Origin: Limibacillus halophilus
Lineage (GTDB): Bacteria; Pseudomonadota; Alphaproteobacteria; Kiloniellales; CECT-8803
Assembly: GCF_014191775.1 (NCBI RefSeq)
Contig: NZ_JACHXA010000012.1
Location: 1 to 53,116 of the forward strand
Length of the DNA stretch: 53,116 bases
Direction of reading: 5' to 3'
A program made the translations under genes and the position numbers. Every line of letters starts with the position of its first letter. The first letter of the stretch is position 1. This document shows, in pieces, positions 1 to 53,116 of this stretch. A model generated the notes under the pieces. The model saw only the letters and a program-made list of their open reading frames with translations, did not search any database and was not told the origin of the DNA.

Positions 1-243
1 GGGGCCATAGCATAACGTCAAGCCTCCCTTATAGGCGTATTGCTGCCCCCTATATTCTAGCATTGATATGGCAAGAAAAAGGCGTGAAGGCGCGGATCGC
101 ACAGGGTTCGGCCAAGCTGATTGCCACCCGGCCACCACCTCTGACCTGGACGAACGGACCTTCGTCCAGGCGCTCCTCAACAAAGCCCTTGTTGATCCTT
201 TATGGGGTCTTGCCTGTGCCAGCGCGGCTAGGGCCCTAAGACG
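1..243. other. Left-edge intergenic region with two hairpins
   Basis: No gene can be supported here. Two inverted repeats stand out: 10-bp perfect arms at 145-154 and 161-170 around a 6-base loop, and 7-bp arms (TCAACAA/TTGTTGA) around 177-195. Neither is followed by a T-run, so they are not clear terminators. On the minus strand a GGGAGG motif (24-29) lies 10 bases before an ATG at 13-11, so a gene may begin here and run out of the left edge; only four codons are visible, too few to identify it. Confidence 0.35.
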
Positions 244-666
244 TCAGCCTGCGCCGAACATCTTTCTGAGATTGGCAAAGCCCGCCTCATACACGCCGCG
301 AACGGCCGCGACAGCATCGCCTTCCGCTGCGCCCTTGGCCTCAAAATCGCTTGACCATTCGACTTCGCAGCCACTGCCCTTGCTGTGTACCGTGATAGTC
401 GCCTTGTAGTTAGCGATCGGCAGCGGCCCCGGCGAGAGTATCTCGTAACTATAACTGCGCGCACCGCCGTCATGGGTCGTCTGGCGCTCGACGATGGATC
501 CGCCGCCGGCCAGCGCCAGATGACGGATTGTTTCACCATCCTTGGTTTCGATCTCACACTTTTCGACTGCGGGATGCCAATCCGGCACGCCATTGAATTG
601 GCCGATCAATCCCCAAACGATATCGGCTGGCACCAATAGGGGCTGCTTCAGGTTTACACTTGCCAT
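244..666 (-). CDS. SRPBCC family protein (polyketide cyclase/START-like)
   Basis: A 140-residue protein of the SRPBCC (Bet v 1-like) fold, a hydrophobic-cavity ligand-binding domain. The N-terminal pattern is typical: a short strand, a V-W pair near residues 17-18 in the first helix, then a V-P-D-W-H-P turn near 27-32, alternating strands and a long C-terminal helix (about 113-138). The ATG at 666 is chosen because a GGGAGG ribosome-binding site sits just upstream; a longer frame starting at 729 adds 21 residues with no family character. It lies 84 bases downstream of thyX on the same strand and may be co-transcribed. The ligand cannot be inferred. No signal peptide is seen, so it is probably cytosolic. 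Confidence 0.8.
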   Translation of the reverse strand: MASVNLKQPLLVPADIVWGLIGQFNGVPDWHPAVEKCEIETKDGETIRHLALAGGGSIVERQTTHDGGARSYSYEILSPGPLPIANYKATITVHSKGSGCEVEWSSDFEAKGAAEGDAVAAVRGVYEAGFANLRKMFGAG

Positions 667-750
667 TGCTTGGTCCTCCCTTGGCTTTTCTATTTCACCA
701 AGGGTGAGCCTCCTGGGCCCTGATGGCAAGCATCCTCGGCCACCTGGCCT

Positions 751-1689
751 TCAGACCTCGCGTCCCAAGGTCTGCATAAGCTCTCGCCACTCGCGCGGAG
801 ACAAACCGGTGTCGGCAGGGTCAACCGTCTCCCCCGCCAACAGGCGTTGCACGACGTCCAGGGCGCCTCGCGAAAAGGTCACTGCCCCGACCACGTAATC
901 CTCGAAGGCTTCGTAACTTGCGGGGACCCAGCGCTTCAGCGTCTCCAGCATCGCCTCCGCATAAACCCGAATCTCATACTGAGCATGCGGGTCGGCACGC
1001 AGCGACAGGAAATGCAGCAGATTATGGAGATTCACCTTCCAGTACCACTGGGTGTAGAGGTTGAGCGTCAGATTCATACGCGCCAGTTCACGCGCCAAGC
1101 CCTGCCGGTTTGGATCGATCGTCTGGCCGTCCGATGTTTCGTTCAGCAACATCTGATAGTCGGCATAGCAGCGTTCGGCATCCTCGCGCAGAATACGCAG
1201 CGTTTCCTCGGCCTCCGCGCCCTCCAGAACGTCGCCGCGGCCTTGCCGATTGCTTGCCGACTGCGCGGCCAATTGCTCGCGCGGCGGGACATAGAATTCC
1301 TTGTCCAGGATCGAATAGCGCGCCGAGTATTCGTTCACGTTAGCGGTCCGATGCCGAATCCACTGCCGGGCAACGAAGATCGGCAGTTTGACATGATACT
1401 TGATCTCGCACATCTCGAAGGGCGTCGTATGCCGGTGGCGCAGAAGATAGCGGATCAACCCACGGTCCTCCCGCAATTGCTTGGTGCCCTTGCCGTAGGA
1501 AACGCGAGCGGCCTGCACGATGGCGGCATCATCGCCCATATAGTCGATAACCCTGACGAACCCATGGTCGAGAACGGGAATGGCGTCATAGAGAATTTCT
1601 TCCAACGCCGGGACGACAGCGCGGCGTGTGGCTTGAGTCTGCCCTTTAAGGGCTTCGATCTCCTGTTTCTGCTCCGGCGTGAGCGACAT
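751..1689 (-). CDS. thyX: FAD-dependent thymidylate synthase ThyX
   Basis: Flavin-dependent thymidylate synthase, which methylates dUMP to dTMP using methylenetetrahydrofolate and reduced FAD. The ThyX signature R-H-R-x7-S is intact: R112, H113, R114 and S122. Two further conserved blocks, around H-R-H-T-T-P-F-E (84-92) and the N-L-Y-T-Q-W-Y-W-K region in the C-terminal half, also fit. At 312 residues it is slightly longer than compact ThyX proteins but in the range seen in Alphaproteobacteria. The ATG at 1689 follows an AGGAGG about 12 bases upstream. ThyX usually replaces ThyA; whether thyA is absent cannot be seen here. The divergent neighbour is ssrA. Confidence 0.96.
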
Positions 1690-1861
1690 GGCGGGTTGCT
1701 GCCTCCTATATGCGAATCGACCGTCGTATCGTGGCGACGGTAGCGCCTGACGCGCCCTATCGCCAGCGCCTTGGACAAACTATTGAAAGCAAAGGCTCCC
1801 TGGTCGCCCTGCCGCTCTCCCCTGCCCCTACCTTCATCGGCAAACTAAAACCACACCCCTT

Positions 1862-1888
1862 TTGTTTGGACGGGACTCGGCCTATATT
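1862..1888 (+). promoter_or_regulatory. Candidate ssrA promoter
   Basis: A TATATT -10 hexamer lies at 1883-1888. Weak -35 candidates are TTGTTT (1862-1867, 15-bp spacer) or the overlapping TTTTGT (17-bp spacer). Initiation 6-8 bases after the -10 would fall near 1894, which agrees with the expected 5' end of the tmRNA acceptor piece. This is inference from spacing only. Confidence 0.4.
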
Positions 1889-1892
1889 AGAG

Positions 1893-2235
1893 ACGTCTCC
1901 TCGGAGACTATGGCGATAAACGCCGTTCGTAATAGGCAGAGCGGACCCGGGGGCAGTACCCGGCGCCTCCACCAGTTTCGTCCGCCCCAATGGTTTCTCG
2001 TTAGAGACAGGGGCGGACTTTAAGGGGGCGAACCAGGATCGACGCATGTTGAAAGGGACGATTTTCGCTCGGCATGGCACCACCGTTATCGGGCCATCGC
2101 AATAGTTGCCAACGACAACTTTGCTGAGGCTCGCGCAGCTGCTTAATGCAGCCTAGCGACCTGAACTGAATCCCTGCCGTTTTGCAACGTCAGGTGGGGT
2201 CTGTCGGGCACCTAGCAACAGAAGCCCGGCATTTC
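1893..2235 (+). ncRNA. ssrA: Permuted two-piece tmRNA (SsrA)
   Basis: Transfer-messenger RNA, which rescues stalled ribosomes and adds a degradation tag. The gene has the alphaproteobacterial circular permutation: the acceptor piece comes first and ends in CCA at 1972-1974, then an intervening segment, then the coding piece from 2024. The acceptor stem can be checked directly: GGGGGCG (2024-2030) pairs with CGCCTCC (1964-1970), with one G-U pair, followed by discriminator A and CCA. A T-arm-like C-C-G-G-G...C-C-C-G-G precedes it. The tag frame at 2108-2146 encodes A-N-D-N-F-A-E-A-R-A-A-A then TAA. Both outer ends are estimated from typical piece lengths. sspB, the adaptor for this tag, lies directly downstream. 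Confidence 0.93.
1980..2018 (+). other. Intervening-segment hairpin removed during tmRNA maturation
   Basis: A perfect 9-bp stem, GTCCGCCCC (1980-1988) with GGGGCGGAC (2010-2018), joins the CCA end of the acceptor piece to the start of the coding piece. A smaller TCTC/GAGA stem lies in its loop. In permuted tmRNAs this segment is excised, leaving two RNAs, so the hairpin is probably a processing structure. Confidence 0.7.
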
Positions 2236-2271
2236 CTTTTCGCGAGCCCCGGTCCTTTTCGCAAACCCCGG
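2234..2271. repeat. 19-bp tandem direct repeat at the ssrA 3' end
   Basis: Two adjacent 19-bp units (2234-2252 and 2253-2271) share the pattern TCCTTTTCGC-3-CCCCGG with two differences. Each carries a T-run followed by a CCCCGG block. They sit where the ssrA coding-piece transcript should end, so they may be part of 3' processing or termination, or simply a small duplication. The rest of the gap to sspB (2272-2426) shows no gene. Confidence 0.6.
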
Positions 2272-2426
2272 CATTATCCCCCGACCGCCACCGCTGTTAA
2301 CGTTGCTATCGGCAGCGAAATTCGGGAAATTCCGCAACGAACCTATCCCTTCCTCTCGCCTCGCGCTTACAAGCGTGCTACGGATTATGGTCAACGGTAA
2401 ATTGAACAGTAACGACGACAGGTTCC

Positions 2427-3044
2427 ATGGCCGACGACAACGACGACGACATTCTGAGATACGACATCATGGTAGAGCGGGCCCTGCGCGCGGTGGTTCG
2501 CGACGCACTGAAGGTTGCGGTCGAAAGCGGGTTACCGGGTGACCACCACTTCTACATCACCTTCCGGACCGACCATCCCTCGGTTGAAATCTCCGAGACC
2601 CTGCGCAGCCGCTACCCCGAGGAAATGACAGTTGTCGTCCAGCATCAGTTCTGGGATCTGGCGGTCGCGGACGAATACTTTGCTATCACACTCTCCTTCA
2701 ACGGCAGACCGGAACGATTGGTCGTACCTTTCGAGGCAGTCAGCGCTTTTGCCGATCCTGCCGTTCGATTTGGACTGCAATTCGAGGCCCTTTTCAGCAG
2801 CAGCGAAGAAGAAGATAGCGACGACATCAAGAGCGCAAACGACCTGGATGGCCCGGTACCGGACGGCCTGGAGGAAATAGACTCCAGCGCCAAGACGTCG
2901 AGCCAACCCGACTCTCCCACGACCGCGACCAAGGCTTCGGGAAAAAAGCCCGCCCCTAGCGCGAAGCAAGCCGGGGACGATGACAAGGAACCTGGAGAGG
3001 GCGACAACGTCGTCACGCTCGACTCTTTCCGCAAGAACAAGTAG
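2427..3044 (+). CDS. sspB: SspB-family ClpXP adaptor
   Basis: Alpha-type SspB, which delivers SsrA-tagged proteins to ClpXP. The folded domain occupies about residues 8-125 and includes the family segments H-F-Y-I-T-F near residue 41 and the strand with F-x-G-x-P-E-R-L-V-V-P-F (about 91-103). It is followed by an acidic, disordered linker (S-S-S-E-E-E-D-S-D-D, then a K/P/S-rich stretch) and a conserved basic C-terminal tail, V-V-T-L-D-S-F-R-K, which in SspB docks on the ClpX zinc-binding domain. The length of 205 residues is normal for alphaproteobacterial homologues. It directly follows ssrA, so tag source and adaptor are linked. The ribosome-binding site is weak. Confidence 0.92.
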   Translation: MADDNDDDILRYDIMVERALRAVVRDALKVAVESGLPGDHHFYITFRTDHPSVEISETLRSRYPEEMTVVVQHQFWDLAVADEYFAITLSFNGRPERLVVPFEAVSAFADPAVRFGLQFEALFSSSEEEDSDDIKSANDLDGPVPDGLEEIDSSAKTSSQPDSPTTATKASGKKPAPSAKQAGDDDKEPGEGDNVVTLDSFRKNK

Positions 3045-3066
3045 CCGCCGTCTGGCGGACGGAATT

Positions 3067-3696
3067 ATGCCGGATCCAACACAAACCAAGACCGATGGGC
3101 CCGATGATGCACCCATCACGCTGCTGTTTGCCCATGGCGCCGGTGCGCCGATGGATGCGCCGTTCATGGAAAAAGTCGCAGCTACCCTGGGAAGGCAAGG
3201 CTGGCGGGTCAAGCGCTTTGAGTTTCCCTACATGGCCAGCATGCGAAACGGCGGTCCCAGGCGCCCGCCCGATCCGCTACCCCGGCTTTTGGATCGGTTT
3301 CGCGAGGAGATTGCAACCGAGACCGGCCGCCGCCTGGTGTTGGCCGGAAAATCCATGGGCGGTCGGATGGCCAGCATGGTGGCCGATGATTCCGAGGCTA
3401 TCGGATGGCTTTGCTTCGGCTACCCCTTTCACCCGCCGGGCCGACCGGAGAAGACTCGCACGGACCACCTAGAGAGCCTCAAGACGCCAGGGCTGATTCT
3501 ACAAGGAACACGCGACGCCCTAGGCAACCGCGAAGATGTCGCCGGTTACACCTTGGCTCCCGGCATCAAGATTCACTGGACCGAGGACGGCGATCACCAT
3601 TTGGCCCCGCGCAAGGCAAGCGGTCGATCCCATGGGGAAGCGCTGGACGAGGCCATATTGGCTGCCGACGCTTTCTTGCGGGGGCTTTCCAGGTAA
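3067..3696 (+). CDS. Alpha/beta hydrolase (KANL3/Tex30-like)
   Basis: A 209-residue alpha/beta hydrolase of the small KANL3/Tex30 (dienelactone-hydrolase-like) group. The oxyanion-side motif H-G-A-G-A-P-M-D lies at 23-30. The nucleophile elbow is G-K-S-M-G (94-98) with S96 as the nucleophile. A G-T-R-D segment in the C-terminal half gives the acid, and D-G-D-H-H near the end gives the histidine. The ATG at 3067 is used because the frame upstream overlaps sspB; the 22-base gap suggests co-transcription with sspB. Substrate is unknown for this group. No signal peptide is present. Confidence 0.8.
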   Translation: MPDPTQTKTDGPDDAPITLLFAHGAGAPMDAPFMEKVAATLGRQGWRVKRFEFPYMASMRNGGPRRPPDPLPRLLDRFREEIATETGRRLVLAGKSMGGRMASMVADDSEAIGWLCFGYPFHPPGRPEKTRTDHLESLKTPGLILQGTRDALGNREDVAGYTLAPGIKIHWTEDGDHHLAPRKASGRSHGEALDEAILAADAFLRGLSR

Positions 3697-3789
3697 CATA
3701 GACGTGCTATTACATGCTCGAACGCTGGGGGCGATGTCGGCCATGGCTGTTATTCACAGGATCATTTGACGCAACAGAAGGTAACCACG

Positions 3790-5193
3790 ATGACGAACGA
3801 GGCAATACGCATGGAAAGCGATTCCATGGGTGACATCGAAGTTCAAGCCGACCGCTACTGGGGCGCCCAGACTCAGCGTTCCCTGCAGAACTTCAAGATT
3901 GGCGGCGAGAAGATGCCGCCCGCCCTCGTCGAAGCGCTGGGTATCCAGAAACTGGCGGCTGCCCGCGTCAACCGCGCGCTGGGTCAGATCGACAGCAAGA
4001 TCGCTGAAGCCATCGAAGCGGCCGCTCAGGAAGTCGCCGACGGCAAGCTGCTGGATCATTTCCCCTTGGTCGTCTGGCAGACTGGATCGGGTACACAGTC
4101 GAACATGAACGCCAACGAGGTCATCGCCGGACGCGCAAACGAAATCCTTACCGGGAAGCGTGGCGGCAAGGAACCGGTGCATCCAAACGACCATTGCAAT
4201 CGGGGGCAGTCGTCGAACGATACCTTCCCAACAGCAATGCATATCGCCGCGGTCCGCGAGATATCTAAAACGACCCTGCCCGGACTGTCCCGGTTGCAGG
4301 CGGCCCTCGCCGAGAAGGCAGCCAGCTTCAATGATATTATCAAGATCGGCCGCACCCACCTGATGGATGCAACGCCCCTTACGTTGGGTCAGGAATTCTC
4401 AGGATACGCCCAGCAATTGGCTTACGGTGTCAAGCGGATCGAGGGAACGCTGGAACGGCTCGGCGAACTCGCCCAAGGCGGAACCGCTGTCGGAACCGGA
4501 CTGAATGCTGTCGAAGGCTTCGCCGAAGCATTCGCGGCTGAGGTTTCCAGCATTACCGGTTTATCCTTCACGACGGCACCCAACAAGTTCGAGGCACTGG
4601 CCGCTCATGATGCCATCGTCGAGGCCTCCGGCGCGCTGAACACTGTCGCGGTCTCGCTGATGAAGATCGCAAACGACATTCGGTTGCTGGGTTCCGGCCC
4701 GCGTTGCGGCCTGGGCGAGATCCTGCTACCCGCAAACGAGCCTGGCTCTTCGATCATGCCTGGCAAGGTCAATCCGACTCAGTGCGAGGCCATGACCATG
4801 GTTTGCACTCAGGTAATGGGAAATCATTCGACGATCACGATTGCCGGGTCGAACGGTCATTTCGAACTGAACGTCTTCAAGCCGGTAATGATCTACAACC
4901 TCCTGCAGTCTGCAAAATTGATCGGCGACGCCAGCGATTCCTTCCGCAGCAACTGCGTCGAGGGAATTGAAGCCGACGCGGCCCGCATCACGGCCCTGAT
5001 GAACGAGTCCCTGATGCTGGTCACGGCATTGAACCCACATATTGGATACGACAACGCCGCCAAGATCGCCAAAAAGGCCTATGCCGAGAACAAAACCTTA
5101 AAGCAGGCCGGAATCGATCTTGGCCTACTGGACGAGAAGCAGTTCGACGCTTGGGTCAGCCCTGCCGACATGCTGGGCCCTCGCAAAGCCTAA
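3790..5193 (+). CDS. fumC: Fumarate hydratase, class II
   Basis: Class II fumarase, the oxygen-stable TCA-cycle enzyme that interconverts fumarate and malate. Superfamily motifs are intact: [12 protein letters not shown] (99-110), [11 protein letters not shown] (141-151) and the signature [11 protein letters not shown] from residue 319, which holds the catalytic serine loop. Length (467) is normal. The ATG at 3790 has an AGAAGG 7 bases upstream; a TTG eight codons earlier also keeps the frame but has no such site. A ribbon-helix-helix gene follows after 25 bases, an arrangement common in Alphaproteobacteria. Confidence 0.97.
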
Positions 5194-5218
5194 AGGTTCT
5201 TCCAAGGAGAGCTGGACC

Positions 5219-5479
5219 GTGCCGCAAGCGCTTAGAAAACGCTCCGTCACCATCGCGGGTCACCGCACCAGCTTCTCGCTGGAGGACGCGTTCTGGCAGG
5301 AGTTGAAGGACTGGGCGAGCGAAGAAGACTGTTCCCTGAACGAACTGGTGGCCCAGATCGACGGCGCGCGCATCGACGACAACACAGATGAGGGTCGCGG
5401 TGTAAACCTCTCCAGCGCACTGCGTCTGGCGATCCTCGCCCGGCTTCGCGAACGGCTTGACCGCGCTACTTCTTCTTGA
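5219..5479 (+). CDS. Ribbon-helix-helix domain protein
   Basis: An 86-residue protein of the RHH_4 type. The strand segment K-R-S-V-T-I-A-G-H-R-T-S-F-S-L-E (about 7-22) is followed by two helices (E-x-F-W-x-x-L-K and S-L-N-E-L-V-A-Q-I-D), then a short tail ending S-A-L-R-L-A-I-L. The start is GTG at 5219, chosen because AAGGAG lies 9 bases upstream; a longer frame from 5120 overlaps fumC and reads out of family. Such proteins usually dimerise to bind DNA, but the target is unknown. It ends 14 bases inside the 3' end of the convergent AsmA gene. Confidence 0.85.
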   Translation: MPQALRKRSVTIAGHRTSFSLEDAFWQELKDWASEEDCSLNELVAQIDGARIDDNTDEGRGVNLSSALRLAILARLRERLDRATSS

Positions 5480-8400
5480 GGCTCTTGAGGATGCCCTTGA
5501 CCAAGTCGTTCGTCTCTGGCTGATGCTCCTCTCCAGGAACCGGCGGTCGTGAAGGTGCCGGGGCGGGTGCCGGGGCCGGGGCGACCTGCTCAGTGGTCGT
5601 GGGGGCTGGTTTGGGCGTCGGTGTGGCCAGCGGGGTGGATTCCTGCTGTGGTTGCTGGGTCGGTACAACCGTCTTGCTGGCTGCGCCCGTCACTGGCTCG
5701 ATTTTGCGAACCGTCGGTGCCGCTGTGGGTGCAGTCTGCTGAATTGGGGCCTGTTGGATTATCGGCGCCTGAGCCGGCGCCGGACTCGGAGCGGCCGTTG
5801 GCGCTGACGTCGGGGTGACCTGCGTACCGGGAATGAGCCCGGGCACCAGCTTTTGCAATTGTCCTTCAATCCCTTGCTGTATCTGCTGTTGAGGCGCTTG
5901 TGCGCCGCTCAACGCCTGCCCGCCGACCTTTAGGCTTGGTGAGTCCAATGGCCCCTTCGCTGTAACCGTGAGGAAGGGAACATCGCCGTCTTGCTGCCGG
6001 AACAGCTTGCTCTCCAAATCCAGAAGCCAGCGCGGTAAATCCGCCGTCATCCTCGCTCTGGCCGTCGCGCGATCACTTTCAAGCAGCAGATCGTCGGAAG
6101 TCACCACGCCCTGCTCGGTCACATGGGTTCCCGACAATCGCGCCTCGCGGCCGGCAAAAGCGGAAAACACACTGTTAGTCGCATCCGCCAGTCCCCGAAC
6201 CTGCCCGACCTGCTGACCTAAGATGCCCACGAGCAGATTTGCCGCCTGCTCCTGCGTCTTCGCCTTCAACGTCACGCGCCCATCGATTCGTCCTCTGCCC
6301 GCCAGATTTGAGATCATGGCTCTTTGAGAAACGCCTTTGGTGTCCATAGTTCCCGTCAGGCTTACGGGCCCGGAAATCCGATCGAAATCAGCCAGGGCAC
6401 GCAACGCGGCTTCGCTGTCGATATCCGTGAGGTCATAGTCACCTGAGATCGCCGGTGTGCCGTTGGCATCGACCACCCCGGTAAGGGAGACGCGGCCGCC
6501 AAAACTGCGGCCTGTAAGGCGCTCCAGGGTCAGGCGTCCAGCTTTGAGTGCCGCGCTCACTCGGGCATCACTCAGGCGGTAAGGCGCCAGCACCAGATAG
6601 TCGGCCGTCAAGGTCAGGCGGCCGTCATATGCCTGTAAGGCCGTCAAATCGATAGCCTCATCGGACCAGCGCTCTTGGCCTTCCTTCTTACTGTTGTCTA
6701 CTTTACCGGTCGCGGCCCGGTCGGCATCGCTCCCTGAACCGCTCAGCGCGGATAGAACTGCGAGATCAAGTTCCCCCGCGTAGAGTTCGGCTTCCAAGGT
6801 CGGCCGATCGTCCATCATATAGACGAGCGAGCCCTTTACTTCATTGGCGCCCAGTTTCACCGATAGTTTGTCAGCCCGCCCTTCCCGGCTCGTCCCTCGT
6901 AGCGTCGATGCCAGGTCCAGCGGTAGCGCGATCCCGGCAGAAGAATCGGTCGCCGGGCTAAAGGACTGCACAAGCGCCCTGGCATCGGGATGATGCAATT
7001 CAACGGATTGCTCGAAAGCGATGGGATCGTTGCCAGGCTGCAGCACACCGCGAAGGCTATAGCGACCTTGCCCCAGGGTTCCTTGGAGCATGTTCTCGAC
7101 GCGATCCCCGTTGCCTTTCAAACGTCCGGCAATCGTCAGCGCACCCGGGTTTGAATCGCTGGGCGCAGAAACGCCCAAGGCCGCCAACAACGAAAGCGGC
7201 TTAGGCGCGTTCAGGGTGATCTGCAAATCGACTTCAGGCGAGCCCGAAACCGGTAGGGTAAGCGGTCCCTTCAGCAGTGCCTCAACCTCTCCTAAGCTGA
7301 CCCGGCTGTCGAGATCGAACCGACTGCTATCGCCTTTGGCCGAAGCCTCGAAACCCAACGCCCCCAACGCTCCCAGGGCGGGTCCGCCAGGTTGGAGCCG
7401 CGCCAATAGGCGCTCACCCGCCGGATGTTTTCCAGTCAGCGTCAAATCGAAGGTTGCGGGCTGCTTCAGGGGCGAGACCGCCCCACGCAAACTAAAACGG
7501 CCACCTAGCGATTCCAGCGTACCCTCCAGATCGAAGCGGCCCTCCTTGCTAGCAACACTGCCAACCAAATGGCTGTCCGCCAGGCGGTCGAGCAAGGGAT
7601 GCTGCAAGGCGAAAAGTGACGCCAGTGCCGCCGGTTCCTGTGCCGTAAGTTCCAGGTCCAAGCGCCCGTTGGGATTCGTGGAAAGGTCCGAGAAAGTTCC
7701 GCTGGCTTCCAGCCGCGCATTCGCAATCTTGCCGACAAAAGCTCGGCGCAAGGTTACTTTGCCCGCCGCCAAGGTCCCGTCGAGATGGAGTTGCTCGGCC
7801 GTCTTGCCGCGATAAGTGATTTGCTGGGCGCGCAGGTCGAAATTCGCATCGACAGCCTCAAGCAAAGCAAACGGCGAGGGCCGCTCCTCGCTGCTTGAAC
7901 TCCCTGAGGGTTCGTGAGCGCTGCCGTCGGCAGGAAAATAAGCGTCCAGATCGAGTTTATCGAGCGTCAGACCTGCCCCCAGCCCAAGGCGCGGCCCGGT
8001 CACCACGGCAATACCGCCGGTTACACGACTGACATCGACCTGCAGATCGATATCGGTGGCCGAGAAGCTGTCCGGCGCACCTTGCAGGTGCAATGTCAGG
8101 AGACTGCGGCGCAGACGGTCAGCAGGCACCTCGCCAATAGACACCCCCATCCAGGACAGAACCGAACGTAGATTGTCGGAGGCAAATTCCAGATCAACAG
8201 AGAACTGCGGCTTCCCTTCAACCGCCCGCAAGGTGCCGTTAGCGGAGAAATCCGAGCCTCCGGGTACCTGAGCCTGAAACCGCTCCAAGGTCATCAACCC
8301 GTCGGTCAGAGTACCGCCCAGGCGCAATTGCCGCACGACCTGACCGCGATAGATCAGCACTTCAGATGACAGGTCGAAGGAAAGGTTCATCTCCGATGGG

Positions 8401-9479
8401 AGAGAAAAGTCGGCCTCTCCGGGGTCGAGCGAATCGCCCGGGGTTGCCGTCGCCGTGTCCGAAAGAGCCAACAGGCCGTCTAGGTCGACCCTGGCAACCT
8501 GAAGATTGAGGTCGATATCGAGGGGGCTTGTGCCAAGGTTCGCCGAAAGCTGTCCCGCCCCCTTGATCTCGCCTAACGCCAACTCGGCATCGGAAAGACT
8601 AACCGCGCTGTCGTCGGCCGAGAGTGTCCCGGCCAGCGTGAAAGGCTGGCCAAGGAGAGGAGCGTTTCCCGACTGTCCCGAAACTCCGGCAATAAGCCTG
8701 TCCAGGCGGCCGGCCGTCATTTGCAGGTTTCCCTCCAGGCTCGGCTTGCCGGTCAACTCGATTACTTTACCGAGGAACTTTAACTCGGCGCCCTCGCGCG
8801 GAAGCGCCAGTTCCAACGCCAGGGGTGTTTCGGTTCCATCGATTCGCCCTGCGCGCAAATCGACCGCCAACGGCAGCCCACGGGCATCGAGGCTACCGTT
8901 GATTCGAAAGGGCCCGGTGAGCGACTCCGCGGAGAGCTCTACAGCGATTTTCTCCAAACGCTCTTCAACGCCTGCAGCCCCATCGCGGTAAACCAGAGCC
9001 GACTCCGCGATCAGCACCTTTTGCAACGTGACTTGAGAGAGAAGGCCTTCGCCGCCACCGGGCTCGACTGCGGACCCGTTTCCCTTGGACGCCCCGGTGA
9101 AAGCCCAGTTCACACGACCATCGGGTAACCGTTCCAAGAGTATCTCGGCTTTACGCACCTCGATCCGGCGTATCTCCAAGCGGCGCTCCAAGAGTGCCAG
9201 CGGGGCCACCTCAACCACCAGCCCCCCCAGCGTCAACATTTCCGCCTGGCTACCGCCTTCGATGTTGCTTATCGTCACACCTTCCACGGAAAAAGTCGTG
9301 CTCGGCACGATGCGCAGGCTTATGTCGCCGGCAATTCTAACTTCGCGGCCAGTCGCCTGCTCAATTTCCGCCACCAACTCACCGCGATAGGCGTTCCAAT
9401 CGATGAAGCTCGGCGCCACGATTACGGCCGCAATCGCGAGAAACAGAAGACCCAACAGGCTGACTAAGACTCTCTTCAC
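5466..9479 (-). CDS. AsmA-family protein (large, inner-membrane anchored)
   Basis: A 1337-residue AsmA-family protein. Residues 5-24 form one N-terminal membrane segment, followed by F-I-D-W-N-x-Y-R, the usual AsmA start after the anchor. The body is a long run of short beta strands in the periplasm, as expected for bridge-like proteins proposed to affect phospholipid transport and outer-membrane assembly. The C-terminal 170 residues are low complexity, rich in P, T, A and Q, ending in a basic tail (K-S-L-K-K-K). The start is GTG at 9479 with AGGGAG upstream. The 3' end overlaps the convergent RHH gene by 14 bases. Family assignment is secure; function is inferred. Confidence 0.88.
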   Translation of the reverse strand: MKRVLVSLLGLLFLAIAAVIVAPSFIDWNAYRGELVAEIEQATGREVRIAGDISLRIVPSTTFSVEGVTISNIEGGSQAEMLTLGGLVVEVAPLALLERRLEIRRIEVRKAEILLERLPDGRVNWAFTGASKGNGSAVEPGGGEGLLSQVTLQKVLIAESALVYRDGAAGVEERLEKIAVELSAESLTGPFRINGSLDARGLPLAVDLRAGRIDGTETPLALELALPREGAELKFLGKVIELTGKPSLEGNLQMTAGRLDRLIAGVSGQSGNAPLLGQPFTLAGTLSADDSAVSLSDAELALGEIKGAGQLSANLGTSPLDIDLNLQVARVDLDGLLALSDTATATPGDSLDPGEADFSLPSEMNLSFDLSSEVLIYRGQVVRQLRLGGTLTDGLMTLERFQAQVPGGSDFSANGTLRAVEGKPQFSVDLEFASDNLRSVLSWMGVSIGEVPADRLRRSLLTLHLQGAPDSFSATDIDLQVDVSRVTGGIAVVTGPRLGLGAGLTLDKLDLDAYFPADGSAHEPSGSSSSEERPSPFALLEAVDANFDLRAQQITYRGKTAEQLHLDGTLAAGKVTLRRAFVGKIANARLEASGTFSDLSTNPNGRLDLELTAQEPAALASLFALQHPLLDRLADSHLVGSVASKEGRFDLEGTLESLGGRFSLRGAVSPLKQPATFDLTLTGKHPAGERLLARLQPGGPALGALGALGFEASAKGDSSRFDLDSRVSLGEVEALLKGPLTLPVSGSPEVDLQITLNAPKPLSLLAALGVSAPSDSNPGALTIAGRLKGNGDRVENMLQGTLGQGRYSLRGVLQPGNDPIAFEQSVELHHPDARALVQSFSPATDSSAGIALPLDLASTLRGTSREGRADKLSVKLGANEVKGSLVYMMDDRPTLEAELYAGELDLAVLSALSGSGSDADRAATGKVDNSKKEGQERWSDEAIDLTALQAYDGRLTLTADYLVLAPYRLSDARVSAALKAGRLTLERLTGRSFGGRVSLTGVVDANGTPAISGDYDLTDIDSEAALRALADFDRISGPVSLTGTMDTKGVSQRAMISNLAGRGRIDGRVTLKAKTQEQAANLLVGILGQQVGQVRGLADATNSVFSAFAGREARLSGTHVTEQGVVTSDDLLLESDRATARARMTADLPRWLLDLESKLFRQQDGDVPFLTVTAKGPLDSPSLKVGGQALSGAQAPQQQIQQGIEGQLQKLVPGLIPGTQVTPTSAPTAAPSPAPAQAPIIQQAPIQQTAPTAAPTVRKIEPVTGAASKTVVPTQQPQQESTPLATPTPKPAPTTTEQVAPAPAPAPAPSRPPVPGEEHQPETNDLVKGILKSLKKK

Positions 9480-10019
9480 TTACGCTTGACTCCCTGTTCG
9501 CAGGAGGCGTCCGCCCCTCGCCAGAAGGCCAGACTATCGTTTTTTGTTTGTTCAGCATAATAGAAGGCCGCCCAGCGACCATAGCTCTTCTTAACCAACG
9601 CCAATTTTCCTACATTTTTAGCTAAATACATTATTTTGAAAAACTTGAAGCAATTTTTCACGGAGCAGGTCTAAAGGCTTGATCCCAGGTGCGATCTCAG
9701 TAACGCCACAAAAGAACCATAATTCCTACGGCATAACTGTGTCATAAATGCCACTGTACGATTACATAGCCTATTTCTTGGAATACTAACGAATTTATAC
9801 AAATCATAAATACAGATCATAAAACAAGTACTACAAACAACAGACATCTATTGTTTGATATCTTCATGCGCCGCTCAGCTCATGACTGCCATGCAGGCGA
9901 TTCTTCCTGGTTGACCACTGCAGGCAAATGAATATCTTAACGGGCAGTTAATCGCTGTCTTCCGCGCAGGGGACTTATCGGGGGCGGTTAGCTCAGTTGA
10001 AACAAGAACGAGAGTGGGA
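9480..10019. other. AT-rich 540-bp intergenic region
   Basis: The longest unusually AT-rich stretch in the window (about 9540-9860), between divergent asmA and the SleB-type hydrolase. It holds a 13-bp tandem repeat TACARATCATAAA at 9798-9810 and 9811-9823, an inverted repeat CAAACAA/TTGTTTG (9834-9840 and 9851-9857), and a CtrA box at 9937-9951. A 61-codon GTG frame on the minus strand ending at 9476 lacks a ribosome-binding site and is not called. A short D-arm-like stretch near 9980-9999 does not extend into a tRNA. Confidence 0.7.
9937..9951. promoter_or_regulatory. CtrA-type binding site TTAA-N7-TTAA
   Basis: TTAA at 9937-9940 and TTAA at 9948-9951 are separated by exactly 7 bases, the full consensus of the alphaproteobacterial cell-cycle regulator CtrA. 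It lies about 70 bp before the hydrolase start, in promoter position. A possible half site (TTAACCA) lies near 9594. The match is seen in the sequence; control by CtrA is inferred. Confidence 0.6.
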
Positions 10020-10613
10020 ATGATGAAGAACAGTTTCATCGTTACACCGACCCGTGTTTCGAAAAGAATTCTAACGTGGGTTTTGGCCGTATTGGCCTTG
10101 AGCATCACAGCGCCTTTACCGCAGGCCTCGGCAAATCTCGCGCCGACCGTGGATAAAGAGCTGGAATGTTTGGCTTTGACGCTCTACCACGAAGCACGTG
10201 GAGAGCCGGACGAAGGGAAGATCGCGGTAGGTTACGTGGTGTTGAATCGCGTTGCCGACGAGCGCTATCCCGACAACATCTGCGGCGTCGTCAAGCAGGG
10301 CGGCCAAGAAGTCCTGAATCGCTGCCAGTTTAGCTGGTGGTGCGATGGGCAGAGCGACCACCCAGCCAACGCCAAGGCGTGGAAACGTTCCGTGGCGCTG
10401 GCGCGCGCCATTTTCTGGGGCTACGCCAAGGACCCGACGCAAGGCGCCGTCAGCTATCACGCGACCTACGTCAAGCCGAGCTGGCGCAAGAAGCTGGTTC
10501 AAACGGTGAAGATCGGGCAGCACATCTTCTATTCGACGCCCGAGGCCGCCGCCGATAAGAACATTGGACAGCCTTTGGCCAAGCCGGGCCTGCAGACAGC
10601 GAACAGCAACTGA
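10020..10613 (+). CDS. SleB-type cell wall hydrolase (Hydrolase_2)
   Basis: A 197-residue exported protein with a basic N-terminus, a hydrophobic core (about 17-30) and an A-S-A cleavage-like site near 36-38. The domain begins at L-x-C-L-A-L-T-L-Y-H-E-A-R-G-E-P (residues 48-63), where E58 matches the catalytic glutamate of SleB-type lytic enzymes acting on peptidoglycan. Later motifs C-Q-F-S-W-W-C-D-G and V-S-Y-H-A also fit. ATG at 10020 is preferred; ATG at 10023 and GTG at 10014 are alternatives, none with a strong ribosome-binding site. A CtrA box upstream suggests cell-cycle-timed wall remodelling. Confidence 0.87.
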   Translation: MMKNSFIVTPTRVSKRILTWVLAVLALSITAPLPQASANLAPTVDKELECLALTLYHEARGEPDEGKIAVGYVVLNRVADERYPDNICGVVKQGGQEVLNRCQFSWWCDGQSDHPANAKAWKRSVALARAIFWGYAKDPTQGAVSYHATYVKPSWRKKLVQTVKIGQHIFYSTPEAAADKNIGQPLAKPGLQTANSN

Positions 10614-10664
10614 TTGTCGCGAAGGGCGACAATGCCCGTCGGCATTCTTGATTGCACTCAATCA
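10614..10664. terminator. Convergent terminator region with three hairpins
   Basis: Three adjacent stems lie between convergent genes: TTGTCGC/GCGACAA (10614-10632, loop GAAGG), AATGCC/GGCATT (10631-10646, loop CGTC), and TGATTG/CAATCA (10649-10664). The first begins right after the hydrolase stop codon; the last overlaps the stop codon of the FAD oxidase. T-runs are short, so it may act as a bidirectional but weak terminator. Confidence 0.55.
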
Positions 10665-12056
10665 GGCGCTGAAGATCTTCCCGGGGTTCATGATCCCCTG
10701 AGGGTCCAGCGCCTGTTTTAGTGTGCGCATGACGGCCACCGCTTCACCCTGCTCGGCCAGCAGGAAGCCTTTCTTGCCATAACCCACGCCGTGCTCGCCC
10801 GTGCAGGTGCCGCCCATGGCAATCGCCCGCATGACCATCCGCTCGTTATGTGCGCTCGCTCGCGCCAGTTCCTCGGCATTCTCCGGGTCGATCAGATAAA
10901 CAAGATGGAAGTTCCCATCGCCGACATGTCCGACGATGGGCGCCAGCAAGCCGGACTCTTCGATATCCTTCTGGGTTTCTCTGATGCACTCGGCCAGACG
11001 CGAAATGGGTACGCAAACGTCGGTCGGCCATCCCCCTGCGCCCGGGCGCAGCGCCAAGGCGGCAAAATAGGCGTCGTGCCGGGCTTGCCATAATTTGTTG
11101 CGCGCCTCGGCAAGGGTTTCCCAACGGAATTCCCCGCCGCCGTTCTCGGCGGCGATGGCGCCGACCATCTCCGACTGCTCACGCGTACCTTGCTCAGTAC
11201 CGTGGAACTCGAAGAAGAGCGTCGGCTGCGCCGGGTAATTCAAGGAAGAATAGCGATTGCAGGCATCCATCTGCACGGCGTCAAGCAACTCGATGCGTGC
11301 GACCGGCACCCCCATTTGAATGGTCGCGATCACGGTATCTACGGCCCCCTCCAGACTGTCGAAGGAGCAGACCGCCGCCGCTATCGCCTCGGGGATACCG
11401 TAGAGCCGCAGCTGGACCTCGGTGATGACGCCCAGTGTTCCCTCAGAGCCAACGAAGAGCCTGGTCAAATCGTATCCGGCCGATGACTTGCGTGCGCGTC
11501 CCCCGGTGCGCACGATCCGGCCATCGGGCAACACGACGGTCAGGCCAAGTACATTCTCCCGCATCGTGCCGTAGCGAACGGCGTTGGTACCCGAGGCGCG
11601 CGTGGCCGTCATACCGCCTAACGAGGCATCCGCGCCGGGATCGATCGGAAACATCAGCCCCTGGTCGCGCAAGTAGGTGTTCAATTGCTTGCGTGTTACC
11701 CCGGCTTGCACGCGGCAGTCCAAGTCGGCTTGATTGACCTCCAGGATTGCCTTCATCCCGGAGACGTCGATACAAACCCCGCCCGCCAGGGCCGCGATAT
11801 GCCCCTCAAGCGAGGTGCCTGTCCCGAAGGCAACGACTGGTACGGCATGGCGGGCGCAGATCTTGACGATCTCCGCCACCTCCTCGGTGCTCTCGGCGAA
11901 AGCGACGGCATCTGGCGACGCGCCTTCATGATACGAGACATCCTTGCCGTGGTGTTCGCGCACTGCCGCGGCCGTCGACAGGCGCTCGCCCAGCAACGTT
12001 TTCAGTTCAGCAACCGCAGGTCCAGCGTCGCATTTTTTTAAAGCAGGCAAAGTCAT
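10662..12056 (-). CDS. FAD-linked oxidase, GlcD/D-lactate dehydrogenase type
   Basis: A 464-residue FAD-binding oxidoreductase that probably oxidises a D-2-hydroxyacid such as D-lactate or glycolate. The PCMH-type FAD domain shows P-V-V-A-F-G-T-G-T-S-L-E-G (73-85), D-P-G-A-D-A-S-L-G-G-M and a G-S-E-G-T-L-G-V-I-T-E-V segment. The C-terminal FAD-oxidase domain has the metal-site motif H-V-G-D-G-N-F-H (around residue 375) and C-T-G-E-H-G-V-G (around 418). The ATG at 12056 is preceded by GGAGG. No GlcE/GlcF partners are adjacent, which favours a single-subunit dehydrogenase. Exact substrate is uncertain. Confidence 0.88.
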   Translation of the reverse strand: MTLPALKKCDAGPAVAELKTLLGERLSTAAAVREHHGKDVSYHEGASPDAVAFAESTEEVAEIVKICARHAVPVVAFGTGTSLEGHIAALAGGVCIDVSGMKAILEVNQADLDCRVQAGVTRKQLNTYLRDQGLMFPIDPGADASLGGMTATRASGTNAVRYGTMRENVLGLTVVLPDGRIVRTGGRARKSSAGYDLTRLFVGSEGTLGVITEVQLRLYGIPEAIAAAVCSFDSLEGAVDTVIATIQMGVPVARIELLDAVQMDACNRYSSLNYPAQPTLFFEFHGTEQGTREQSEMVGAIAAENGGGEFRWETLAEARNKLWQARHDAYFAALALRPGAGGWPTDVCVPISRLAECIRETQKDIEESGLLAPIVGHVGDGNFHLVYLIDPENAEELARASAHNERMVMRAIAMGGTCTGEHGVGYGKKGFLLAEQGEAVAVMRTLKQALDPQGIMNPGKIFSA

Positions 12057-12156
12057 GGGGCATCCTCCAACGATTGCTGTTAAGAATAGTCAAATTCGCG
12101 GGAAAATGATCAATTATTCTCAAAGGCTTTGACAGTTCTATAGAACCCAGTGAGTG

Positions 12157-12921
12157 CTAGATATCTAGATCAAGCTGCTCATTGTGATCTAATCGAATGA
12201 CGCCGAGTAATTGCCAAGTCTGCGGGCGCTTTTTCTGATTGCCAATAGCGAATGCCATACCTCGCTGGGGATAGGCTTCATTGAAAGTTTCATTCATCCA
12301 TTGAAGCGCCCTAGCTTCGCTAGTGCGGTTGCGTTCACGCCAGAACATCGCGTGCGCTTCCCAGTCGCCATTAGAATAGTTGTGCTTTCCATCGCTATCG
12401 TAAAACTCAAACCTGAAATCATATGGGCTTGGTTCCAACTCCGCCAACGACTTATCGAAGAGCTGCGTTTGCCTCGCAGCGCTACGAAACGCCTTTCTTT
12501 CATCTTCTAATCGTGTCACGGATTTTTTCTTGATAATAAAACGCGTATTTCGTGGGCGAAGAATTCCGAGCGACTGGTCGCTAGCAACAGCTTGTTGGAT
12601 CGAATCTATCATAATCGGCTCCAACAACAGAGCCCGCTGCGCTAATGGTAGCTTTCCGACAATCGCGATCGAGTCCTCATATACGTGGCAGCTTTCGCGC
12701 CTCCTGTCATTAGTCGGCATTCGATATGAGAAATCGACCCGGTCCCAACGCGAGAAGCTCTGACTACCACTCAGGTGCCTAAACCTTACCGGATAAAGTC
12801 GCTTCCATTGCCGATCCAATGTTACACCTGCACAGCAAACCGTTTCTCCATAGGTTTTACTCGGCTGCGGAAGCGCTTTGACCAATACTATAACTTGAGA
12901 CACTAATCGGGTTGCGGACAT
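12157..12921 (-). CDS. Unknown protein paired with DUF488
   Basis: About 254 residues; I do not recognise an established domain. It opens with a hydrophobic strand (V-I-V-L-V-K-A-L-P-Q-P-S) and a G-E-T-V-C-C-A-G-V block, followed by a basic segment W-K-R-L-Y-P-V-R-F-R-H-L, and later has many charged and aromatic residues, including F-E-F-Y-D-S-D-G-K-H-N-Y. No signal peptide or membrane segment is seen. The ATG at 12921 is one option; 12942 or an internal GTG are alternatives. It overlaps the 3' end of the DUF488 gene by about 65 bases in another frame, which implies translational coupling. G+C is visibly lower than in neighbouring genes, suggesting acquisition by transfer. Confidence 0.7.
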   Translation of the reverse strand: MSATRLVSQVIVLVKALPQPSKTYGETVCCAGVTLDRQWKRLYPVRFRHLSGSQSFSRWDRVDFSYRMPTNDRRRESCHVYEDSIAIVGKLPLAQRALLLEPIMIDSIQQAVASDQSLGILRPRNTRFIIKKKSVTRLEDERKAFRSAARQTQLFDKSLAELEPSPYDFRFEFYDSDGKHNYSNGDWEAHAMFWRERNRTSEARALQWMNETFNEAYPQRGMAFAIGNQKKRPQTWQLLGVIRLDHNEQLDLDI

Positions 12922-13372
12922 AACGTTCCGGATCGTCGGCATATAAGTTTAAGGTTGAAAAACCTTTGCGTGTAATTCTATCTGCAATTATAGATCGATG
13001 GCAAGTTTCCGGCGCGCGTTCAAAGCATAAAAGACATGTTGACCTATCTATAGAAACCCCCTCAAGCACCTTTATCGCTTCTACAGCGTCCGGTTGTTCA
13101 AGGTGCTTCTCATAAATCTCACGAAACTCGCCGTAGCGTCCTGCCCGGGCGGCAATTCTACCTGCTTTTGGATCTCCCAATTGCCTCAGAGGCAAATATT
13201 CAATGCCAACGCTCTCCACGGACGATCTAAGACTGTTTTTGGAAAACCCTTTTTTCCTCGAGACCGGCACCGCCCTTACATCTGCAAGAACCGTCACGCC
13301 CACATTCTTCAATGTTTTAAGAAACCGGGAAATATCGGTTCCTTCGTAGCCGATTGTAAACAATGTGTGCAT
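12857..13372 (-). CDS. DUF488 domain-containing protein
   Basis: A 171-residue DUF488 protein. Family hallmarks are present: F-T-I-G-Y-E-G at residues 4-10, L-A-D-V-R-A-V-P-x-S-R-K-K-G-F (about 29-43), and C-L-L-C-F-E-R-A-P-E-T-C-H-R near residue 120, where the cysteines and histidine are the most conserved part of the family. Biochemical function of DUF488 is not established to my knowledge. The ATG at 13372 aligns with the usual family start; an in-frame ATG at 13414 would add 14 residues. The gene is AT-rich, overlaps the downstream unknown gene and is divergent from the TauE exporter. Confidence 0.85.
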   Translation of the reverse strand: MHTLFTIGYEGTDISRFLKTLKNVGVTVLADVRAVPVSRKKGFSKNSLRSSVESVGIEYLPLRQLGDPKAGRIAARAGRYGEFREIYEKHLEQPDAVEAIKVLEGVSIDRSTCLLCFERAPETCHRSIIADRITRKGFSTLNLYADDPERYVRNPISVSSYSIGQSASAAE

Positions 13373-13566
13373 CGAACTTTCCCAATTATATAACTTCCTA
13401 ATTTTACATCTCATATCATGGCGGTAAATGTTTATTTCTTTTATGATTTCCCACTCACGACTTGGTCAACATGCTTCACACGCCAACAGAATGAAAGTTT
13501 GACGGCTAAGGTGAATGATCAAATCCAAGTGCAACACGACCCAACATCAAGTATGAAGATCTCTAT

Positions 13567-14310
13567 ATGCCTGATCTCTCGCCCTTCCTGACAAACCCTG
13601 AGTTTCCCCTGGCCATTGGATTTGTCGTTCTCGCGGGGCTGGTGCGCGGTTTTTCGGGATTCGGCTCGGCGATGGTTTTATCCCCGTCTCTAGCCTGGCT
13701 CTATGGCCCCCAGGTCGGCGTGCCGCTGCTGTTGTTGCTGGACTTGGTCGTCGCCTTGCAGATGATGCCCGAGGCGCTGCGGACCGGGCACAAGAGAACG
13801 CTCAGAACCTTGTGTCCAGCGGCGGTCGTCGGCTTGCCGATTGGGATTTGGGCACTCGATGTCATGCCGGCAGAGGTGCTTCAGCGCACCATCGCTGCTG
13901 TCGTACTCTTGGCCGTTGTGGTCATGGCAATGAAGCCGCGGCGAGAAATGCCCGGAACAGGCGGCGCCTTGATCGCCGGGGCATTGTCCGGAATCACCAA
14001 CGGCGCTAGTGGCATGGCCGGCCCGCCCGTGATCCTGTTTTTCCTTTCCGGCGGTAACACACCGGCCACGATACGCGGCAGTCTCAGCCTATTCTTTCTC
14101 TTCACCGATTTAATCGGGTGCATCGGCTTGATCATTGTCGGGAAGCTGACCCTGCAGGTTGCCGCGCTTGCCGTCCTGATGGTCATTCCTCTGGCGATAG
14201 GGACGCTTCTCGGTACCGTTCTGTTCAATCGAGGGGCCTCTCCTGCTCTCTACAAAGGCCTTGCGTTGGTGATCGTCGGTGCCGTTGGTGTCATGGGGTT
14301 GATCCTTTGA
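13567..14310 (+). CDS. TauE/SafE-family exporter
   Basis: A 247-residue integral inner-membrane protein with about eight hydrophobic segments, of the TauE/SafE (DUF81) family, whose members export sulfite, sulfoacetate or related anions. The typical first-repeat motif G-F-x-R-G-F-S-G-F-G (near residues 22-34) and the second-repeat motif G-A-L-S-G-I-T-N-G-A-S-G-M-A-G-P-P (about 139-155) are both clear. The substrate cannot be deduced; no sulfur-metabolism gene is adjacent. The start follows a 194-bp, AT-rich divergent region shared with the DUF488 gene. Confidence 0.88.
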   Translation: MPDLSPFLTNPEFPLAIGFVVLAGLVRGFSGFGSAMVLSPSLAWLYGPQVGVPLLLLLDLVVALQMMPEALRTGHKRTLRTLCPAAVVGLPIGIWALDVMPAEVLQRTIAAVVLLAVVVMAMKPRREMPGTGGALIAGALSGITNGASGMAGPPVILFFLSGGNTPATIRGSLSLFFLFTDLIGCIGLIIVGKLTLQVAALAVLMVIPLAIGTLLGTVLFNRGASPALYKGLALVIVGAVGVMGLIL

Positions 14311-14314
14311 GCCG

Positions 14315-14722
14315 TCATACACCCTCTTCTATCTGCCGTGCGTACTCCACCGCGTCGAAGTAACCCATGGATTGGGCGACCCGGCAATCCTCCGACAAGC
14401 GCCAGGCCTCCCAACCGCTGACACGCACGCGATTACCGGTTCCCCCAGATCCGCTGTTGATGCCTTCCAGCGTCCAGAGAAAGACCGCATCATTGCCTGC
14501 AAGCCTGATGTCGTCGAGATAGACCACGAGGTCTGGAAACGCGTCGTAAAAGCTCTGCGCAACCTCCGCAATAGCCGCCCGACCGATTGTAGGTTCACCG
14601 TGGTTGATCGTGATTCGGCCGCCTTCCTCATAAAACGATGCAACCGCAACAGGGTCGTGGGAACTCCAGGCTCCAGCGTAGCTTTCCGCCATTGTTCGAA
14701 CCGCGTCCAATGTCAAAGGCAT
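14315..14722 (-). CDS. NTF2-like / SnoaL-like domain protein
   Basis: A 135-residue single-domain protein of the NTF2-like superfamily. The opening helix with Y-A-G-A-W-S-S-H-D-P and the following V-A-S-F-Y-E-E-G-G segment are the standard SnoaL-like beginning, and the curved sheet continues through F-P-D-L-V-V-Y-L-D-D-I and a V-x-G-W-E-A-W strand. Members bind small hydrophobic ligands or act as isomerases and cyclases; the ligand here is unknown. The gene ends four bases after the convergent exporter and lies downstream of lpxR on the same strand, 73 bases away. Confidence 0.82.
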   Translation of the reverse strand: MPLTLDAVRTMAESYAGAWSSHDPVAVASFYEEGGRITINHGEPTIGRAAIAEVAQSFYDAFPDLVVYLDDIRLAGNDAVFLWTLEGINSGSGGTGNRVRVSGWEAWRLSEDCRVAQSMGYFDAVEYARQIEEGV

Positions 14723-14795
14723 CGTTTTCTCCTCTGCTTTTTCAGCCGTGACTCGGCCCGGAAGTCCTGGGCCGTAATGTCTCCTTCTCGAGAGC

Positions 14796-15809
14796 CTAAA
14801 ACTTGAAGGTGAGATTCAGGGAACCGAAGCGATCGGATTCTTCCTGTTCATCGAACTCCGGACTGCGCAAGACGAAGCTGTAGGACAGGCGCACTTGCTG
14901 AAATTCCAACGCCAGGCCCATCTGCAAATCGGCGACAAAGGGCTTCTTGTCTACCGAATGGCTGTCTCTAAAGGTATTGCCATCCAGGAAGATGTTGCGC
15001 AGTACATAACGGCCCTCCGTTCCGGCATAAAGATACCAGGAAAAGCCTCTTTGCGGCCTGAACAGAGTGGCGCCCACTTCACCGGGGCGATTGAAAAGCG
15101 GTCCGAAATCGCTGGGTAGATCGGCGCCCAGGCGCAAGGTTGCTCCACCCCCGGCGAAGGTATGGACGTTACCAGCAGCACCGGTGACATGCGGCATGAC
15201 GTCGACGCCGATGTCCCAATCGGGTAGCAGCGCCTTGTGAAAGCGCCACTTCTGCTGATAGGCGACCAGTATGGCAGGTTCATTCTTGATTTGGTTGCCC
15301 CATCCCTTCGGTTCCCCCGCGCCCACCAGTTCATGCACGAAGGTCTGGGTTTCGTCACCCAAGGAATAGGGGCCGACCACACCCAGATCCAGCGTCAGAC
15401 TGCGTAGTTGGTTCCGTGTTTCGGAGACCAGGGATATACCGCCGTGCAGCCAGCCACCGTAAGGGCGCTCGTCAGGGATCAGCGCCTCAACGCTGATATC
15501 CTCCGGCGTGAACATGGACTGCCCGACGTGCAAGGCAACGCGGCGCTTATCATCTTCTCCATGGCCGGGCAGGACATCCCAGAGCTCGATAGGCAACCCC
15601 AGGGTCTCGTTCTGAGGGGACAACAGGGAAGCCATGACGCCGTTGGTGTAATGCCGGTCTGTATCGGCAACGGTGTCATTCTCCCAAACCAAACTGAGGC
15701 CCCAACGGTCATCCGGCGGAATCGGCTCTTCCTGCGCTGCGGCCGGCCCGATCATCCCCAATAGGATGGCCACCGGTAAAAGAAGCCAGAATGGGCCGCA
15801 ATCTTTCAA
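14796..15809 (-). CDS. lpxR: Lipid A 3-O-deacylase LpxR family
   Basis: An outer-membrane beta-barrel of the LpxR (DUF2219) family, which removes the 3'-acyloxyacyl chain of lipid A. After a signal peptide (L-L-L-P-V-A-I-L-L-G...A-A-A-Q) comes W-E-N-D-T-V-A-D-T-D-R-H-Y-T-N-G-V, the catalytic N-D and Y-T-N-G region. The protein ends in L-N-L-T-F-K-F, with the terminal phenylalanine usual for BAM substrates. A TTG start at 15809 overlaps the TGA of the preceding dehydratase; an ATG at 15866 would add 19 residues that only mirror the dehydratase frame. Translational coupling to a CoA-metabolism operon is unusual. Confidence 0.83.
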   Translation of the reverse strand: MKDCGPFWLLLPVAILLGMIGPAAAQEEPIPPDDRWGLSLVWENDTVADTDRHYTNGVMASLLSPQNETLGLPIELWDVLPGHGEDDKRRVALHVGQSMFTPEDISVEALIPDERPYGGWLHGGISLVSETRNQLRSLTLDLGVVGPYSLGDETQTFVHELVGAGEPKGWGNQIKNEPAILVAYQQKWRFHKALLPDWDIGVDVMPHVTGAAGNVHTFAGGGATLRLGADLPSDFGPLFNRPGEVGATLFRPQRGFSWYLYAGTEGRYVLRNIFLDGNTFRDSHSVDKKPFVADLQMGLALEFQQVRLSYSFVLRSPEFDEQEESDRFGSLNLTFKF

Positions 15810-16645
15810 GATTCGCTCTCCGCTTCGGCTTCCATCGCGACGAGCCCTTCGGAATCGATGATCCACAAGCCTCCGTCCGCAGCGCCCGCGGCGGTGAATC
15901 CTTCGCCCGCGAAAATAGGGCGCAGTGCGCGAAACCGATACCCGGTGACCAGCGCACGCGGATTGTGGGCTCTAAAAAGCTCCAACGCCAACGTGGCCAG
16001 CAAGGGACCATGCACGACAAGCCCCGGATAACCTTCCTCGTCGCGGGCATAATCCGCATCGTAGTGGATGCGATGGCCATTAAAGGTCAAGGCGGAGTAG
16101 CGAAACAACAACACCGGGTCGACGCAAAACTCGCGCTGCCAGCGCGGCTCCGCCTGCGGCGGTTTGCCTGGCGGTCGTTCGAACGCTCCGGCGGCAGGTT
16201 GCCGGTAAACGATATCCTGCTCTTCCGTGACCGCGGCAATACCGTTGACGCTGATGGTATGGGTCGCGGTGACAAAAGTGAGCGGGCCGCTGCGGCCTTG
16301 CTTTTCCTCGATGCGGGTCACCTCGGAACGGCGTTCGGCCCTAACGCCCAGCGGTATAGGGCGATGAAAGATCAAACGGCCGCCGGCCCACATACGGCGC
16401 GCCTGTGCGACCGGCGGCAAAAAGCCACCGCGTTCGGGATGCCCATCCGGTCCCAACGCATGGTCGGGAGCGACCTTCCAGAAGTAAAGCCAGTGCCATA
16501 GCGGCGGCAGGGTATCGCCGATTTCAAAGGCGCGCTCCTCAAGATCAAGGCTCGCCTGCAGGGCACGCGCGCGCATCAGGTCCACGTGATCGGAGATTAC
16601 TTCCGGCTTGGCGGTCCAGTTCCCTTGCTGCAGGGCTTCGGTCAT
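15806..16645 (-). CDS. MaoC/FAS1-like (R)-hydratase-type dehydratase
   Basis: A 279-residue protein with an N-terminal FAS1-like dehydratase domain and a C-terminal hot-dog half bearing Y-S-A-L-T-F-N-x-H-R-I-H-Y-D (about 189-202), the conserved segment of MaoC-like hydratases, then Y-P-G-L-V-V-H-G-P-L. Homologues include mesaconyl-C4-CoA hydratase and HTD2-like thioester dehydratases. The ATG at 16645 overlaps the phosphatase stop as ATGA, so the longer frame from 16693 is not used. With the upstream class III CoA-transferase and acyl-CoA dehydrogenase it suggests a pathway for a branched or dicarboxylic acyl-CoA; the exact substrate is uncertain. Confidence 0.82.
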   Translation of the reverse strand: MTEALQQGNWTAKPEVISDHVDLMRARALQASLDLEERAFEIGDTLPPLWHWLYFWKVAPDHALGPDGHPERGGFLPPVAQARRMWAGGRLIFHRPIPLGVRAERRSEVTRIEEKQGRSGPLTFVTATHTISVNGIAAVTEEQDIVYRQPAAGAFERPPGKPPQAEPRWQREFCVDPVLLFRYSALTFNGHRIHYDADYARDEEGYPGLVVHGPLLATLALELFRAHNPRALVTGYRFRALRPIFAGEGFTAAGAADGGLWIIDSEGLVAMEAEAESES

Positions 16646-17259
16646 GCGAGCGCTCCTTGCTCTGATCGGCTGGACAGGTCTTCTATCCGCCACTTTAGGC
16701 CATTGGCCCCATCCGTTGGCAAGTGAAGTCTAGCCAAGGCATTGGCGATGGGCCCCTCGTAGGTGAGGCCGGCGCCGCGTCGAACGGCCCAGTATACACC
16801 GCCGTGCGCAACGATGAGGGGTCTTGCGCCACGAATCTGGGCGTCTCGCAGGCAACTATTGATCGCCATCAAGGCACGGAAGACGAATGCCTCGAAGCAT
16901 TCGGCACCCGCAGGCGTGTGATGGCCTGACTGCCAAGCCTCATACCATGATCCCGAACCTCGCTCCGTGATCTGACCCTCCATTTCCCCGAAGGAGGCCT
17001 CCCGCAGTTCGTCGACGCTTTGCATCGGAAGACCGAGTGTTTCATTGACGATTTCCGCCGTACGCCGCGCCCTCGCCAACGGCGAATGGTAAATCACCGT
17101 CACGCCACTGTGCGCCAGGGCATCACGTGCCGCTTCGGCCTGACCTATGCCCTTCGCGTTCAAAGCCACATCGGTTCGGCCCTGCAGGCGGTTCTCCTTG
17201 TTCCAGTCCGTCTCGCCATGCCGCAGATAAACGAAGGGATAGGGATGAAGACGGCTCAT
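16642..17259 (-). CDS. Histidine phosphatase family protein
   Basis: A 205-residue phosphoglycerate-mutase-like protein. The catalytic motif R-H-G-E-T-D-W-N occurs at 13-20 and is followed by R-L-Q-G-R-T-D-V-A-L-N, then Y-H-S-P-L-A-R-A-R-R-T-A and V-A-H-G-G-V with the second histidine. It overlaps the CoA-transferase upstream and the dehydratase downstream by four bases each (ATGA), so all are made from one message. Family members remove phosphate from sugars, nucleotides or cofactor precursors; the substrate is not evident. Members of this family are often embedded in unrelated operons. Confidence 0.88.
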   Translation of the reverse strand: MSRLHPYPFVYLRHGETDWNKENRLQGRTDVALNAKGIGQAEAARDALAHSGVTVIYHSPLARARRTAEIVNETLGLPMQSVDELREASFGEMEGQITERGSGSWYEAWQSGHHTPAGAECFEAFVFRALMAINSCLRDAQIRGARPLIVAHGGVYWAVRRGAGLTYEGPIANALARLHLPTDGANGLKWRIEDLSSRSEQGALA

Positions 17260-18380
17260 AGGGAAAACTCCCGGCGCAAGGCTTCGCCCTGCTCATCCAG
17301 CGCGGGCACCGGGCCCGGTTGCCGCAACCGTCCATCGAAACTTGCCGGCGGTGCCGGCATGGCGGCGGAACCGCCGGGCGTCTCCACTATCACTTCGCGA
17401 AGGGCCGGATGCCGCAGAAGGTCCGGCACCTCGCTCACCCGACCGAAGGCCACCTGTGCGGCTTCCAATGCGGCGGCAAGCTCCTCCAGGCCATAACAGG
17501 CAAAATGCTCGGCTATCAAAGCGTCCAATGCGGACCGGTTGGCCACCCGTTGCGCATTGCCCGCATAAGCGGGGTCTTTCAGCAAATCCGGCCGCTGCAG
17601 AACCTGCTCGCAGAGCCGCATCCATTCGCGCTCGTTCTGGATGGAGATGACGATCCACTTACCTTCTTGGCTCGCGAAGGCTCCGTAGGGTGCGATGGAG
17701 GGATGAGCCAGACCGACACGCTCGGGCGCCTTGCCGCCATACCTGCACTGCAGGAACGGCACTGTCATCCAATCAGCCATCGCAGCAAAAAGAGAAAGCG
17801 AAATCGCCTTGCCGCGGCCGGTCCTTCCCCGCTCTATGAGCGCCTCCAGAATTGCCTGATAGGCATACATGCCGGTGCCGACATCGACAACCGAAACACC
17901 GACCCTGCCGGGGCCTTCCGGGCGGCCCGTCACCGAAGCTAGACCACTCTCGGCCTGCACAAGCAGATCATAAGCCCGCATTGCGGCGTAGGGCCCTTCC
18001 TCGCCGTAGCCGGAAATCGAGCAGGTGATGAGGTTCGGGTAACGAGCCGTCAGGTCTTCAGCGCCGAAACCCAAACGCTCCGCCGCGCCCGGCCCCAGGT
18101 TCTGCAGAAAGACATCGGCCTTGGAAACAATGCGCTCCAGCAAGGCGCGGTCCGCATCGTCCTTGACGTTCAGCGCGATGGATTCCTTACCGCGATTGAG
18201 CCAGACAAAGTAGGTAGACTCACCCATAACGGCGTGATCGTAGCCGCGCGCGAAATCGCCTTCGGGACGCTCGACCTTGATCACCCGCGCGCCCGCCTCC
18301 GCCAGCTTGCACGAGCAGTAGGGCGCGGCGACGGCCTGCTCAAGAGCCACGACTAGAATGCCGGATAAGGGACCGGGCAT
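17256..18380 (-). CDS. Class III CoA-transferase (CaiB/BaiF)
   Basis: A 374-residue family III CoA-transferase, moving CoA between carboxylic acids through an aspartyl-CoA intermediate. N-terminal motif G-A-R-V-I-K-V-E-R-P-E-G-D-F-A-R (30-45) and F-V-W-L-N-R-G-K-E-S-I-A-L-N are typical, and G-V-S-V-V-D-V-G-T-G-M-Y-A-Y-Q-A in the centre matches the conserved core of the fold. It starts three bases after the acyl-CoA dehydrogenase stop and overlaps the phosphatase by four bases. Together these suggest activation and oxidation of one organic acid. Confidence 0.9.
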   Translation of the reverse strand: MPGPLSGILVVALEQAVAAPYCSCKLAEAGARVIKVERPEGDFARGYDHAVMGESTYFVWLNRGKESIALNVKDDADRALLERIVSKADVFLQNLGPGAAERLGFGAEDLTARYPNLITCSISGYGEEGPYAAMRAYDLLVQAESGLASVTGRPEGPGRVGVSVVDVGTGMYAYQAILEALIERGRTGRGKAISLSLFAAMADWMTVPFLQCRYGGKAPERVGLAHPSIAPYGAFASQEGKWIVISIQNEREWMRLCEQVLQRPDLLKDPAYAGNAQRVANRSALDALIAEHFACYGLEELAAALEAAQVAFGRVSEVPDLLRHPALREVIVETPGGSAAMPAPPASFDGRLRQPGPVPALDEQGEALRREFSL

Positions 18381-18383
18381 GAA

Positions 18384-19550
18384 TCAGTAACTCCGCGGCA
18401 AGCCGAGCACGTGCTCGGCGATGTAAGAGAGAATCAGATTGGTGGAGATCGGCGCCACTTGATAGAGGCGGGTTTCCCGGAATTTCCGTTCGACATCGTA
18501 CTCCTCGGCAAAACCGAACCCGCCATGTGTCTGGATACAAGCCTCCGCCGCGGCCCAGGCAGCCTCGCTGGCAAGGAGTTTGGCCATGTTGGCCTCCGCT
18601 CCGCAGCGTTGGCCGCTGTCGAACATCCCTGCGGCCTTTCGCACCATAAGGTTGGCTGCCTCGGTTTGAGCATAGGCGCGGGCAATGGGAAACTGGACAC
18701 CCTGGTTCTGTCCGATAGGCCGGCCGAAGACCTGACGCTCACCCGCGTAGGCGCTGGATTTTTCGATAAACCAGCGAGCATCCCCGATGCATTCGGCGGC
18801 GATCAGGATACGTTCCGCGTTCATGCCATCGAGAATATAGCGAAAGCCCTTGCCTTCCTCGCCGATCAGGTTCTCCGCCGGAACCTTGAGATCATCGAAG
18901 AATATCTCGGTCGAAGAATGATTCATCATGGTCCGCAGAGGCCTGATCTCCATCGCCTTACCACCATTCTGCTGTCGCGCTTCACGCAGATCGACCAGCA
19001 GCACCGAGAGCCCTTCTCCCTTCCTGGCAACGGCTTCCTTGGGTGTCGTGCGGGCTAGAAGCACCATCAGGTCGGAGTGCTCGGCTCGGCTGGTCCAGAC
19101 CTTTTGACCACTGACGCGGTAGTAATCCCCATCGCGCCGAGCGCTTGTCCGTAGGCTCAGGGTATCGGTGCCAGACGTCGGCTCGGTCACGCCAAAGGCC
19201 TGCAAGCGCAATGCACCGCTGGCAATGTCCGGCAGCCACTTTTCCTTTTGTGCGTCCGAACCGTGTTTCAACAGTGTGCCCATGGTGTACATCTGAGCGT
19301 GGCAGGCGCTGGCGTTGCAGCCGCTCTTCTGGATTTCCTCCAGGATCGCCGCGCCCGCCGAAAGCGGGAGCCCGGAACCGCCATAGGCTTCCGGCACGAA
19401 ACAGGCCAGCCAGCCCGCGTCGGTCAGCGCTTTGACGAAAGCCGTTGGATAGGCGCGCTCGCGGTCGAGTTCGCGCCAATAGCCACCCGGGAATTCCTGG
19501 CAGAGCTGCCTGACCGCCGCACGGATATCGCTATATTCTTCCTGAAGCAT
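18384..19550 (-). CDS. Acyl-CoA dehydrogenase
   Basis: A 388-residue flavoprotein of the acyl-CoA dehydrogenase family, oxidising an acyl-CoA to the enoyl-CoA. It has F-V-P-E-A-Y-G-G-S-G (about 45-54), the FAD/substrate segment A-F-G-V-T-E-P-x-S-G-T-D-T, and C-terminal Q-T-H-G-G-F-G-F-A-E-E-Y-D-V-E-R-K-F-R-E-T-R. The ATG at 19550 has an AAGGAGAG site; the frame stays open another 125 codons upstream but that part is antisense to the divergent aminotransferase and not protein-like. It is the first gene of an operon running down to lpxR. Confidence 0.92.
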   Translation of the reverse strand: MLQEEYSDIRAAVRQLCQEFPGGYWRELDRERAYPTAFVKALTDAGWLACFVPEAYGGSGLPLSAGAAILEEIQKSGCNASACHAQMYTMGTLLKHGSDAQKEKWLPDIASGALRLQAFGVTEPTSGTDTLSLRTSARRDGDYYRVSGQKVWTSRAEHSDLMVLLARTTPKEAVARKGEGLSVLLVDLREARQQNGGKAMEIRPLRTMMNHSSTEIFFDDLKVPAENLIGEEGKGFRYILDGMNAERILIAAECIGDARWFIEKSSAYAGERQVFGRPIGQNQGVQFPIARAYAQTEAANLMVRKAAGMFDSGQRCGAEANMAKLLASEAAWAAAEACIQTHGGFGFAEEYDVERKFRETRLYQVAPISTNLILSYIAEHVLGLPRSY

Positions 19551-19668
19551 TCTCTCTCCTTGCCCCGGCACCGTTTCCTCTAGGAAACTGACAGGACATG
19601 AGACTGGAACCAAGCCCTCTCGTCTAGAGGCGGCGGGGCGTTTCGACAAGATACCGGAGAGTGCAACG

Positions 19669-20769
19669 ATGTCTGCCCGTTTCTCGAAGATACTTTCCGC
19701 CCTGCCCGCCAGCACCCCCTTTGTCGGGCCGGAAACGCTGGAGCGTATGCGTGGCTCTCCATACGAGGTCCGGCTTGGAGCCAACGAGAGCGCCTTTGGA
19801 CTGTCACCCAAGGCCATGGCCGTTTTGCGCAGCGAGGCCGACCGCGCTTCATGGTATTGCGACCCGGAACATTTCGATCTTCGCGAGTTACTGGCGGCCG
19901 AGTTCTCCATCGCCCGAGAAAACATCGTTGTCGGCGAGGGAATAGACGGTCTTCTCGGACTGACAGTGCGCGCTTATTGCGACCCGGGCGATGCGGTCGT
20001 TACCTCCCTGGGCGCCTACCCGACCTTCAACTACCACGTGGCCGGGTTCGGCGCGCGCTTGTTGACCACGCCCTACAGACCGGATTGCCACAATGACACC
20101 GCGGCGCTGGTTGATCTGGCCCGGCGCGAAAATGCCAAACTACTCTATCTTGCGAACCCGGATAATCCGACCGGTACGTTCCTGGGCCGCAGCGCTGTCG
20201 AGGAAATTCTCGAAGATTTGCCGCAGCATTGCCTCTTGCTCCTGGACGAAGCCTACTACGAATTTGCTCCGGATCAGGATCTACTGCCGGTCATTGCCGA
20301 AGATCCACGGCTCATTCGTTTCAGAACCTTCTCAAAGGCCCACGGCATGGCGGGACTGCGCATCGGCTATGCTATCGCCAGCCGGGATACCATCGCCGCT
20401 TTCGATAAAATTCGCCTGCACTTCGGCGTAGGCAGATTATCGCAACTGGCGGCGGCAGCCTCCCTTGGAGACAGGGCGTTCGTTGCCACGGTCATCGCCG
20501 ACGTTGCCAAAGGCCGCGACGACTACGAAGCGCTGGCCCGCGATCTCAATATCCCCTCCATTCCCTCATTCACCAATTTCGTGGCCTTGGACGTCGGTAG
20601 TGAGGACCGATCGCAGCAGATGGTGCACAAGCTCCACGAGATGGGTGTTTTCGTTCGCCGCCCGGGTGTCCCCATTTTAGGACGCTTTGTCCGCCTGACG
20701 GTCGGCAAGACACCAGAACGTGTCGCCCTCAAGGAACGCTTCGCCGATGCTTTCCGGTCTTTAATCTGA
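19669..20769 (+). CDS. PLP aminotransferase, histidinol-phosphate type
   Basis: A 366-residue fold-type I aminotransferase of the HisC-like group. L-G-A-N-E-S-A-F-G-L-S-P-K-A (37-50) matches the HisC N-E-N-P-x-G-P-S region, L-A-N-P-D-N-P-T-G lies mid-protein, D-E-A-Y-Y-E-F follows, and the Schiff-base lysine is in F-R-T-F-S-K-A-H-G-M-A-G-L-R-I-G-Y. It is not in a histidine operon, so it may be a second HisC/aromatic aminotransferase. It is followed by a methyltransferase, a small unknown protein and a class V aminotransferase on the same strand, suggesting a joint pathway. Confidence 0.87.
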   Translation: MSARFSKILSALPASTPFVGPETLERMRGSPYEVRLGANESAFGLSPKAMAVLRSEADRASWYCDPEHFDLRELLAAEFSIARENIVVGEGIDGLLGLTVRAYCDPGDAVVTSLGAYPTFNYHVAGFGARLLTTPYRPDCHNDTAALVDLARRENAKLLYLANPDNPTGTFLGRSAVEEILEDLPQHCLLLLDEAYYEFAPDQDLLPVIAEDPRLIRFRTFSKAHGMAGLRIGYAIASRDTIAAFDKIRLHFGVGRLSQLAAAASLGDRAFVATVIADVAKGRDDYEALARDLNIPSIPSFTNFVALDVGSEDRSQQMVHKLHEMGVFVRRPGVPILGRFVRLTVGKTPERVALKERFADAFRSLI

Positions 20770-20831
20770 TGAACGTTTGACGCTAAGGTCACTGCGATCC
20801 CGCGTCACCTCAACACGGAGACCTGCAGCCT

Positions 20832-21533
20832 GTGACCGATCGACCCCGCAGCCGCCATACCGAAGTCCTGAAGCAGTTCGTGCAGCCGGAGGGAAAGCAT
20901 GTGGCCGACGTCGGTTGCGGCGACGGCGGACTGGTCCGCTATCTTGCCCGCAAAGGGGCCAAGGCCGTGGGCATCGACCCTCAGCCAGGCCAGCTAGAAC
21001 GTGCAAGAGCGGTCTCCCCCGCCGGTGATGAACAGTACCTGCAAGCTGGTGCGGAAGCGCTACCCTTCGAGGACGGCTCTCTGGATGCGGTGATATTCTT
21101 CAACTCGTTGCATCATCTGCCGCTCGAGCTTATGGACACCGGCTTGATGGAAGCCTGCCGTTGCCTGAAATCCGGCGGGACGCTCTATGTGCTGGAACCG
21201 CTGGCTGAAGGCCCGTGGTTCACCTTCATGCGACCGGTTGACGACGAAACCTTCGTGCGGGCCAAGGCGGAAGAGGCACTGCGCCGCGCCGCTGCTCTTC
21301 CCGGGTTCAAACTGACGGCGCGCAAAGAGTATGCCAGCGCGAACGACTATCGAAGCTTTGCCGACCTCAAGGTTGATATTCTGTCCATAGATCCGGCCCG
21401 TCAGGAAGCTTTTCAGCGCCACGAAACGCAGCTTCGCGCTGCTTTCGATACGGCGGCCGATGAAATACTTGAAGATGGGACGCACCGGTTCTGGTCGCCC
21501 TATCGCGCCACAGTCTTCCAAAGGGCGGCCTGA
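20832..21533 (+). CDS. Class I SAM-dependent methyltransferase
   Basis: A 233-residue methyltransferase. Motif I is V-A-D-V-G-C-G-D-G-G-L-V (about 23-34), followed by an acidic strand end A-V-G-I-D-P, then A-E-A-L-P-F-E-D-G-S-L-D-A-V (motif II region) and N-S-L-H-H-L-P, as in the Methyltransf_11 group. The start is GTG at 20832, with GGAG 11 bases upstream. The downstream small gene begins three bases after its stop, and the HisC-like gene ends 62 bases before it. Substrate is unknown. Confidence 0.88.
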   Translation: MTDRPRSRHTEVLKQFVQPEGKHVADVGCGDGGLVRYLARKGAKAVGIDPQPGQLERARAVSPAGDEQYLQAGAEALPFEDGSLDAVIFFNSLHHLPLELMDTGLMEACRCLKSGGTLYVLEPLAEGPWFTFMRPVDDETFVRAKAEEALRRAAALPGFKLTARKEYASANDYRSFADLKVDILSIDPARQEAFQRHETQLRAAFDTAADEILEDGTHRFWSPYRATVFQRAA

Positions 21534-21536
21534 GCA

Positions 21537-21851
21537 ATGGTGATCTACATCTCGGAATATGATTCCCCCGAAGACCCACAGGGAATTCTTAAGCAAACAC
21601 TGGCGATGGGTTCTGAATTTCCAGGTCCCGCCGCAGATGTCTTCCTTGCCTGGACTTTGCGTTTAGGGCTGGACAGCAACGTTGCGGAAGCCGCGCGCGC
21701 CGTAATCCGCGACTATCACCTGGACACAGTGGAAGATCATGGCGGCGAGCACGCAAAGCTCGTCACGCTCATCCGCGAGGCCGCCAAGGGACAGACCGTG
21801 ACGGCCAGGCGGCGTGGCGGCGCCAGGGGACGCAGCCGCTCGCAATCGTGA
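21537..21851 (+). CDS. Small unknown protein
   Basis: A 104-residue protein I do not recognise. It has an N-terminal strand (V-I-Y-I-S-E-Y), a helical middle with L-A-W-T-L-R-L-G-L-D and A-A-R-A-V-I-R-D-Y-H, and a basic low-complexity tail rich in R, G and S from about residue 88. No signal peptide or transmembrane segment. It starts three bases after the methyltransferase stop and so is probably translated with it. The tail might bind nucleic acid, but this is a guess. Confidence 0.6.
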   Translation: MVIYISEYDSPEDPQGILKQTLAMGSEFPGPAADVFLAWTLRLGLDSNVAEAARAVIRDYHLDTVEDHGGEHAKLVTLIREAAKGQTVTARRRGGARGRSRSQS

Positions 21852-21924
21852 CGGGGTTCCAGCGACACTTAATCTGACGCACTATACCGGGCGATTTCAT
21901 CCTCCAAGATCGGCAAGAGGGACC

Positions 21925-23043
21925 ATGCGAGAGCTTTTTGATATTCCGCGCGATGTTGCTTACTTCAACTGCGCCTACGTCTCACCTTTGATGAAAAGCG
22001 TCCGTTCCGCCATTGAAGCGGGGCTTCAGAGTGAAGTTCATCCCTGGGTCATCACGCCGGATCATTTCTTTGACCCACCGGACCGCCTGCGTCGCGGATT
22101 TGCCCGCCTGATCGGTGCAGGGGCTGCCGACATCGCGCTGATTCCCTCAGCCAGTTACGGCATCGCGACCGCCGCCGCCAACATCACCTTGAAGCGCGGC
22201 CAAAGTATCTTGCTGCTGGAGGATGAGTATCCCAGCAACGTCTATACCTGGAAACGCTTGGCTGAAGACCAAGGTGGCATCGTGCGCTTCGTTGCCCGGC
22301 CCGGCGACGGTGATTGGACCTCGGCGATCCTCGAGGCGCTGGACGGCGATGTCGGGCTGGCGAGCCTGGCGCACAATCACTGGATGGACGGCGCGTTGGT
22401 CGATTTGGAGCGGATCGGCAACGCCCTGCGCAAGCAAAACGCATTGCTCGTGGTCGATGCCAGCCAGTCGCTGGGCGCCATGCCCTTCGATGTGACGCGT
22501 ATCCAACCCGATTTTCTCGTCACCAGCGGCTACAAGTGGATGCATTGCCCCTACAGCATCTCTTTCCTCTACGCAGCACCGCGCCATCACAACGGGCGGC
22601 CAATCGAAGAGAACCCGATGAACAGAAGGGATTCACGGGCCTTTGCACGGTTGGCGGATTATGTGGATGCCTACGATCCCGGTGCGGTGCGCTACGACGT
22701 TGGCGAGCGCGCTAACTTCACGTTGCTGCCCGGCGCTATCGCCGCGGTCGAGCAGCTCCTAGACTGGACGCCGGAGTGGATTCAAAGCGAGCTGCGCGCG
22801 AAGAACGCGCGCGTCGCTGCGATCGGTCAGGAAATGGGGTTGAAAGTGCTGCCCGAGGAACGGCGAGCCGGGCATTTCTTGGGTTTGGTATTCCCTGACG
22901 GGGTGCCCGACAGCACAGCGGCGCGTCTGGCGGCCGAGAAAATTTTTGTTTCTGTTCGCGGCCGGTCGGTCCGGGTAACACCCCATCTCTATAACGATGA
23001 GGAAGACCTGGAACGCTTGATAGCCGCCTTGAAAAGCCTTTAG
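21925..23043 (+). CDS. Class V aminotransferase-fold PLP enzyme
   Basis: A 372-residue fold-type I PLP enzyme of the class V (SufS/kynureninase-like) group. V-A-Y-F-N-C-A-Y-V-S-P-L (10-21) is the usual opening. S-A-S-Y-G-I-A-T-A-A marks the phosphate-binding region, V-V-D-A-S-Q-S-L-G-A-M-P the PLP aspartate, and T-S-G-Y-K-W-M-H-C-P the lysine. The ATG at 21925 follows AGAGGG; an upstream frame to 21814 overlaps the small gene and is not used. No catalytic cysteine loop typical of SufS is obvious, so aminotransferase or lyase activity is likelier. It ends with a 4-base overlap with the convergent ATPase. Confidence 0.86.
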   Translation: MRELFDIPRDVAYFNCAYVSPLMKSVRSAIEAGLQSEVHPWVITPDHFFDPPDRLRRGFARLIGAGAADIALIPSASYGIATAAANITLKRGQSILLLEDEYPSNVYTWKRLAEDQGGIVRFVARPGDGDWTSAILEALDGDVGLASLAHNHWMDGALVDLERIGNALRKQNALLVVDASQSLGAMPFDVTRIQPDFLVTSGYKWMHCPYSISFLYAAPRHHNGRPIEENPMNRRDSRAFARLADYVDAYDPGAVRYDVGERANFTLLPGAIAAVEQLLDWTPEWIQSELRAKNARVAAIGQEMGLKVLPEERRAGHFLGLVFPDGVPDSTAARLAAEKIFVSVRGRSVRVTPHLYNDEEDLERLIAALKSL

Positions 23044-24425
23044 TCGGCGTGCAGGTTGCTCAAGGCCCGTTCGATCAATTCCGGATCGCAGGCTTCCTCA
23101 ATATCCTCATAACGGCAGGTTGCGATGACCTGATCGATGATGAACTTAGGCTGGTAGGCCGCTAAAGGCAGTCCACGTTCTTCGATGAAGGCCGCGACCT
23201 TGTGGATCGTATCCTCTTCCAGTGCGATGTCGGCCTGCTCTGCGGAACGCCTGAATATCTGAGCAAAATGCTCAAAGACGGGGGCTTCGATCTTCACTTT
23301 GTAGGGAATGCGCCGCAAAAACGCCGGATCCATCAGCTTCTTAGGCGTCAGGTTGGTCGAGAAAACCACCAACGCATCAAAAGGAATTTCGAAAGTCTTG
23401 CCCGTGTGAAGTTTCAAGTAGTCGATGCGTTTTTCCAGCGGCACGATCCAGCGATTGAGCAGATGTTCCGGCGCCACCAACTGCCGACCGAAATCGTCGA
23501 TCATCATGATGCCGTTCAGCGCCTTCATATGCGACGGAGCCTCGTAGAATCCGCTTTTTTCGTTGAGTTGGAGATCCAGCATCTCAAGAGTCAACTCACC
23601 GCCGACGATGACCAATGGACGGCGAATACGCAGCCATCGCTTGTCAAAATCGTCCCGCTCGATGGCAAGCTTCTGCATGATCGACTTGGACTCAGGTTCC
23701 GGCTCATCCACCATCTTGTGAACCGAAGGATCGAAGTACTTGATGATCTCGCCATCGACTTCGATGCTGTAGGGAATCAGGATATCACTCTGGAACATCT
23801 TCCCCATGCGCTCGGCCAGCGAGGTCTTGCCGTTTCCCGCCGAGCCATAAAGCAGCAACGAACGGCCTGAATTCACGGCCGGGCCGAGCTGTGTAATCAG
23901 AGCATCCGGCACCACAAGATCGTCAAAGCATTCCGCAATTCGGGCGCGCGGAATGGCCTCGCCCATGATTGATTGTTCGATGACCTGCTCTCGAAAAGCA
24001 TCGAGGGAAACCGGTGCCGGGCCGGCGTATTTGTTGTGTTCGTAGCTCTCAATGGCCGCCGAGCGACCGGCCGTGGTCAACGCAAAGCGAAACTGATCGG
24101 TGGCCCCACTTCCGGTCGAGCCCAATATCTCCACGAGCCCGATCGCCTTGAGATCGTCCATGACCTTGTCAACGATGGGATAGGCGAGCAGCAAGCGCTT
24201 GGAGATACTGGCGACAGTAGGTTGCTTGCCCAGCAACAGAGCCTTGAGAACAAGCGATTCAACCAGCGCCTTGCTAAGTCCGCTGTCCGCCAAGCTGCGT
24301 GGTTCCGATGGGATTTTCCGCGGCGCCGGCATCCGTGTCGGCTCACCCCCATTAGCATCCTGCCCAGGCTTTCGTCTGAGGCCCAAGCGTTGTTGGATGG
24401 CATCGCTCCTGCTACTACCGCTCAT
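23040..24425 (-). CDS. AAA ATPase with N-terminal winged-helix domain
   Basis: A 461-residue protein with a basic, flexible N-terminus (1-45), a helical winged-helix-like region (about 48-120), and an AAA+ ATPase core. Walker A is Y-G-S-A-G-N-G-K-T-S (around 195), Walker B G-I-M-M-I-D-D-F-G-R, and a sensor-1 segment V-V-F-S-T-N-L-T-P is present; a lid domain closes the protein. I know this as a widespread uncharacterised proteobacterial family, and no partner gene is obvious here. The gene has its own AT-rich upstream region and overlaps the convergent class V gene by four bases. Confidence 0.82.
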   Translation of the reverse strand: MSGSSRSDAIQQRLGLRRKPGQDANGGEPTRMPAPRKIPSEPRSLADSGLSKALVESLVLKALLLGKQPTVASISKRLLLAYPIVDKVMDDLKAIGLVEILGSTGSGATDQFRFALTTAGRSAAIESYEHNKYAGPAPVSLDAFREQVIEQSIMGEAIPRARIAECFDDLVVPDALITQLGPAVNSGRSLLLYGSAGNGKTSLAERMGKMFQSDILIPYSIEVDGEIIKYFDPSVHKMVDEPEPESKSIMQKLAIERDDFDKRWLRIRRPLVIVGGELTLEMLDLQLNEKSGFYEAPSHMKALNGIMMIDDFGRQLVAPEHLLNRWIVPLEKRIDYLKLHTGKTFEIPFDALVVFSTNLTPKKLMDPAFLRRIPYKVKIEAPVFEHFAQIFRRSAEQADIALEEDTIHKVAAFIEERGLPLAAYQPKFIIDQVIATCRYEDIEEACDPELIERALSNLHAD

Positions 24426-24593
24426 CTTACCAAACCTTGGTTACAGTGTTTTCGCTACCCATCTAACTTAGTGCAATATCTGCATTTACACATCCAAATG
24501 GGTAATTCCGTTAAACTAATTTAAAATTTTATCCTTACGAAATGCTTAACGCACAGCGGGAATACCTTACCATCGCAGGGATGATTCCTCCCC

Positions 24594-24621
24594 TCTTTTA
24601 GCGCCCGTCTTTTAGCGCCCG
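24594..24621. repeat. 14-bp tandem duplication across the ggt stop codon
   Basis: TCTTTTAGCGCCCG occurs twice in perfect tandem (24594-24607 and 24608-24621). The second copy carries the TAA stop (minus strand) of gamma-glutamyltransferase and its last codons; the first copy is an exact echo just past the gene. It looks like a recent slippage or repair duplication. Confidence 0.8.
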
Positions 24622-26393
24622 ATTGCATAACCCTGCATAAACCGCGGGTTTGCGGCGGCTTTCAATAGCCGACCCTGCCGGGTTGCCGCCGAAAGACGCC
24701 CCAACGACCAGCCGTCGACGGTCGTCGCCCGATGGCCGCGCTGGCGCAGTTCCGCCACGGTCGCATCCGGGAAGCGATCCTCCAGTGTCAAAGACCCCAG
24801 ATCGGCACTCCTCGGCCAGAAGGAAGAGGGCATGTGATCGGTCTGAAACATCGGGCAATCGATCGCTTCCTGAAGCCCCATACCGTGGTGAATATGCCGC
24901 AGCAGGAAAGTCAGCGGCCATTGATCCTGGTAATCCCCGCCGGGCGTCCCGAAGGCCATGTAGGGCTCGCCGTCGCGATAGGCCAGATTGACCGAAAGAG
25001 TCGTACGCGGTCGCTTACCCGGTGCAAGACTGGCCGGCACGCCCTCCTCCAGCCAAAACATCTGGGCGCGGCTGTTCAATCCGAAGCCCAGCGCCGGAAT
25101 CACAGGGGAGGACTGCAACCATCCGCCCGACGGGGTCGCCGAGACCATGTTGCCCCAACGATCAATTACGTCGATATGGCAGGTATCGCCCTTGCTCTCG
25201 CCGTTCGTCTGGACAGTAGGCTCGCCCGCCCCCATGGCGTCGAAGTCGTCATCATCGTCCAGCTCCTTGCCCGTCACGATGCGCGCATCGAACCCGGCGA
25301 TCGACCCTGGCCGAAGTTCGAGCGACGCATTGTCTCCAATCAGGTTGCGCCGCGCGTCGTTGTACTCTTTCGACAGCAGTGTCTCTAGCGGTACCTCAAC
25401 AAAATTTGGGTCGCCGTAGTACGCCTCTCTGTCCGCGAAGGCGAGTTTTGCGCTTTCCACGACGAGATGCACGAAATCCGGCCCGGTCGGGTCCAGTTCC
25501 GTAAAATCGAACCCGGAAAGCAACGCTAGCTGTTGGAGGAAAACCGGCCCCTGGCTCCAGGGACCGCCTTTGAGCAGGCGGTAGCCGTGATAATCGAATC
25601 CCACGGGTTCTTCATAGGTTGCCTGCCAGCCCGCCATATCCGATGCAGTCAGGACACCACGATGGCGCTCACCGGAGGAATCCATGACGGCCTCGGCCTT
25701 GCAGAAGCGCTCCATCTCCTCGGCGACGAAGCCCTGATACCATGCCCGGCGCGCCGCCTCGATCTGCTGCTCACGGCTGCCCCCGGCGGCTTCCGCCTCC
25801 GCGATCAATCGCCGGTAGGTTCCGGCCAGGACCGGATTGCTGAAAAGGCTGCCGGGTTTCGGTACCGAGCCATTCGGCAGGTAGAGATCGGCCGAAGTGT
25901 GCCACTCATCGCGAAAGAGGCTCTCGACGCGCTCGATGGTCTGACAGATTAGCGGCACCAGTGCATAGCCATCTTGAGCATAGGCAATAGCATGCCCCAG
26001 CACGTCGGCCAGTGAGAGTGTGCCGTGGTCGCGCAGCATAATCATCCAGGCATCGAATGCGCCGGGAACGACTGTTGCCAGTAATCCACTGCCGGGAACC
26101 AAATCCAGGCCTTCGCTACGGTAGTGCGCAATAGTCGCACCCGCCGGGGCGGTTCCCTGGCCGCAGATCACCTGGGCGCGCTCGGTCTTGGCGGAATGGA
26201 AGATGATCGGGACCTCGCCACCGGGTCCGTTCAGATGAGGCTCCACCACTTGCAAGGCAAAACCCATGGCGACCGCGGCATCGAACGCATTGCCGCCGCG
26301 CTCTAAGATCGCCATCCCTGCGGCGCTTGCAAGCCAGTGGGTGCTCGCGGCGACGCCGTAAGTGCCTTTGATTTCCGGTCTCGTGGTGAACAT
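24612..26393 (-). CDS. ggt: Gamma-glutamyltransferase family protein
   Basis: A 593-residue Ntn-hydrolase of the gamma-glutamyltranspeptidase family. The precursor should cleave itself before the threonine of G-D-T-C-H-I-D-V-I-D (around residue 400), the nucleophile of the small subunit. G-N-M-V-S-A-T-P-S-G-G-W follows and P-G-G-D-Y-Q-D-Q-W-P is near the C-terminus. The N-terminus M-F-T-T-R-P-E has no signal peptide, so this is likely a cytosolic member, which in bacteria often acts on gamma-glutamyl or acyl amides rather than glutathione. AGGAG precedes the ATG. It is divergent from dgcN. Confidence 0.9.
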   Translation of the reverse strand: MFTTRPEIKGTYGVAASTHWLASAAGMAILERGGNAFDAAVAMGFALQVVEPHLNGPGGEVPIIFHSAKTERAQVICGQGTAPAGATIAHYRSEGLDLVPGSGLLATVVPGAFDAWMIMLRDHGTLSLADVLGHAIAYAQDGYALVPLICQTIERVESLFRDEWHTSADLYLPNGSVPKPGSLFSNPVLAGTYRRLIAEAEAAGGSREQQIEAARRAWYQGFVAEEMERFCKAEAVMDSSGERHRGVLTASDMAGWQATYEEPVGFDYHGYRLLKGGPWSQGPVFLQQLALLSGFDFTELDPTGPDFVHLVVESAKLAFADREAYYGDPNFVEVPLETLLSKEYNDARRNLIGDNASLELRPGSIAGFDARIVTGKELDDDDDFDAMGAGEPTVQTNGESKGDTCHIDVIDRWGNMVSATPSGGWLQSSPVIPALGFGLNSRAQMFWLEEGVPASLAPGKRPRTTLSVNLAYRDGEPYMAFGTPGGDYQDQWPLTFLLRHIHHGMGLQEAIDCPMFQTDHMPSSFWPRSADLGSLTLEDRFPDATVAELRQRGHRATTVDGWSLGRLSAATRQGRLLKAAANPRFMQGYAIGR

Positions 26394-26553
26394 TTGTGAT
26401 TCGCTCCTAATCTTGCCGCTTGCAAAGCCTTATCAAAGGCCGTTAATGAGGCCGAGAATGGACCAGGAAAGCAAGCCCTGGAAAGCAGCGCAAAATTCAC
26501 TAGTATGCCGGGCGGTAATTAACCCAAAGTCGTAGTTCGGAGACAAATAAGTC

Positions 26554-27552
26554 ATGGCTATCCAGCACCCCTATCTGATGTTTCTCGGCGATTCGCCCGA
26601 TCAACTGGCTGCAAAGGTCGCCCAGGGGGTCGCTCATTGGCGCCCGGAATGGTGTTTGGGACAGCTTCGCCTGGAAGGCTGCAAAGCCGATCTGAAGCTC
26701 CCGGACATGACCTTGGCCGACGCCAGGGAGAAGGGCGTCAAAACCGTGGTGGTCGGCGTCGCCAACCGGGGCGGCGTGATTGGCGCTTCCTGGGTCGAAG
26801 TGCTGGAACAGGCACTCGACATGGGGATGGATATCGCCGCCGGTCTGCATCAGAAGGTCGCGGACGTTCCACGCCTCGCCGAAGCCGCGGCGCGCAACGG
26901 CCGCAAGCTTTTCGACGTGCGCCACCCGACCCGCAGCTTCGACGTCGCCAGTGGTGTCAAACGAAGCGGTAAGCGTCTGCTGGCCGTCGGGACGGACTGT
27001 TCGGTGGGCAAAATGTATGCCTCTTTGGCCATTGAGCAAGAGATGCGCAAGCGCGGCATCAAAGCCGACTTCCGTGCTACCGGTCAGACGGGCATTTTCA
27101 TCGCCGGTGATGGTGTTTCCGTCGATGCCGTTGTCTCCGACTTCATCTCTGGCGCGACCGAATGGCTGACGCCTGAGAACGCTCCGGATCATTGGGACAT
27201 CGTTGAGGGTCAGGGATCGCTCTTCCATGCCTCTTTCGCGGGCGTGTCCCTGGGGCTTCTGCACGGTTCGCAGCCCGATGCACTGGTGCTGTGCCACGAG
27301 CCGACCCGCGCACACATGCGTGGGCTCCCGGGATACAAGCTGCCGAGCATTGAAGAGGCCATTGATCTGAACCTCCGCATGGCGCGGCTGACAAATCCGG
27401 ATGTTCGCTTTGTGGGCGTGGCGATCAATACCTCTGGCTTAGGCGAAGACGAAGCCCTTGGCTACCTGCAGAAAGTCGAAGCCGAAACAGGATTGCCGAC
27501 GACCGACCCGGTGCGACAGGGCGTCGCCCGCATCGTCGATAATCTGGCCTGA
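26554..27552 (+). CDS. dgcN: D-glutamate N-acetyltransferase DgcN (DUF1611)
   Basis: A 332-residue DUF1611 protein. The N-terminal half has a Rossmann-like layout and the C-terminal half carries a P-loop-like motif G-T-D-C-S-V-G-K (146-153), followed by R-A-T-G-Q-T-G-I-F-I-A-G-D-G-V-S-V-D-A-V. Members of this family next to a dipeptide-epimerase-like gene have been described as DgcN, which acetylates D-glutamate so that DgcA can racemise it. The start has CGGAGA upstream. It is separated from dgcA by only three bases. Confidence 0.87.
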   Translation: MAIQHPYLMFLGDSPDQLAAKVAQGVAHWRPEWCLGQLRLEGCKADLKLPDMTLADAREKGVKTVVVGVANRGGVIGASWVEVLEQALDMGMDIAAGLHQKVADVPRLAEAAARNGRKLFDVRHPTRSFDVASGVKRSGKRLLAVGTDCSVGKMYASLAIEQEMRKRGIKADFRATGQTGIFIAGDGVSVDAVVSDFISGATEWLTPENAPDHWDIVEGQGSLFHASFAGVSLGLLHGSQPDALVLCHEPTRAHMRGLPGYKLPSIEEAIDLNLRMARLTNPDVRFVGVAINTSGLGEDEALGYLQKVEAETGLPTTDPVRQGVARIVDNLA

Positions 27553-27555
27553 GCC

Positions 27556-28542
27556 ATGGCGAGGCTGACCTTAGAGATCAAGCGCGAAGCCTGGCCGCTC
27601 AAAGGCGCCTTCACAATTTCGCGCGGTTCGCGCACGGAATCGGAGGTGGTGGTCGCCACCATCTCGGATGGCACCGTCACTGGGCGGGGCGAGTGCGTGC
27701 CCTATCGGCGCTATGGCGAGACTATCGAGGGTGTCATGCGGGACATCGAAGGGATGCGCCCAGCCTTGGAGCAAGGGCTGGACCGCAGGGGTCTTCAGTC
27801 CGCCTTACCCGCCGGTGCCGCCCGGAATGCGCTCGATTGTGCGTTCTGGGACCTGGAATCCAAGCTCGCTGGAAAACGCGCCTGGGACCTTGCCGGACTG
27901 CCGGAGCCGCTGAATGTTGTGACCGCCTACACCCTGTCACTCGATACGCCGGAAAAGATGGGCGAGGCCGCCCTGGCGGCTGCTTCCCGACCGCTGTTGA
28001 AGCTGAAACTGGCCGGGCCGGAAGACCTGGATCGCGTCGCCGCCGTGCGAAAGAACGCAGCAGACGCGCGTTTGATCGTCGATGCCAACGAAGGTTGGGA
28101 CATCAATGCATATCGAACGCTGGCGCCAAAACTGGCCGATCTCGGCGTGACGATGATCGAACAGCCTTTGCCGGCAGGGGATGACGACGCGCTCTCTGGA
28201 GAAGCGCGGCCGGTGCCGCTCTGCGCCGATGAATCCTGCCATGATCGCAGCAGCCTGTCGAAGCTGACCGGCAAATACGATTTCATCAATATCAAGCTGG
28301 ATAAGGCTGGAGGCTTGACCGAAGCCCTGGCCCTCAGGCAGGAAGCCGAAAAAGCCGGGTACCGCATCATGGTGGGTTGTATGATGGCAACTTCCTTGGC
28401 AATGGCGCCCGCCATGCTGGTTGCCCAAGGTGTTGAAGTCACAGATCTGGACGGCCCCTTGTGGATGGCTAAGGACCGAACAGACGCCTTGCAGTTCGAG
28501 GGTAGCCGCATGGTGCCGCCAAGCGCCAAACTTTGGGGCTGA
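27556..28542 (+). CDS. dgcA: N-acetyl-D-glutamate racemase DgcA (enolase superfamily)
   Basis: A 328-residue enolase-superfamily enzyme of the dipeptide-epimerase group. Catalytic K-x-K is at 149-151, metal ligands are D176, E202 and D225, and the second catalytic lysine is in N-I-K-L-D-K-A-G-G-L (K247 or K250). In the DgcN-DgcA pathway it racemises N-acetyl-D-glutamate to the L form, feeding glutamate catabolism. Without dgcN it would be called an L-Ala-D/L-Glu epimerase, a peptidoglycan-recycling activity, so context decides the call. Confidence 0.87.
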   Translation: MARLTLEIKREAWPLKGAFTISRGSRTESEVVVATISDGTVTGRGECVPYRRYGETIEGVMRDIEGMRPALEQGLDRRGLQSALPAGAARNALDCAFWDLESKLAGKRAWDLAGLPEPLNVVTAYTLSLDTPEKMGEAALAAASRPLLKLKLAGPEDLDRVAAVRKNAADARLIVDANEGWDINAYRTLAPKLADLGVTMIEQPLPAGDDDALSGEARPVPLCADESCHDRSSLSKLTGKYDFINIKLDKAGGLTEALALRQEAEKAGYRIMVGCMMATSLAMAPAMLVAQGVEVTDLDGPLWMAKDRTDALQFEGSRMVPPSAKLWG

Positions 28543-28589
28543 ATCCGGACATAAGCCGGGGTTGCGGCAGGATACGAAGGATTTAGGAA

Positions 28590-29810
28590 ATGCAACTGGA
28601 AACGCCGACGTTCGTATCTCATCTCGAATGCTCCATGACCGGCAAGGTTTACGAAGCTGATCGGGTTCATGGCCTGTCCGAAGCAGGACGGCCTCTGTTG
28701 GTTCGCTACGACCTGGAGGAACTGGGTCGTTCGATCACGAAGACCGCGCTACGCGAACGCCGCGGCCATGGGTTCTGGCGCTACCGTGAATTCCTGCCCG
28801 TGCGCCGTGCGGCGAATGTTGTCAGTTTGGGTGAGGTCATCACGCCCTTGATCGCTCTTGACCGCCTGGGACAGCAACGCGGTCGGCTTTTGGTCAAGGA
28901 CGAGGGCAGGCTTCCCACGGGCTCATTCAAGGCCAGAGGGCTGGCGCTTGCGGTGGCGATGGCCAAGGAACTGGGCTTGAAGCATCTGGCCATGCCGACG
29001 AACGGAAATGCCGGTGCCGCCATGGCCGCCTACGCCTCCCACGCGGGGTTGCGTTCAACAGTCTTTGCGCCAGCGGACACGCCCGAGATCAATCTACGGG
29101 AGATCGCCGCGCAAGGCGCCGATGTTTACCGGGTCAACGGTCTGATCAACGACTGCGGCAAGATCGTCGGCGAGGGCAAGGATAAGACCGGCTGGTTCGA
29201 TCTTTCCACGCTGAAGGAGCCCTACCGGATCGAAGGTAAGAAGACCATGGGCCTGGAACTGGCCGAACAATTGGGTTGGAAGCTCCCGGATGTGATCTTT
29301 TATCCGACCGGCGGCGGCACCGGTTTGATCGGCATGTGGAAAGCTTTCCAGGAGTTGGCCGAAATCGGCTGGATCGGCGGCAAGCGCCCCCGCATGGTGG
29401 CCGTCCAGGCAACCGGCTGTGCCCCTATCGTCAAGGCATGGGAAGACGGCGTGGAACATGCGCCGCTCTGGGAGAACGCACATACGGTGGCGGCGGGAAT
29501 TCGCGTCCCGGTCGCTGTCGGTGATTTTCTGATCCTGCGGGCCGTGCGTGAATCGGGCGGTTTCGCCATGGCGCTTGACGATGACGTCATCATGGAGGCC
29601 CGCGACCGCTGTGCGCGGGAAGAAGGACTGTTGCTTTGCCCTGAGGGCGCAGCGACGCTGGCTGCCTACGAGCGCTCACTCAGGGAAGGATTGGTGAAGC
29701 CGACCGACAAGGCGGTTCTCTTCAACTGCGCCACCGGCCTTAAGTATCCATTGCCCGAGGCGACGGCGAGCCTGGATCGCACCAAGCCGATCGACTACAG
29801 CCAGTTTTAA
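28590..29810 (+). CDS. Threonine synthase-like PLP enzyme
   Basis: A 406-residue fold-type II PLP enzyme closest to threonine synthase. The Schiff-base lysine is K114 in P-T-G-S-F-K-A-R-G; M-P-T-N-G-N-A-G-A-A-M-A-A-Y is the phosphate-side loop and F-Y-P-T-G-G-G-T-G-L-I-G-M-W the glycine loop. The N-terminus has the L-E-C-x-x-T-G region that in many homologues is a C-x-x-C zinc ribbon, but only one cysteine (C14) remains. AGGATTTAGGAA precedes the ATG at 28590, 47 bases after dgcA. It could be threonine synthase or a dehydratase or lyase serving the dgc pathway. The last four bases overlap convergent nhaA. Confidence 0.82.
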   Translation: MQLETPTFVSHLECSMTGKVYEADRVHGLSEAGRPLLVRYDLEELGRSITKTALRERRGHGFWRYREFLPVRRAANVVSLGEVITPLIALDRLGQQRGRLLVKDEGRLPTGSFKARGLALAVAMAKELGLKHLAMPTNGNAGAAMAAYASHAGLRSTVFAPADTPEINLREIAAQGADVYRVNGLINDCGKIVGEGKDKTGWFDLSTLKEPYRIEGKKTMGLELAEQLGWKLPDVIFYPTGGGTGLIGMWKAFQELAEIGWIGGKRPRMVAVQATGCAPIVKAWEDGVEHAPLWENAHTVAAGIRVPVAVGDFLILRAVRESGGFAMALDDDVIMEARDRCAREEGLLLCPEGAATLAAYERSLREGLVKPTDKAVLFNCATGLKYPLPEATASLDRTKPIDYSQF

Positions 29811-31015
29811 TCGGAGCCGACCTCGGCCGGATTTGAGCGATCGGCAGCGGAGGATTCACCGCCGCGCGGCAACGTCCGCGCCAGAAGCAGATACCCCGCC
29901 AACCCCGAAATGAGCGATCCGCCCAAGACGCCGATACGCACGGGTGCGCCGTAGCCCTCGGCGGGAAATGCCAATGTTCCGATAAACAGGCTCATCGTAA
30001 AGCCGATACCGGCCAACAGCGCTGCACCATAGAAATGCGGCCAAGCCACGCTTTGCGGCAGTTTGCAAAGACCGGCGCGAATGGCCACCCAGGAAAAGCC
30101 GACGACGCCGATCTGCTTGCCGAAGAACAGGCCCAAAGCGATACCCATCGGGATCGGCGACAGAACATCGTCCATCGTGATGCCGCCCAGGAAGACACCA
30201 GCGTTGGCAAAGGCAAAAAGCGGCAGAATACCGTAGGCCACCCAGGGGTGGAGGGCGTGCTCAAGGTCATAAAGAGGTGTTTTTTCATTCGCTTTCAGCG
30301 GTATGCAGAAAGCCACGGCGACGCCCGCCAATGTGGCGTGCACGCCGGACTTCAATACGCAGACCCAAAGCGCAATTCCCAGAATCCAGTATAGCGACAT
30401 GCGGGTCACGCCCATCAGATTCAATGTCACGAGCCCCACCAGGAAGAGCGCGCCAAAACCCAAAGATACGACGGACAGGTCGGCCGTGTAGAACAGCGCG
30501 ATGATCACGATGGCTCCCAAGTCATCGATGATCGCCAGCGCCGTCAGGAACACCTTCAACGCCAGCGGAACACGGCTGCCCAATAACGCCAAAACACCCA
30601 GCGCAAATGCGATATCCGTAGCCGCCGGGATTGCCCAACCCAGACGGGCGACCGGGTCTCCACCATTGAAGATGAGATAAATCGCAGCCGGCACCACCAT
30701 GCCGCCCAGCGCCGCGACCGCAGGCAACATAACCTGATCCCGGCGCGACAGTTCGCCAACCAAAACCTCGCGTTTGATTTCCAGTCCGACCAACAGGAAG
30801 AAGATCGCCATCAGGCCGTCGTTTACCCAGAGAAGCAGCGGCTTAGCTATCAGCAACGTGCCGATCTGAACCTTTACAGGGGTGTTGAGAAAATCCGCAT
30901 AGACATCTCCCAGGCCACCATTGGCAAAGACCATTGCCAGAATTGCAGCGGCAACCAGAAACAACCCGGCGGTCGCTTCCATCTTCAAAAAATCGCGGAT
31001 CAAGACCATTGGCAC
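29807..31015 (-). CDS. nhaA: Na+/H+ antiporter NhaA
   Basis: A 402-residue inner-membrane sodium/proton antiporter. The ion-binding pair D164-D165 lies in L-A-I-I-D-D-L-G-A-I, and the T-D-I-A-F segment (133-137) of the unwound helix is intact. About twelve hydrophobic segments are seen, including I-F-F-L-L-V-G-L-E-I-K-R-E near 71-83. The C-terminal 20 residues are hydrophilic. NhaA controls cytosolic pH and sodium, which suits a marine or saline habitat. Divergent from the MATE gene. Confidence 0.96.
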   Translation of the reverse strand: MPMVLIRDFLKMEATAGLFLVAAAILAMVFANGGLGDVYADFLNTPVKVQIGTLLIAKPLLLWVNDGLMAIFFLLVGLEIKREVLVGELSRRDQVMLPAVAALGGMVVPAAIYLIFNGGDPVARLGWAIPAATDIAFALGVLALLGSRVPLALKVFLTALAIIDDLGAIVIIALFYTADLSVVSLGFGALFLVGLVTLNLMGVTRMSLYWILGIALWVCVLKSGVHATLAGVAVAFCIPLKANEKTPLYDLEHALHPWVAYGILPLFAFANAGVFLGGITMDDVLSPIPMGIALGLFFGKQIGVVGFSWVAIRAGLCKLPQSVAWPHFYGAALLAGIGFTMSLFIGTLAFPAEGYGAPVRIGVLGGSLISGLAGYLLLARTLPRGGESSAADRSNPAEVGSD

Positions 31016-31151
31016 GGCATATCTTCCTCTGAGCTATTCAGTAGTAGCGACTATGACGGAGCGCGGTTTTATTACAAAGGCAATCTTGACCTAAAACCAA
31101 CACTCTGCACTGTCTAGCCCCTGCGAGCTTGCGCTATACAACCGGGATATC

Positions 31152-32519
31152 ATGAAACTGAGCGACGACAGCAGAATGTGGCACAAGCGTATCCTGACGC
31201 TGGCTGTGCCGATCATTCTCTCCAACATCTCCGTACCCCTGTTGGGTGCGGTGGACACCGCCGTGATGGGTCATCTGCCGGATCCCGCCTACATCGGCGC
31301 CGTTGCGGTAGGCGGAATCATCTTCAGTTTCCTCTATTGGGGATTCGGGTTTCTTCGCATGGGAACAACGGGTTTTGCAGCCCAGGCTTTCGGCGCGAAA
31401 GACAGCAATGAGCTCCGCGCCACGCTGGCAAGACCTATCTTGCTGGCGACGATTCTAGGCGTTGCCATCGTCGTCTTGCAGGTTGGTATCCGTCCCTTGG
31501 CCTTCACATTTATGTCCGCATCGGACCAAGTTGAAGCGCTGGCCGTCGTTTATTTCGACATTCGTATCTGGGGTGCGCCTGCGACACTCATCACCTACGC
31601 CCTGCTTGGTTGGCTTCTGGGTATTGGGAACGCGCGGGCGATACTTCTGCTGCAGGTCGTCCTCAACGGCCTCAACATAATCCTCAATTTGCTGTTCGTG
31701 CTGGGTTTTGGCATGACTGTCGACGGCGTGGCGCTGGCGACCCTGATTTCCGAATACGCGGCTCTGGCGCTGGGTCTGGTCATCGCGGCGCGGGCATTAA
31801 GTGCCTGGCCTGGAAACTGGAACCTGAAAAACCTCCTGAACCGCAAGCGACAGGGGGCATTGCTGCGGGTCAATGCCGATATTTTCCTGCGCACCTTCTG
31901 TCTACAGATTGCCTTTTTCAGCTTTACCTCGCAGAGCGGCAAGCTTGGCGAACTGCAACTCGCCGCCAACGCCATCCTTCTGCAGATGCATACCTTCATG
32001 GGCTACGCGGTAGACGGCTTCGCTCATGCGGTCGAAGTGCTGGCCGGCAATGCTATCGGCGCAAGGTCACGCGCGGCATTCCGCAGCGCTATCAAGACAT
32101 CGACTATCTGGGCGGCGGGCTTCGCGCTGTTCTTCACGCTCCTTTTCGCCTTTACCGGCAAGTCGATCATCGCGCTTTACACTGATATCGAGCCTCTGCG
32201 CGAAACAGCGGCCTTGTATCTGCCCTGGGTCGTGGCCCTGCCGTTACTGTCGGTTTGGTCATATCAATTGGACGGCATTTTCATTGGTGCGACGCGGACC
32301 GGCGCGATGCGTAATGCAATGGTCCTTTCGCTTGGTATATTTATCCTCGCATCGTGGTTGCTCGTGCCAAACTACAACAATCACGGCCTCTGGCTTGCAC
32401 TATCGCTTTTCATGGCCGGACGGGCTGTTACCCTGGGTGCGTTCTATCCGGCGCTGGTGCGTTCGATAAGCGAGCGAGATCAATCAACGTCTGAGCCCGC
32501 CTCAGCTGGGAGTGGTTGA
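31152..32519 (+). CDS. MATE-family efflux transporter (DinF-like)
   Basis: A 455-residue transporter with about twelve membrane segments in two homologous halves, of the MATE family (sodium- or proton-coupled drug and metabolite export). The N-terminus L-A-V-P-I-I-L-S-N-I-S-V-P-L-L-G-A-V-D-T-A-V-M-G-H holds the conserved first-helix proline and aspartate; the related A-V-D-G-F-A-H-A-V-E-V-L-A-G-N-A-I-G motif begins the second half, as in DinF-like proteins. The epimerase gene starts one base after its stop, so the two may be translated together. Confidence 0.9.
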   Translation: MKLSDDSRMWHKRILTLAVPIILSNISVPLLGAVDTAVMGHLPDPAYIGAVAVGGIIFSFLYWGFGFLRMGTTGFAAQAFGAKDSNELRATLARPILLATILGVAIVVLQVGIRPLAFTFMSASDQVEALAVVYFDIRIWGAPATLITYALLGWLLGIGNARAILLLQVVLNGLNIILNLLFVLGFGMTVDGVALATLISEYAALALGLVIAARALSAWPGNWNLKNLLNRKRQGALLRVNADIFLRTFCLQIAFFSFTSQSGKLGELQLAANAILLQMHTFMGYAVDGFAHAVEVLAGNAIGARSRAAFRSAIKTSTIWAAGFALFFTLLFAFTGKSIIALYTDIEPLRETAALYLPWVVALPLLSVWSYQLDGIFIGATRTGAMRNAMVLSLGIFILASWLLVPNYNNHGLWLALSLFMAGRAVTLGAFYPALVRSISERDQSTSEPASAGSG

Positions 32520-32520
32520 A

Positions 32521-33420
32521 ATGCGCGTGGCCGTTACAGGAGCCTCCGGGTTTGTCGGCGAAGCCCTGATCCGAGACCTGTTGGCGCGCGGACACGACCT
32601 CGCTTGCAGCTACGCCAGCCGTTCGCCCTTGGCCGCGGACGCACGCGTCTCTTGGCACCGCATCGAAGAACTCTCCGGCGATAGCGATTGGCGGTCTCTC
32701 GTAGCGGGCGCCGGGGTCGCGGTGCATCTAGCCGCCCGCGCCCATAGGGCAGATCAAAACCAAGCCGGACTTCGTCTGCAACGCCAAGCCAATGTCGAGG
32801 CAAGTTTGGCGCTAGCCCATCAAGCCAAGGCCGCTGGCGTGGCGCGCCTGGTATTTGTTTCCTCCATCGGCGCGGGTCTGGAGCGCACGCCCTACCAGAT
32901 CGCCAAGCGAGAAGCCGAGCAGAAGTTAGCGGTGCTCTGTCGCGAGCTTTCCCTGGAACTGGTTGTACTGCGACCGCCTTTGGTCATTGGACCGCAGCCG
33001 CCCGGCAATCTGGCAACGCTGATGCGCTGGATCGACAAGGGGCGTCCTTTGCCCTTCGCCAGCGTTCAGAATGCCCGCAGCTTCATCGCCCGGGAAAATC
33101 TGGCCTCCGCGATCGCTGCCTGCCTCGATCACCCCAGCGCAGCCGGACGGCTCTTCGAGGTTGCGGACACCCCGCCCCTATCAACACCGGGGCTGATCAA
33201 GGCCCTGGCGCGGGCCATGGGCAAGCCTGCTCGGCTCTTTCCCATGCCGCCCGTGCTTCTGGGTGGCGTTCTTATGCTGCTGGGCCGCGGGGAGATGGCA
33301 CAAAGTCTGTTGGGAAACCTGACTGCCAATCCGGCGGAGTTTCGCAACACTTTGGGCTGGAGGCCCACGGTATCTCTGGAAGCGGCGATCGAGGAAATGG
33401 CTCAGGCAAAGCTTGAGTAG
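32521..33420 (+). CDS. NAD-dependent epimerase/dehydratase (extended SDR)
   Basis: A 299-residue extended short-chain dehydrogenase. The N-terminal nucleotide motif is G-A-S-G-F-V-G (7-13). V-F-V-S-S-I-G-A and the catalytic Y-x-x-x-K (Y-Q-I-A-K) follow, and the C-terminal substrate lobe ends with G-W-R-P-T-V-S-L-E-A-A-I, typical of nucleotide-sugar epimerases. The ATG at 32521 is used with TGGGAG upstream; GTG at 32512 is possible. The likely substrate is a nucleotide sugar in surface polysaccharide synthesis, but this is inferred. Confidence 0.87.
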   Translation: MRVAVTGASGFVGEALIRDLLARGHDLACSYASRSPLAADARVSWHRIEELSGDSDWRSLVAGAGVAVHLAARAHRADQNQAGLRLQRQANVEASLALAHQAKAAGVARLVFVSSIGAGLERTPYQIAKREAEQKLAVLCRELSLELVVLRPPLVIGPQPPGNLATLMRWIDKGRPLPFASVQNARSFIARENLASAIAACLDHPSAAGRLFEVADTPPLSTPGLIKALARAMGKPARLFPMPPVLLGGVLMLLGRGEMAQSLLGNLTANPAEFRNTLGWRPTVSLEAAIEEMAQAKLE

Positions 33421-33427
33421 AGACCGG

Positions 33428-34441
33428 TCAGGCCGCCGCCTTACGCGCCAGCAGTTCTTCGACCTGCTCGCAGGCGCGCGACACGACTTCGGGCCCGGCG
33501 CCCGGCTTATGGGCTTCCTCGCTTAAGACCCGCCGCCAGACACGCGCACCGGGCAGACCGTTGTAGAGCCCCAGAATATGCCGGGTGATGGATTTCAAGG
33601 GCACGCCGCGGCTCATCTGTCGCTCGATGTAGGGCAAGAGTTGCACAACAATCTCCCGCCGCTCCGGCACCGCGGCTTGGTCGCCGAAGAAGGCTCGATC
33701 CGCCGCCGCCATGATGTAGGGATTCTGATAGGCAGACCGGCCGATCATCACGCCGTCCACACCTTCGTCCAGATGCGCCGACGCTTCCTCCAGACTTTGA
33801 ATACCGCCGTTGATCACGACAATCAGATCGGGGCGCTCCTGCTTCAAACGGTAGACGCTGCCGTAGATTAAAGGCGGCACCTCGCGGTTTTCCTTCGGGC
33901 TTAAGCCCTTTAGCCAGGCCTTGCGTGCATGGACGATGAAACAGTCCGCACCGCCTTCCTGGGAGACGATATCCACGAAGGCGCGCAAGTCCCCATAGTC
34001 GTCCATTTGGTCGATACCGATCCGGCACTTAACCGAAACCGGGATTTTCACCGCCTGGCGCATGGCCGCGACACCCGCCGCCACGACCGTCGGTTCGGCC
34101 ATCAGGCAGGCACCGAAACGACCGTTCTGAACGCGGTCGCTGGGGCAACCAACGTTAAGGTTGATCTCGTCGTAACCGGCGGCTTCGCCCATGGCCGCCG
34201 CCTCGGCCAGCTCAGCCGGATCGCAGCCGCCGAGTTGCAACGCCACGGGATGCTCCGCCCTATCGAAGGCCAACAGGCGCTCACGCGGGCCGTGCAACAG
34301 GGCGCCGGTCGTCACCATCTCGGTATAGAGCAGCGTGCGCTTCGTCAGCAGCCTGAGGAAAAAACGATCATGCCGATCCGTCCAATCCATCATAGGCGCG
34401 ACGCTCAGCCGCCGATCTATTGTAGTCTGTTGATTTCTCAC
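33428..34441 (-). CDS. dusA: tRNA-dihydrouridine synthase A
   Basis: A 337-residue FMN enzyme that reduces U20/U20a of tRNA. The A-P-M-M-D-W-T-D (15-22) start of the TIM barrel and I-N-L-N-V-G-C-P-S-D-R-V-Q with active-site C99 identify the DusA branch; V-K-C-R-I-G-I-D and I-N-G-G-I-Q complete the flavin site, and H-A-R-K-A-W-L-K-G-L-S-P-K-E-N-R is a DusA marker. It converges on the epimerase gene with a 7-base gap. Confidence 0.95.
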   Translation of the reverse strand: MRNQQTTIDRRLSVAPMMDWTDRHDRFFLRLLTKRTLLYTEMVTTGALLHGPRERLLAFDRAEHPVALQLGGCDPAELAEAAAMGEAAGYDEINLNVGCPSDRVQNGRFGACLMAEPTVVAAGVAAMRQAVKIPVSVKCRIGIDQMDDYGDLRAFVDIVSQEGGADCFIVHARKAWLKGLSPKENREVPPLIYGSVYRLKQERPDLIVVINGGIQSLEEASAHLDEGVDGVMIGRSAYQNPYIMAAADRAFFGDQAAVPERREIVVQLLPYIERQMSRGVPLKSITRHILGLYNGLPGARVWRRVLSEEAHKPGAGPEVVSRACEQVEELLARKAAA

Positions 34442-34637
34442 AATAATTCTTGACGCCCTGAACTCTCACCAACTGCATTGATGCCGCTAAGGGGCAATTC
34501 TCTACCACGTCTGCCCCCTTCGAGTCATGGGCAGGCTTTCCCGCGACGCTTACGGCCGCGCCGAAAGCGGCGATTGCAAGGTATCTGCCGTTCGTTGTAC
34601 CCCTTTTCTGACAGCTTGATCTCAGAGGAGACGCAGC

Positions 34638-35030
34638 ATGGAAAGAGTCACCGGCGGTTGCCTCTGCGGCAAGGTCCGAATTGTAGCGTCGGGCCCGCCT
34701 TATCGGGTCGGTCTTTGTCACTGCCTCGACTGCCGCAAACATCACGGAGCGCTGTTTCACGCCTCGGCCATCTTTCCTCAGGATGCGGTGACGGTCGAGG
34801 GCGAAACACGCGACTACGCCGGACGGCATTTCTGCCCCGGCTGTGGCTCCTCCGTTTTCGCGCGCAGCGGCGACGAGGTCGAGGTGAATTTGGGGTCGCT
34901 CGATGCCCCCGACCAATTGAAACCCACTTACGAAAGCTGGATCGTTCGTCGCGAGTCCTGGCTGCCGCCCTTTCCGATTAAAAAACGATACGACCGCGAC
35001 CGTGACAACACCGGCCGCTCCGAGGACTAG
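34638..35030 (+). CDS. GFA family (CENP-V/glutathione-dependent formaldehyde-activating) protein
   Basis: A 130-residue zinc protein of the GFA superfamily. Zinc cysteines are C8 and C10 (G-G-C-L-C-G), C27, C29 and C32 (C-H-C-L-D-C), and C66 and C69 (F-C-P-G-C-G-S), the complete family set. The start has AGAGGAG upstream. Family members are often called glutathione-dependent formaldehyde-activating enzymes, but most have unknown activity. It is divergent from dusA across 196 bp with no evident gene. Confidence 0.9.
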   Translation: MERVTGGCLCGKVRIVASGPPYRVGLCHCLDCRKHHGALFHASAIFPQDAVTVEGETRDYAGRHFCPGCGSSVFARSGDEVEVNLGSLDAPDQLKPTYESWIVRRESWLPPFPIKKRYDRDRDNTGRSED

Positions 35031-35127
35031 GCCGAAGAAAAAAAGGCGCCTAGCCCCCCGGTAACAGGACCGTGCCGTTCGGGGATACGGAGCACGCCAG
35101 GAAAGATTTTAGGACAGCGCCGGAAAA

Positions 35128-36039
35128 TCACCTGTAAAGGTCGTTGTTCAAGTATCGCAGGCCGGTATCGATGACCACGGTCACAATCTTCTTTCCGGGT
35201 CCCAGTTCCCTGGCCCGCTGGAGGGCGGTCCAGATGTTGGCGCCTGAGGTTATGCCACCGAGCAGACCTTCGCACCGCGCCAAGGAACGCGCGCCCCAAT
35301 AGGCGTCTTCATCTTTTACGGACACAACATGGTCAATCAGATCGCGCCGCAGAATCGACGGTACGAACGACAACCCGATTCCTTCGAGCTTGTGACTCCC
35401 GCTGGTGTCACCGCCCGATATATTGCGGACATGATAAGGTTCGATTGCGATGACCCGCGTTTTGGGGTTGTGGTCCTTCAGTATCTCCGCATTGCCGGAA
35501 ATACAGCCGCCGCCGCCCGCTGCCATGACAAACTCGTCTATGGGACCGTCAATCTGCGAGATAATTTCACGCGCCATACCGTGATAACCCAGCTTATTGT
35601 CCAGGTTGTTCACCTGATCCGGCCAGAACGTGCCCGGCTTGTCCGCCAGATCCTTGGCGCGGGCGATCATCCGATTGATCACATCCGCGGTCAGAATACC
35701 CCCGTCCGCGTGAATGATTTCTACCTCCGCACCAAAGGCGCGCATGGTTTGCAGCTTCTCTTCGGAAAAGCCGTTTGAAGACACGAAACGGGCCTTATAG
35801 CCACGGGTTGCGCAAACCATCGCCAGGGAACTACCCGTACTGCCGCCGGTGTATTCGACGACGCATCCGCCTGGCTTCAGATCGCCACGCCGTTCTGCAC
35901 CTTCAATCATCGACAGAGCCATTCTGTCTTTCATGCTGCCGGTCGGGTTGGCCCCCTCCCATTTCACAAATACATCCGCGCTGTCTGAACCAGGCAAATG
36001 GTTCAACTTGATCAATGGCGTGTTCCCGATCGCCCGCAT
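35128..36039 (-). CDS. Cysteine synthase-family PLP enzyme
   Basis: A 303-residue fold-type II PLP enzyme. N-P-T-G-S-M-K-D-R (31-39) holds the Schiff-base lysine K37; V-E-Y-T-G-G-S-T-G-S-S-L-A (61-73) is the substrate/phosphate loop, and G-G-G-G-C-I-S-G and a late T-S-G-A-N are typical. The loop differs from the T-S-G-N-T-G of classic CysK, so this is a side branch rather than a housekeeping O-acetylserine sulfhydrylase. The ATG at 36039 has CGGAGAA six bases upstream; two earlier ATGs (36078, 36102) would place the promoter repeats inside the gene. Divergent HxlR regulator. Confidence 0.85.
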   Translation of the reverse strand: MRAIGNTPLIKLNHLPGSDSADVFVKWEGANPTGSMKDRMALSMIEGAERRGDLKPGGCVVEYTGGSTGSSLAMVCATRGYKARFVSSNGFSEEKLQTMRAFGAEVEIIHADGGILTADVINRMIARAKDLADKPGTFWPDQVNNLDNKLGYHGMAREIISQIDGPIDEFVMAAGGGGCISGNAEILKDHNPKTRVIAIEPYHVRNISGGDTSGSHKLEGIGLSFVPSILRRDLIDHVVSVKDEDAYWGARSLARCEGLLGGITSGANIWTALQRARELGPGKKIVTVVIDTGLRYLNNDLYR

Positions 36040-36067
36040 CGATGTTCTCCGCAGTTGTGCGCCTAAT

Positions 36068-36122
36068 GTCACTTGCATATTAAAAGTTACTGCCGACGTC
36101 AAACTTTCATTTTAAAAGTGAC
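36068..36122. promoter_or_regulatory. Candidate HxlR operator repeats
   Basis: Two 15-bp direct repeats, CATATTAAAAGTTAC (36076-36090) and CATTTTAAAAGTGAC (36108-36122), differ at two positions and lie 32 bp apart, about three helical turns. An inverted partial copy, GTCACTT, is at 36068-36074. They occupy the divergent promoter between the cysteine-synthase-like gene and the HxlR regulator, so they are good candidates for its operator. Confidence 0.5.
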
Positions 36123-36162
36123 CACTGTATGAAGGAGCAGGTAAAAACTCTTGGAGCAGGAT

Positions 36163-36540
36163 ATGCCGCATCAGCATCATGACTTTCGCTCGCGCTGCTC
36201 AATTGCCCGAAGTTTGGAAATTCTGGGCGATAAATGGACTTTATTGGTCGTGCGCGACCTGTTGTGGCACGGGAAGCACACTTTCCGGGATCTGCAAGGC
36301 AGCGAGGAGCGCATGCCAACCAACCTGCTATCAGAACGCCTGAAGCGACTGATGGAATGGGGATTGGTACGGCGCGAACCCTACCAGGATCGGCCGCTTC
36401 GCTATTGCTACTATTTGACCGACAAGGGGATCGAGTTGGAACCCATCCTCTTGCAGATCATGAGCTGGGGACATTCTCATCTGGGAGGCGGGCTTTATGA
36501 TCCAGCTCAGGACAAGACCGTGGCTGAAGCGCGCTTCTAG
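36163..36540 (+). CDS. HxlR-family transcriptional regulator
   Basis: A 125-residue winged-helix regulator. The family core is clear: C-S-I-A-R-S-L-E-I-L-G-D-K-W-T-L-L-V-V-R-D-L (11-32), then F-R-D-L-Q-G-S, N-L-L-S-E-R-L-K-R-L and a wing Y-Q-D-R-P-L-R-Y-C-Y-Y-L-T-D-K-G. Cysteines C11 and C91 might sense thiol or electrophile stress, as in some HxlR proteins, but this is speculation. The ATG at 36163 has GGAGCAGG upstream; a TTG four codons earlier is possible. It probably controls the divergent PLP enzyme and itself. Confidence 0.9.
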   Translation: MPHQHHDFRSRCSIARSLEILGDKWTLLVVRDLLWHGKHTFRDLQGSEERMPTNLLSERLKRLMEWGLVRREPYQDRPLRYCYYLTDKGIELEPILLQIMSWGHSHLGGGLYDPAQDKTVAEARF

Positions 36541-36584
36541 ACGTTAGCGGACACTGGCCTCCGCCTGCCTTCAGGCCCGGGGCG

Positions 36585-37406
36585 TCAGCGCGAATAACCT
36601 AGCTTTTCCATCAGGGGGCCGAAGGTCGTCGTTATCGGCGCAAAGACGCCCTGGTCCTCAACCTCCTGCCATTGCTTGGCGCGGCCCTTTCTGAAAAACC
36701 CGCCCTCGCGTACGGCCTCCTTGAAGCCGCCACGCAATTCGGCCTCCTTCAGGGAAGAGAAGGAGGTTTCCTCGACCACCCGTGCGATCTCGGCCATGGA
36801 ATGGGAAAACCCGAGCGTCCGGCTAATCGTCGCGATAGACTTGGCCGGATTGGTGTGCATGTCCTCGTAGCGAAGCAGCAACAATGGAAAGCGCTTTTGC
36901 TGGGTCCAGCTCTTCACATGCAGGCCCCAGCTGCCCAACATCTCTGCCTTACCCGGCTCGCCCTTCCTGGTGATGAACTTCTCGGGATTGCAGAGCGCTG
37001 CCACGGCATCCGCCAGGCCGCATTGAAAATGATAGGAATAGGAAATCGCCACGTCGCGCGGATCGCGCACGACGTAAATCGCCCCCTCGGTCATCTCACT
37101 GTCCGGAAAAGGCACGCCTCCAAAACGCGCGGCGATGTTATGGGTCTTCATGAAGACCCGGTCCCGCGTCGCCTCAGAAACCAGGAAAGCCTGGACATCG
37201 CGCCAGTATGCGCTGGCTGCCCCCTGCACACCCTCGGCCAGCGGCAGCTTGCGGTCCTTGATATAGCTGTTCGTCGCGCCGTTGAAGGACGGCGGCAAGA
37301 GATTCAAATCCAGCGCCTCGCCCTGCGACAACAAACGGTCGACAATGGTACGCAACCAAGTGTTTCCGCTCTTTGGATAACTCGCCAACCAAAGGATTTT
37401 CGCCAT
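36585..37406 (-). CDS. Sulfotransferase domain protein
   Basis: A 273-residue PAPS-dependent sulfotransferase. The 5'-phosphosulfate loop is Y-P-K-S-G-N-T-W-L-R (10-19) and the 3'-phosphate motif lies in Y-V-V-R-D-P-R-D-V-A-I-S-Y-S-Y-H. F-M-K-T-H-N in between also fits. The enzyme moves sulfate from PAPS to an alcohol or amine; the acceptor is unknown. cysQ, which removes the by-product PAP, is present in this window at 41.7 kb but not adjacent. Confidence 0.88.
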   Translation of the reverse strand: MAKILWLASYPKSGNTWLRTIVDRLLSQGEALDLNLLPPSFNGATNSYIKDRKLPLAEGVQGAASAYWRDVQAFLVSEATRDRVFMKTHNIAARFGGVPFPDSEMTEGAIYVVRDPRDVAISYSYHFQCGLADAVAALCNPEKFITRKGEPGKAEMLGSWGLHVKSWTQQKRFPLLLLRYEDMHTNPAKSIATISRTLGFSHSMAEIARVVEETSFSSLKEAELRGGFKEAVREGGFFRKGRAKQWQEVEDQGVFAPITTTFGPLMEKLGYSR

Positions 37407-37594
37407 CGCCCCGACACCACCCGTCCAATTGCTGTCTTACTAACGTCCTGCCCTCCTTACCTCGCACAGAGCCTTGCCGCGAGGCAACCACCCAGATCAT
37501 GCTTTGTAGTGAGGCCTGCGACGCTTATGACCTTTGCCCTACCGCACTCTGGACCTTATGCTGCGCCCACCACAACAACCCGGAGAGAATCCCC

Positions 37595-38086
37595 GTGAGA
37601 CCGATGTTCAGCTTCTTTGCCGCCGTGCTCCTCCTTGCCGCCACGCAAGCCATGGCAAGTGATCTCTCCACCAACAACGCCTGGTCGCGGGTCACCATGG
37701 GTGCCGGACATACAGGAGCCGTCTTTTTGGAGATCACCAACCAGAGCCAGGAGCCGCGACGTCTGGTCTCGGCGGAAACGAGCCTTGCCGAGCGCGCAGA
37801 GGTGCACAGCAATGAAATGGTCGACGGCGTCATGAAAATGCGCCGCATGGAGGAAATCGAGATTCCAGCGGGCGAAACCGTGACCCTGGAGCCTGGTGGC
37901 CTGCATGTCATGCTTTTCGGGCTGACCCAGGCGCTTAAGGAAGGTGAGCACTTTGATGTCAAGCTGATGTTCGACGACGGCGCGGAGGTCACGGCGACCG
38001 TGATGGTCATGCCGATTGGCCACATGGGTGGCGCTATGGACGGCCATATGGGCAACCACTCCGGCTCCAGCCACACGACCAACTGA
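37595..38086 (+). CDS. Copper chaperone PCu(A)C
   Basis: A 163-residue periplasmic copper-binding protein. A signal peptide (F-S-F-F-A-A-V-L-L-L-A-A-T-Q-A-M-A-S) is followed by the PCu(A)C domain: A-E-V-H-S-N-E-M (metal H and M), V-M-K-M-R-R-M and G-L-H-V-M-L-F-G with the H-x-M pair. The C-terminal tail is H/M-rich (G-H-M-G-G-A-M-D-G-H-M-G-N-H), likely an extra copper site. The start is GTG at 37595 with GGAGAG upstream. In other bacteria it delivers Cu(I) to cytochrome c oxidase; no oxidase gene is nearby. Confidence 0.9.
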   Translation: MRPMFSFFAAVLLLAATQAMASDLSTNNAWSRVTMGAGHTGAVFLEITNQSQEPRRLVSAETSLAERAEVHSNEMVDGVMKMRRMEEIEIPAGETVTLEPGGLHVMLFGLTQALKEGEHFDVKLMFDDGAEVTATVMVMPIGHMGGAMDGHMGNHSGSSHTTN

Positions 38087-38117
38087 CTCCCAGGACTCCA
38101 ACCCCCGGCGGAAATCG

Positions 38118-39368
38118 TCACCTAGACAGGATTGCCGCTGCCGCCAGACGGCCAGACAAGACGGCGCTCTCGATCGTGGCTGGATAACCGGTATCGCACC
38201 AATCGCCGGCGATAAACAGGTTGGAGAACGCCGTGCGACTTGCGCGACGGCGCCCTGCCGCAGCCGGACTTTGCAAGGGAGTTGCGCGGCGTTCCTTGAT
38301 GACCCGGAAAGGCGGCGTATCGATCTCGCCCAGTTGCAAGGCCGCTGCCACTTCGGGCCATAGCATTTGGGCCAGTGTCTCCGGTGCATCCGCCATCCAG
38401 CGCTCGCCATCGCTGATCGTTACGCTAACCACATCGCCGCGCCTGAAAATCCACTGAATCCTACCGCCCAGAACACCCAGGAAGGGCTCCAGGGTCTTGT
38501 GATCGACCGACTTGGGCAATCGGTAATGCAGATTGACGATGGCCTTGGTTTCCACTTGAGGGAGGAAGCGTTCCTGCAACGCATCGCAGCCCCAGGGCGG
38601 AATGGCCAGGACGACAGCCTCCCCCGGCTTCAAATCACTGCGCCCGGCGGCAAACTCGAGATGATCGACGCCTCCGGCCGACAGGCCGATATCCTTTAAT
38701 CGATGATGATAAAGCGGCTGAATGTTTCTTTGCGCCAGAAACGCCAGGGCCGGCTCGACCAGCGCCGGGCCGAGGCCCTCGGCGGGCAGTAGCGGGCGAC
38801 AGGCGGCTGCGCCCTTGAACAAGGTTTGTCGCAGTACCCGAGCGAGAAGGCTTGCCGACACCGCCTCCGGCGGGCCGTTCATCACAGCCAGGGTCAAGGG
38901 TTCGATCAAAGGGCGATACAGTGCGTGGTTGGATGACACGAGGTCCGTCACCACCGCCCCCTCGCGGACAAACAGAAATCGCAGCAGCGCCGACAGGTCG
39001 CGCGGGCGCACGCCGGGCAAGGCTTTGCAAATGCCCAGGGCGCCTTTCAGCCGGCCGGATTCCAAATTCAGGGCCCAACGGCGCGTGTCGGCAAGATCGA
39101 CGAAGGGAAAGCGCGCCGGCAAATTCTCGCGCAGCCCGCGTCTTGCATCCAGAAGATCGAGATAAGCCAGGACCTCGCGGTTGGCACTGAGCAGCAGATG
39201 GTTACCGTTATCCAGAAGGCATTCGAGGGCTGGATCCCGATAGCTCCGACAGCGCCCGCCGGCGTGACCGGATTGCTCGTAAAGCAGAGGCTTCAGGCCC
39301 GCCGCCGCCAGTCGAACCGCCGCGCTCAATCCGGCCAATCCGCAACCGATGACATGTACCCTGCTCAT
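38118..39368 (-). CDS. hpnE: Hydroxysqualene dehydroxylase HpnE
   Basis: A 416-residue FAD-dependent protein that converts hydroxysqualene to squalene. The N-terminal Rossmann motif is V-I-G-C-G-L-A-G-L-S-A-A (5-16), followed by Y-E-Q-S-G-H-A-G-G-R-C-R-S and D-N-G-N-H-L-L-L, typical of the squalene-associated desaturase branch. The C-terminal I-A-G-D-W-C-D-T-G-Y-P-A-T-I-E-S-A-V closes the FAD site. The start at 39368 overlaps the hpnD stop as ATGA. Last gene of the hpnCDE operon. Confidence 0.93.
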   Translation of the reverse strand: MSRVHVIGCGLAGLSAAVRLAAAGLKPLLYEQSGHAGGRCRSYRDPALECLLDNGNHLLLSANREVLAYLDLLDARRGLRENLPARFPFVDLADTRRWALNLESGRLKGALGICKALPGVRPRDLSALLRFLFVREGAVVTDLVSSNHALYRPLIEPLTLAVMNGPPEAVSASLLARVLRQTLFKGAAACRPLLPAEGLGPALVEPALAFLAQRNIQPLYHHRLKDIGLSAGGVDHLEFAAGRSDLKPGEAVVLAIPPWGCDALQERFLPQVETKAIVNLHYRLPKSVDHKTLEPFLGVLGGRIQWIFRRGDVVSVTISDGERWMADAPETLAQMLWPEVAAALQLGEIDTPPFRVIKERRATPLQSPAAAGRRRASRTAFSNLFIAGDWCDTGYPATIESAVLSGRLAAAAILSR

Positions 39369-40210
39369 CGCCGCAGCAGTTCCCGGCAAACAAGCCATAG
39401 CTTCTCTGGAGCGGAAAGGCGCACAGGTTCATGTGGCCGCCAGCCTTGGTTCGACAGCTTGACCAGCAAGCGGGCATAGAACGCTAGCATGATCCGTGGC
39501 GCCAACAAGGAGCGGCTGCCGCGCCGCTGAATCTCGCTGCGCGCTTCGGCAAAGTCCGCTTCGGCGTGCCTGGCCACCCGACCGCAAGCCAACGCCAGTT
39601 TGGGGTCGCGCAGGACCGCATCAGGAAGGGATGATTCGATCCCGGCCTCGGCCAGAATTTCGGCAGGCAGATAGAGTCTTCCCCGACGCGCATCCTCGGC
39701 CAAATCCCGCAAGATGTTGGTGAGTTGCAGGGCTTCGCCAAGCGCGATGGCCAAGCGGTCATCCGCCGTCGCCGGAAAACCCAAGATACGCAGGGTCAGC
39801 ACACCGATCGAGCCGGCGACCCGGCGGCAGTACTGCGCGAGATCCTGCCAGGGAGGCGCGCAAACCGGCGTCGCCAGGTCCGACGCCATGCCCTCGATCA
39901 GGGCCAGAAACTCCGCTTTCGGCAGATCAAACTCCGCAATCGGACCCTGCAAGGCCTTGCCAATCAGTGTCTGTGGGCGTCCCGCATAAAGCGTTTCGAT
40001 CTCCTCGCGCCAGGCGTCCAAACCCGCCAAACGCTCCTTTACAGGACCGTCGCCGTCGGCCACATCGTCAACGGCCCGGCTGAAGGCGTAAAGCGCATAC
40101 ATGCCGCGCCTGCGCGGGGCCGAGACAAGGCGCATGCCCCAGAAAAAGGAACTGCCGGAATCGCGCACGATTCGCAGTGCTTCCCTCTCCGCTGCCGCCG
40201 CGTCCATCAT
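39365..40210 (-). CDS. hpnD: Presqualene diphosphate synthase HpnD
   Basis: A 281-residue trans-isoprenyl diphosphate synthase that joins two farnesyl diphosphates to presqualene diphosphate. The first aspartate motif is A-V-D-D-V-A-D (46-52) and the second lies in L-Q-L-T-N-I-L-R-D-L-A-E-D-A-R-R-G-R-L-Y. S-F-F-W-G-M-R is at the usual N-terminal place. ATGA overlaps connect it to hpnC upstream and hpnE downstream. Confidence 0.94.
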   Translation of the reverse strand: MMDAAAAEREALRIVRDSGSSFFWGMRLVSAPRRRGMYALYAFSRAVDDVADGDGPVKERLAGLDAWREEIETLYAGRPQTLIGKALQGPIAEFDLPKAEFLALIEGMASDLATPVCAPPWQDLAQYCRRVAGSIGVLTLRILGFPATADDRLAIALGEALQLTNILRDLAEDARRGRLYLPAEILAEAGIESSLPDAVLRDPKLALACGRVARHAEADFAEARSEIQRRGSRSLLAPRIMLAFYARLLVKLSNQGWRPHEPVRLSAPEKLWLVCRELLRR

Positions 40211-41061
40211 GTCGTCTCCCTTCGCGGACCCATTGCGGCAATGAAGCCGGATAGGGCCGCAACCAGGAAATCGAACCGGGACAGCCGGATCGACCGGGCC
40301 AAAGGATCGCGCTTGCGCAGGCGTAACAGCAATTTTACGGCAAGGGCTTGTGTGGTGGCCGCCTGAAAAGCCAGGCGCCGGTCTTTAATACAGCGAGCGA
40401 GCGGCGCTGATTTGGACAGCAGTCGCCCCGTTTCATCAAGACAACGGTCCAACACTTGGCGCAATCCCGGTGAACTGGCTTCTGCTTCCAGGTCCCCGAT
40501 ATCGCAGCCGCATTCGGCCATCCAATTCCCCGGTAGATAACAGCGGGTAAGGGCTTGCCAGTCCGACTTGCAATCTTGCAAATGGTTGAGGATCTGCAGC
40601 CCGCTGCAAAGCGCATCACTCTGCGCTTCAAGCGCTGCATCCTCGCCGTGAAGCGCAAGCAGAAAGCGGCCCACCGGATTCGCTGAGTGTCGGCAGTAGG
40701 CTCGCAGATCACTCCAGGTTGCGATCTCCACACCCTCCGCATCTTGACGAAAGGCAGTCAGCAACTGACCGGCGAGATCGAGCGGCAACGCCCGGTTCAT
40801 CAGTTCTCTCCGGAGTGCGAGTGCAGGCTGAATCGGTCCCGTTCCTTCCAACAATCCTTTCTCGAAGGCAGCGAGATCAGCAAGCTTGCGCTCGGCCGGG
40901 ATGTCTGGCGCATCAGCCACATCGTCGGCTGCGCGGGCGAAAGCGTAGTAAGCCAACACCGTGTCGCGCTTGTCGCGCGCCAACAGGCGCGACGCCACTG
41001 GGAAGTTCTCCTGTGACGCTGTCTTACCCTGGAGTGGTTCATTGGGTTCCCGCTGTTTCAT
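40207..41061 (-). CDS. hpnC: Hydroxysqualene synthase HpnC
   Basis: A 284-residue squalene/phytoene-synthase fold protein that converts presqualene diphosphate to hydroxysqualene. E-N-F-P-V-A-S-R-L-L (about 18-27) is the HpnC opening; A-A-D-D-V-A-D is the first aspartate motif and L-N-H-L-Q-D-C-K-S-D-W is the second, with the tryptophan typical of HpnC. Start chosen at ATG 41061; a TTG at 41085 is in frame. It follows the HD-domain gene by 41 bases and overlaps hpnD by ATGA. Confidence 0.92.
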   Translation of the reverse strand: MKQREPNEPLQGKTASQENFPVASRLLARDKRDTVLAYYAFARAADDVADAPDIPAERKLADLAAFEKGLLEGTGPIQPALALRRELMNRALPLDLAGQLLTAFRQDAEGVEIATWSDLRAYCRHSANPVGRFLLALHGEDAALEAQSDALCSGLQILNHLQDCKSDWQALTRCYLPGNWMAECGCDIGDLEAEASSPGLRQVLDRCLDETGRLLSKSAPLARCIKDRRLAFQAATTQALAVKLLLRLRKRDPLARSIRLSRFDFLVAALSGFIAAMGPRRETT

Positions 41062-41102
41062 GGCAGCCACGCTAACCGATCCCAAAGACCCTGTCGCGCG
41101 CC

Positions 41103-41714
41103 TCAGGATGGTGTAAGCGCTCTGAAGCGCTTGAGGAACCGGGCCCGCGCCTGATCCGGTTTCAAAGGAGCAAGACGAAGGTCCTGCACGTGGCTTCCCG
41201 GCTGCCCAAAAAACTTCCGTGCCTCCTTATCGCCGAACCCGGCAAGCTGTGTGGCTTCCAGGTAGGCCGCGACGTGATCGGCGCGCTTGATCACCCGCTG
41301 AGCCTCCTTGCTCAATTGCGGCGGCAGCCCGAAGCGAATATGAATCGCCTCCATCAGGCGGTTCTCGAAGGCCTTGTAGTCGAAACCGACCGCCGCCTTG
41401 AAGGGCGAGATCAAGTCGCCGACGACATACTCCGATGCATCGTGCAGTAGAGCCGCCAGCAACCACTTATTGGGTGCCTGAGGGCGCAGGCGTGAGACAA
41501 CTTCCTCTACCAACAGACTGTGCTGTGCGACCGAAAAAGACCAATCTCCCACGGTCTGTCCGTTCCAGCGGGCGACACGAGAGAGACCCAGCGCTATGTC
41601 CTCGATCTCGACATCCAGCGGGGTTGGGTCAAGTAGGTCAAGACGGCGACCCGACAACATTCGCTGCCATGCCCGGGGAGCGGTTTTGCTTTCACGACGA
41701 ACCGCCACGCTCAA
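41103..41714 (-). CDS. HD-domain phosphohydrolase (YfbR-like)
   Basis: A 203-residue HD-superfamily hydrolase. Metal residues are in S-V-A-Q-H-S-L-L-V (about 61-69) and L-L-H-D-A-S-E-Y-V-V-G-D (about 89-100), followed by K-R-A-D-H-V-A-A-Y-L-E-A-T, as in YfbR-type 5'-nucleotidases acting on nucleoside monophosphates. Its ATG overlaps the cysQ stop by four bases and it sits 41 bases before hpnC, so it belongs to the same transcript. The link to hopanoids is probably only transcriptional. Confidence 0.87.
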   Translation of the reverse strand: MSVAVRRESKTAPRAWQRMLSGRRLDLLDPTPLDVEIEDIALGLSRVARWNGQTVGDWSFSVAQHSLLVEEVVSRLRPQAPNKWLLAALLHDASEYVVGDLISPFKAAVGFDYKAFENRLMEAIHIRFGLPPQLSKEAQRVIKRADHVAAYLEATQLAGFGDKEARKFFGQPGSHVQDLRLAPLKPDQARARFLKRFRALTPS

Positions 41715-42487
41715 AGCCCCCCATAGGCGACGAAGGCGGGATTCTCGAACCCCGCCTTGCCATAGACGAAAGCGGCGCCGTCGCTGCGCTCAACGCGTCC
41801 CCCGGCGGCCAGCAGGACCGCATGGCCCGCGGCGGTATCCCACTCCATCGTGCGCCCGAAGCGGGGATAGAGGTCGGCCTGTCCACTGGCGATCAGGCAG
41901 AACTTCAACGATGAACCCGCGGACACCCGCTCGGCGACCTTGAACCGCGACAGGAAGTGATCCAGTTCGCCGCCGCTGCCGTGGCGGCGGCTGGCAATAA
42001 CGGTTATGGCGTCCATCTGCGCCGAGCGTACGCGTACGGATACGGCATCGGTCCCTTGATCTCGAAATGCTGCACTTCCCGGTCCGGCACCGGTCCAGGT
42101 TCTATCCAGTGCCGGCGCATGCACGACACCCAACACCGGCAAACCGCTTTCTATCAGGGCGATGTTGACGGTGAACTCGCCGTTTCGGCTGAGGAATTCC
42201 TTGGTGCCATCCAGCGGATCGACCAACCAGAAAAGGCCGCCCGAAAGATCCGGCAGGCGTTCAGGTGCGAAACTTTCCTCGGTAATGATCGGAATCTCTG
42301 GGGTCAGGTTGCCCAACGCCGAGAGGATCAATGCGTCGGCCGCCTCATCTGCCGCCGTGACCGGCGACGCATCGTCTTTCTGCCTTTCGGCGGTACGACT
42401 CTCGTCACGATAGATATCCAGGATCGCCCGCCCGGCATCCTCGGCGATCGCGGTTACTTTGGGCAACAAGGCCGCTATGTCGTTCAC
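41711..42487 (-). CDS. cysQ: 3'(2'),5'-bisphosphate nucleotidase CysQ
   Basis: A 258-residue inositol-monophosphatase-like enzyme that removes the 3'-phosphate of PAP (and PAPS). Metal motifs: I-I-T-E-E-S-F (around 67), L-V-D-P-L-D-G-T-K-E-F (around 85-95) and E-W-D-T-A-A-G-H-A (around 220). The start is GTG at 42487 overlapping the CoxL TGA (GTGA); the long frame further upstream is antisense-like. It could support the sulfotransferase in this window by clearing PAP. Confidence 0.92.
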   Translation of the reverse strand: MNDIAALLPKVTAIAEDAGRAILDIYRDESRTAERQKDDASPVTAADEAADALILSALGNLTPEIPIITEESFAPERLPDLSGGLFWLVDPLDGTKEFLSRNGEFTVNIALIESGLPVLGVVHAPALDRTWTGAGPGSAAFRDQGTDAVSVRVRSAQMDAITVIASRRHGSGGELDHFLSRFKVAERVSAGSSLKFCLIASGQADLYPRFGRTMEWDTAAGHAVLLAAGGRVERSDGAAFVYGKAGFENPAFVAYGGL

Positions 42488-44838
42488 TCGGCGGCCTCCC
42501 CTTTTTGATCGCCTAGCCCGTTGGCTAGCCGCCAAAGTTTTTCCGGCGTTACAGGCATGTCCAGATGCCGCACGCCCAATGGCTTCAAGGCGTCGACCAA
42601 CGCGTTGACAATCGCTGGCGGCGCGCCGATGGCCCCTGCCTCGCCCGCGCCCTTGATCCCGAAAGGATTGGTTGCGCAGGGAATATCCTGGATAAATTCC
42701 AAGTCGATCCGGGGCATGTCGTCGGCGCGCGGCATGCCGTAATCCATAAAGGAGCCGGTCAACAACTGCCCGCTCTCGGGATCGTAGGCCGTGACCTCCA
42801 GCAATGCCTGCCCCAAGCCTTGCGCCAAGCCGCCATGAACCTGTCCGGCGACCAGCAATGGATTGACGATAGTGCCAAAATCGTCGACGACCGTGTAACG
42901 ATCGATGATCAAACGGCCGGTCTCTGGATCGATCTCCAGTTCGCAAACATGGCAGCCGTTGGGGTAGGTTAGCGGCGGGTTCTTAGCAATATGGGCTTCC
43001 AGAACCTCGCCGCGCAGTGCCTCCGGCAAGCTTTCGGACTGCGCATAGACCTTCCGCGCTATCTCGGCCAACCCCACGTGACGGTCGGTGCCGACGATGG
43101 CGAACTTGGCATCCGCAAGCTCGATATCCTCGGGCGCGGCTTCCAGAAGAAATCCGGCGATGCGACGCAAGCGCTCAATAACCTTTTCGCTAGCGCCTTC
43201 AATCGCCAAGCGCCCCATCAAAAGGGATCGGGATCCACCCGTGCCGGAGCCCTGGGACAGTTCATCGCTGTCGCCCTGGCGCAGCCGTACCATAGCCGGG
43301 TCTATGCCGATCTGTTCTGCCATGATCTGGGCATAGGCCGTCGCGTGCCCCTGGCCATTCGTCTGCGTTCCGACGAAAACCGTCATGCCGCCGTCTTCAT
43401 CCAGGCGAACCCTGGCTTCCTCCTCGCCGATACCCGCGCAGGCCTCGATATAACAACCGATGCCGATACCGCGATACCGTCCTGCCTTGGCCGCAGCCTC
43501 CTTGCGAGAAACCGACCCCGACCAATCCGCTTTCTCCAAGGCGCGCTCCATGACCCGCGTGAAATCCCCGGAATCATAGGTAATTCCGGTTGCGGTATCG
43601 AAGGGCATGGCCGTCTTAGGAATGAAATTGCGGCGTCGAAATTCCTCCGGCGTCAGGCCTATTTCGGTAGCGGCATAGTCAGCCAAACGCTCCAGCAGAT
43701 ACGCCGCTTCGGGACGCCCGGCCCCCCGATAAGCGTCAACCGGAACCGTGTGGGTCAGAACGCACTTCACTTCACAATAAACAGCCTCCAGGCCATAAAG
43801 ACCGGAGAGCATTTTCGCGCCGGCGGCCGTTGGAATATAGGGCCCGAAGTTGGATAGATACCCACCCAGGTTCGCCAGGGTCGATACATGCAGGGCCTTC
43901 ATCCGCCCCTGAGCGTCGAGGCCCACGCGGACTTTGCTAAGGTGATCGCGCCCCTGGCTGTCGGACTGGAAGGATTCGCTTCGCGTGCCGTTCCATACCA
44001 CCGGCAGGCCGAGATCGCGTGCCGCAAACAACACCAGCACCTGTTCGGCATAGAGAAAAATCTTCATGCCGAAGCCGCCGCCGACGTCCGGTGTCAAAAC
44101 ACGGAACCGGTCACGCGGAAGCTTGAAAATCTTGTCCGCCAACTGATCACGCAGCTTGAAAACGCCCTGGGTCGACGTGGTCAAGGTGAAACGGCCGCTG
44201 GCTGGGTCGTATTCCCCAATGGCGTTCCGGGGTTCAAGCGAATTGACGACGATCCTGCTGTTGACCAGCGAAAGCTCAACGACCCGTTCGGCGGACTCCA
44301 GCAAAGCCTCGGTCTTTGCCGCATCACCGATGTCCCAATCGAAGCACACATTTCCCGGCACCTCGTCGAAAACCTGCGGCGCGCCTGGGGCGATGGCTGC
44401 TTCCAGGTCCACCACGGCTTCCAGATCATCAAAGTCGACCATGATGGCTTCGGCGGCATCTTGTGCCTGCTCCAAGGTCTCGGCGACCACGAAAGCAACG
44501 GGATCGCCGACGTGGCGCACCTTACCGCGCGCCAGCACGGGATGGCCGGGCGTAATGGCTTGCTTGCCACCCTTTCCGGGGAAGAGCGTCAAACAGGGGA
44601 TATCACCAATCCCGGCGGCATCGAGTTCAGCGTGGGTATAGACGGCGCGCACGCCGGGGAAGGCCCGTGCATCCTCGCAATCGATCGATGCCAGCACCGC
44701 ATGCGCATGCGGACTGCGCAGCACGACCGCTTGAAGCGCCCCTTCCGGACGCTGATCGTCGGTATAGCTTCCCTCGCCGGTCAAGAGCCGTTGGTCTTCA
44801 AAGCGCCTCAGCGGCTGGCCCACCCCGAATTTTTTCAT
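42484..44838 (-). CDS. CoxL-like molybdopterin-binding large subunit (form II)
   Basis: A 784-residue xanthine-dehydrogenase-family large subunit that binds the molybdenum cofactor. Form II motif A-Y-R-G-A-G-R lies near residue 367; G-G-G-F-G-M-K and V-G-T-Q-T-N-G-Q-G-H-A-T are Mo-cofactor segments; the catalytic glutamate is in G-I-K-G-A-G-E-A-G-A near 731. Form II proteins are usually hydroxylases of unknown substrate rather than true CO dehydrogenases. The FAD and iron-sulfur subunits are not adjacent, which is unusual. First gene of the operon; start at 44838 with GGAGAG upstream. Confidence 0.9.
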   Translation of the reverse strand: MKKFGVGQPLRRFEDQRLLTGEGSYTDDQRPEGALQAVVLRSPHAHAVLASIDCEDARAFPGVRAVYTHAELDAAGIGDIPCLTLFPGKGGKQAITPGHPVLARGKVRHVGDPVAFVVAETLEQAQDAAEAIMVDFDDLEAVVDLEAAIAPGAPQVFDEVPGNVCFDWDIGDAAKTEALLESAERVVELSLVNSRIVVNSLEPRNAIGEYDPASGRFTLTTSTQGVFKLRDQLADKIFKLPRDRFRVLTPDVGGGFGMKIFLYAEQVLVLFAARDLGLPVVWNGTRSESFQSDSQGRDHLSKVRVGLDAQGRMKALHVSTLANLGGYLSNFGPYIPTAAGAKMLSGLYGLEAVYCEVKCVLTHTVPVDAYRGAGRPEAAYLLERLADYAATEIGLTPEEFRRRNFIPKTAMPFDTATGITYDSGDFTRVMERALEKADWSGSVSRKEAAAKAGRYRGIGIGCYIEACAGIGEEEARVRLDEDGGMTVFVGTQTNGQGHATAYAQIMAEQIGIDPAMVRLRQGDSDELSQGSGTGGSRSLLMGRLAIEGASEKVIERLRRIAGFLLEAAPEDIELADAKFAIVGTDRHVGLAEIARKVYAQSESLPEALRGEVLEAHIAKNPPLTYPNGCHVCELEIDPETGRLIIDRYTVVDDFGTIVNPLLVAGQVHGGLAQGLGQALLEVTAYDPESGQLLTGSFMDYGMPRADDMPRIDLEFIQDIPCATNPFGIKGAGEAGAIGAPPAIVNALVDALKPLGVRHLDMPVTPEKLWRLANGLGDQKGEAAE

Positions 44839-45075
44839 GCTCTCTCCTCTAAAAGCCAGTTGGCCACTTCCACGCGGGAAGCCATGCTTACAAGGCTGGA
44901 AACCCTGCGACCTTCGCTCGCCGCGATCTTAGGGAGAGAGTTGCCGGGCAACAAGGCATCATGGCCGCCATTTGCGATCACGACCGTGCGCCGGACGGGT
45001 GCGGCGACCAAAGCTTGTCGCCGTCTACTACGCCCTGGTCTTGTCGACGGTGCCCTGAGGGAGGAACTGCTTTTA
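44839..45075. other. 237-bp gap upstream of the CoxL operon
   Basis: A minus-strand reading frame crosses this gap and ends in an ATGA overlap with the CoxL start, but its composition (R/S-rich, no recognised motif) and its overlap with the beta-helix gene argue against a real gene. The region probably carries the CoxL operon promoter; no clear hexamers can be chosen. Confidence 0.5.
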
Positions 45076-46671
45076 CTAGTCGAGCGAAGGCCGCGCCTGC
45101 CCTCGGCGCTCCAACGCTTCCGCGCGGTCCGAGGCCAAATCTTGGGCACTCACCCGCCCTGTGGAGGCCACGCCGAACGATGCCGGATCGCGCGGTTCCA
45201 GCAGGCAGACGGCGAAGGTTGATTCCTGACACTTCAAGGTGGAATCGCCGACAGGAAAGGCCCCGTCGCTGAAACCGATGAACGACCGCCCATCGGCAAT
45301 CGCATTTCCGAGGAACGTGGTATTGCGCCCGATCAACTCAAGGCTCGCGTTGTGGCTAACCTGGGCATCGCCTTCCACCATGGCTTCATTCAGCACCACG
45401 GTAGCGGAATGATCCGCCTCGATCGCCATGCGGTCGAAAGGTCCCTCCGGCCAGGGAAAAGCATGGCCCGGTTCGTAGGCAAGATAGAAATCGATGTCGT
45501 CAGGGAGAATCGGCAGGGCATTGTGCCGTCCGCCTTGCGTGACCGACAGAGCCGCATGGTTGTTGTCGTAGATGCGGGCGAGGCTCGTGACGCTATCCCC
45601 GCCGACGTTACGAAGGCCGACGCCGTTCTTACCCTCTCCAAAGCCATTATTGTAGATGTCAATGATGTCGCCACGGTAGCGCCCCCCATGGTGCACTGCG
45701 ACTCCATCGCCACCATTGTCGCCATAGATGCTCAGGAAATCATTGAAGATTGCAGCATCCGACACTCTGAGCCCGGCATCGCCGTTGTTTGCCGAATAGC
45801 AGCCAATACAATTGGCCAAAGTTGATCCGCTGACCCAAATCCCGCTTTCCGAGTTCTCTCTGATTGCCGGTGTAAACCCCACAAGCACCGTTGCGCCCGA
45901 GGCAAAGACACCGAACTCGTACCCCTCAACGAATATTGCATCTAGCAGCGCTGAGGAATCTATGAGGTTAACACCAACGCCTTCGCCCTCTGCCGACGGG
46001 CCGTTAAATGCCAGACCGTGCAGCGTGATGCCGGTCGAATTCCTTATGGTGACGCCCCTGCCTGTCAGAGTCGGCATGAAGCCATCTGGCAGGTAGGGAT
46101 TCACAGCCGTTACGGTCAGGTGTGACTTGTCCCTGATTACAAACGAGGCCGCAGCACCGCTGCAGTCGCTCAAGATGTAGATGATCGTGTGCTGGCCGGG
46201 CGTATCGGCGTCTATCGCATCTTGCGGATCCTCGCCCGCCGCGCAGTCAACTTCGACTTCAACAACCGGCAGGTCCGGCGGCGGCGTGAAAGCGGAGATG
46301 ACCTCCGGCGCTAAGTCGGCCAGCCCAATCGTGCCGTCGGCGATCTTGTCGCCGCCGATATCGCCCCTCAGTTTCCAATGGGGAATATCGCCCCGCAGCT
46401 TGGCCGCCGGGATGTCGCCCCGAAGTTTGGCTGCCGGGATGTCGCCCCGAAGTTTGGCCGCCGGGATGTCGCCGATCAACTTCCAAGGCGGAATAGAATT
46501 GTTCTCAAGATGGCTTCCACCATTTAAGGAGCCCGGAACCACTTCGGAGCCCTCGACGCAAGCTAGGCAATCGAGGTCTGAGGCCGTTTGTGCCCGGGAA
46601 CCAAATGGCAGGAAACCTACAACCACGGCGAGGCATAAAAAAGCCGCCGAGAGTTTCGAGCTCCAGTTCAT
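45076..46671 (-). CDS. Secreted right-handed beta-helix protein with tandem repeats
   Basis: A 531-residue exported protein. Residues 1-28 form a signal peptide ending near S-R-A-Q-T. Residues 60-112 carry tandem 9-residue repeats of the type G-D-I-P-A-A-K-L-R; similar I-P-x-x-K-L modules occur in phage tail and surface fibre proteins, where they form repetitive stalks. From about 130 on, the sequence has regular V/I, N and G spacing (for example I-R-N-S-T-G-I-T-L-H-G-L-A-F-N-G) of a pectate-lyase-like parallel beta-helix. No pectate-lyase catalytic pattern is identified. ATG 46671 has AAGGGG upstream; a longer frame to 46722 lacks a signal-peptide start. Confidence 0.78.
   Translation of the reverse strand: MNWSSKLSAAFLCLAVVVGFLPFGSRAQTASDLDCLACVEGSEVVPGSLNGGSHLENNSIPPWKLIGDIPAAKLRGDIPAAKLRGDIPAAKLRGDIPHWKLRGDIGGDKIADGTIGLADLAPEVISAFTPPPDLPVVEVEVDCAAGEDPQDAIDADTPGQHTIIYILSDCSGAAASFVIRDKSHLTVTAVNPYLPDGFMPTLTGRGVTIRNSTGITLHGLAFNGPSAEGEGVGVNLIDSSALLDAIFVEGYEFGVFASGATVLVGFTPAIRENSESGIWVSGSTLANCIGCYSANNGDAGLRVSDAAIFNDFLSIYGDNGGDGVAVHHGGRYRGDIIDIYNNGFGEGKNGVGLRNVGGDSVTSLARIYDNNHAALSVTQGGRHNALPILPDDIDFYLAYEPGHAFPWPEGPFDRMAIEADHSATVVLNEAMVEGDAQVSHNASLELIGRNTTFLGNAIADGRSFIGFSDGAFPVGDSTLKCQESTFAVCLLEPRDPASFGVASTGRVSAQDLASDRAEALERRGQARPSLD
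46336..46494 (-). repeat. 27-bp tandem repeats inside the beta-helix gene
   Basis: About five to six 27-bp units encode the G-D-I-P-x-x-K-L-R modules. Three central units (about 46391-46471) are almost identical, differing at two to three positions, while the outer ones are diverged. The near identity of the central units implies recent copy-number change by slippage or recombination. Confidence 0.85.
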
Positions 46672-46982
46672 GCCGCACCCCTTTTCCTCCGCGCCACCGA
46701 GATCATTCCGAACGGAAGACACTCGTTAAATTGGCTTTCGTCTTTGTCATCCCGCACCGATCATCGCCTCATGGCTCACTCGGCCTACCATCTTTTACTT
46801 TTTTAGATCGCTGATGGATGGATGAACGTACTAGCGGGCGAGAGGTGGCTTTATGATCATGCAGGGACGAGGACTGTGTCATGCATCAATTTGTATCTAA
46901 TTGTAGGACTGTGACGAGAGCCGCCGGAATACAGCGCTTTAACGATAGCCCCCTGCGCTTGAATTCGCGGTCTCGCGGGCCA
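46672..46982. other. 311-bp intergenic region without a gene
   Basis: No gene or RNA is supported. A GGACTGTG octamer occurs twice (near 46873 and 46905), flanked by GACGAG on opposite sides, and a T-rich stretch lies near 46792-46805. The region should contain the beta-helix promoter and the 3' end of the ligase transcript. Confidence 0.5.
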
Positions 46983-48116
46983 TTACAGGCCCGCCACGGT
47001 CTCTTCCATGAGGAAATCCACCACTGACTTCAGTGCGTCTTCCTTGCTCGCTCCTTGATCCAGCGCGCGGTGGTAAAGTGCGAGCTGCCGGTGTGCCGAT
47101 GTCTTTCGCTGGATGATCTCGCGGGCCCGCTCCACCTCCTCCAGACAATCGAGTGCCAGGGCGTCCTCGCGCACCAGATCGAGTATCTCTTCCAACAGAT
47201 CGGGATAGGGCACGATCACGCCCTTGCCGAAATCGATCAGCCCCTCGTCCACGCCATAGCGTTGGGCGCGCCAGCGGTTCTCCTGCACCAGCATCAATCC
47301 ATAGCGTCGCCAACGTTGATTGCTGCGTTTGAGCCGGTAGAGCATCCGCAGCAAGCACAGATAGAGCGCTGCCACCGTGATGCCGTCCTCCAGGCGCGTA
47401 CAGACATCGGGGATGCGCAATTCAAGCGTGGGGAAACGCTGGCTCGGCCGCACATCCCACCAAAGCTTGCTGGCATCCTCGATCACACCGGCGGCGATCA
47501 GCACATCGATATGCCGCTTGAACTCTCCATAGCTATCGAAGCTCTCCGGCAAACCGGTACGCGGGAGCTCGTCGAACACGGCGATACGATAGGACTTGAG
47601 GCCGCTTTCCTGTCCCCGCCAGAAGGGCGAGGAAGTCGAAAGCGCCAGAAGGTGCGGCAGAAAATAGGTGATCTGGCCCATCAGGTCACAGCGCAACTCG
47701 TCATCATCCAAGCCGACATGAACATGCATGCCGCAGATCACCAGACGGCGCGCCACACCCTGCATATCACGGGCCAGTATGTTATAACGTTCTTTATCTG
47801 TATGTTGCTGCACGTCCCACGCGGCGAAAGGGTGGGTCGAGGCGGCGATCGGGGCCAATCCGTGCCGCCCGGCGGTTTCGGCCACCACGCGGCGCAACTG
47901 CGCGACTTCCTTGGCGGCTTGCTTGATATTGTCGCACTTGCGTGTGCCGATTTCGATCTGCGCCTGCAAAAATTCAGGCGTCACCTGCCCTTCAGGCAAG
48001 GCAGCCACGCATTCATCGATCAGGGTTTTGGGAACGCTCTGGCACAGATCGCGCGTGCTCTTGTCGACAAGGAGATACTCCTCCTCAATCCCTACCGTGA
48101 AGCTGGGTTCCGTCAC
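46983..48116 (-). CDS. Carboxylate-amine ligase, YbdK/GCS2 family
   Basis: A 377-residue ATP-dependent ligase of the GCS2 family. The start F-T-V-G-I-E-E-E-Y-L-L-V-D (6-18) gives the metal/ATP glutamates; M-H-V-H-V-G (around 143) and a late E-L-R-I-P-D-V segment also fit. The family makes gamma-glutamyl-type amide bonds and E. coli YbdK has weak gamma-glutamylcysteine synthetase activity. The start is GTG at 48116 with GAGGAG 7 bases upstream, overlapping the amidohydrolase gene by 32 bases. Its neighbours act on N-formylglutamate and hydroxyproline, suggesting amino-acid derivative metabolism. Confidence 0.9.
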   Translation of the reverse strand: MTEPSFTVGIEEEYLLVDKSTRDLCQSVPKTLIDECVAALPEGQVTPEFLQAQIEIGTRKCDNIKQAAKEVAQLRRVVAETAGRHGLAPIAASTHPFAAWDVQQHTDKERYNILARDMQGVARRLVICGMHVHVGLDDDELRCDLMGQITYFLPHLLALSTSSPFWRGQESGLKSYRIAVFDELPRTGLPESFDSYGEFKRHIDVLIAAGVIEDASKLWWDVRPSQRFPTLELRIPDVCTRLEDGITVAALYLCLLRMLYRLKRSNQRWRRYGLMLVQENRWRAQRYGVDEGLIDFGKGVIVPYPDLLEEILDLVREDALALDCLEEVERAREIIQRKTSAHRQLALYHRALDQGASKEDALKSVVDFLMEETVAGL

Positions 48117-48966
48117 GCTGCCGCTCCTCGTTCCAGTTCCGGTCCAGGTCCGCCTTTGCAAGGATGGACGAAAGTGTCTCTGCCAGCAAGCTGGCCCAGT
48201 ATTCCTGACCGGCGGGCGTATCGATCAGATCCTGGCGAATTTCAAAGAGGATGTTGGCAAGCCCGCGCGGTTCGGCATGGCGATGCACGGTGCAGCCGTG
48301 GCCGTCCTGCCCAGAATAAGGGACGTTGTCACCAACGATCAGACCGCGACCGCGTAAGTCTTCGAAGGCCAGATTCGGCAAGCGCGGATCGTCGTTCCAT
48401 AGAATGCAGGCCTCCCAGGGGCGACGCTCGCTTCGGATCATGGGCGTCATGGAATGCAGCGATACGAAGGCTGGGCGAGGCCCCGTCTCCAGCATCCGGT
48501 CGAGCTGGCTGGCGATTGCCGCATGATAGGGGTCGTAGAAGGTCGCCTTGCGCAGCGCCAGTTCGGCGGCGGTGAGCGATTGGTTAGCCGCGATGATTGT
48601 GCCGTCGCTGACCGCCGCGGCCAGGGTCGGATCGTCGGGTGGGCGATTGGGATCGGCGATCAGCCGAGAGAAGTGGCTGAGGATTGCAGGGACATCGAGG
48701 AGAGCCGAGAGCCGCTCCGCGACCCCGGCAATGCCGATGTCGTAGGCGATATGGCGGCTAATCTCGTCGGGCGGCAAGCCAAGTCCGTCCAGCGCGCGCG
48801 GCACGAAGTTCGTTGCATGGTCGCAAACCAGCAAGGCCCTCCGTCCACGGCCTTCCGGGTTGAGCAAGCGGAAGGGCGCGGGTTCATCCGGTGCCAAAAG
48901 CGGCGACGGCCCTGCGTGCTCTTGGCTCTTGAAGCGCGGCATTTCCTGGGTCAAATTCTCGGACAT
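48085..48966 (-). CDS. N-formylglutamate amidohydrolase family
   Basis: A 293-residue zinc-type hydrolase of the N-formylglutamate amidohydrolase (FGase) family. V-C-D-H-A-T-N-F-V-P (about 46-55) provides the first histidine, H-I-A-Y-D-I-G-I-A-G-V-A is typical, and F-V-S-L-H-S-M-T-P and P-Y-S-G-Q-D-G-H-G-C-T-V-H-R-H provide further metal and catalytic residues. FGase yields glutamate and formate, but many members act on other N-acyl amino acids. ATG 48966 is preferred to 49005. The ligase downstream overlaps it. Confidence 0.88.
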   Translation of the reverse strand: MSENLTQEMPRFKSQEHAGPSPLLAPDEPAPFRLLNPEGRGRRALLVCDHATNFVPRALDGLGLPPDEISRHIAYDIGIAGVAERLSALLDVPAILSHFSRLIADPNRPPDDPTLAAAVSDGTIIAANQSLTAAELALRKATFYDPYHAAIASQLDRMLETGPRPAFVSLHSMTPMIRSERRPWEACILWNDDPRLPNLAFEDLRGRGLIVGDNVPYSGQDGHGCTVHRHAEPRGLANILFEIRQDLIDTPAGQEYWASLLAETLSSILAKADLDRNWNEERQRDGTQLHGRD

Positions 48967-49070
48967 GGGGATGCGACTATAACCTCCCCGGCAACAAGCA
49001 TTCAACGTTCGGCTCCGGCTTTGGTCAGCATTGGCCGCACCGCAGCTGGGCGCTCATCGAAGGACAGATC

Positions 49071-50075
49071 ATGAAGGGCCATCACACCTTCTTCTGCATA
49101 GACGGACATACCTGCGGCAACCCGGTCAGGCTCGTGGCGGGCGGCGGGCCGCTTTTGCAGGGCGCCAGCATGAGCGAGCGACGCCAGGACTTCCTCAAGC
49201 ACTTCGACTGGATTCGCACCGGCTTGATGTTCGAGCCGCGCGGACACGACATGATGTCCGGCTCCATCCTCTATCCGGCGACGCGCGAGGATTGCGACAT
49301 CGGCGTCCTCTATATCGAGACCAGCGGTTGCCTGCCGATGTGCGGGCACGGCACCATCGGCACCGTCACCTTCGCCATCGAGCGTGGTTTGGCGACCCCG
49401 CGCGAACCCGGGCTGCTACGCCTGGAAACGCCGGCGGGCCGGGTGGATGCCTACTACACGCAAAACGGCGCGCATGTGGATTCGGTCCGCATCGTCAATA
49501 TCGGCTCCTATCTGGCGGCCGAAGGCGTCACGGTCGACTGCCCGGAGCTAGGGCGCCTGACGGTCGATATCTCTTACGGCGGCAATTTTTACGCCATCGT
49601 CGAGCCGCAGGAGAATTACCAGGACATGGCCCAGCTTTCGCCGGGCGATATCCAGCGCCTCTCCCCGCAGTTGCGGCGCATTCTAAACGAGACACTGGAA
49701 GTGGTTCACCCGGAGAACGAAACCATCCGGGGCGTCAGCCACATCCTCTGGACCGGCGCGCCCACGGTCGCGGGCGCCGACGCGCGCAATGCGGTTTTCT
49801 ATGGCGACAAGGCCATCGACCGCAGCCCCTGTGGCACCGGAACCTCGGCCCGCATGGCCCAGCTTGCCGCCAAGGGCCGTTTGAAGGTCGGCGACAGTTT
49901 CGTTCACGAATCGATCATCGGCTCGCTATTCAAGGGCCGGGTCGAGAGCGAAACGACGGTCGGTAACAAGCCGGGCATCATTCCTTCGATCGAGGGTTGG
50001 GCGCGCATCACCGGCTTCAACACGATCTTCATCGACGAGCGCGACCCCTTTGCCGAGGGCTTCCTCGTGGTTTAA
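49071..50075 (+). CDS. 4-Hydroxyproline 2-epimerase (proline racemase family)
   Basis: A 334-residue proline-racemase-family enzyme. Both catalytic cysteines are present: C91 in M-C-G-H-G-T (90-95) and C254 in D-R-S-P-C-G-T-G-T-S-A. With two cysteines it should be an epimerase or racemase rather than a dehydratase, which has threonine at one site. The M-C-G-H-G-T form and overall length match trans-4-hydroxy-L-proline epimerases. It begins hydroxyproline catabolism; the oxidase and deaminase partners are not in the window. Divergent from the amidohydrolase. Confidence 0.9.
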   Translation: MKGHHTFFCIDGHTCGNPVRLVAGGGPLLQGASMSERRQDFLKHFDWIRTGLMFEPRGHDMMSGSILYPATREDCDIGVLYIETSGCLPMCGHGTIGTVTFAIERGLATPREPGLLRLETPAGRVDAYYTQNGAHVDSVRIVNIGSYLAAEGVTVDCPELGRLTVDISYGGNFYAIVEPQENYQDMAQLSPGDIQRLSPQLRRILNETLEVVHPENETIRGVSHILWTGAPTVAGADARNAVFYGDKAIDRSPCGTGTSARMAQLAAKGRLKVGDSFVHESIIGSLFKGRVESETTVGNKPGIIPSIEGWARITGFNTIFIDERDPFAEGFLVV

Positions 50076-50147
50076 TGGGATGACAGGCCTCGCAAGGGTA
50101 CCTACATAGAAACCATGAGCCGAGACTTGATCATTCAGGAGGCAAAC

Positions 50148-50450
50148 ATGAGCGACGATAAAACGATCCAGGCGGAAGCCGCGGCGTTTCGCAGGTTGGT
50201 CGAACACCTTCGCAAGCGCACCGACGTGCAGAACATCGACCTGATGAACCAAGCCGGTTTCTGCCGCAACTGCCTGTCGAAATGGTATCACGCCGCGCTC
50301 ACGGATCTCGGCGCGGAACAGGAGTACGAGGAAAGCCGTTCGGAGATTTACGGCATGCCCTACAACGAATGGAAGAAGCGCTACCACACCGAGCCGACCG
50401 CCGAGCAACAGGCGGAGTTCCTGCGTAGCCAATCCCAAGCCAATCACTAA
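50148..50450 (+). CDS. DUF1244 domain protein
   Basis: A 100-residue protein of the DUF1244 family. The conserved core L-R-K-R-T-D-V-Q-N-I-D-L-M-N, then A-G-F-C-R-N-C-L-S-K-W-Y (about 39-50), and Y-G-M-P-Y-N-E-W-K is complete, including the C-x-x-C pair. Function is unknown. The start at 50148 is fixed by a perfect AGGAGG 6 bases before it, so the earlier in-frame ATG at 50115 is not used. Confidence 0.92.
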   Translation: MSDDKTIQAEAAAFRRLVEHLRKRTDVQNIDLMNQAGFCRNCLSKWYHAALTDLGAEQEYEESRSEIYGMPYNEWKKRYHTEPTAEQQAEFLRSQSQANH

Positions 50451-50468
50451 CCCGTAATCCGGTCATTC

Positions 50469-50503
50469 GGGGGTATCCGAGGGGGTATCCGAGGGTGCAT
50501 CCG
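50469..50503. repeat. 12-bp tandem repeat upstream of gapR
   Basis: GGGGGTATCCGA occurs twice exactly (50469-50480, 50481-50492), followed by a diverged third unit. The array lies between the DUF1244 stop and gapR, about 140 bp before the gapR start. It may be a binding-site cluster or a neutral microsatellite. Confidence 0.65.
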
Positions 50504-50639
50504 GGGGCGCTTGCCAGTGGCTTTGCCGCGGGCTAGTCTCCCCGCCCGCAGCAAAGCTTCCGGCCTCGTTCTGAACAGCGGAGGCCGGACGGCGATCAGT
50601 ACTGATTTGTCAGACCAACAGATTTGAAGGAGTGCCAGC

Positions 50640-50885
50640 ATGGCGGATGTCGCCGGCGTGACGGGTGAGCAGCTAAAATCCTACATCGAGCGCATCGAGC
50701 GCCTTGAAGAAGAGAAGAAAGCGCTGGCTGAAGACGTCAAGGAAGTCTATGCCGAAGCCAAAGGCAACGGTTTCGATACCAAGGTCATGCGCAAGCTGAT
50801 CAGCCTCCGGAAGATGAACGCCAGCGACCGCGCTGAGCAGGAAGAACTCCTCGATCTCTACAAAACCGCCATCGGCATGGCGTAA
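50640..50885 (+). CDS. gapR: GapR-family DNA-binding protein (DUF2312/UPF0335)
   Basis: An 81-residue all-helical protein of the UPF0335/DUF2312 family, which includes Caulobacter GapR. It has a long charged coiled-coil helix (I-E-R-I-E-R-L-E-E-E-K-K-A-L-A, 16-30), then G-N-G-F-D-T-K-V-M-R-K-L-I and a C-terminal helix ending L-Y-K-T-A-I-G. GapR clamps overtwisted DNA ahead of forks and polymerases. GAAGGAG precedes the ATG. It is the last recognisable gene before the repeat-rich region. Confidence 0.93.
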   Translation: MADVAGVTGEQLKSYIERIERLEEEKKALAEDVKEVYAEAKGNGFDTKVMRKLISLRKMNASDRAEQEELLDLYKTAIGMA

Positions 50886-50897
50886 CGCCGGACGACC

Positions 50898-51033
50898 TCC
50901 GCGCCTCTTGTCGGTTCCCTGTCGGGGCTTCGCCCCTCCGCGCCTCTTGTCGGTTCCCTGTCGGGGCTCACGCCCCTCCGCGCCTCTTGTTGGTTCCCTG
51001 TCGGGGCTCACGCCCCTCCGCGCCTTTTGTTGG
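50898..51033. repeat. 40-bp tandem repeat array downstream of gapR
   Basis: Three complete units (50898-50936, 50937-50976, 50977-51016) and a partial fourth (51017 to about 51033) share a 39-40-bp sequence starting TCCGCGCCTCTTGT. Each contains a G-G-G-G-C/G-C-C-C-C stem with a short TCAC or TTC loop, so the array can form three stacked hairpins. Units differ at one to three positions. It might serve as gapR terminator, but no T-run follows. Confidence 0.85.
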
Positions 51034-51036
51034 CCG

Positions 51037-51150
51037 CCCTCACCCTTCGAGAGGAGGCTCCGCCTCTCCTCAGGGTGAGGGTTATGGCGACGGGTTGAAG
51101 ACCCCTCATCCTGAGGAGGTAACGCAGTCACCGTCTCGAAGGATGAGGGC
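51037..51150. repeat. Bipartite palindromic REP-like element, copy A
   Basis: A roughly 114-bp element made of two long inverted repeats: a first one with CTCACCCT/AGGGTGAG outer arms and GAGGAGGC/GCCTCTCC inner parts, and a second with CCTCATCCT/AGGATGAGG arms, separated by a spacer around 51080-51102. The second half resembles dispersed palindromes common in alphaproteobacterial genomes. A near-identical copy lies inside the gene at 52790-52903. Confidence 0.85.
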
Positions 51151-51166
51151 GAGGCGTTTCACCTCT

Positions 51167-51315
51167 ATACAACCTCTTGCTGTTTACGCGTCCGCGCACT
51201 ATCTTACTAGTGGTTGCCAGGACGTCAGGAAAATCGCTAGGTCCTGGGGGTTATCCTGCCTTAGCAGCAGTGAAACCGTATGTGGGAGGTAGGCGACCCA
51301 CCCTGGCAACCACCT
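51167..51315. repeat. Structured element copy 1 (149-bp repeat with 104-nt cloverleaf core)
   Basis: The core runs 51210-51313. Arms GTGGTTGCCAGG (51210-51221) and CCTGGCAACCAC (51302-51313) form a perfect 12-bp stem. Inside are three hairpins: CAGG/CCTG, GGTT/AACC enclosing CTGC/GCAG, and GTGGG/CCCAC. Including about 43 bp of left flank it repeats at 51480-51628 with about 14 differences over 149 bp by hand count. The coding strand of any RNA is not known. No open frame with protein character is present. Confidence 0.8.
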
Positions 51316-51359
51316 GTTCGATCTCTTGATTTAGATTACATACACCCTTAAATTGATAT

Positions 51360-51460
51360 TGTGATCGTCGTGACGTCAGGGAATACGCTTGATCCTGGGC
51401 GCCGTTGGCTTTGGCCCGTGGCGGTATGTGGGAGATGGGCGACCCACCGCGATGATCACA
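51360..51460. repeat. Structured element copy 2 (diverged, compensatory changes)
   Basis: A 101-nt middle copy. Its closing stem TGTGATCGTCG/CGATGATCACA (51360-51370 with 51450-51460) has a different sequence from copies 1 and 3 but still pairs over 11 bp with one G-U. The third helix is CGCC/GGCG with inner GGC/GCC in place of GGTT/AACC with CTGC/GCAG. The GACGTCAGG-GAATACGCTT block and the GTATGTGGG...CCCACC hairpin are unchanged. Helices kept while sequence changes suggest that folding is under selection. Confidence 0.75.
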
Positions 51461-51479
51461 CCCATAGCCCTCTGAAGAC

Positions 51480-51628
51480 ATACAACCTCTTGCTGTTTAA
51501 GCGCCATCGCACTATCTTACCAGTGGTTGCCAGGACGTCAGGGAATACGCTTTGTCCTGGGGGTTGTCCTGCCTTAGCAGCAGCGAAACCGTATGTGGGA
51601 GATGGGCGACCCACCCTGGCAACCACCT
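51480..51628. repeat. Structured element copy 3
   Basis: Core 51523-51626, same architecture as copy 1 at a 313-bp offset, with a perfect GTGGTTGCCAGG/CCTGGCAACCAC closing stem. It ends 58 bases past the stop codon of the right-edge nuclease-domain gene, which is transcribed toward it. Possible pairing between ATACG in the second loop and CGTAT before the last hairpin could add a long-range contact; it is present in this copy, partly in copy 2 and absent in copy 1. Confidence 0.8.
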
Positions 51629-51685
51629 CTTTTCATAGGGCCCGTTTCTAACAAGCCGCCGGTCCAGGAAACTGGATTTATCCGG

Positions 51686-53116
51686 TCAATCCAAGCCACC
51701 TTGAATGATGTCAAAGAGGCCCTCATCCGTAAGGCTGTCCGATGGTACCCTGCCCGCACTGATGACCGTGGGCTGTACGGTTCTTCCGTTCCTCGTCTTA
51801 GTTGAGAATTCGATATCCACGACGAATTTCGCGGACTTGCTGTCTTCGCCCGGTATCTCAACGACATAAAGCAAGCGATTGTTGCCGTTCCGCGCTTTAT
51901 CTGCCTTGTCGAACAGCACGGCCTTTGGGTTGGCCAGGGCGTCGGGCATCTTCCGGATCATCTCTTGGGGCAGGGCCCTTCCACCGGCAGTCTTGGAGTC
52001 ACGAAGCATGCGTAAGATTCGCTGATCTGAAGCAACGATGGCGTCGGTCGTAATCTCGATGCCCTTTTCTTCCAGGAAGCCCTTGACTTCCGGGCTCAGC
52101 CGGCCCGCCGGGACGACGCGGGCCTTGCTGCTGGCGCGGCCGGTCTCGATCATCTCCCCCGCCCAGTCGGAAAATTCCTTTGCATGACGCTCGGGGTTTC
52201 GCGTCGCCTGTCGGGCGGCAATGCCAAGGAAGGAAGAGGCCAGGCCCTTGACGCCCAACCCGGCGATCTTTGCGGCCTTGCCTGCGACCGGCACGGTCCC
52301 CAGGCCATCCAACAGTGTCATGGCGCCGTTGAAGGCGGCTCCCAGCATGTCGCCTTCTTCCAGCGACTTGGCGGTCGCCTCGAAGGACTCCACCGCATCC
52401 TCGGCGCTGCGTAGTTCGCCGATGCCAGGCAGCAGATCGAGGATCAGACCGCCCAGGGCGTCAGCCCCCTCCAGACGGCGGAATTCTGGCTCCGGCGGGG
52501 CGACGCCTTGCGCCTCCAGGTCCTGCAGCAAGGCATCGAGGCCTTCGTCGTGCTGCTTTTCCAGGGCCACCAGGGCCTGGGTGTCGGGGATCGGCTGATT
52601 GAGAAGGCGCTGGCGTTCCTCCTGAAAGGACTGACTGCTCGCCTCGGCCTTCACGGCCTCCAGATCCGCCTGGGCCGGGGCCTCGTTGCGCACCGCATCG
52701 AAGTCTGCCGGCGGATCGGCTTTTACTGGATCATCCTGCGGTTTGGCTGCTGCTTGGCTGGGGCTACCGGCGCCGCTGCTGCCAGCGTCGCCCCCCTTCG
52801 AGACGAGGCTTCGCCTCTCCTCAGGGTGAGGGTTATGGCGACGGGTTGAAGACCCCTCATCCGGAGGAGGTGACGCAGTCACCGTCTCGAAGGATGGCGA
52901 GGGCACGCTCTCCTCGCGGATGGCCTTCTCGCCCGCCAGGGCGGCCATCATGGCCTTGGCCTCCTCGGCGCGGGTGGCGATCAGCTTGGCGGTCAAGGGG
53001 TCATCGGCGTTGGCGCTCTGTTCGGCCAGCGTGGTCTCGGCCGCCGAGATCAGGCCTTCGGCCTCCAGCAGGTCATCCTCGTCGGTATCGGGCAGCCGGG
53101 CATTCAGGAACGCCAG
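51686..53116 (-). CDS. Large toxin-like or phage-type protein with C-terminal BECR-like nuclease domain (5' end outside window)
   Basis: The frame is open to the window edge, giving the last 476 residues; a TTG at 52996 is only an internal codon. An N-terminal helical, acidic part is followed by a low-complexity linker containing the translated REP-like element. Next comes D-L-L-P-G-I-G-E-L-R-S-A-E-D-A with small hydrophobic stretches, resembling pretoxin segments of polymorphic toxins. The last 110 residues (M-P-D-A-L-A-N-P-K-A-V-L-F-D, L-L-Y-V-V-E-I-P-G, K-F-V-V-D-I-E-F) resemble phage MuF/portal-associated BECR nuclease domains. No immunity gene follows. Assignment to nuclease is by pattern only. 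Confidence 0.65.
   Translation of the reverse strand: MAFLNARLPDTDEDDLLEAEGLISAAETTLAEQSANADDPLTAKLIATRAEEAKAMMAALAGEKAIREESVPSPSFETVTASPPPDEGSSTRRHNPHPEERRSLVSKGGDAGSSGAGSPSQAAAKPQDDPVKADPPADFDAVRNEAPAQADLEAVKAEASSQSFQEERQRLLNQPIPDTQALVALEKQHDEGLDALLQDLEAQGVAPPEPEFRRLEGADALGGLILDLLPGIGELRSAEDAVESFEATAKSLEEGDMLGAAFNGAMTLLDGLGTVPVAGKAAKIAGLGVKGLASSFLGIAARQATRNPERHAKEFSDWAGEMIETGRASSKARVVPAGRLSPEVKGFLEEKGIEITTDAIVASDQRILRMLRDSKTAGGRALPQEMIRKMPDALANPKAVLFDKADKARNGNNRLLYVVEIPGEDSKSAKFVVDIEFSTKTRNGRTVQPTVISAGRVPSDSLTDEGLFDIIQGGLD
52790..52903 (-). repeat. REP-like element copy B inside a coding sequence
   Basis: Nearly identical to 51037-51150, including CTCAGGGTGAGGGTTATGGC and the conserved spacer. 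Here it is translated without a stop as part of the right-edge gene, adding about 38 residues with P-P-D-E-G-S-S-T-R-R-H-N-P-H-P-E-E-R-R-S. It falls in a low-complexity linker between the helical part and the pretoxin-like segment. The intergenic copy would encode nearly the same peptide in the same orientation. Confidence 0.85.

What the first reader, a model, noticed from the sequence alone, without database searches (positions are those of the whole stretch)
51167..51628. Three tandem copies of a cloverleaf-like structured element with compensatory changes
Three elements of 101-104 nt can each fold into a closing stem and three internal hairpins. The closing stem of copy 2 differs in sequence at most positions from copies 1 and 3, yet still pairs over 11 bp; its third arm is replaced (CGCC/GGCG for GGTT/AACC) and also pairs. 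Loop blocks such as GACGTCAGG and GTATGTGGGAG-x-GGGCGACCCACC are kept. This is the pattern of a structured RNA, or of a DNA hairpin recognised by a protein. I do not recognise the family.
Basis: seen in the sequence. Interest (0 to 1): 0.8.

Follow-up and report, generated by a model that had tools for sequence, protein, structure and literature searches.

The report
tRNA-like RNA paired with phage nuclease
Three tandem copies of a small, tRNA-shaped RNA of no named family sit beside a predicted RNA-cutting toxin domain; the same RNA-plus-domain pair recurs in Mu-like phages of several bacterial groups, which suggests that the RNA is the toxin's antidote.

Summary
In detail: copies at 51210-51313, 51361-51459 and 51523-51626 (+) each close with a 12-bp stem; five pairs change on both sides and two become G.U on the + strand. 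No Rfam family matches them. Covariance models found relatives in phage B3 and other Mu-like (pro)phages, antisense at the stop codon of the MuF head protein, beside PBECR/MuF_C-like C-terminal domains (predicted RelE/colicin-fold RNases). The window's convergent gene ends in such a domain, apparently on a non-MuF carrier. The fold has tRNA topology with a covarying D-loop/T-loop kiss; ARAGORN calls tRNA-Gly in 2 of 43 loci, and one passes Rfam's tRNA threshold. The RNA was found at 30 of 69 distinct MuF C-termini with the two RNase types, 0 of 22 of these with the catalytic histidine lost, and 0 of 102 other C-termini. RNA type follows domain type when domains are swapped. A held-out Rhizobium plasmid locus, found by protein, has the RNA (E 4.5e-15). 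-10-like hexamers precede 32 of 42 RNAs (control 8.5%). Best reading: a tRNA-mimic immunity RNA (antitoxin) for a phage-borne RNase, where protein immunity genes usually lie. Linkage and structure are shown; transcription, toxicity and inhibition are inferred.

The parts
51210..51313 (+). tRNA-like RNA copy 1: closing stem 51210-51221/51302-51313, D-like, anticodon-like and T-like hairpins
51361..51459 (+). tRNA-like RNA copy 2, divergent, with compensatory changes
51523..51626 (+). tRNA-like RNA copy 3, near-copy of copy 1
51177..51205 (+). promoter-like site of copy 1: TTGCTG, 17-nt spacer, TATCTT
   Evidence: read; -10 statistics over 42 family members; the strict scan found no promoter-like site here
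51326..51360 (+). promoter-like site of copy 2: TTGATT, 17-nt spacer, TAAATT, or GATATT at 51355-51360; weak
   Evidence: read; not in the strict scan
51490..51518 (+). promoter-like site of copy 3: TTGCTG, 17-nt spacer, TATCTT
   Evidence: read; not in the strict scan
51686..53116 (-). convergent gene, cut by the contig end, at least 476 aa; its C-terminal part (about 51686-52288) is a PBECR/MuF_C-like predicted RNase domain
   Evidence: (below Pfam cut-off)

Best explanation
The element is a small RNA with tRNA topology: a 7-12 bp acceptor-like stem, a D-like arm, an anticodon-like arm (4-5 bp and a 7-nt loop in some, a tetraloop in others), a T-like arm stacked on the acceptor, and a D-loop/T-loop kiss. 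It has its own promoter-like site and points against a gene whose last domain is a predicted BECR-fold RNase (PBECR/MuF_C-like). I infer that the RNA is the immunity factor (antitoxin). The RNase would act on tRNA or a tRNA-like RNA, and the mimic, made in the lysogen independently of the late genes, would occupy it, so that the producing cell and its sisters survive. In the window the module sits apparently on a non-MuF carrier and the RNA is triplicated. Shown: structure, covariation, recurrent place and orientation, -10-like boxes, RNA type following domain type, no RNA found where the histidine is lost. Inferred: transcription, RNase activity, tRNA as target, binding and inhibition.
For: Covariation: 11 of 12 closing-stem pairs in A6, an alignment fitted to the model. 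In A7, not fitted, 7 of 8 acceptor pairs, 3 of 6 T-arm pairs and 3 of 5 D/T-loop pairs change on both sides, with 70 of 70 kiss cells paired. tRNA-likeness: ARAGORN tRNA-Gly in L185 and L200 at exactly this place, 2 of 43 loci scanned; L185 passes Rfam's tRNA cut-off (30.8 against 29 bits). Unbiased model: R1, built from the window copies alone, hits 7 of 27 and 7 of 80 phage loci at E up to 1, all antisense at the MuF stop. Linkage from the RNA side: 13 of 16 hits outside the own genome have an RNase-type ORF ending within 41 nt of the RNA's 3' end, convergent; without one apparent training locus and one duplicate, 11 of 14. Held-out test: the window domain finds one plasmid of 72,556 (R. lusitanum), and that locus has the RNA at 79.5 bits, E 4.5e-15. 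Specificity: 0 of 102 other MuF C-termini. Co-loss: 0 of 22 histidine-lost domains against 30 of 46 intact ones. Cassette exchange: MuF N-termini 67-71% identical carry different domain types, each with the matching RNA type. -10-like boxes 32 of 42 against 217 of 2546 control windows. Fold of both domain types: best PDB matches are RelE/BrnT/CDI-type toxins.
Against: No transcript, binding or toxicity data. 16 of 46 histidine-bearing rows had no hit with the models: 9 of type 1, which by eye carry tRNA-like RNAs at the right place, and 7 of type 2 with none that I could see. Many RNA-positive rows helped to build R2 and R3 (all 14 of type 2), while the negative rows did not, which favours finding the former. 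Histidine state was assigned by eye, and its loss is about 5 changes on the type-1 tree with 2 independent pairs on supported branches, so the co-loss is not significant once relatedness is allowed for. Structure matches are weak (Z at most 5.3); Foldseek gave no PDB match at E 0.001 for the type-1 domain. Three RNA hits had no such ORF beside them (L331, L335, L336), and one weak hit (L306, 22.5 bits) lies away from its MuF gene. The window's domain has Arg where most have His. The kiss in the window copies is only 3-4 bp. An RNA convergent to the late operon could also act as antisense.
Confidence: 0.6

Rival explanations
1. The RNA is a ligand or cargo, not an antidote: the domain holds it inside the phage head and delivers it, or needs it as a cofactor or guide.
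For: The RNA is specific to two related kinds of MuF C-terminus. Iyer et al. 2017 (PMC5512222, passages seen) say that MuF is a head component and suggest RNA binding for the inactive Mu domain.
Against: No RNA was found where the domain has lost its histidine but its reading frame is intact; a carrier role would not need catalysis. Short ORFs without a Phage_Mu_F match also have the RNA.
Confidence: 0.13
2. It is a cis or antisense regulator (terminator or attenuator) of the late operon, lying opposite the MuF 3' end.
For: Convergent position close to the MuF stop codon in the phage members.
Against: It depends on the domain type, not on the operon: 0 of 102 with other domains. The cross-arm kiss and tRNA fold are not needed for antisense action. 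The own genome has no Phage_Mu_F match, and the 156-aa ORF of L345 lies beside rho.
Confidence: 0.1
3. The RNA is the nuclease's substrate or a decoy tRNA used during infection, for example a cleavage-resistant replacement tRNA.
For: Two members are called tRNA-Gly.
Against: By eye, the called anticodon lies in a stem closed by a tetraloop (L185, L200). Acceptor stems of up to 12 bp and no CCA end in the window copies make a working tRNA unlikely.
Confidence: 0.1
4. A mobile DNA hairpin or MITE.
For: Tandem near-copies with shared flanks.
Against: Single locus in its genome; G.U pairs on one strand (21 G.U against 4 A.C in A6); fixed orientation to the gene in the phage members.
Confidence: 0.02

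Closest known systems
Type III toxin-antitoxin systems (ToxIN, CptIN, TenpIN; recalled)
   Same: A structured small RNA would neutralise an RNase by direct binding; tandem copies can occur.
   Different: Here the RNA is about 90-110 nt with tRNA topology and its own promoter-like site, convergent to the toxin gene. The toxin is a predicted BECR-fold domain, mostly at the end of a phage head protein, whereas ToxN is MazF-like (recalled).
MuF polymorphic toxins with downstream immunity genes (Jamet et al. 2017, PMC5576092; abstract and passages seen)
   Same: MuF head protein with an exchangeable C-terminal toxin and something protective expected right downstream.
   Different: Their proposed immunity factors are small proteins; the passages that I saw mention no RNA immunity factor.
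PBECR/MuF_C domains of polyvalent phage proteins (Iyer et al. 2017, PMC5512222; passages seen)
   Same: Predicted BECR RNases with His (Arg in one family) in the first helix, fused to MuF or solo.
   Different: No partner RNA in the passages seen; the authors raise the possibility that they do not cut tRNA, and suggest mRNA or CRISPR RNA.
tRNA (RF00005)
   Same: Cloverleaf order of arms, T-arm stacked on the acceptor, D/T-loop contact; L185 passes the Rfam threshold.
   Different: Longer acceptor in the type-1 group, arm 2 closed by a tetraloop in several, no CCA end in the window copies.

Membership tests
tRNA (RF00005) | score over Rfam's curated threshold | tested here: not met
   Window: none. 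Of 9 related loci searched, 1 (L185) passes, 30.8 against 29 bits; not met for the family as a whole.
tRNA (RF00005) | four arms in tRNA order with D-loop/T-loop contact | tested here: met
   Arms. Kiss: covarying in type 2; in the window copies only 3-4 bp of complementarity.
tRNA (RF00005) | usable anticodon loop and CCA end | tested here: not met
   Tetraloop on arm 2 in L185, L200 and others; no CCA in the window copies. Read by eye.
PBECR/MuF_C predicted RNase | Pfam match over the curated cut-off | tested here: not met
   MuF_C 18.0 against 27.6 bits, PBECR3 12.3 against 30
PBECR/MuF_C predicted RNase | helix followed by 4-5 strands (BECR core), His or Arg in the first helix | tested here: inconclusive
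   Models with mean pLDDT 87.1 and 92.8; best PDB matches BrnT/RelE/CdiA-CT at Z 3.6-5.3, below the level the tool calls safe; type-2 model matches viral MuF_C and 'nuclease' models
MuF polymorphic toxin | Phage_Mu_F domain in the same protein | tested here: not met
   Window: not seen in the visible 476 aa (the gene is cut by the contig end) and no PF04233 in the own genome. Met for the phage relatives counted.
Type III toxin-antitoxin | RNA repeats directly upstream of the toxin in one operon (recalled definition) | tested here: not met
   RNA is downstream and convergent
Type III toxin-antitoxin | RNA inhibits and is cut by the toxin (recalled definition) | not testable with these tools
   needs biochemistry
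MITE / transposon end | multiple dispersed copies in the genome | tested here: not met
   one locus only
MITE / transposon end | target-site duplications | not tested
   no dedicated test was made

The most novel reading that the evidence does not exclude
A widespread class of RNA-based immunity: phage-borne and chromosomal BECR RNase toxins are protected by dedicated tRNA-mimic RNAs that replace the usual immunity protein and are exchanged with the toxin domain as one cassette.
Probability: 0.58. Interest if true: 0.93.

Novelty: categorically new. Interest (0 to 1): 0.88.

Why it matters
If true, it is a natural tRNA mimic used as an immunity factor, and it occurs in a classical phage: in Pseudomonas phage B3 the place is annotated as a 99-nt hypothetical ORF. 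It would make the substrate of the virion-borne PBECR domains, left open in Iyer et al. 2017 (passages), directly testable: the mimic points to tRNA or a tRNA-like RNA. It would also add RNA to the kinds of immunity used by polymorphic toxins and give a covariance model for finding such toxins.

Tried and rejected
DNA similarity searches gave nothing useful: genome contigs and viral contigs with a 21-base exact motif, 0 hits each; plasmids and phages by blastn, only short chance matches; 58 relatives, short chance matches only. Rfam on the window at the gathering cut-off: only tmRNA; permissive search of the region: 6 weak matches, judged chance. Model R1 in 61 genomes of the order: two weak places (L037, L038) that lack arm 3, judged chance. 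Foldseek of the type-1 domain against PDB: no match at E 0.001. Whole window protein against PDB sequences: none. PADLOC: none for four domains. Viral scan with the window protein: none. Strict promoter/terminator scan of 50880-51700: none. L306, a 22.5-bit R2 match away from its MuF gene, was not followed up.

A first structure string for alignment A7 was out of register through my own indexing (36.7% paired); searches use recomputed columns. In A8 (23 sequences) MAFFT misplaces several rows: 5 of 115 kiss cells are not paired there, and one D-arm position is C.A in most rows, so its G.U/A.C count (14 against 25) goes against the strand argument; I rely on A6 (21 against 4) and say so. The histidine states were assigned by eye from translated rows. 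Row L090 (frameshifted) was left out of the histidine count. L272 was left out of the Fisher test (15, 9, 0, 17) because its His had not yet been read; with it the intact type-1 rows are 16 with and 9 without. Of 258 loci with MuF searches behind them (L071-L328), 200 were scanned with R2 and R3, 13 more (L316-L328) without a hit, and 45 were dropped as second fetches of the same contigs. Literature: nine searches found no description of this RNA; the library holds open-licence PMC papers only.

Full report
What is there. Three elements lie in the 800-nt gap between a GapR-like gene (50640-50885 +) and a convergent gene that runs off the contig end (51686-53116 -). Each closes with a 12-bp stem and holds three hairpins. 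Copy 2 differs from copies 1 and 3 at six stem pairs: five change on both sides (one of them to U.G) and one on one side, to G.U. The two G.U pairs would be A.C mismatches on the other strand, which points to the + strand as the RNA; folding energies do not decide it. Upstream of copies 1 and 3 is TTGCTG-17 nt-TATCTT (read); the strict promoter scan found nothing.

Finding relatives. DNA searches failed. A covariance model of the three copies (R1) found, in 385 genomes of the class (own included), one further match: G323, full length, 39.6 bits, E 2e-4. That locus is a Mu-like prophage, and the RNA lies between its MuF (gp30-like) gene and the gene that follows. The MuF C-terminus aligns with the end of the window's convergent gene at 33% identity, and both match the C-termini of MuF proteins of phage B3 and a Pasteurella phage. 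Pseudomonas phage B3 has the RNA at the same place, 41.9 bits. The B3-like phage PM105 has a divergent domain and no gap.

Unbiased first scan. R1, trained only on the window copies, was run over 27 loci found with the B3 MuF protein and 80 found with the G323 MuF protein. At E up to 1 it hits 7 and 7 of them, each antisense at the MuF stop. The next match (L167, E 1.3) lies inside a gene.

Scale. Searches with MuF proteins, plus four phages, gave 258 loci, of which 200 were scanned with models R2 and R3. They hold 171 distinct MuF C-termini: 43 with the window's domain type (type 1), 26 with a second related type (type 2), 102 with others. RNA near the MuF stop, antisense, E up to 0.05: 16 of 43, 14 of 26, 0 of 102. 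Type-1 rows are hit by R2 and type-2 rows by R3 (L245 by both). A caution: many positive rows were used to build R2 or R3 (all 14 of type 2, which had been picked by a D-arm motif in the same scan of all type-2 rows), and negative rows were not. By histidine state (assigned by eye): type 1 intact 16 of 25, lost 0 of 17, one frameshifted row left out; type 2 intact 14 of 21, lost 0 of 5. In the PM105-like and L091-like histidine-lost groups there is no room: MuF overlaps the next gene. Fisher p is 3e-5 (without L272) and 0.012, but rows are related: on the type-1 tree the histidine changes 5 times, with 2 independent pairs on supported branches, so this is a pattern and not a proof. Of the 9 intact type-1 rows without a model hit, I see by eye a tRNA-like or cloverleaf RNA in all; the lowest-energy fold shows a four-way junction clearly in L283, L164, L072, L073 and L185, and not in L288, L162/L285 and L287. 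L185, together with L200 (a frameshifted gene), is called tRNA-Gly by ARAGORN, 2 of 43 loci scanned. In L120 (histidine to tyrosine) an RNA copy, by eye with broken closing stem, remains about 2.1 kb away.

Test from the RNA side. Scans of 398 genomes of the phylum with R2 and 385 of the class with R3 (own included) gave 4 and 12 hits outside the own genome. In 13 of 16 an ORF with the type-1 or type-2 domain ends within 41 nt of the RNA's 3' end, convergent (weakest domain E 1.8e-5). L333 appears to be a training locus and L342 duplicates L334; without them it is 11 of 14. Exceptions are L331, L335 and L336. In five of these loci (L345, L346, L347, L348, L350) the ORF has no Phage_Mu_F match and is 146-254 aa, stop to stop; one lies next to rho, others near phage lysozyme or sheath genes. 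They may be solo toxins or remnants. A held-out case: the window domain against 72,556 plasmids hits only Rhizobium lusitanum p_1, and R2 finds the RNA there, 79.5 bits, overlapping the gene's end; this one is on a MuF protein by its sequence (by eye).

Structure. A6 (16 rows, fitted to R1, so leaning towards it) shows 11 of 12 closing pairs changed on both sides. A7 (14 rows, plain MAFFT) is the cleaner test: 95.5% of cells paired against 85.0% in shuffles, and slid versions at 35-53%. The D-loop/T-loop kiss is paired in 70 of 70 cells, with three pairs changed on both sides. In the wider A8, misaligned in places, 5 of 115 kiss cells are unpaired. In type 1 the kiss is shorter: CGC/GCG, CGCC/GGCG, CGCA/TGCG, CGGC/GCCG, CGGA/TCCG (loops delimited by me, no control). 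The order of arms, the unspaced T-like arm and the kiss are those of tRNA.

Partner. AlphaFold models of the two domain types have mean pLDDT 87.1 and 92.8. VIA-align 2 puts toxins at the top: a Salmonella toxin-antitoxin chain, BrnT, a Mesorhizobium toxin and CdiA-CT of Kp342 for type 1 (Z 4.8-3.6); BrnT, the Salmonella chain, RelE entries and CdiA-CT among the first ten for type 2 (Z 5.3-3.8). That these share the BECR/RelE fold is recalled. All Z are low, so this supports but does not establish the fold. Among viral models the type-2 domain matches minor capsid, nuclease and MuF_C proteins (9 at E 0.001 or better). Pfam scores of the window protein are below cut-off.

Cassette exchange. MuF N-termini of G323 and L109 are 67% identical and those of L102 and L264 71%, while their C-termini are 26% and 19% identical and of different type; the RNA type follows the C-terminus. 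In the window the module is apparently not on a MuF protein: the own genome has no PF04233 match, though the gene is cut by the contig end.

Expression. A -10-like hexamer (at least 4 of 6) lies 6-24 nt before 32 of 42 RNAs, against 217 of 2546 control windows. No transcript data were available.

Reading. RNA found with intact RNase-type domains, not with other C-termini nor with the histidine-lost ones, own promoter-like site, and co-exchange: this is the logic of toxin and immunity. The tRNA-like fold and the RelE/colicin-like fold suggest substrate mimicry. Jamet et al. 2017 describe small ORFs downstream of MuF toxins as likely immunity genes (passages). Iyer et al. 2017 describe PBECR as a predicted RNase with His, or Arg in one family, and call the Mu copy inactive (passages); the window's domain has Arg there. 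Neither passage set mentions an RNA partner. The passages that I saw of the strand-specific transcriptome of the B3-family phage Fc02 (PMC9936078) do not discuss one either.

Noticed in passing
window 51043-51145 and 52794-52896: A 103-nt palindromic repeat (96% identical) occurs in the gap and again inside the reading frame of the toxin-like gene without breaking it.
   Followed up: no
window 50892-51033: Three to four 39-40 nt direct repeats right after the GapR-like gene.
   Followed up: no
window 1856-2233: Alphaproteobacterial tmRNA, 265 bits.
   Followed up: no
window 45076-46722: Protein with tandem GDIPAAKLR-like repeats, no Pfam match.
   Followed up: no
L263 5379-5479 and 5266-5364: A second genome (Candidatus Mailhella) may have two tandem copies of the RNA; the second is weak, 20.4 bits, E 0.26.
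   Followed up: partly
L120 6350-6441: RNA copy (77 bits) with, by eye, broken closing stem and kiss, about 2.1 kb from a MuF gene whose domain has lost its histidine.
   Followed up: partly
L345 5903-6463: RNA plus 156-aa domain-only ORF beside the rho gene: possible chromosomal stand-alone toxin-antitoxin pair.
   Followed up: partly
L331, L335/L352, L336/L353: RNA hits with no recognisable domain ORF at their 3' end: orphan RNAs or diverged partners.
   Followed up: no
L271, L268, L277, L132, L144, L184, L262: Type-2-like domains with the histidine but no RNA found; some abut the next gene. They may have another immunity factor.
   Followed up: no
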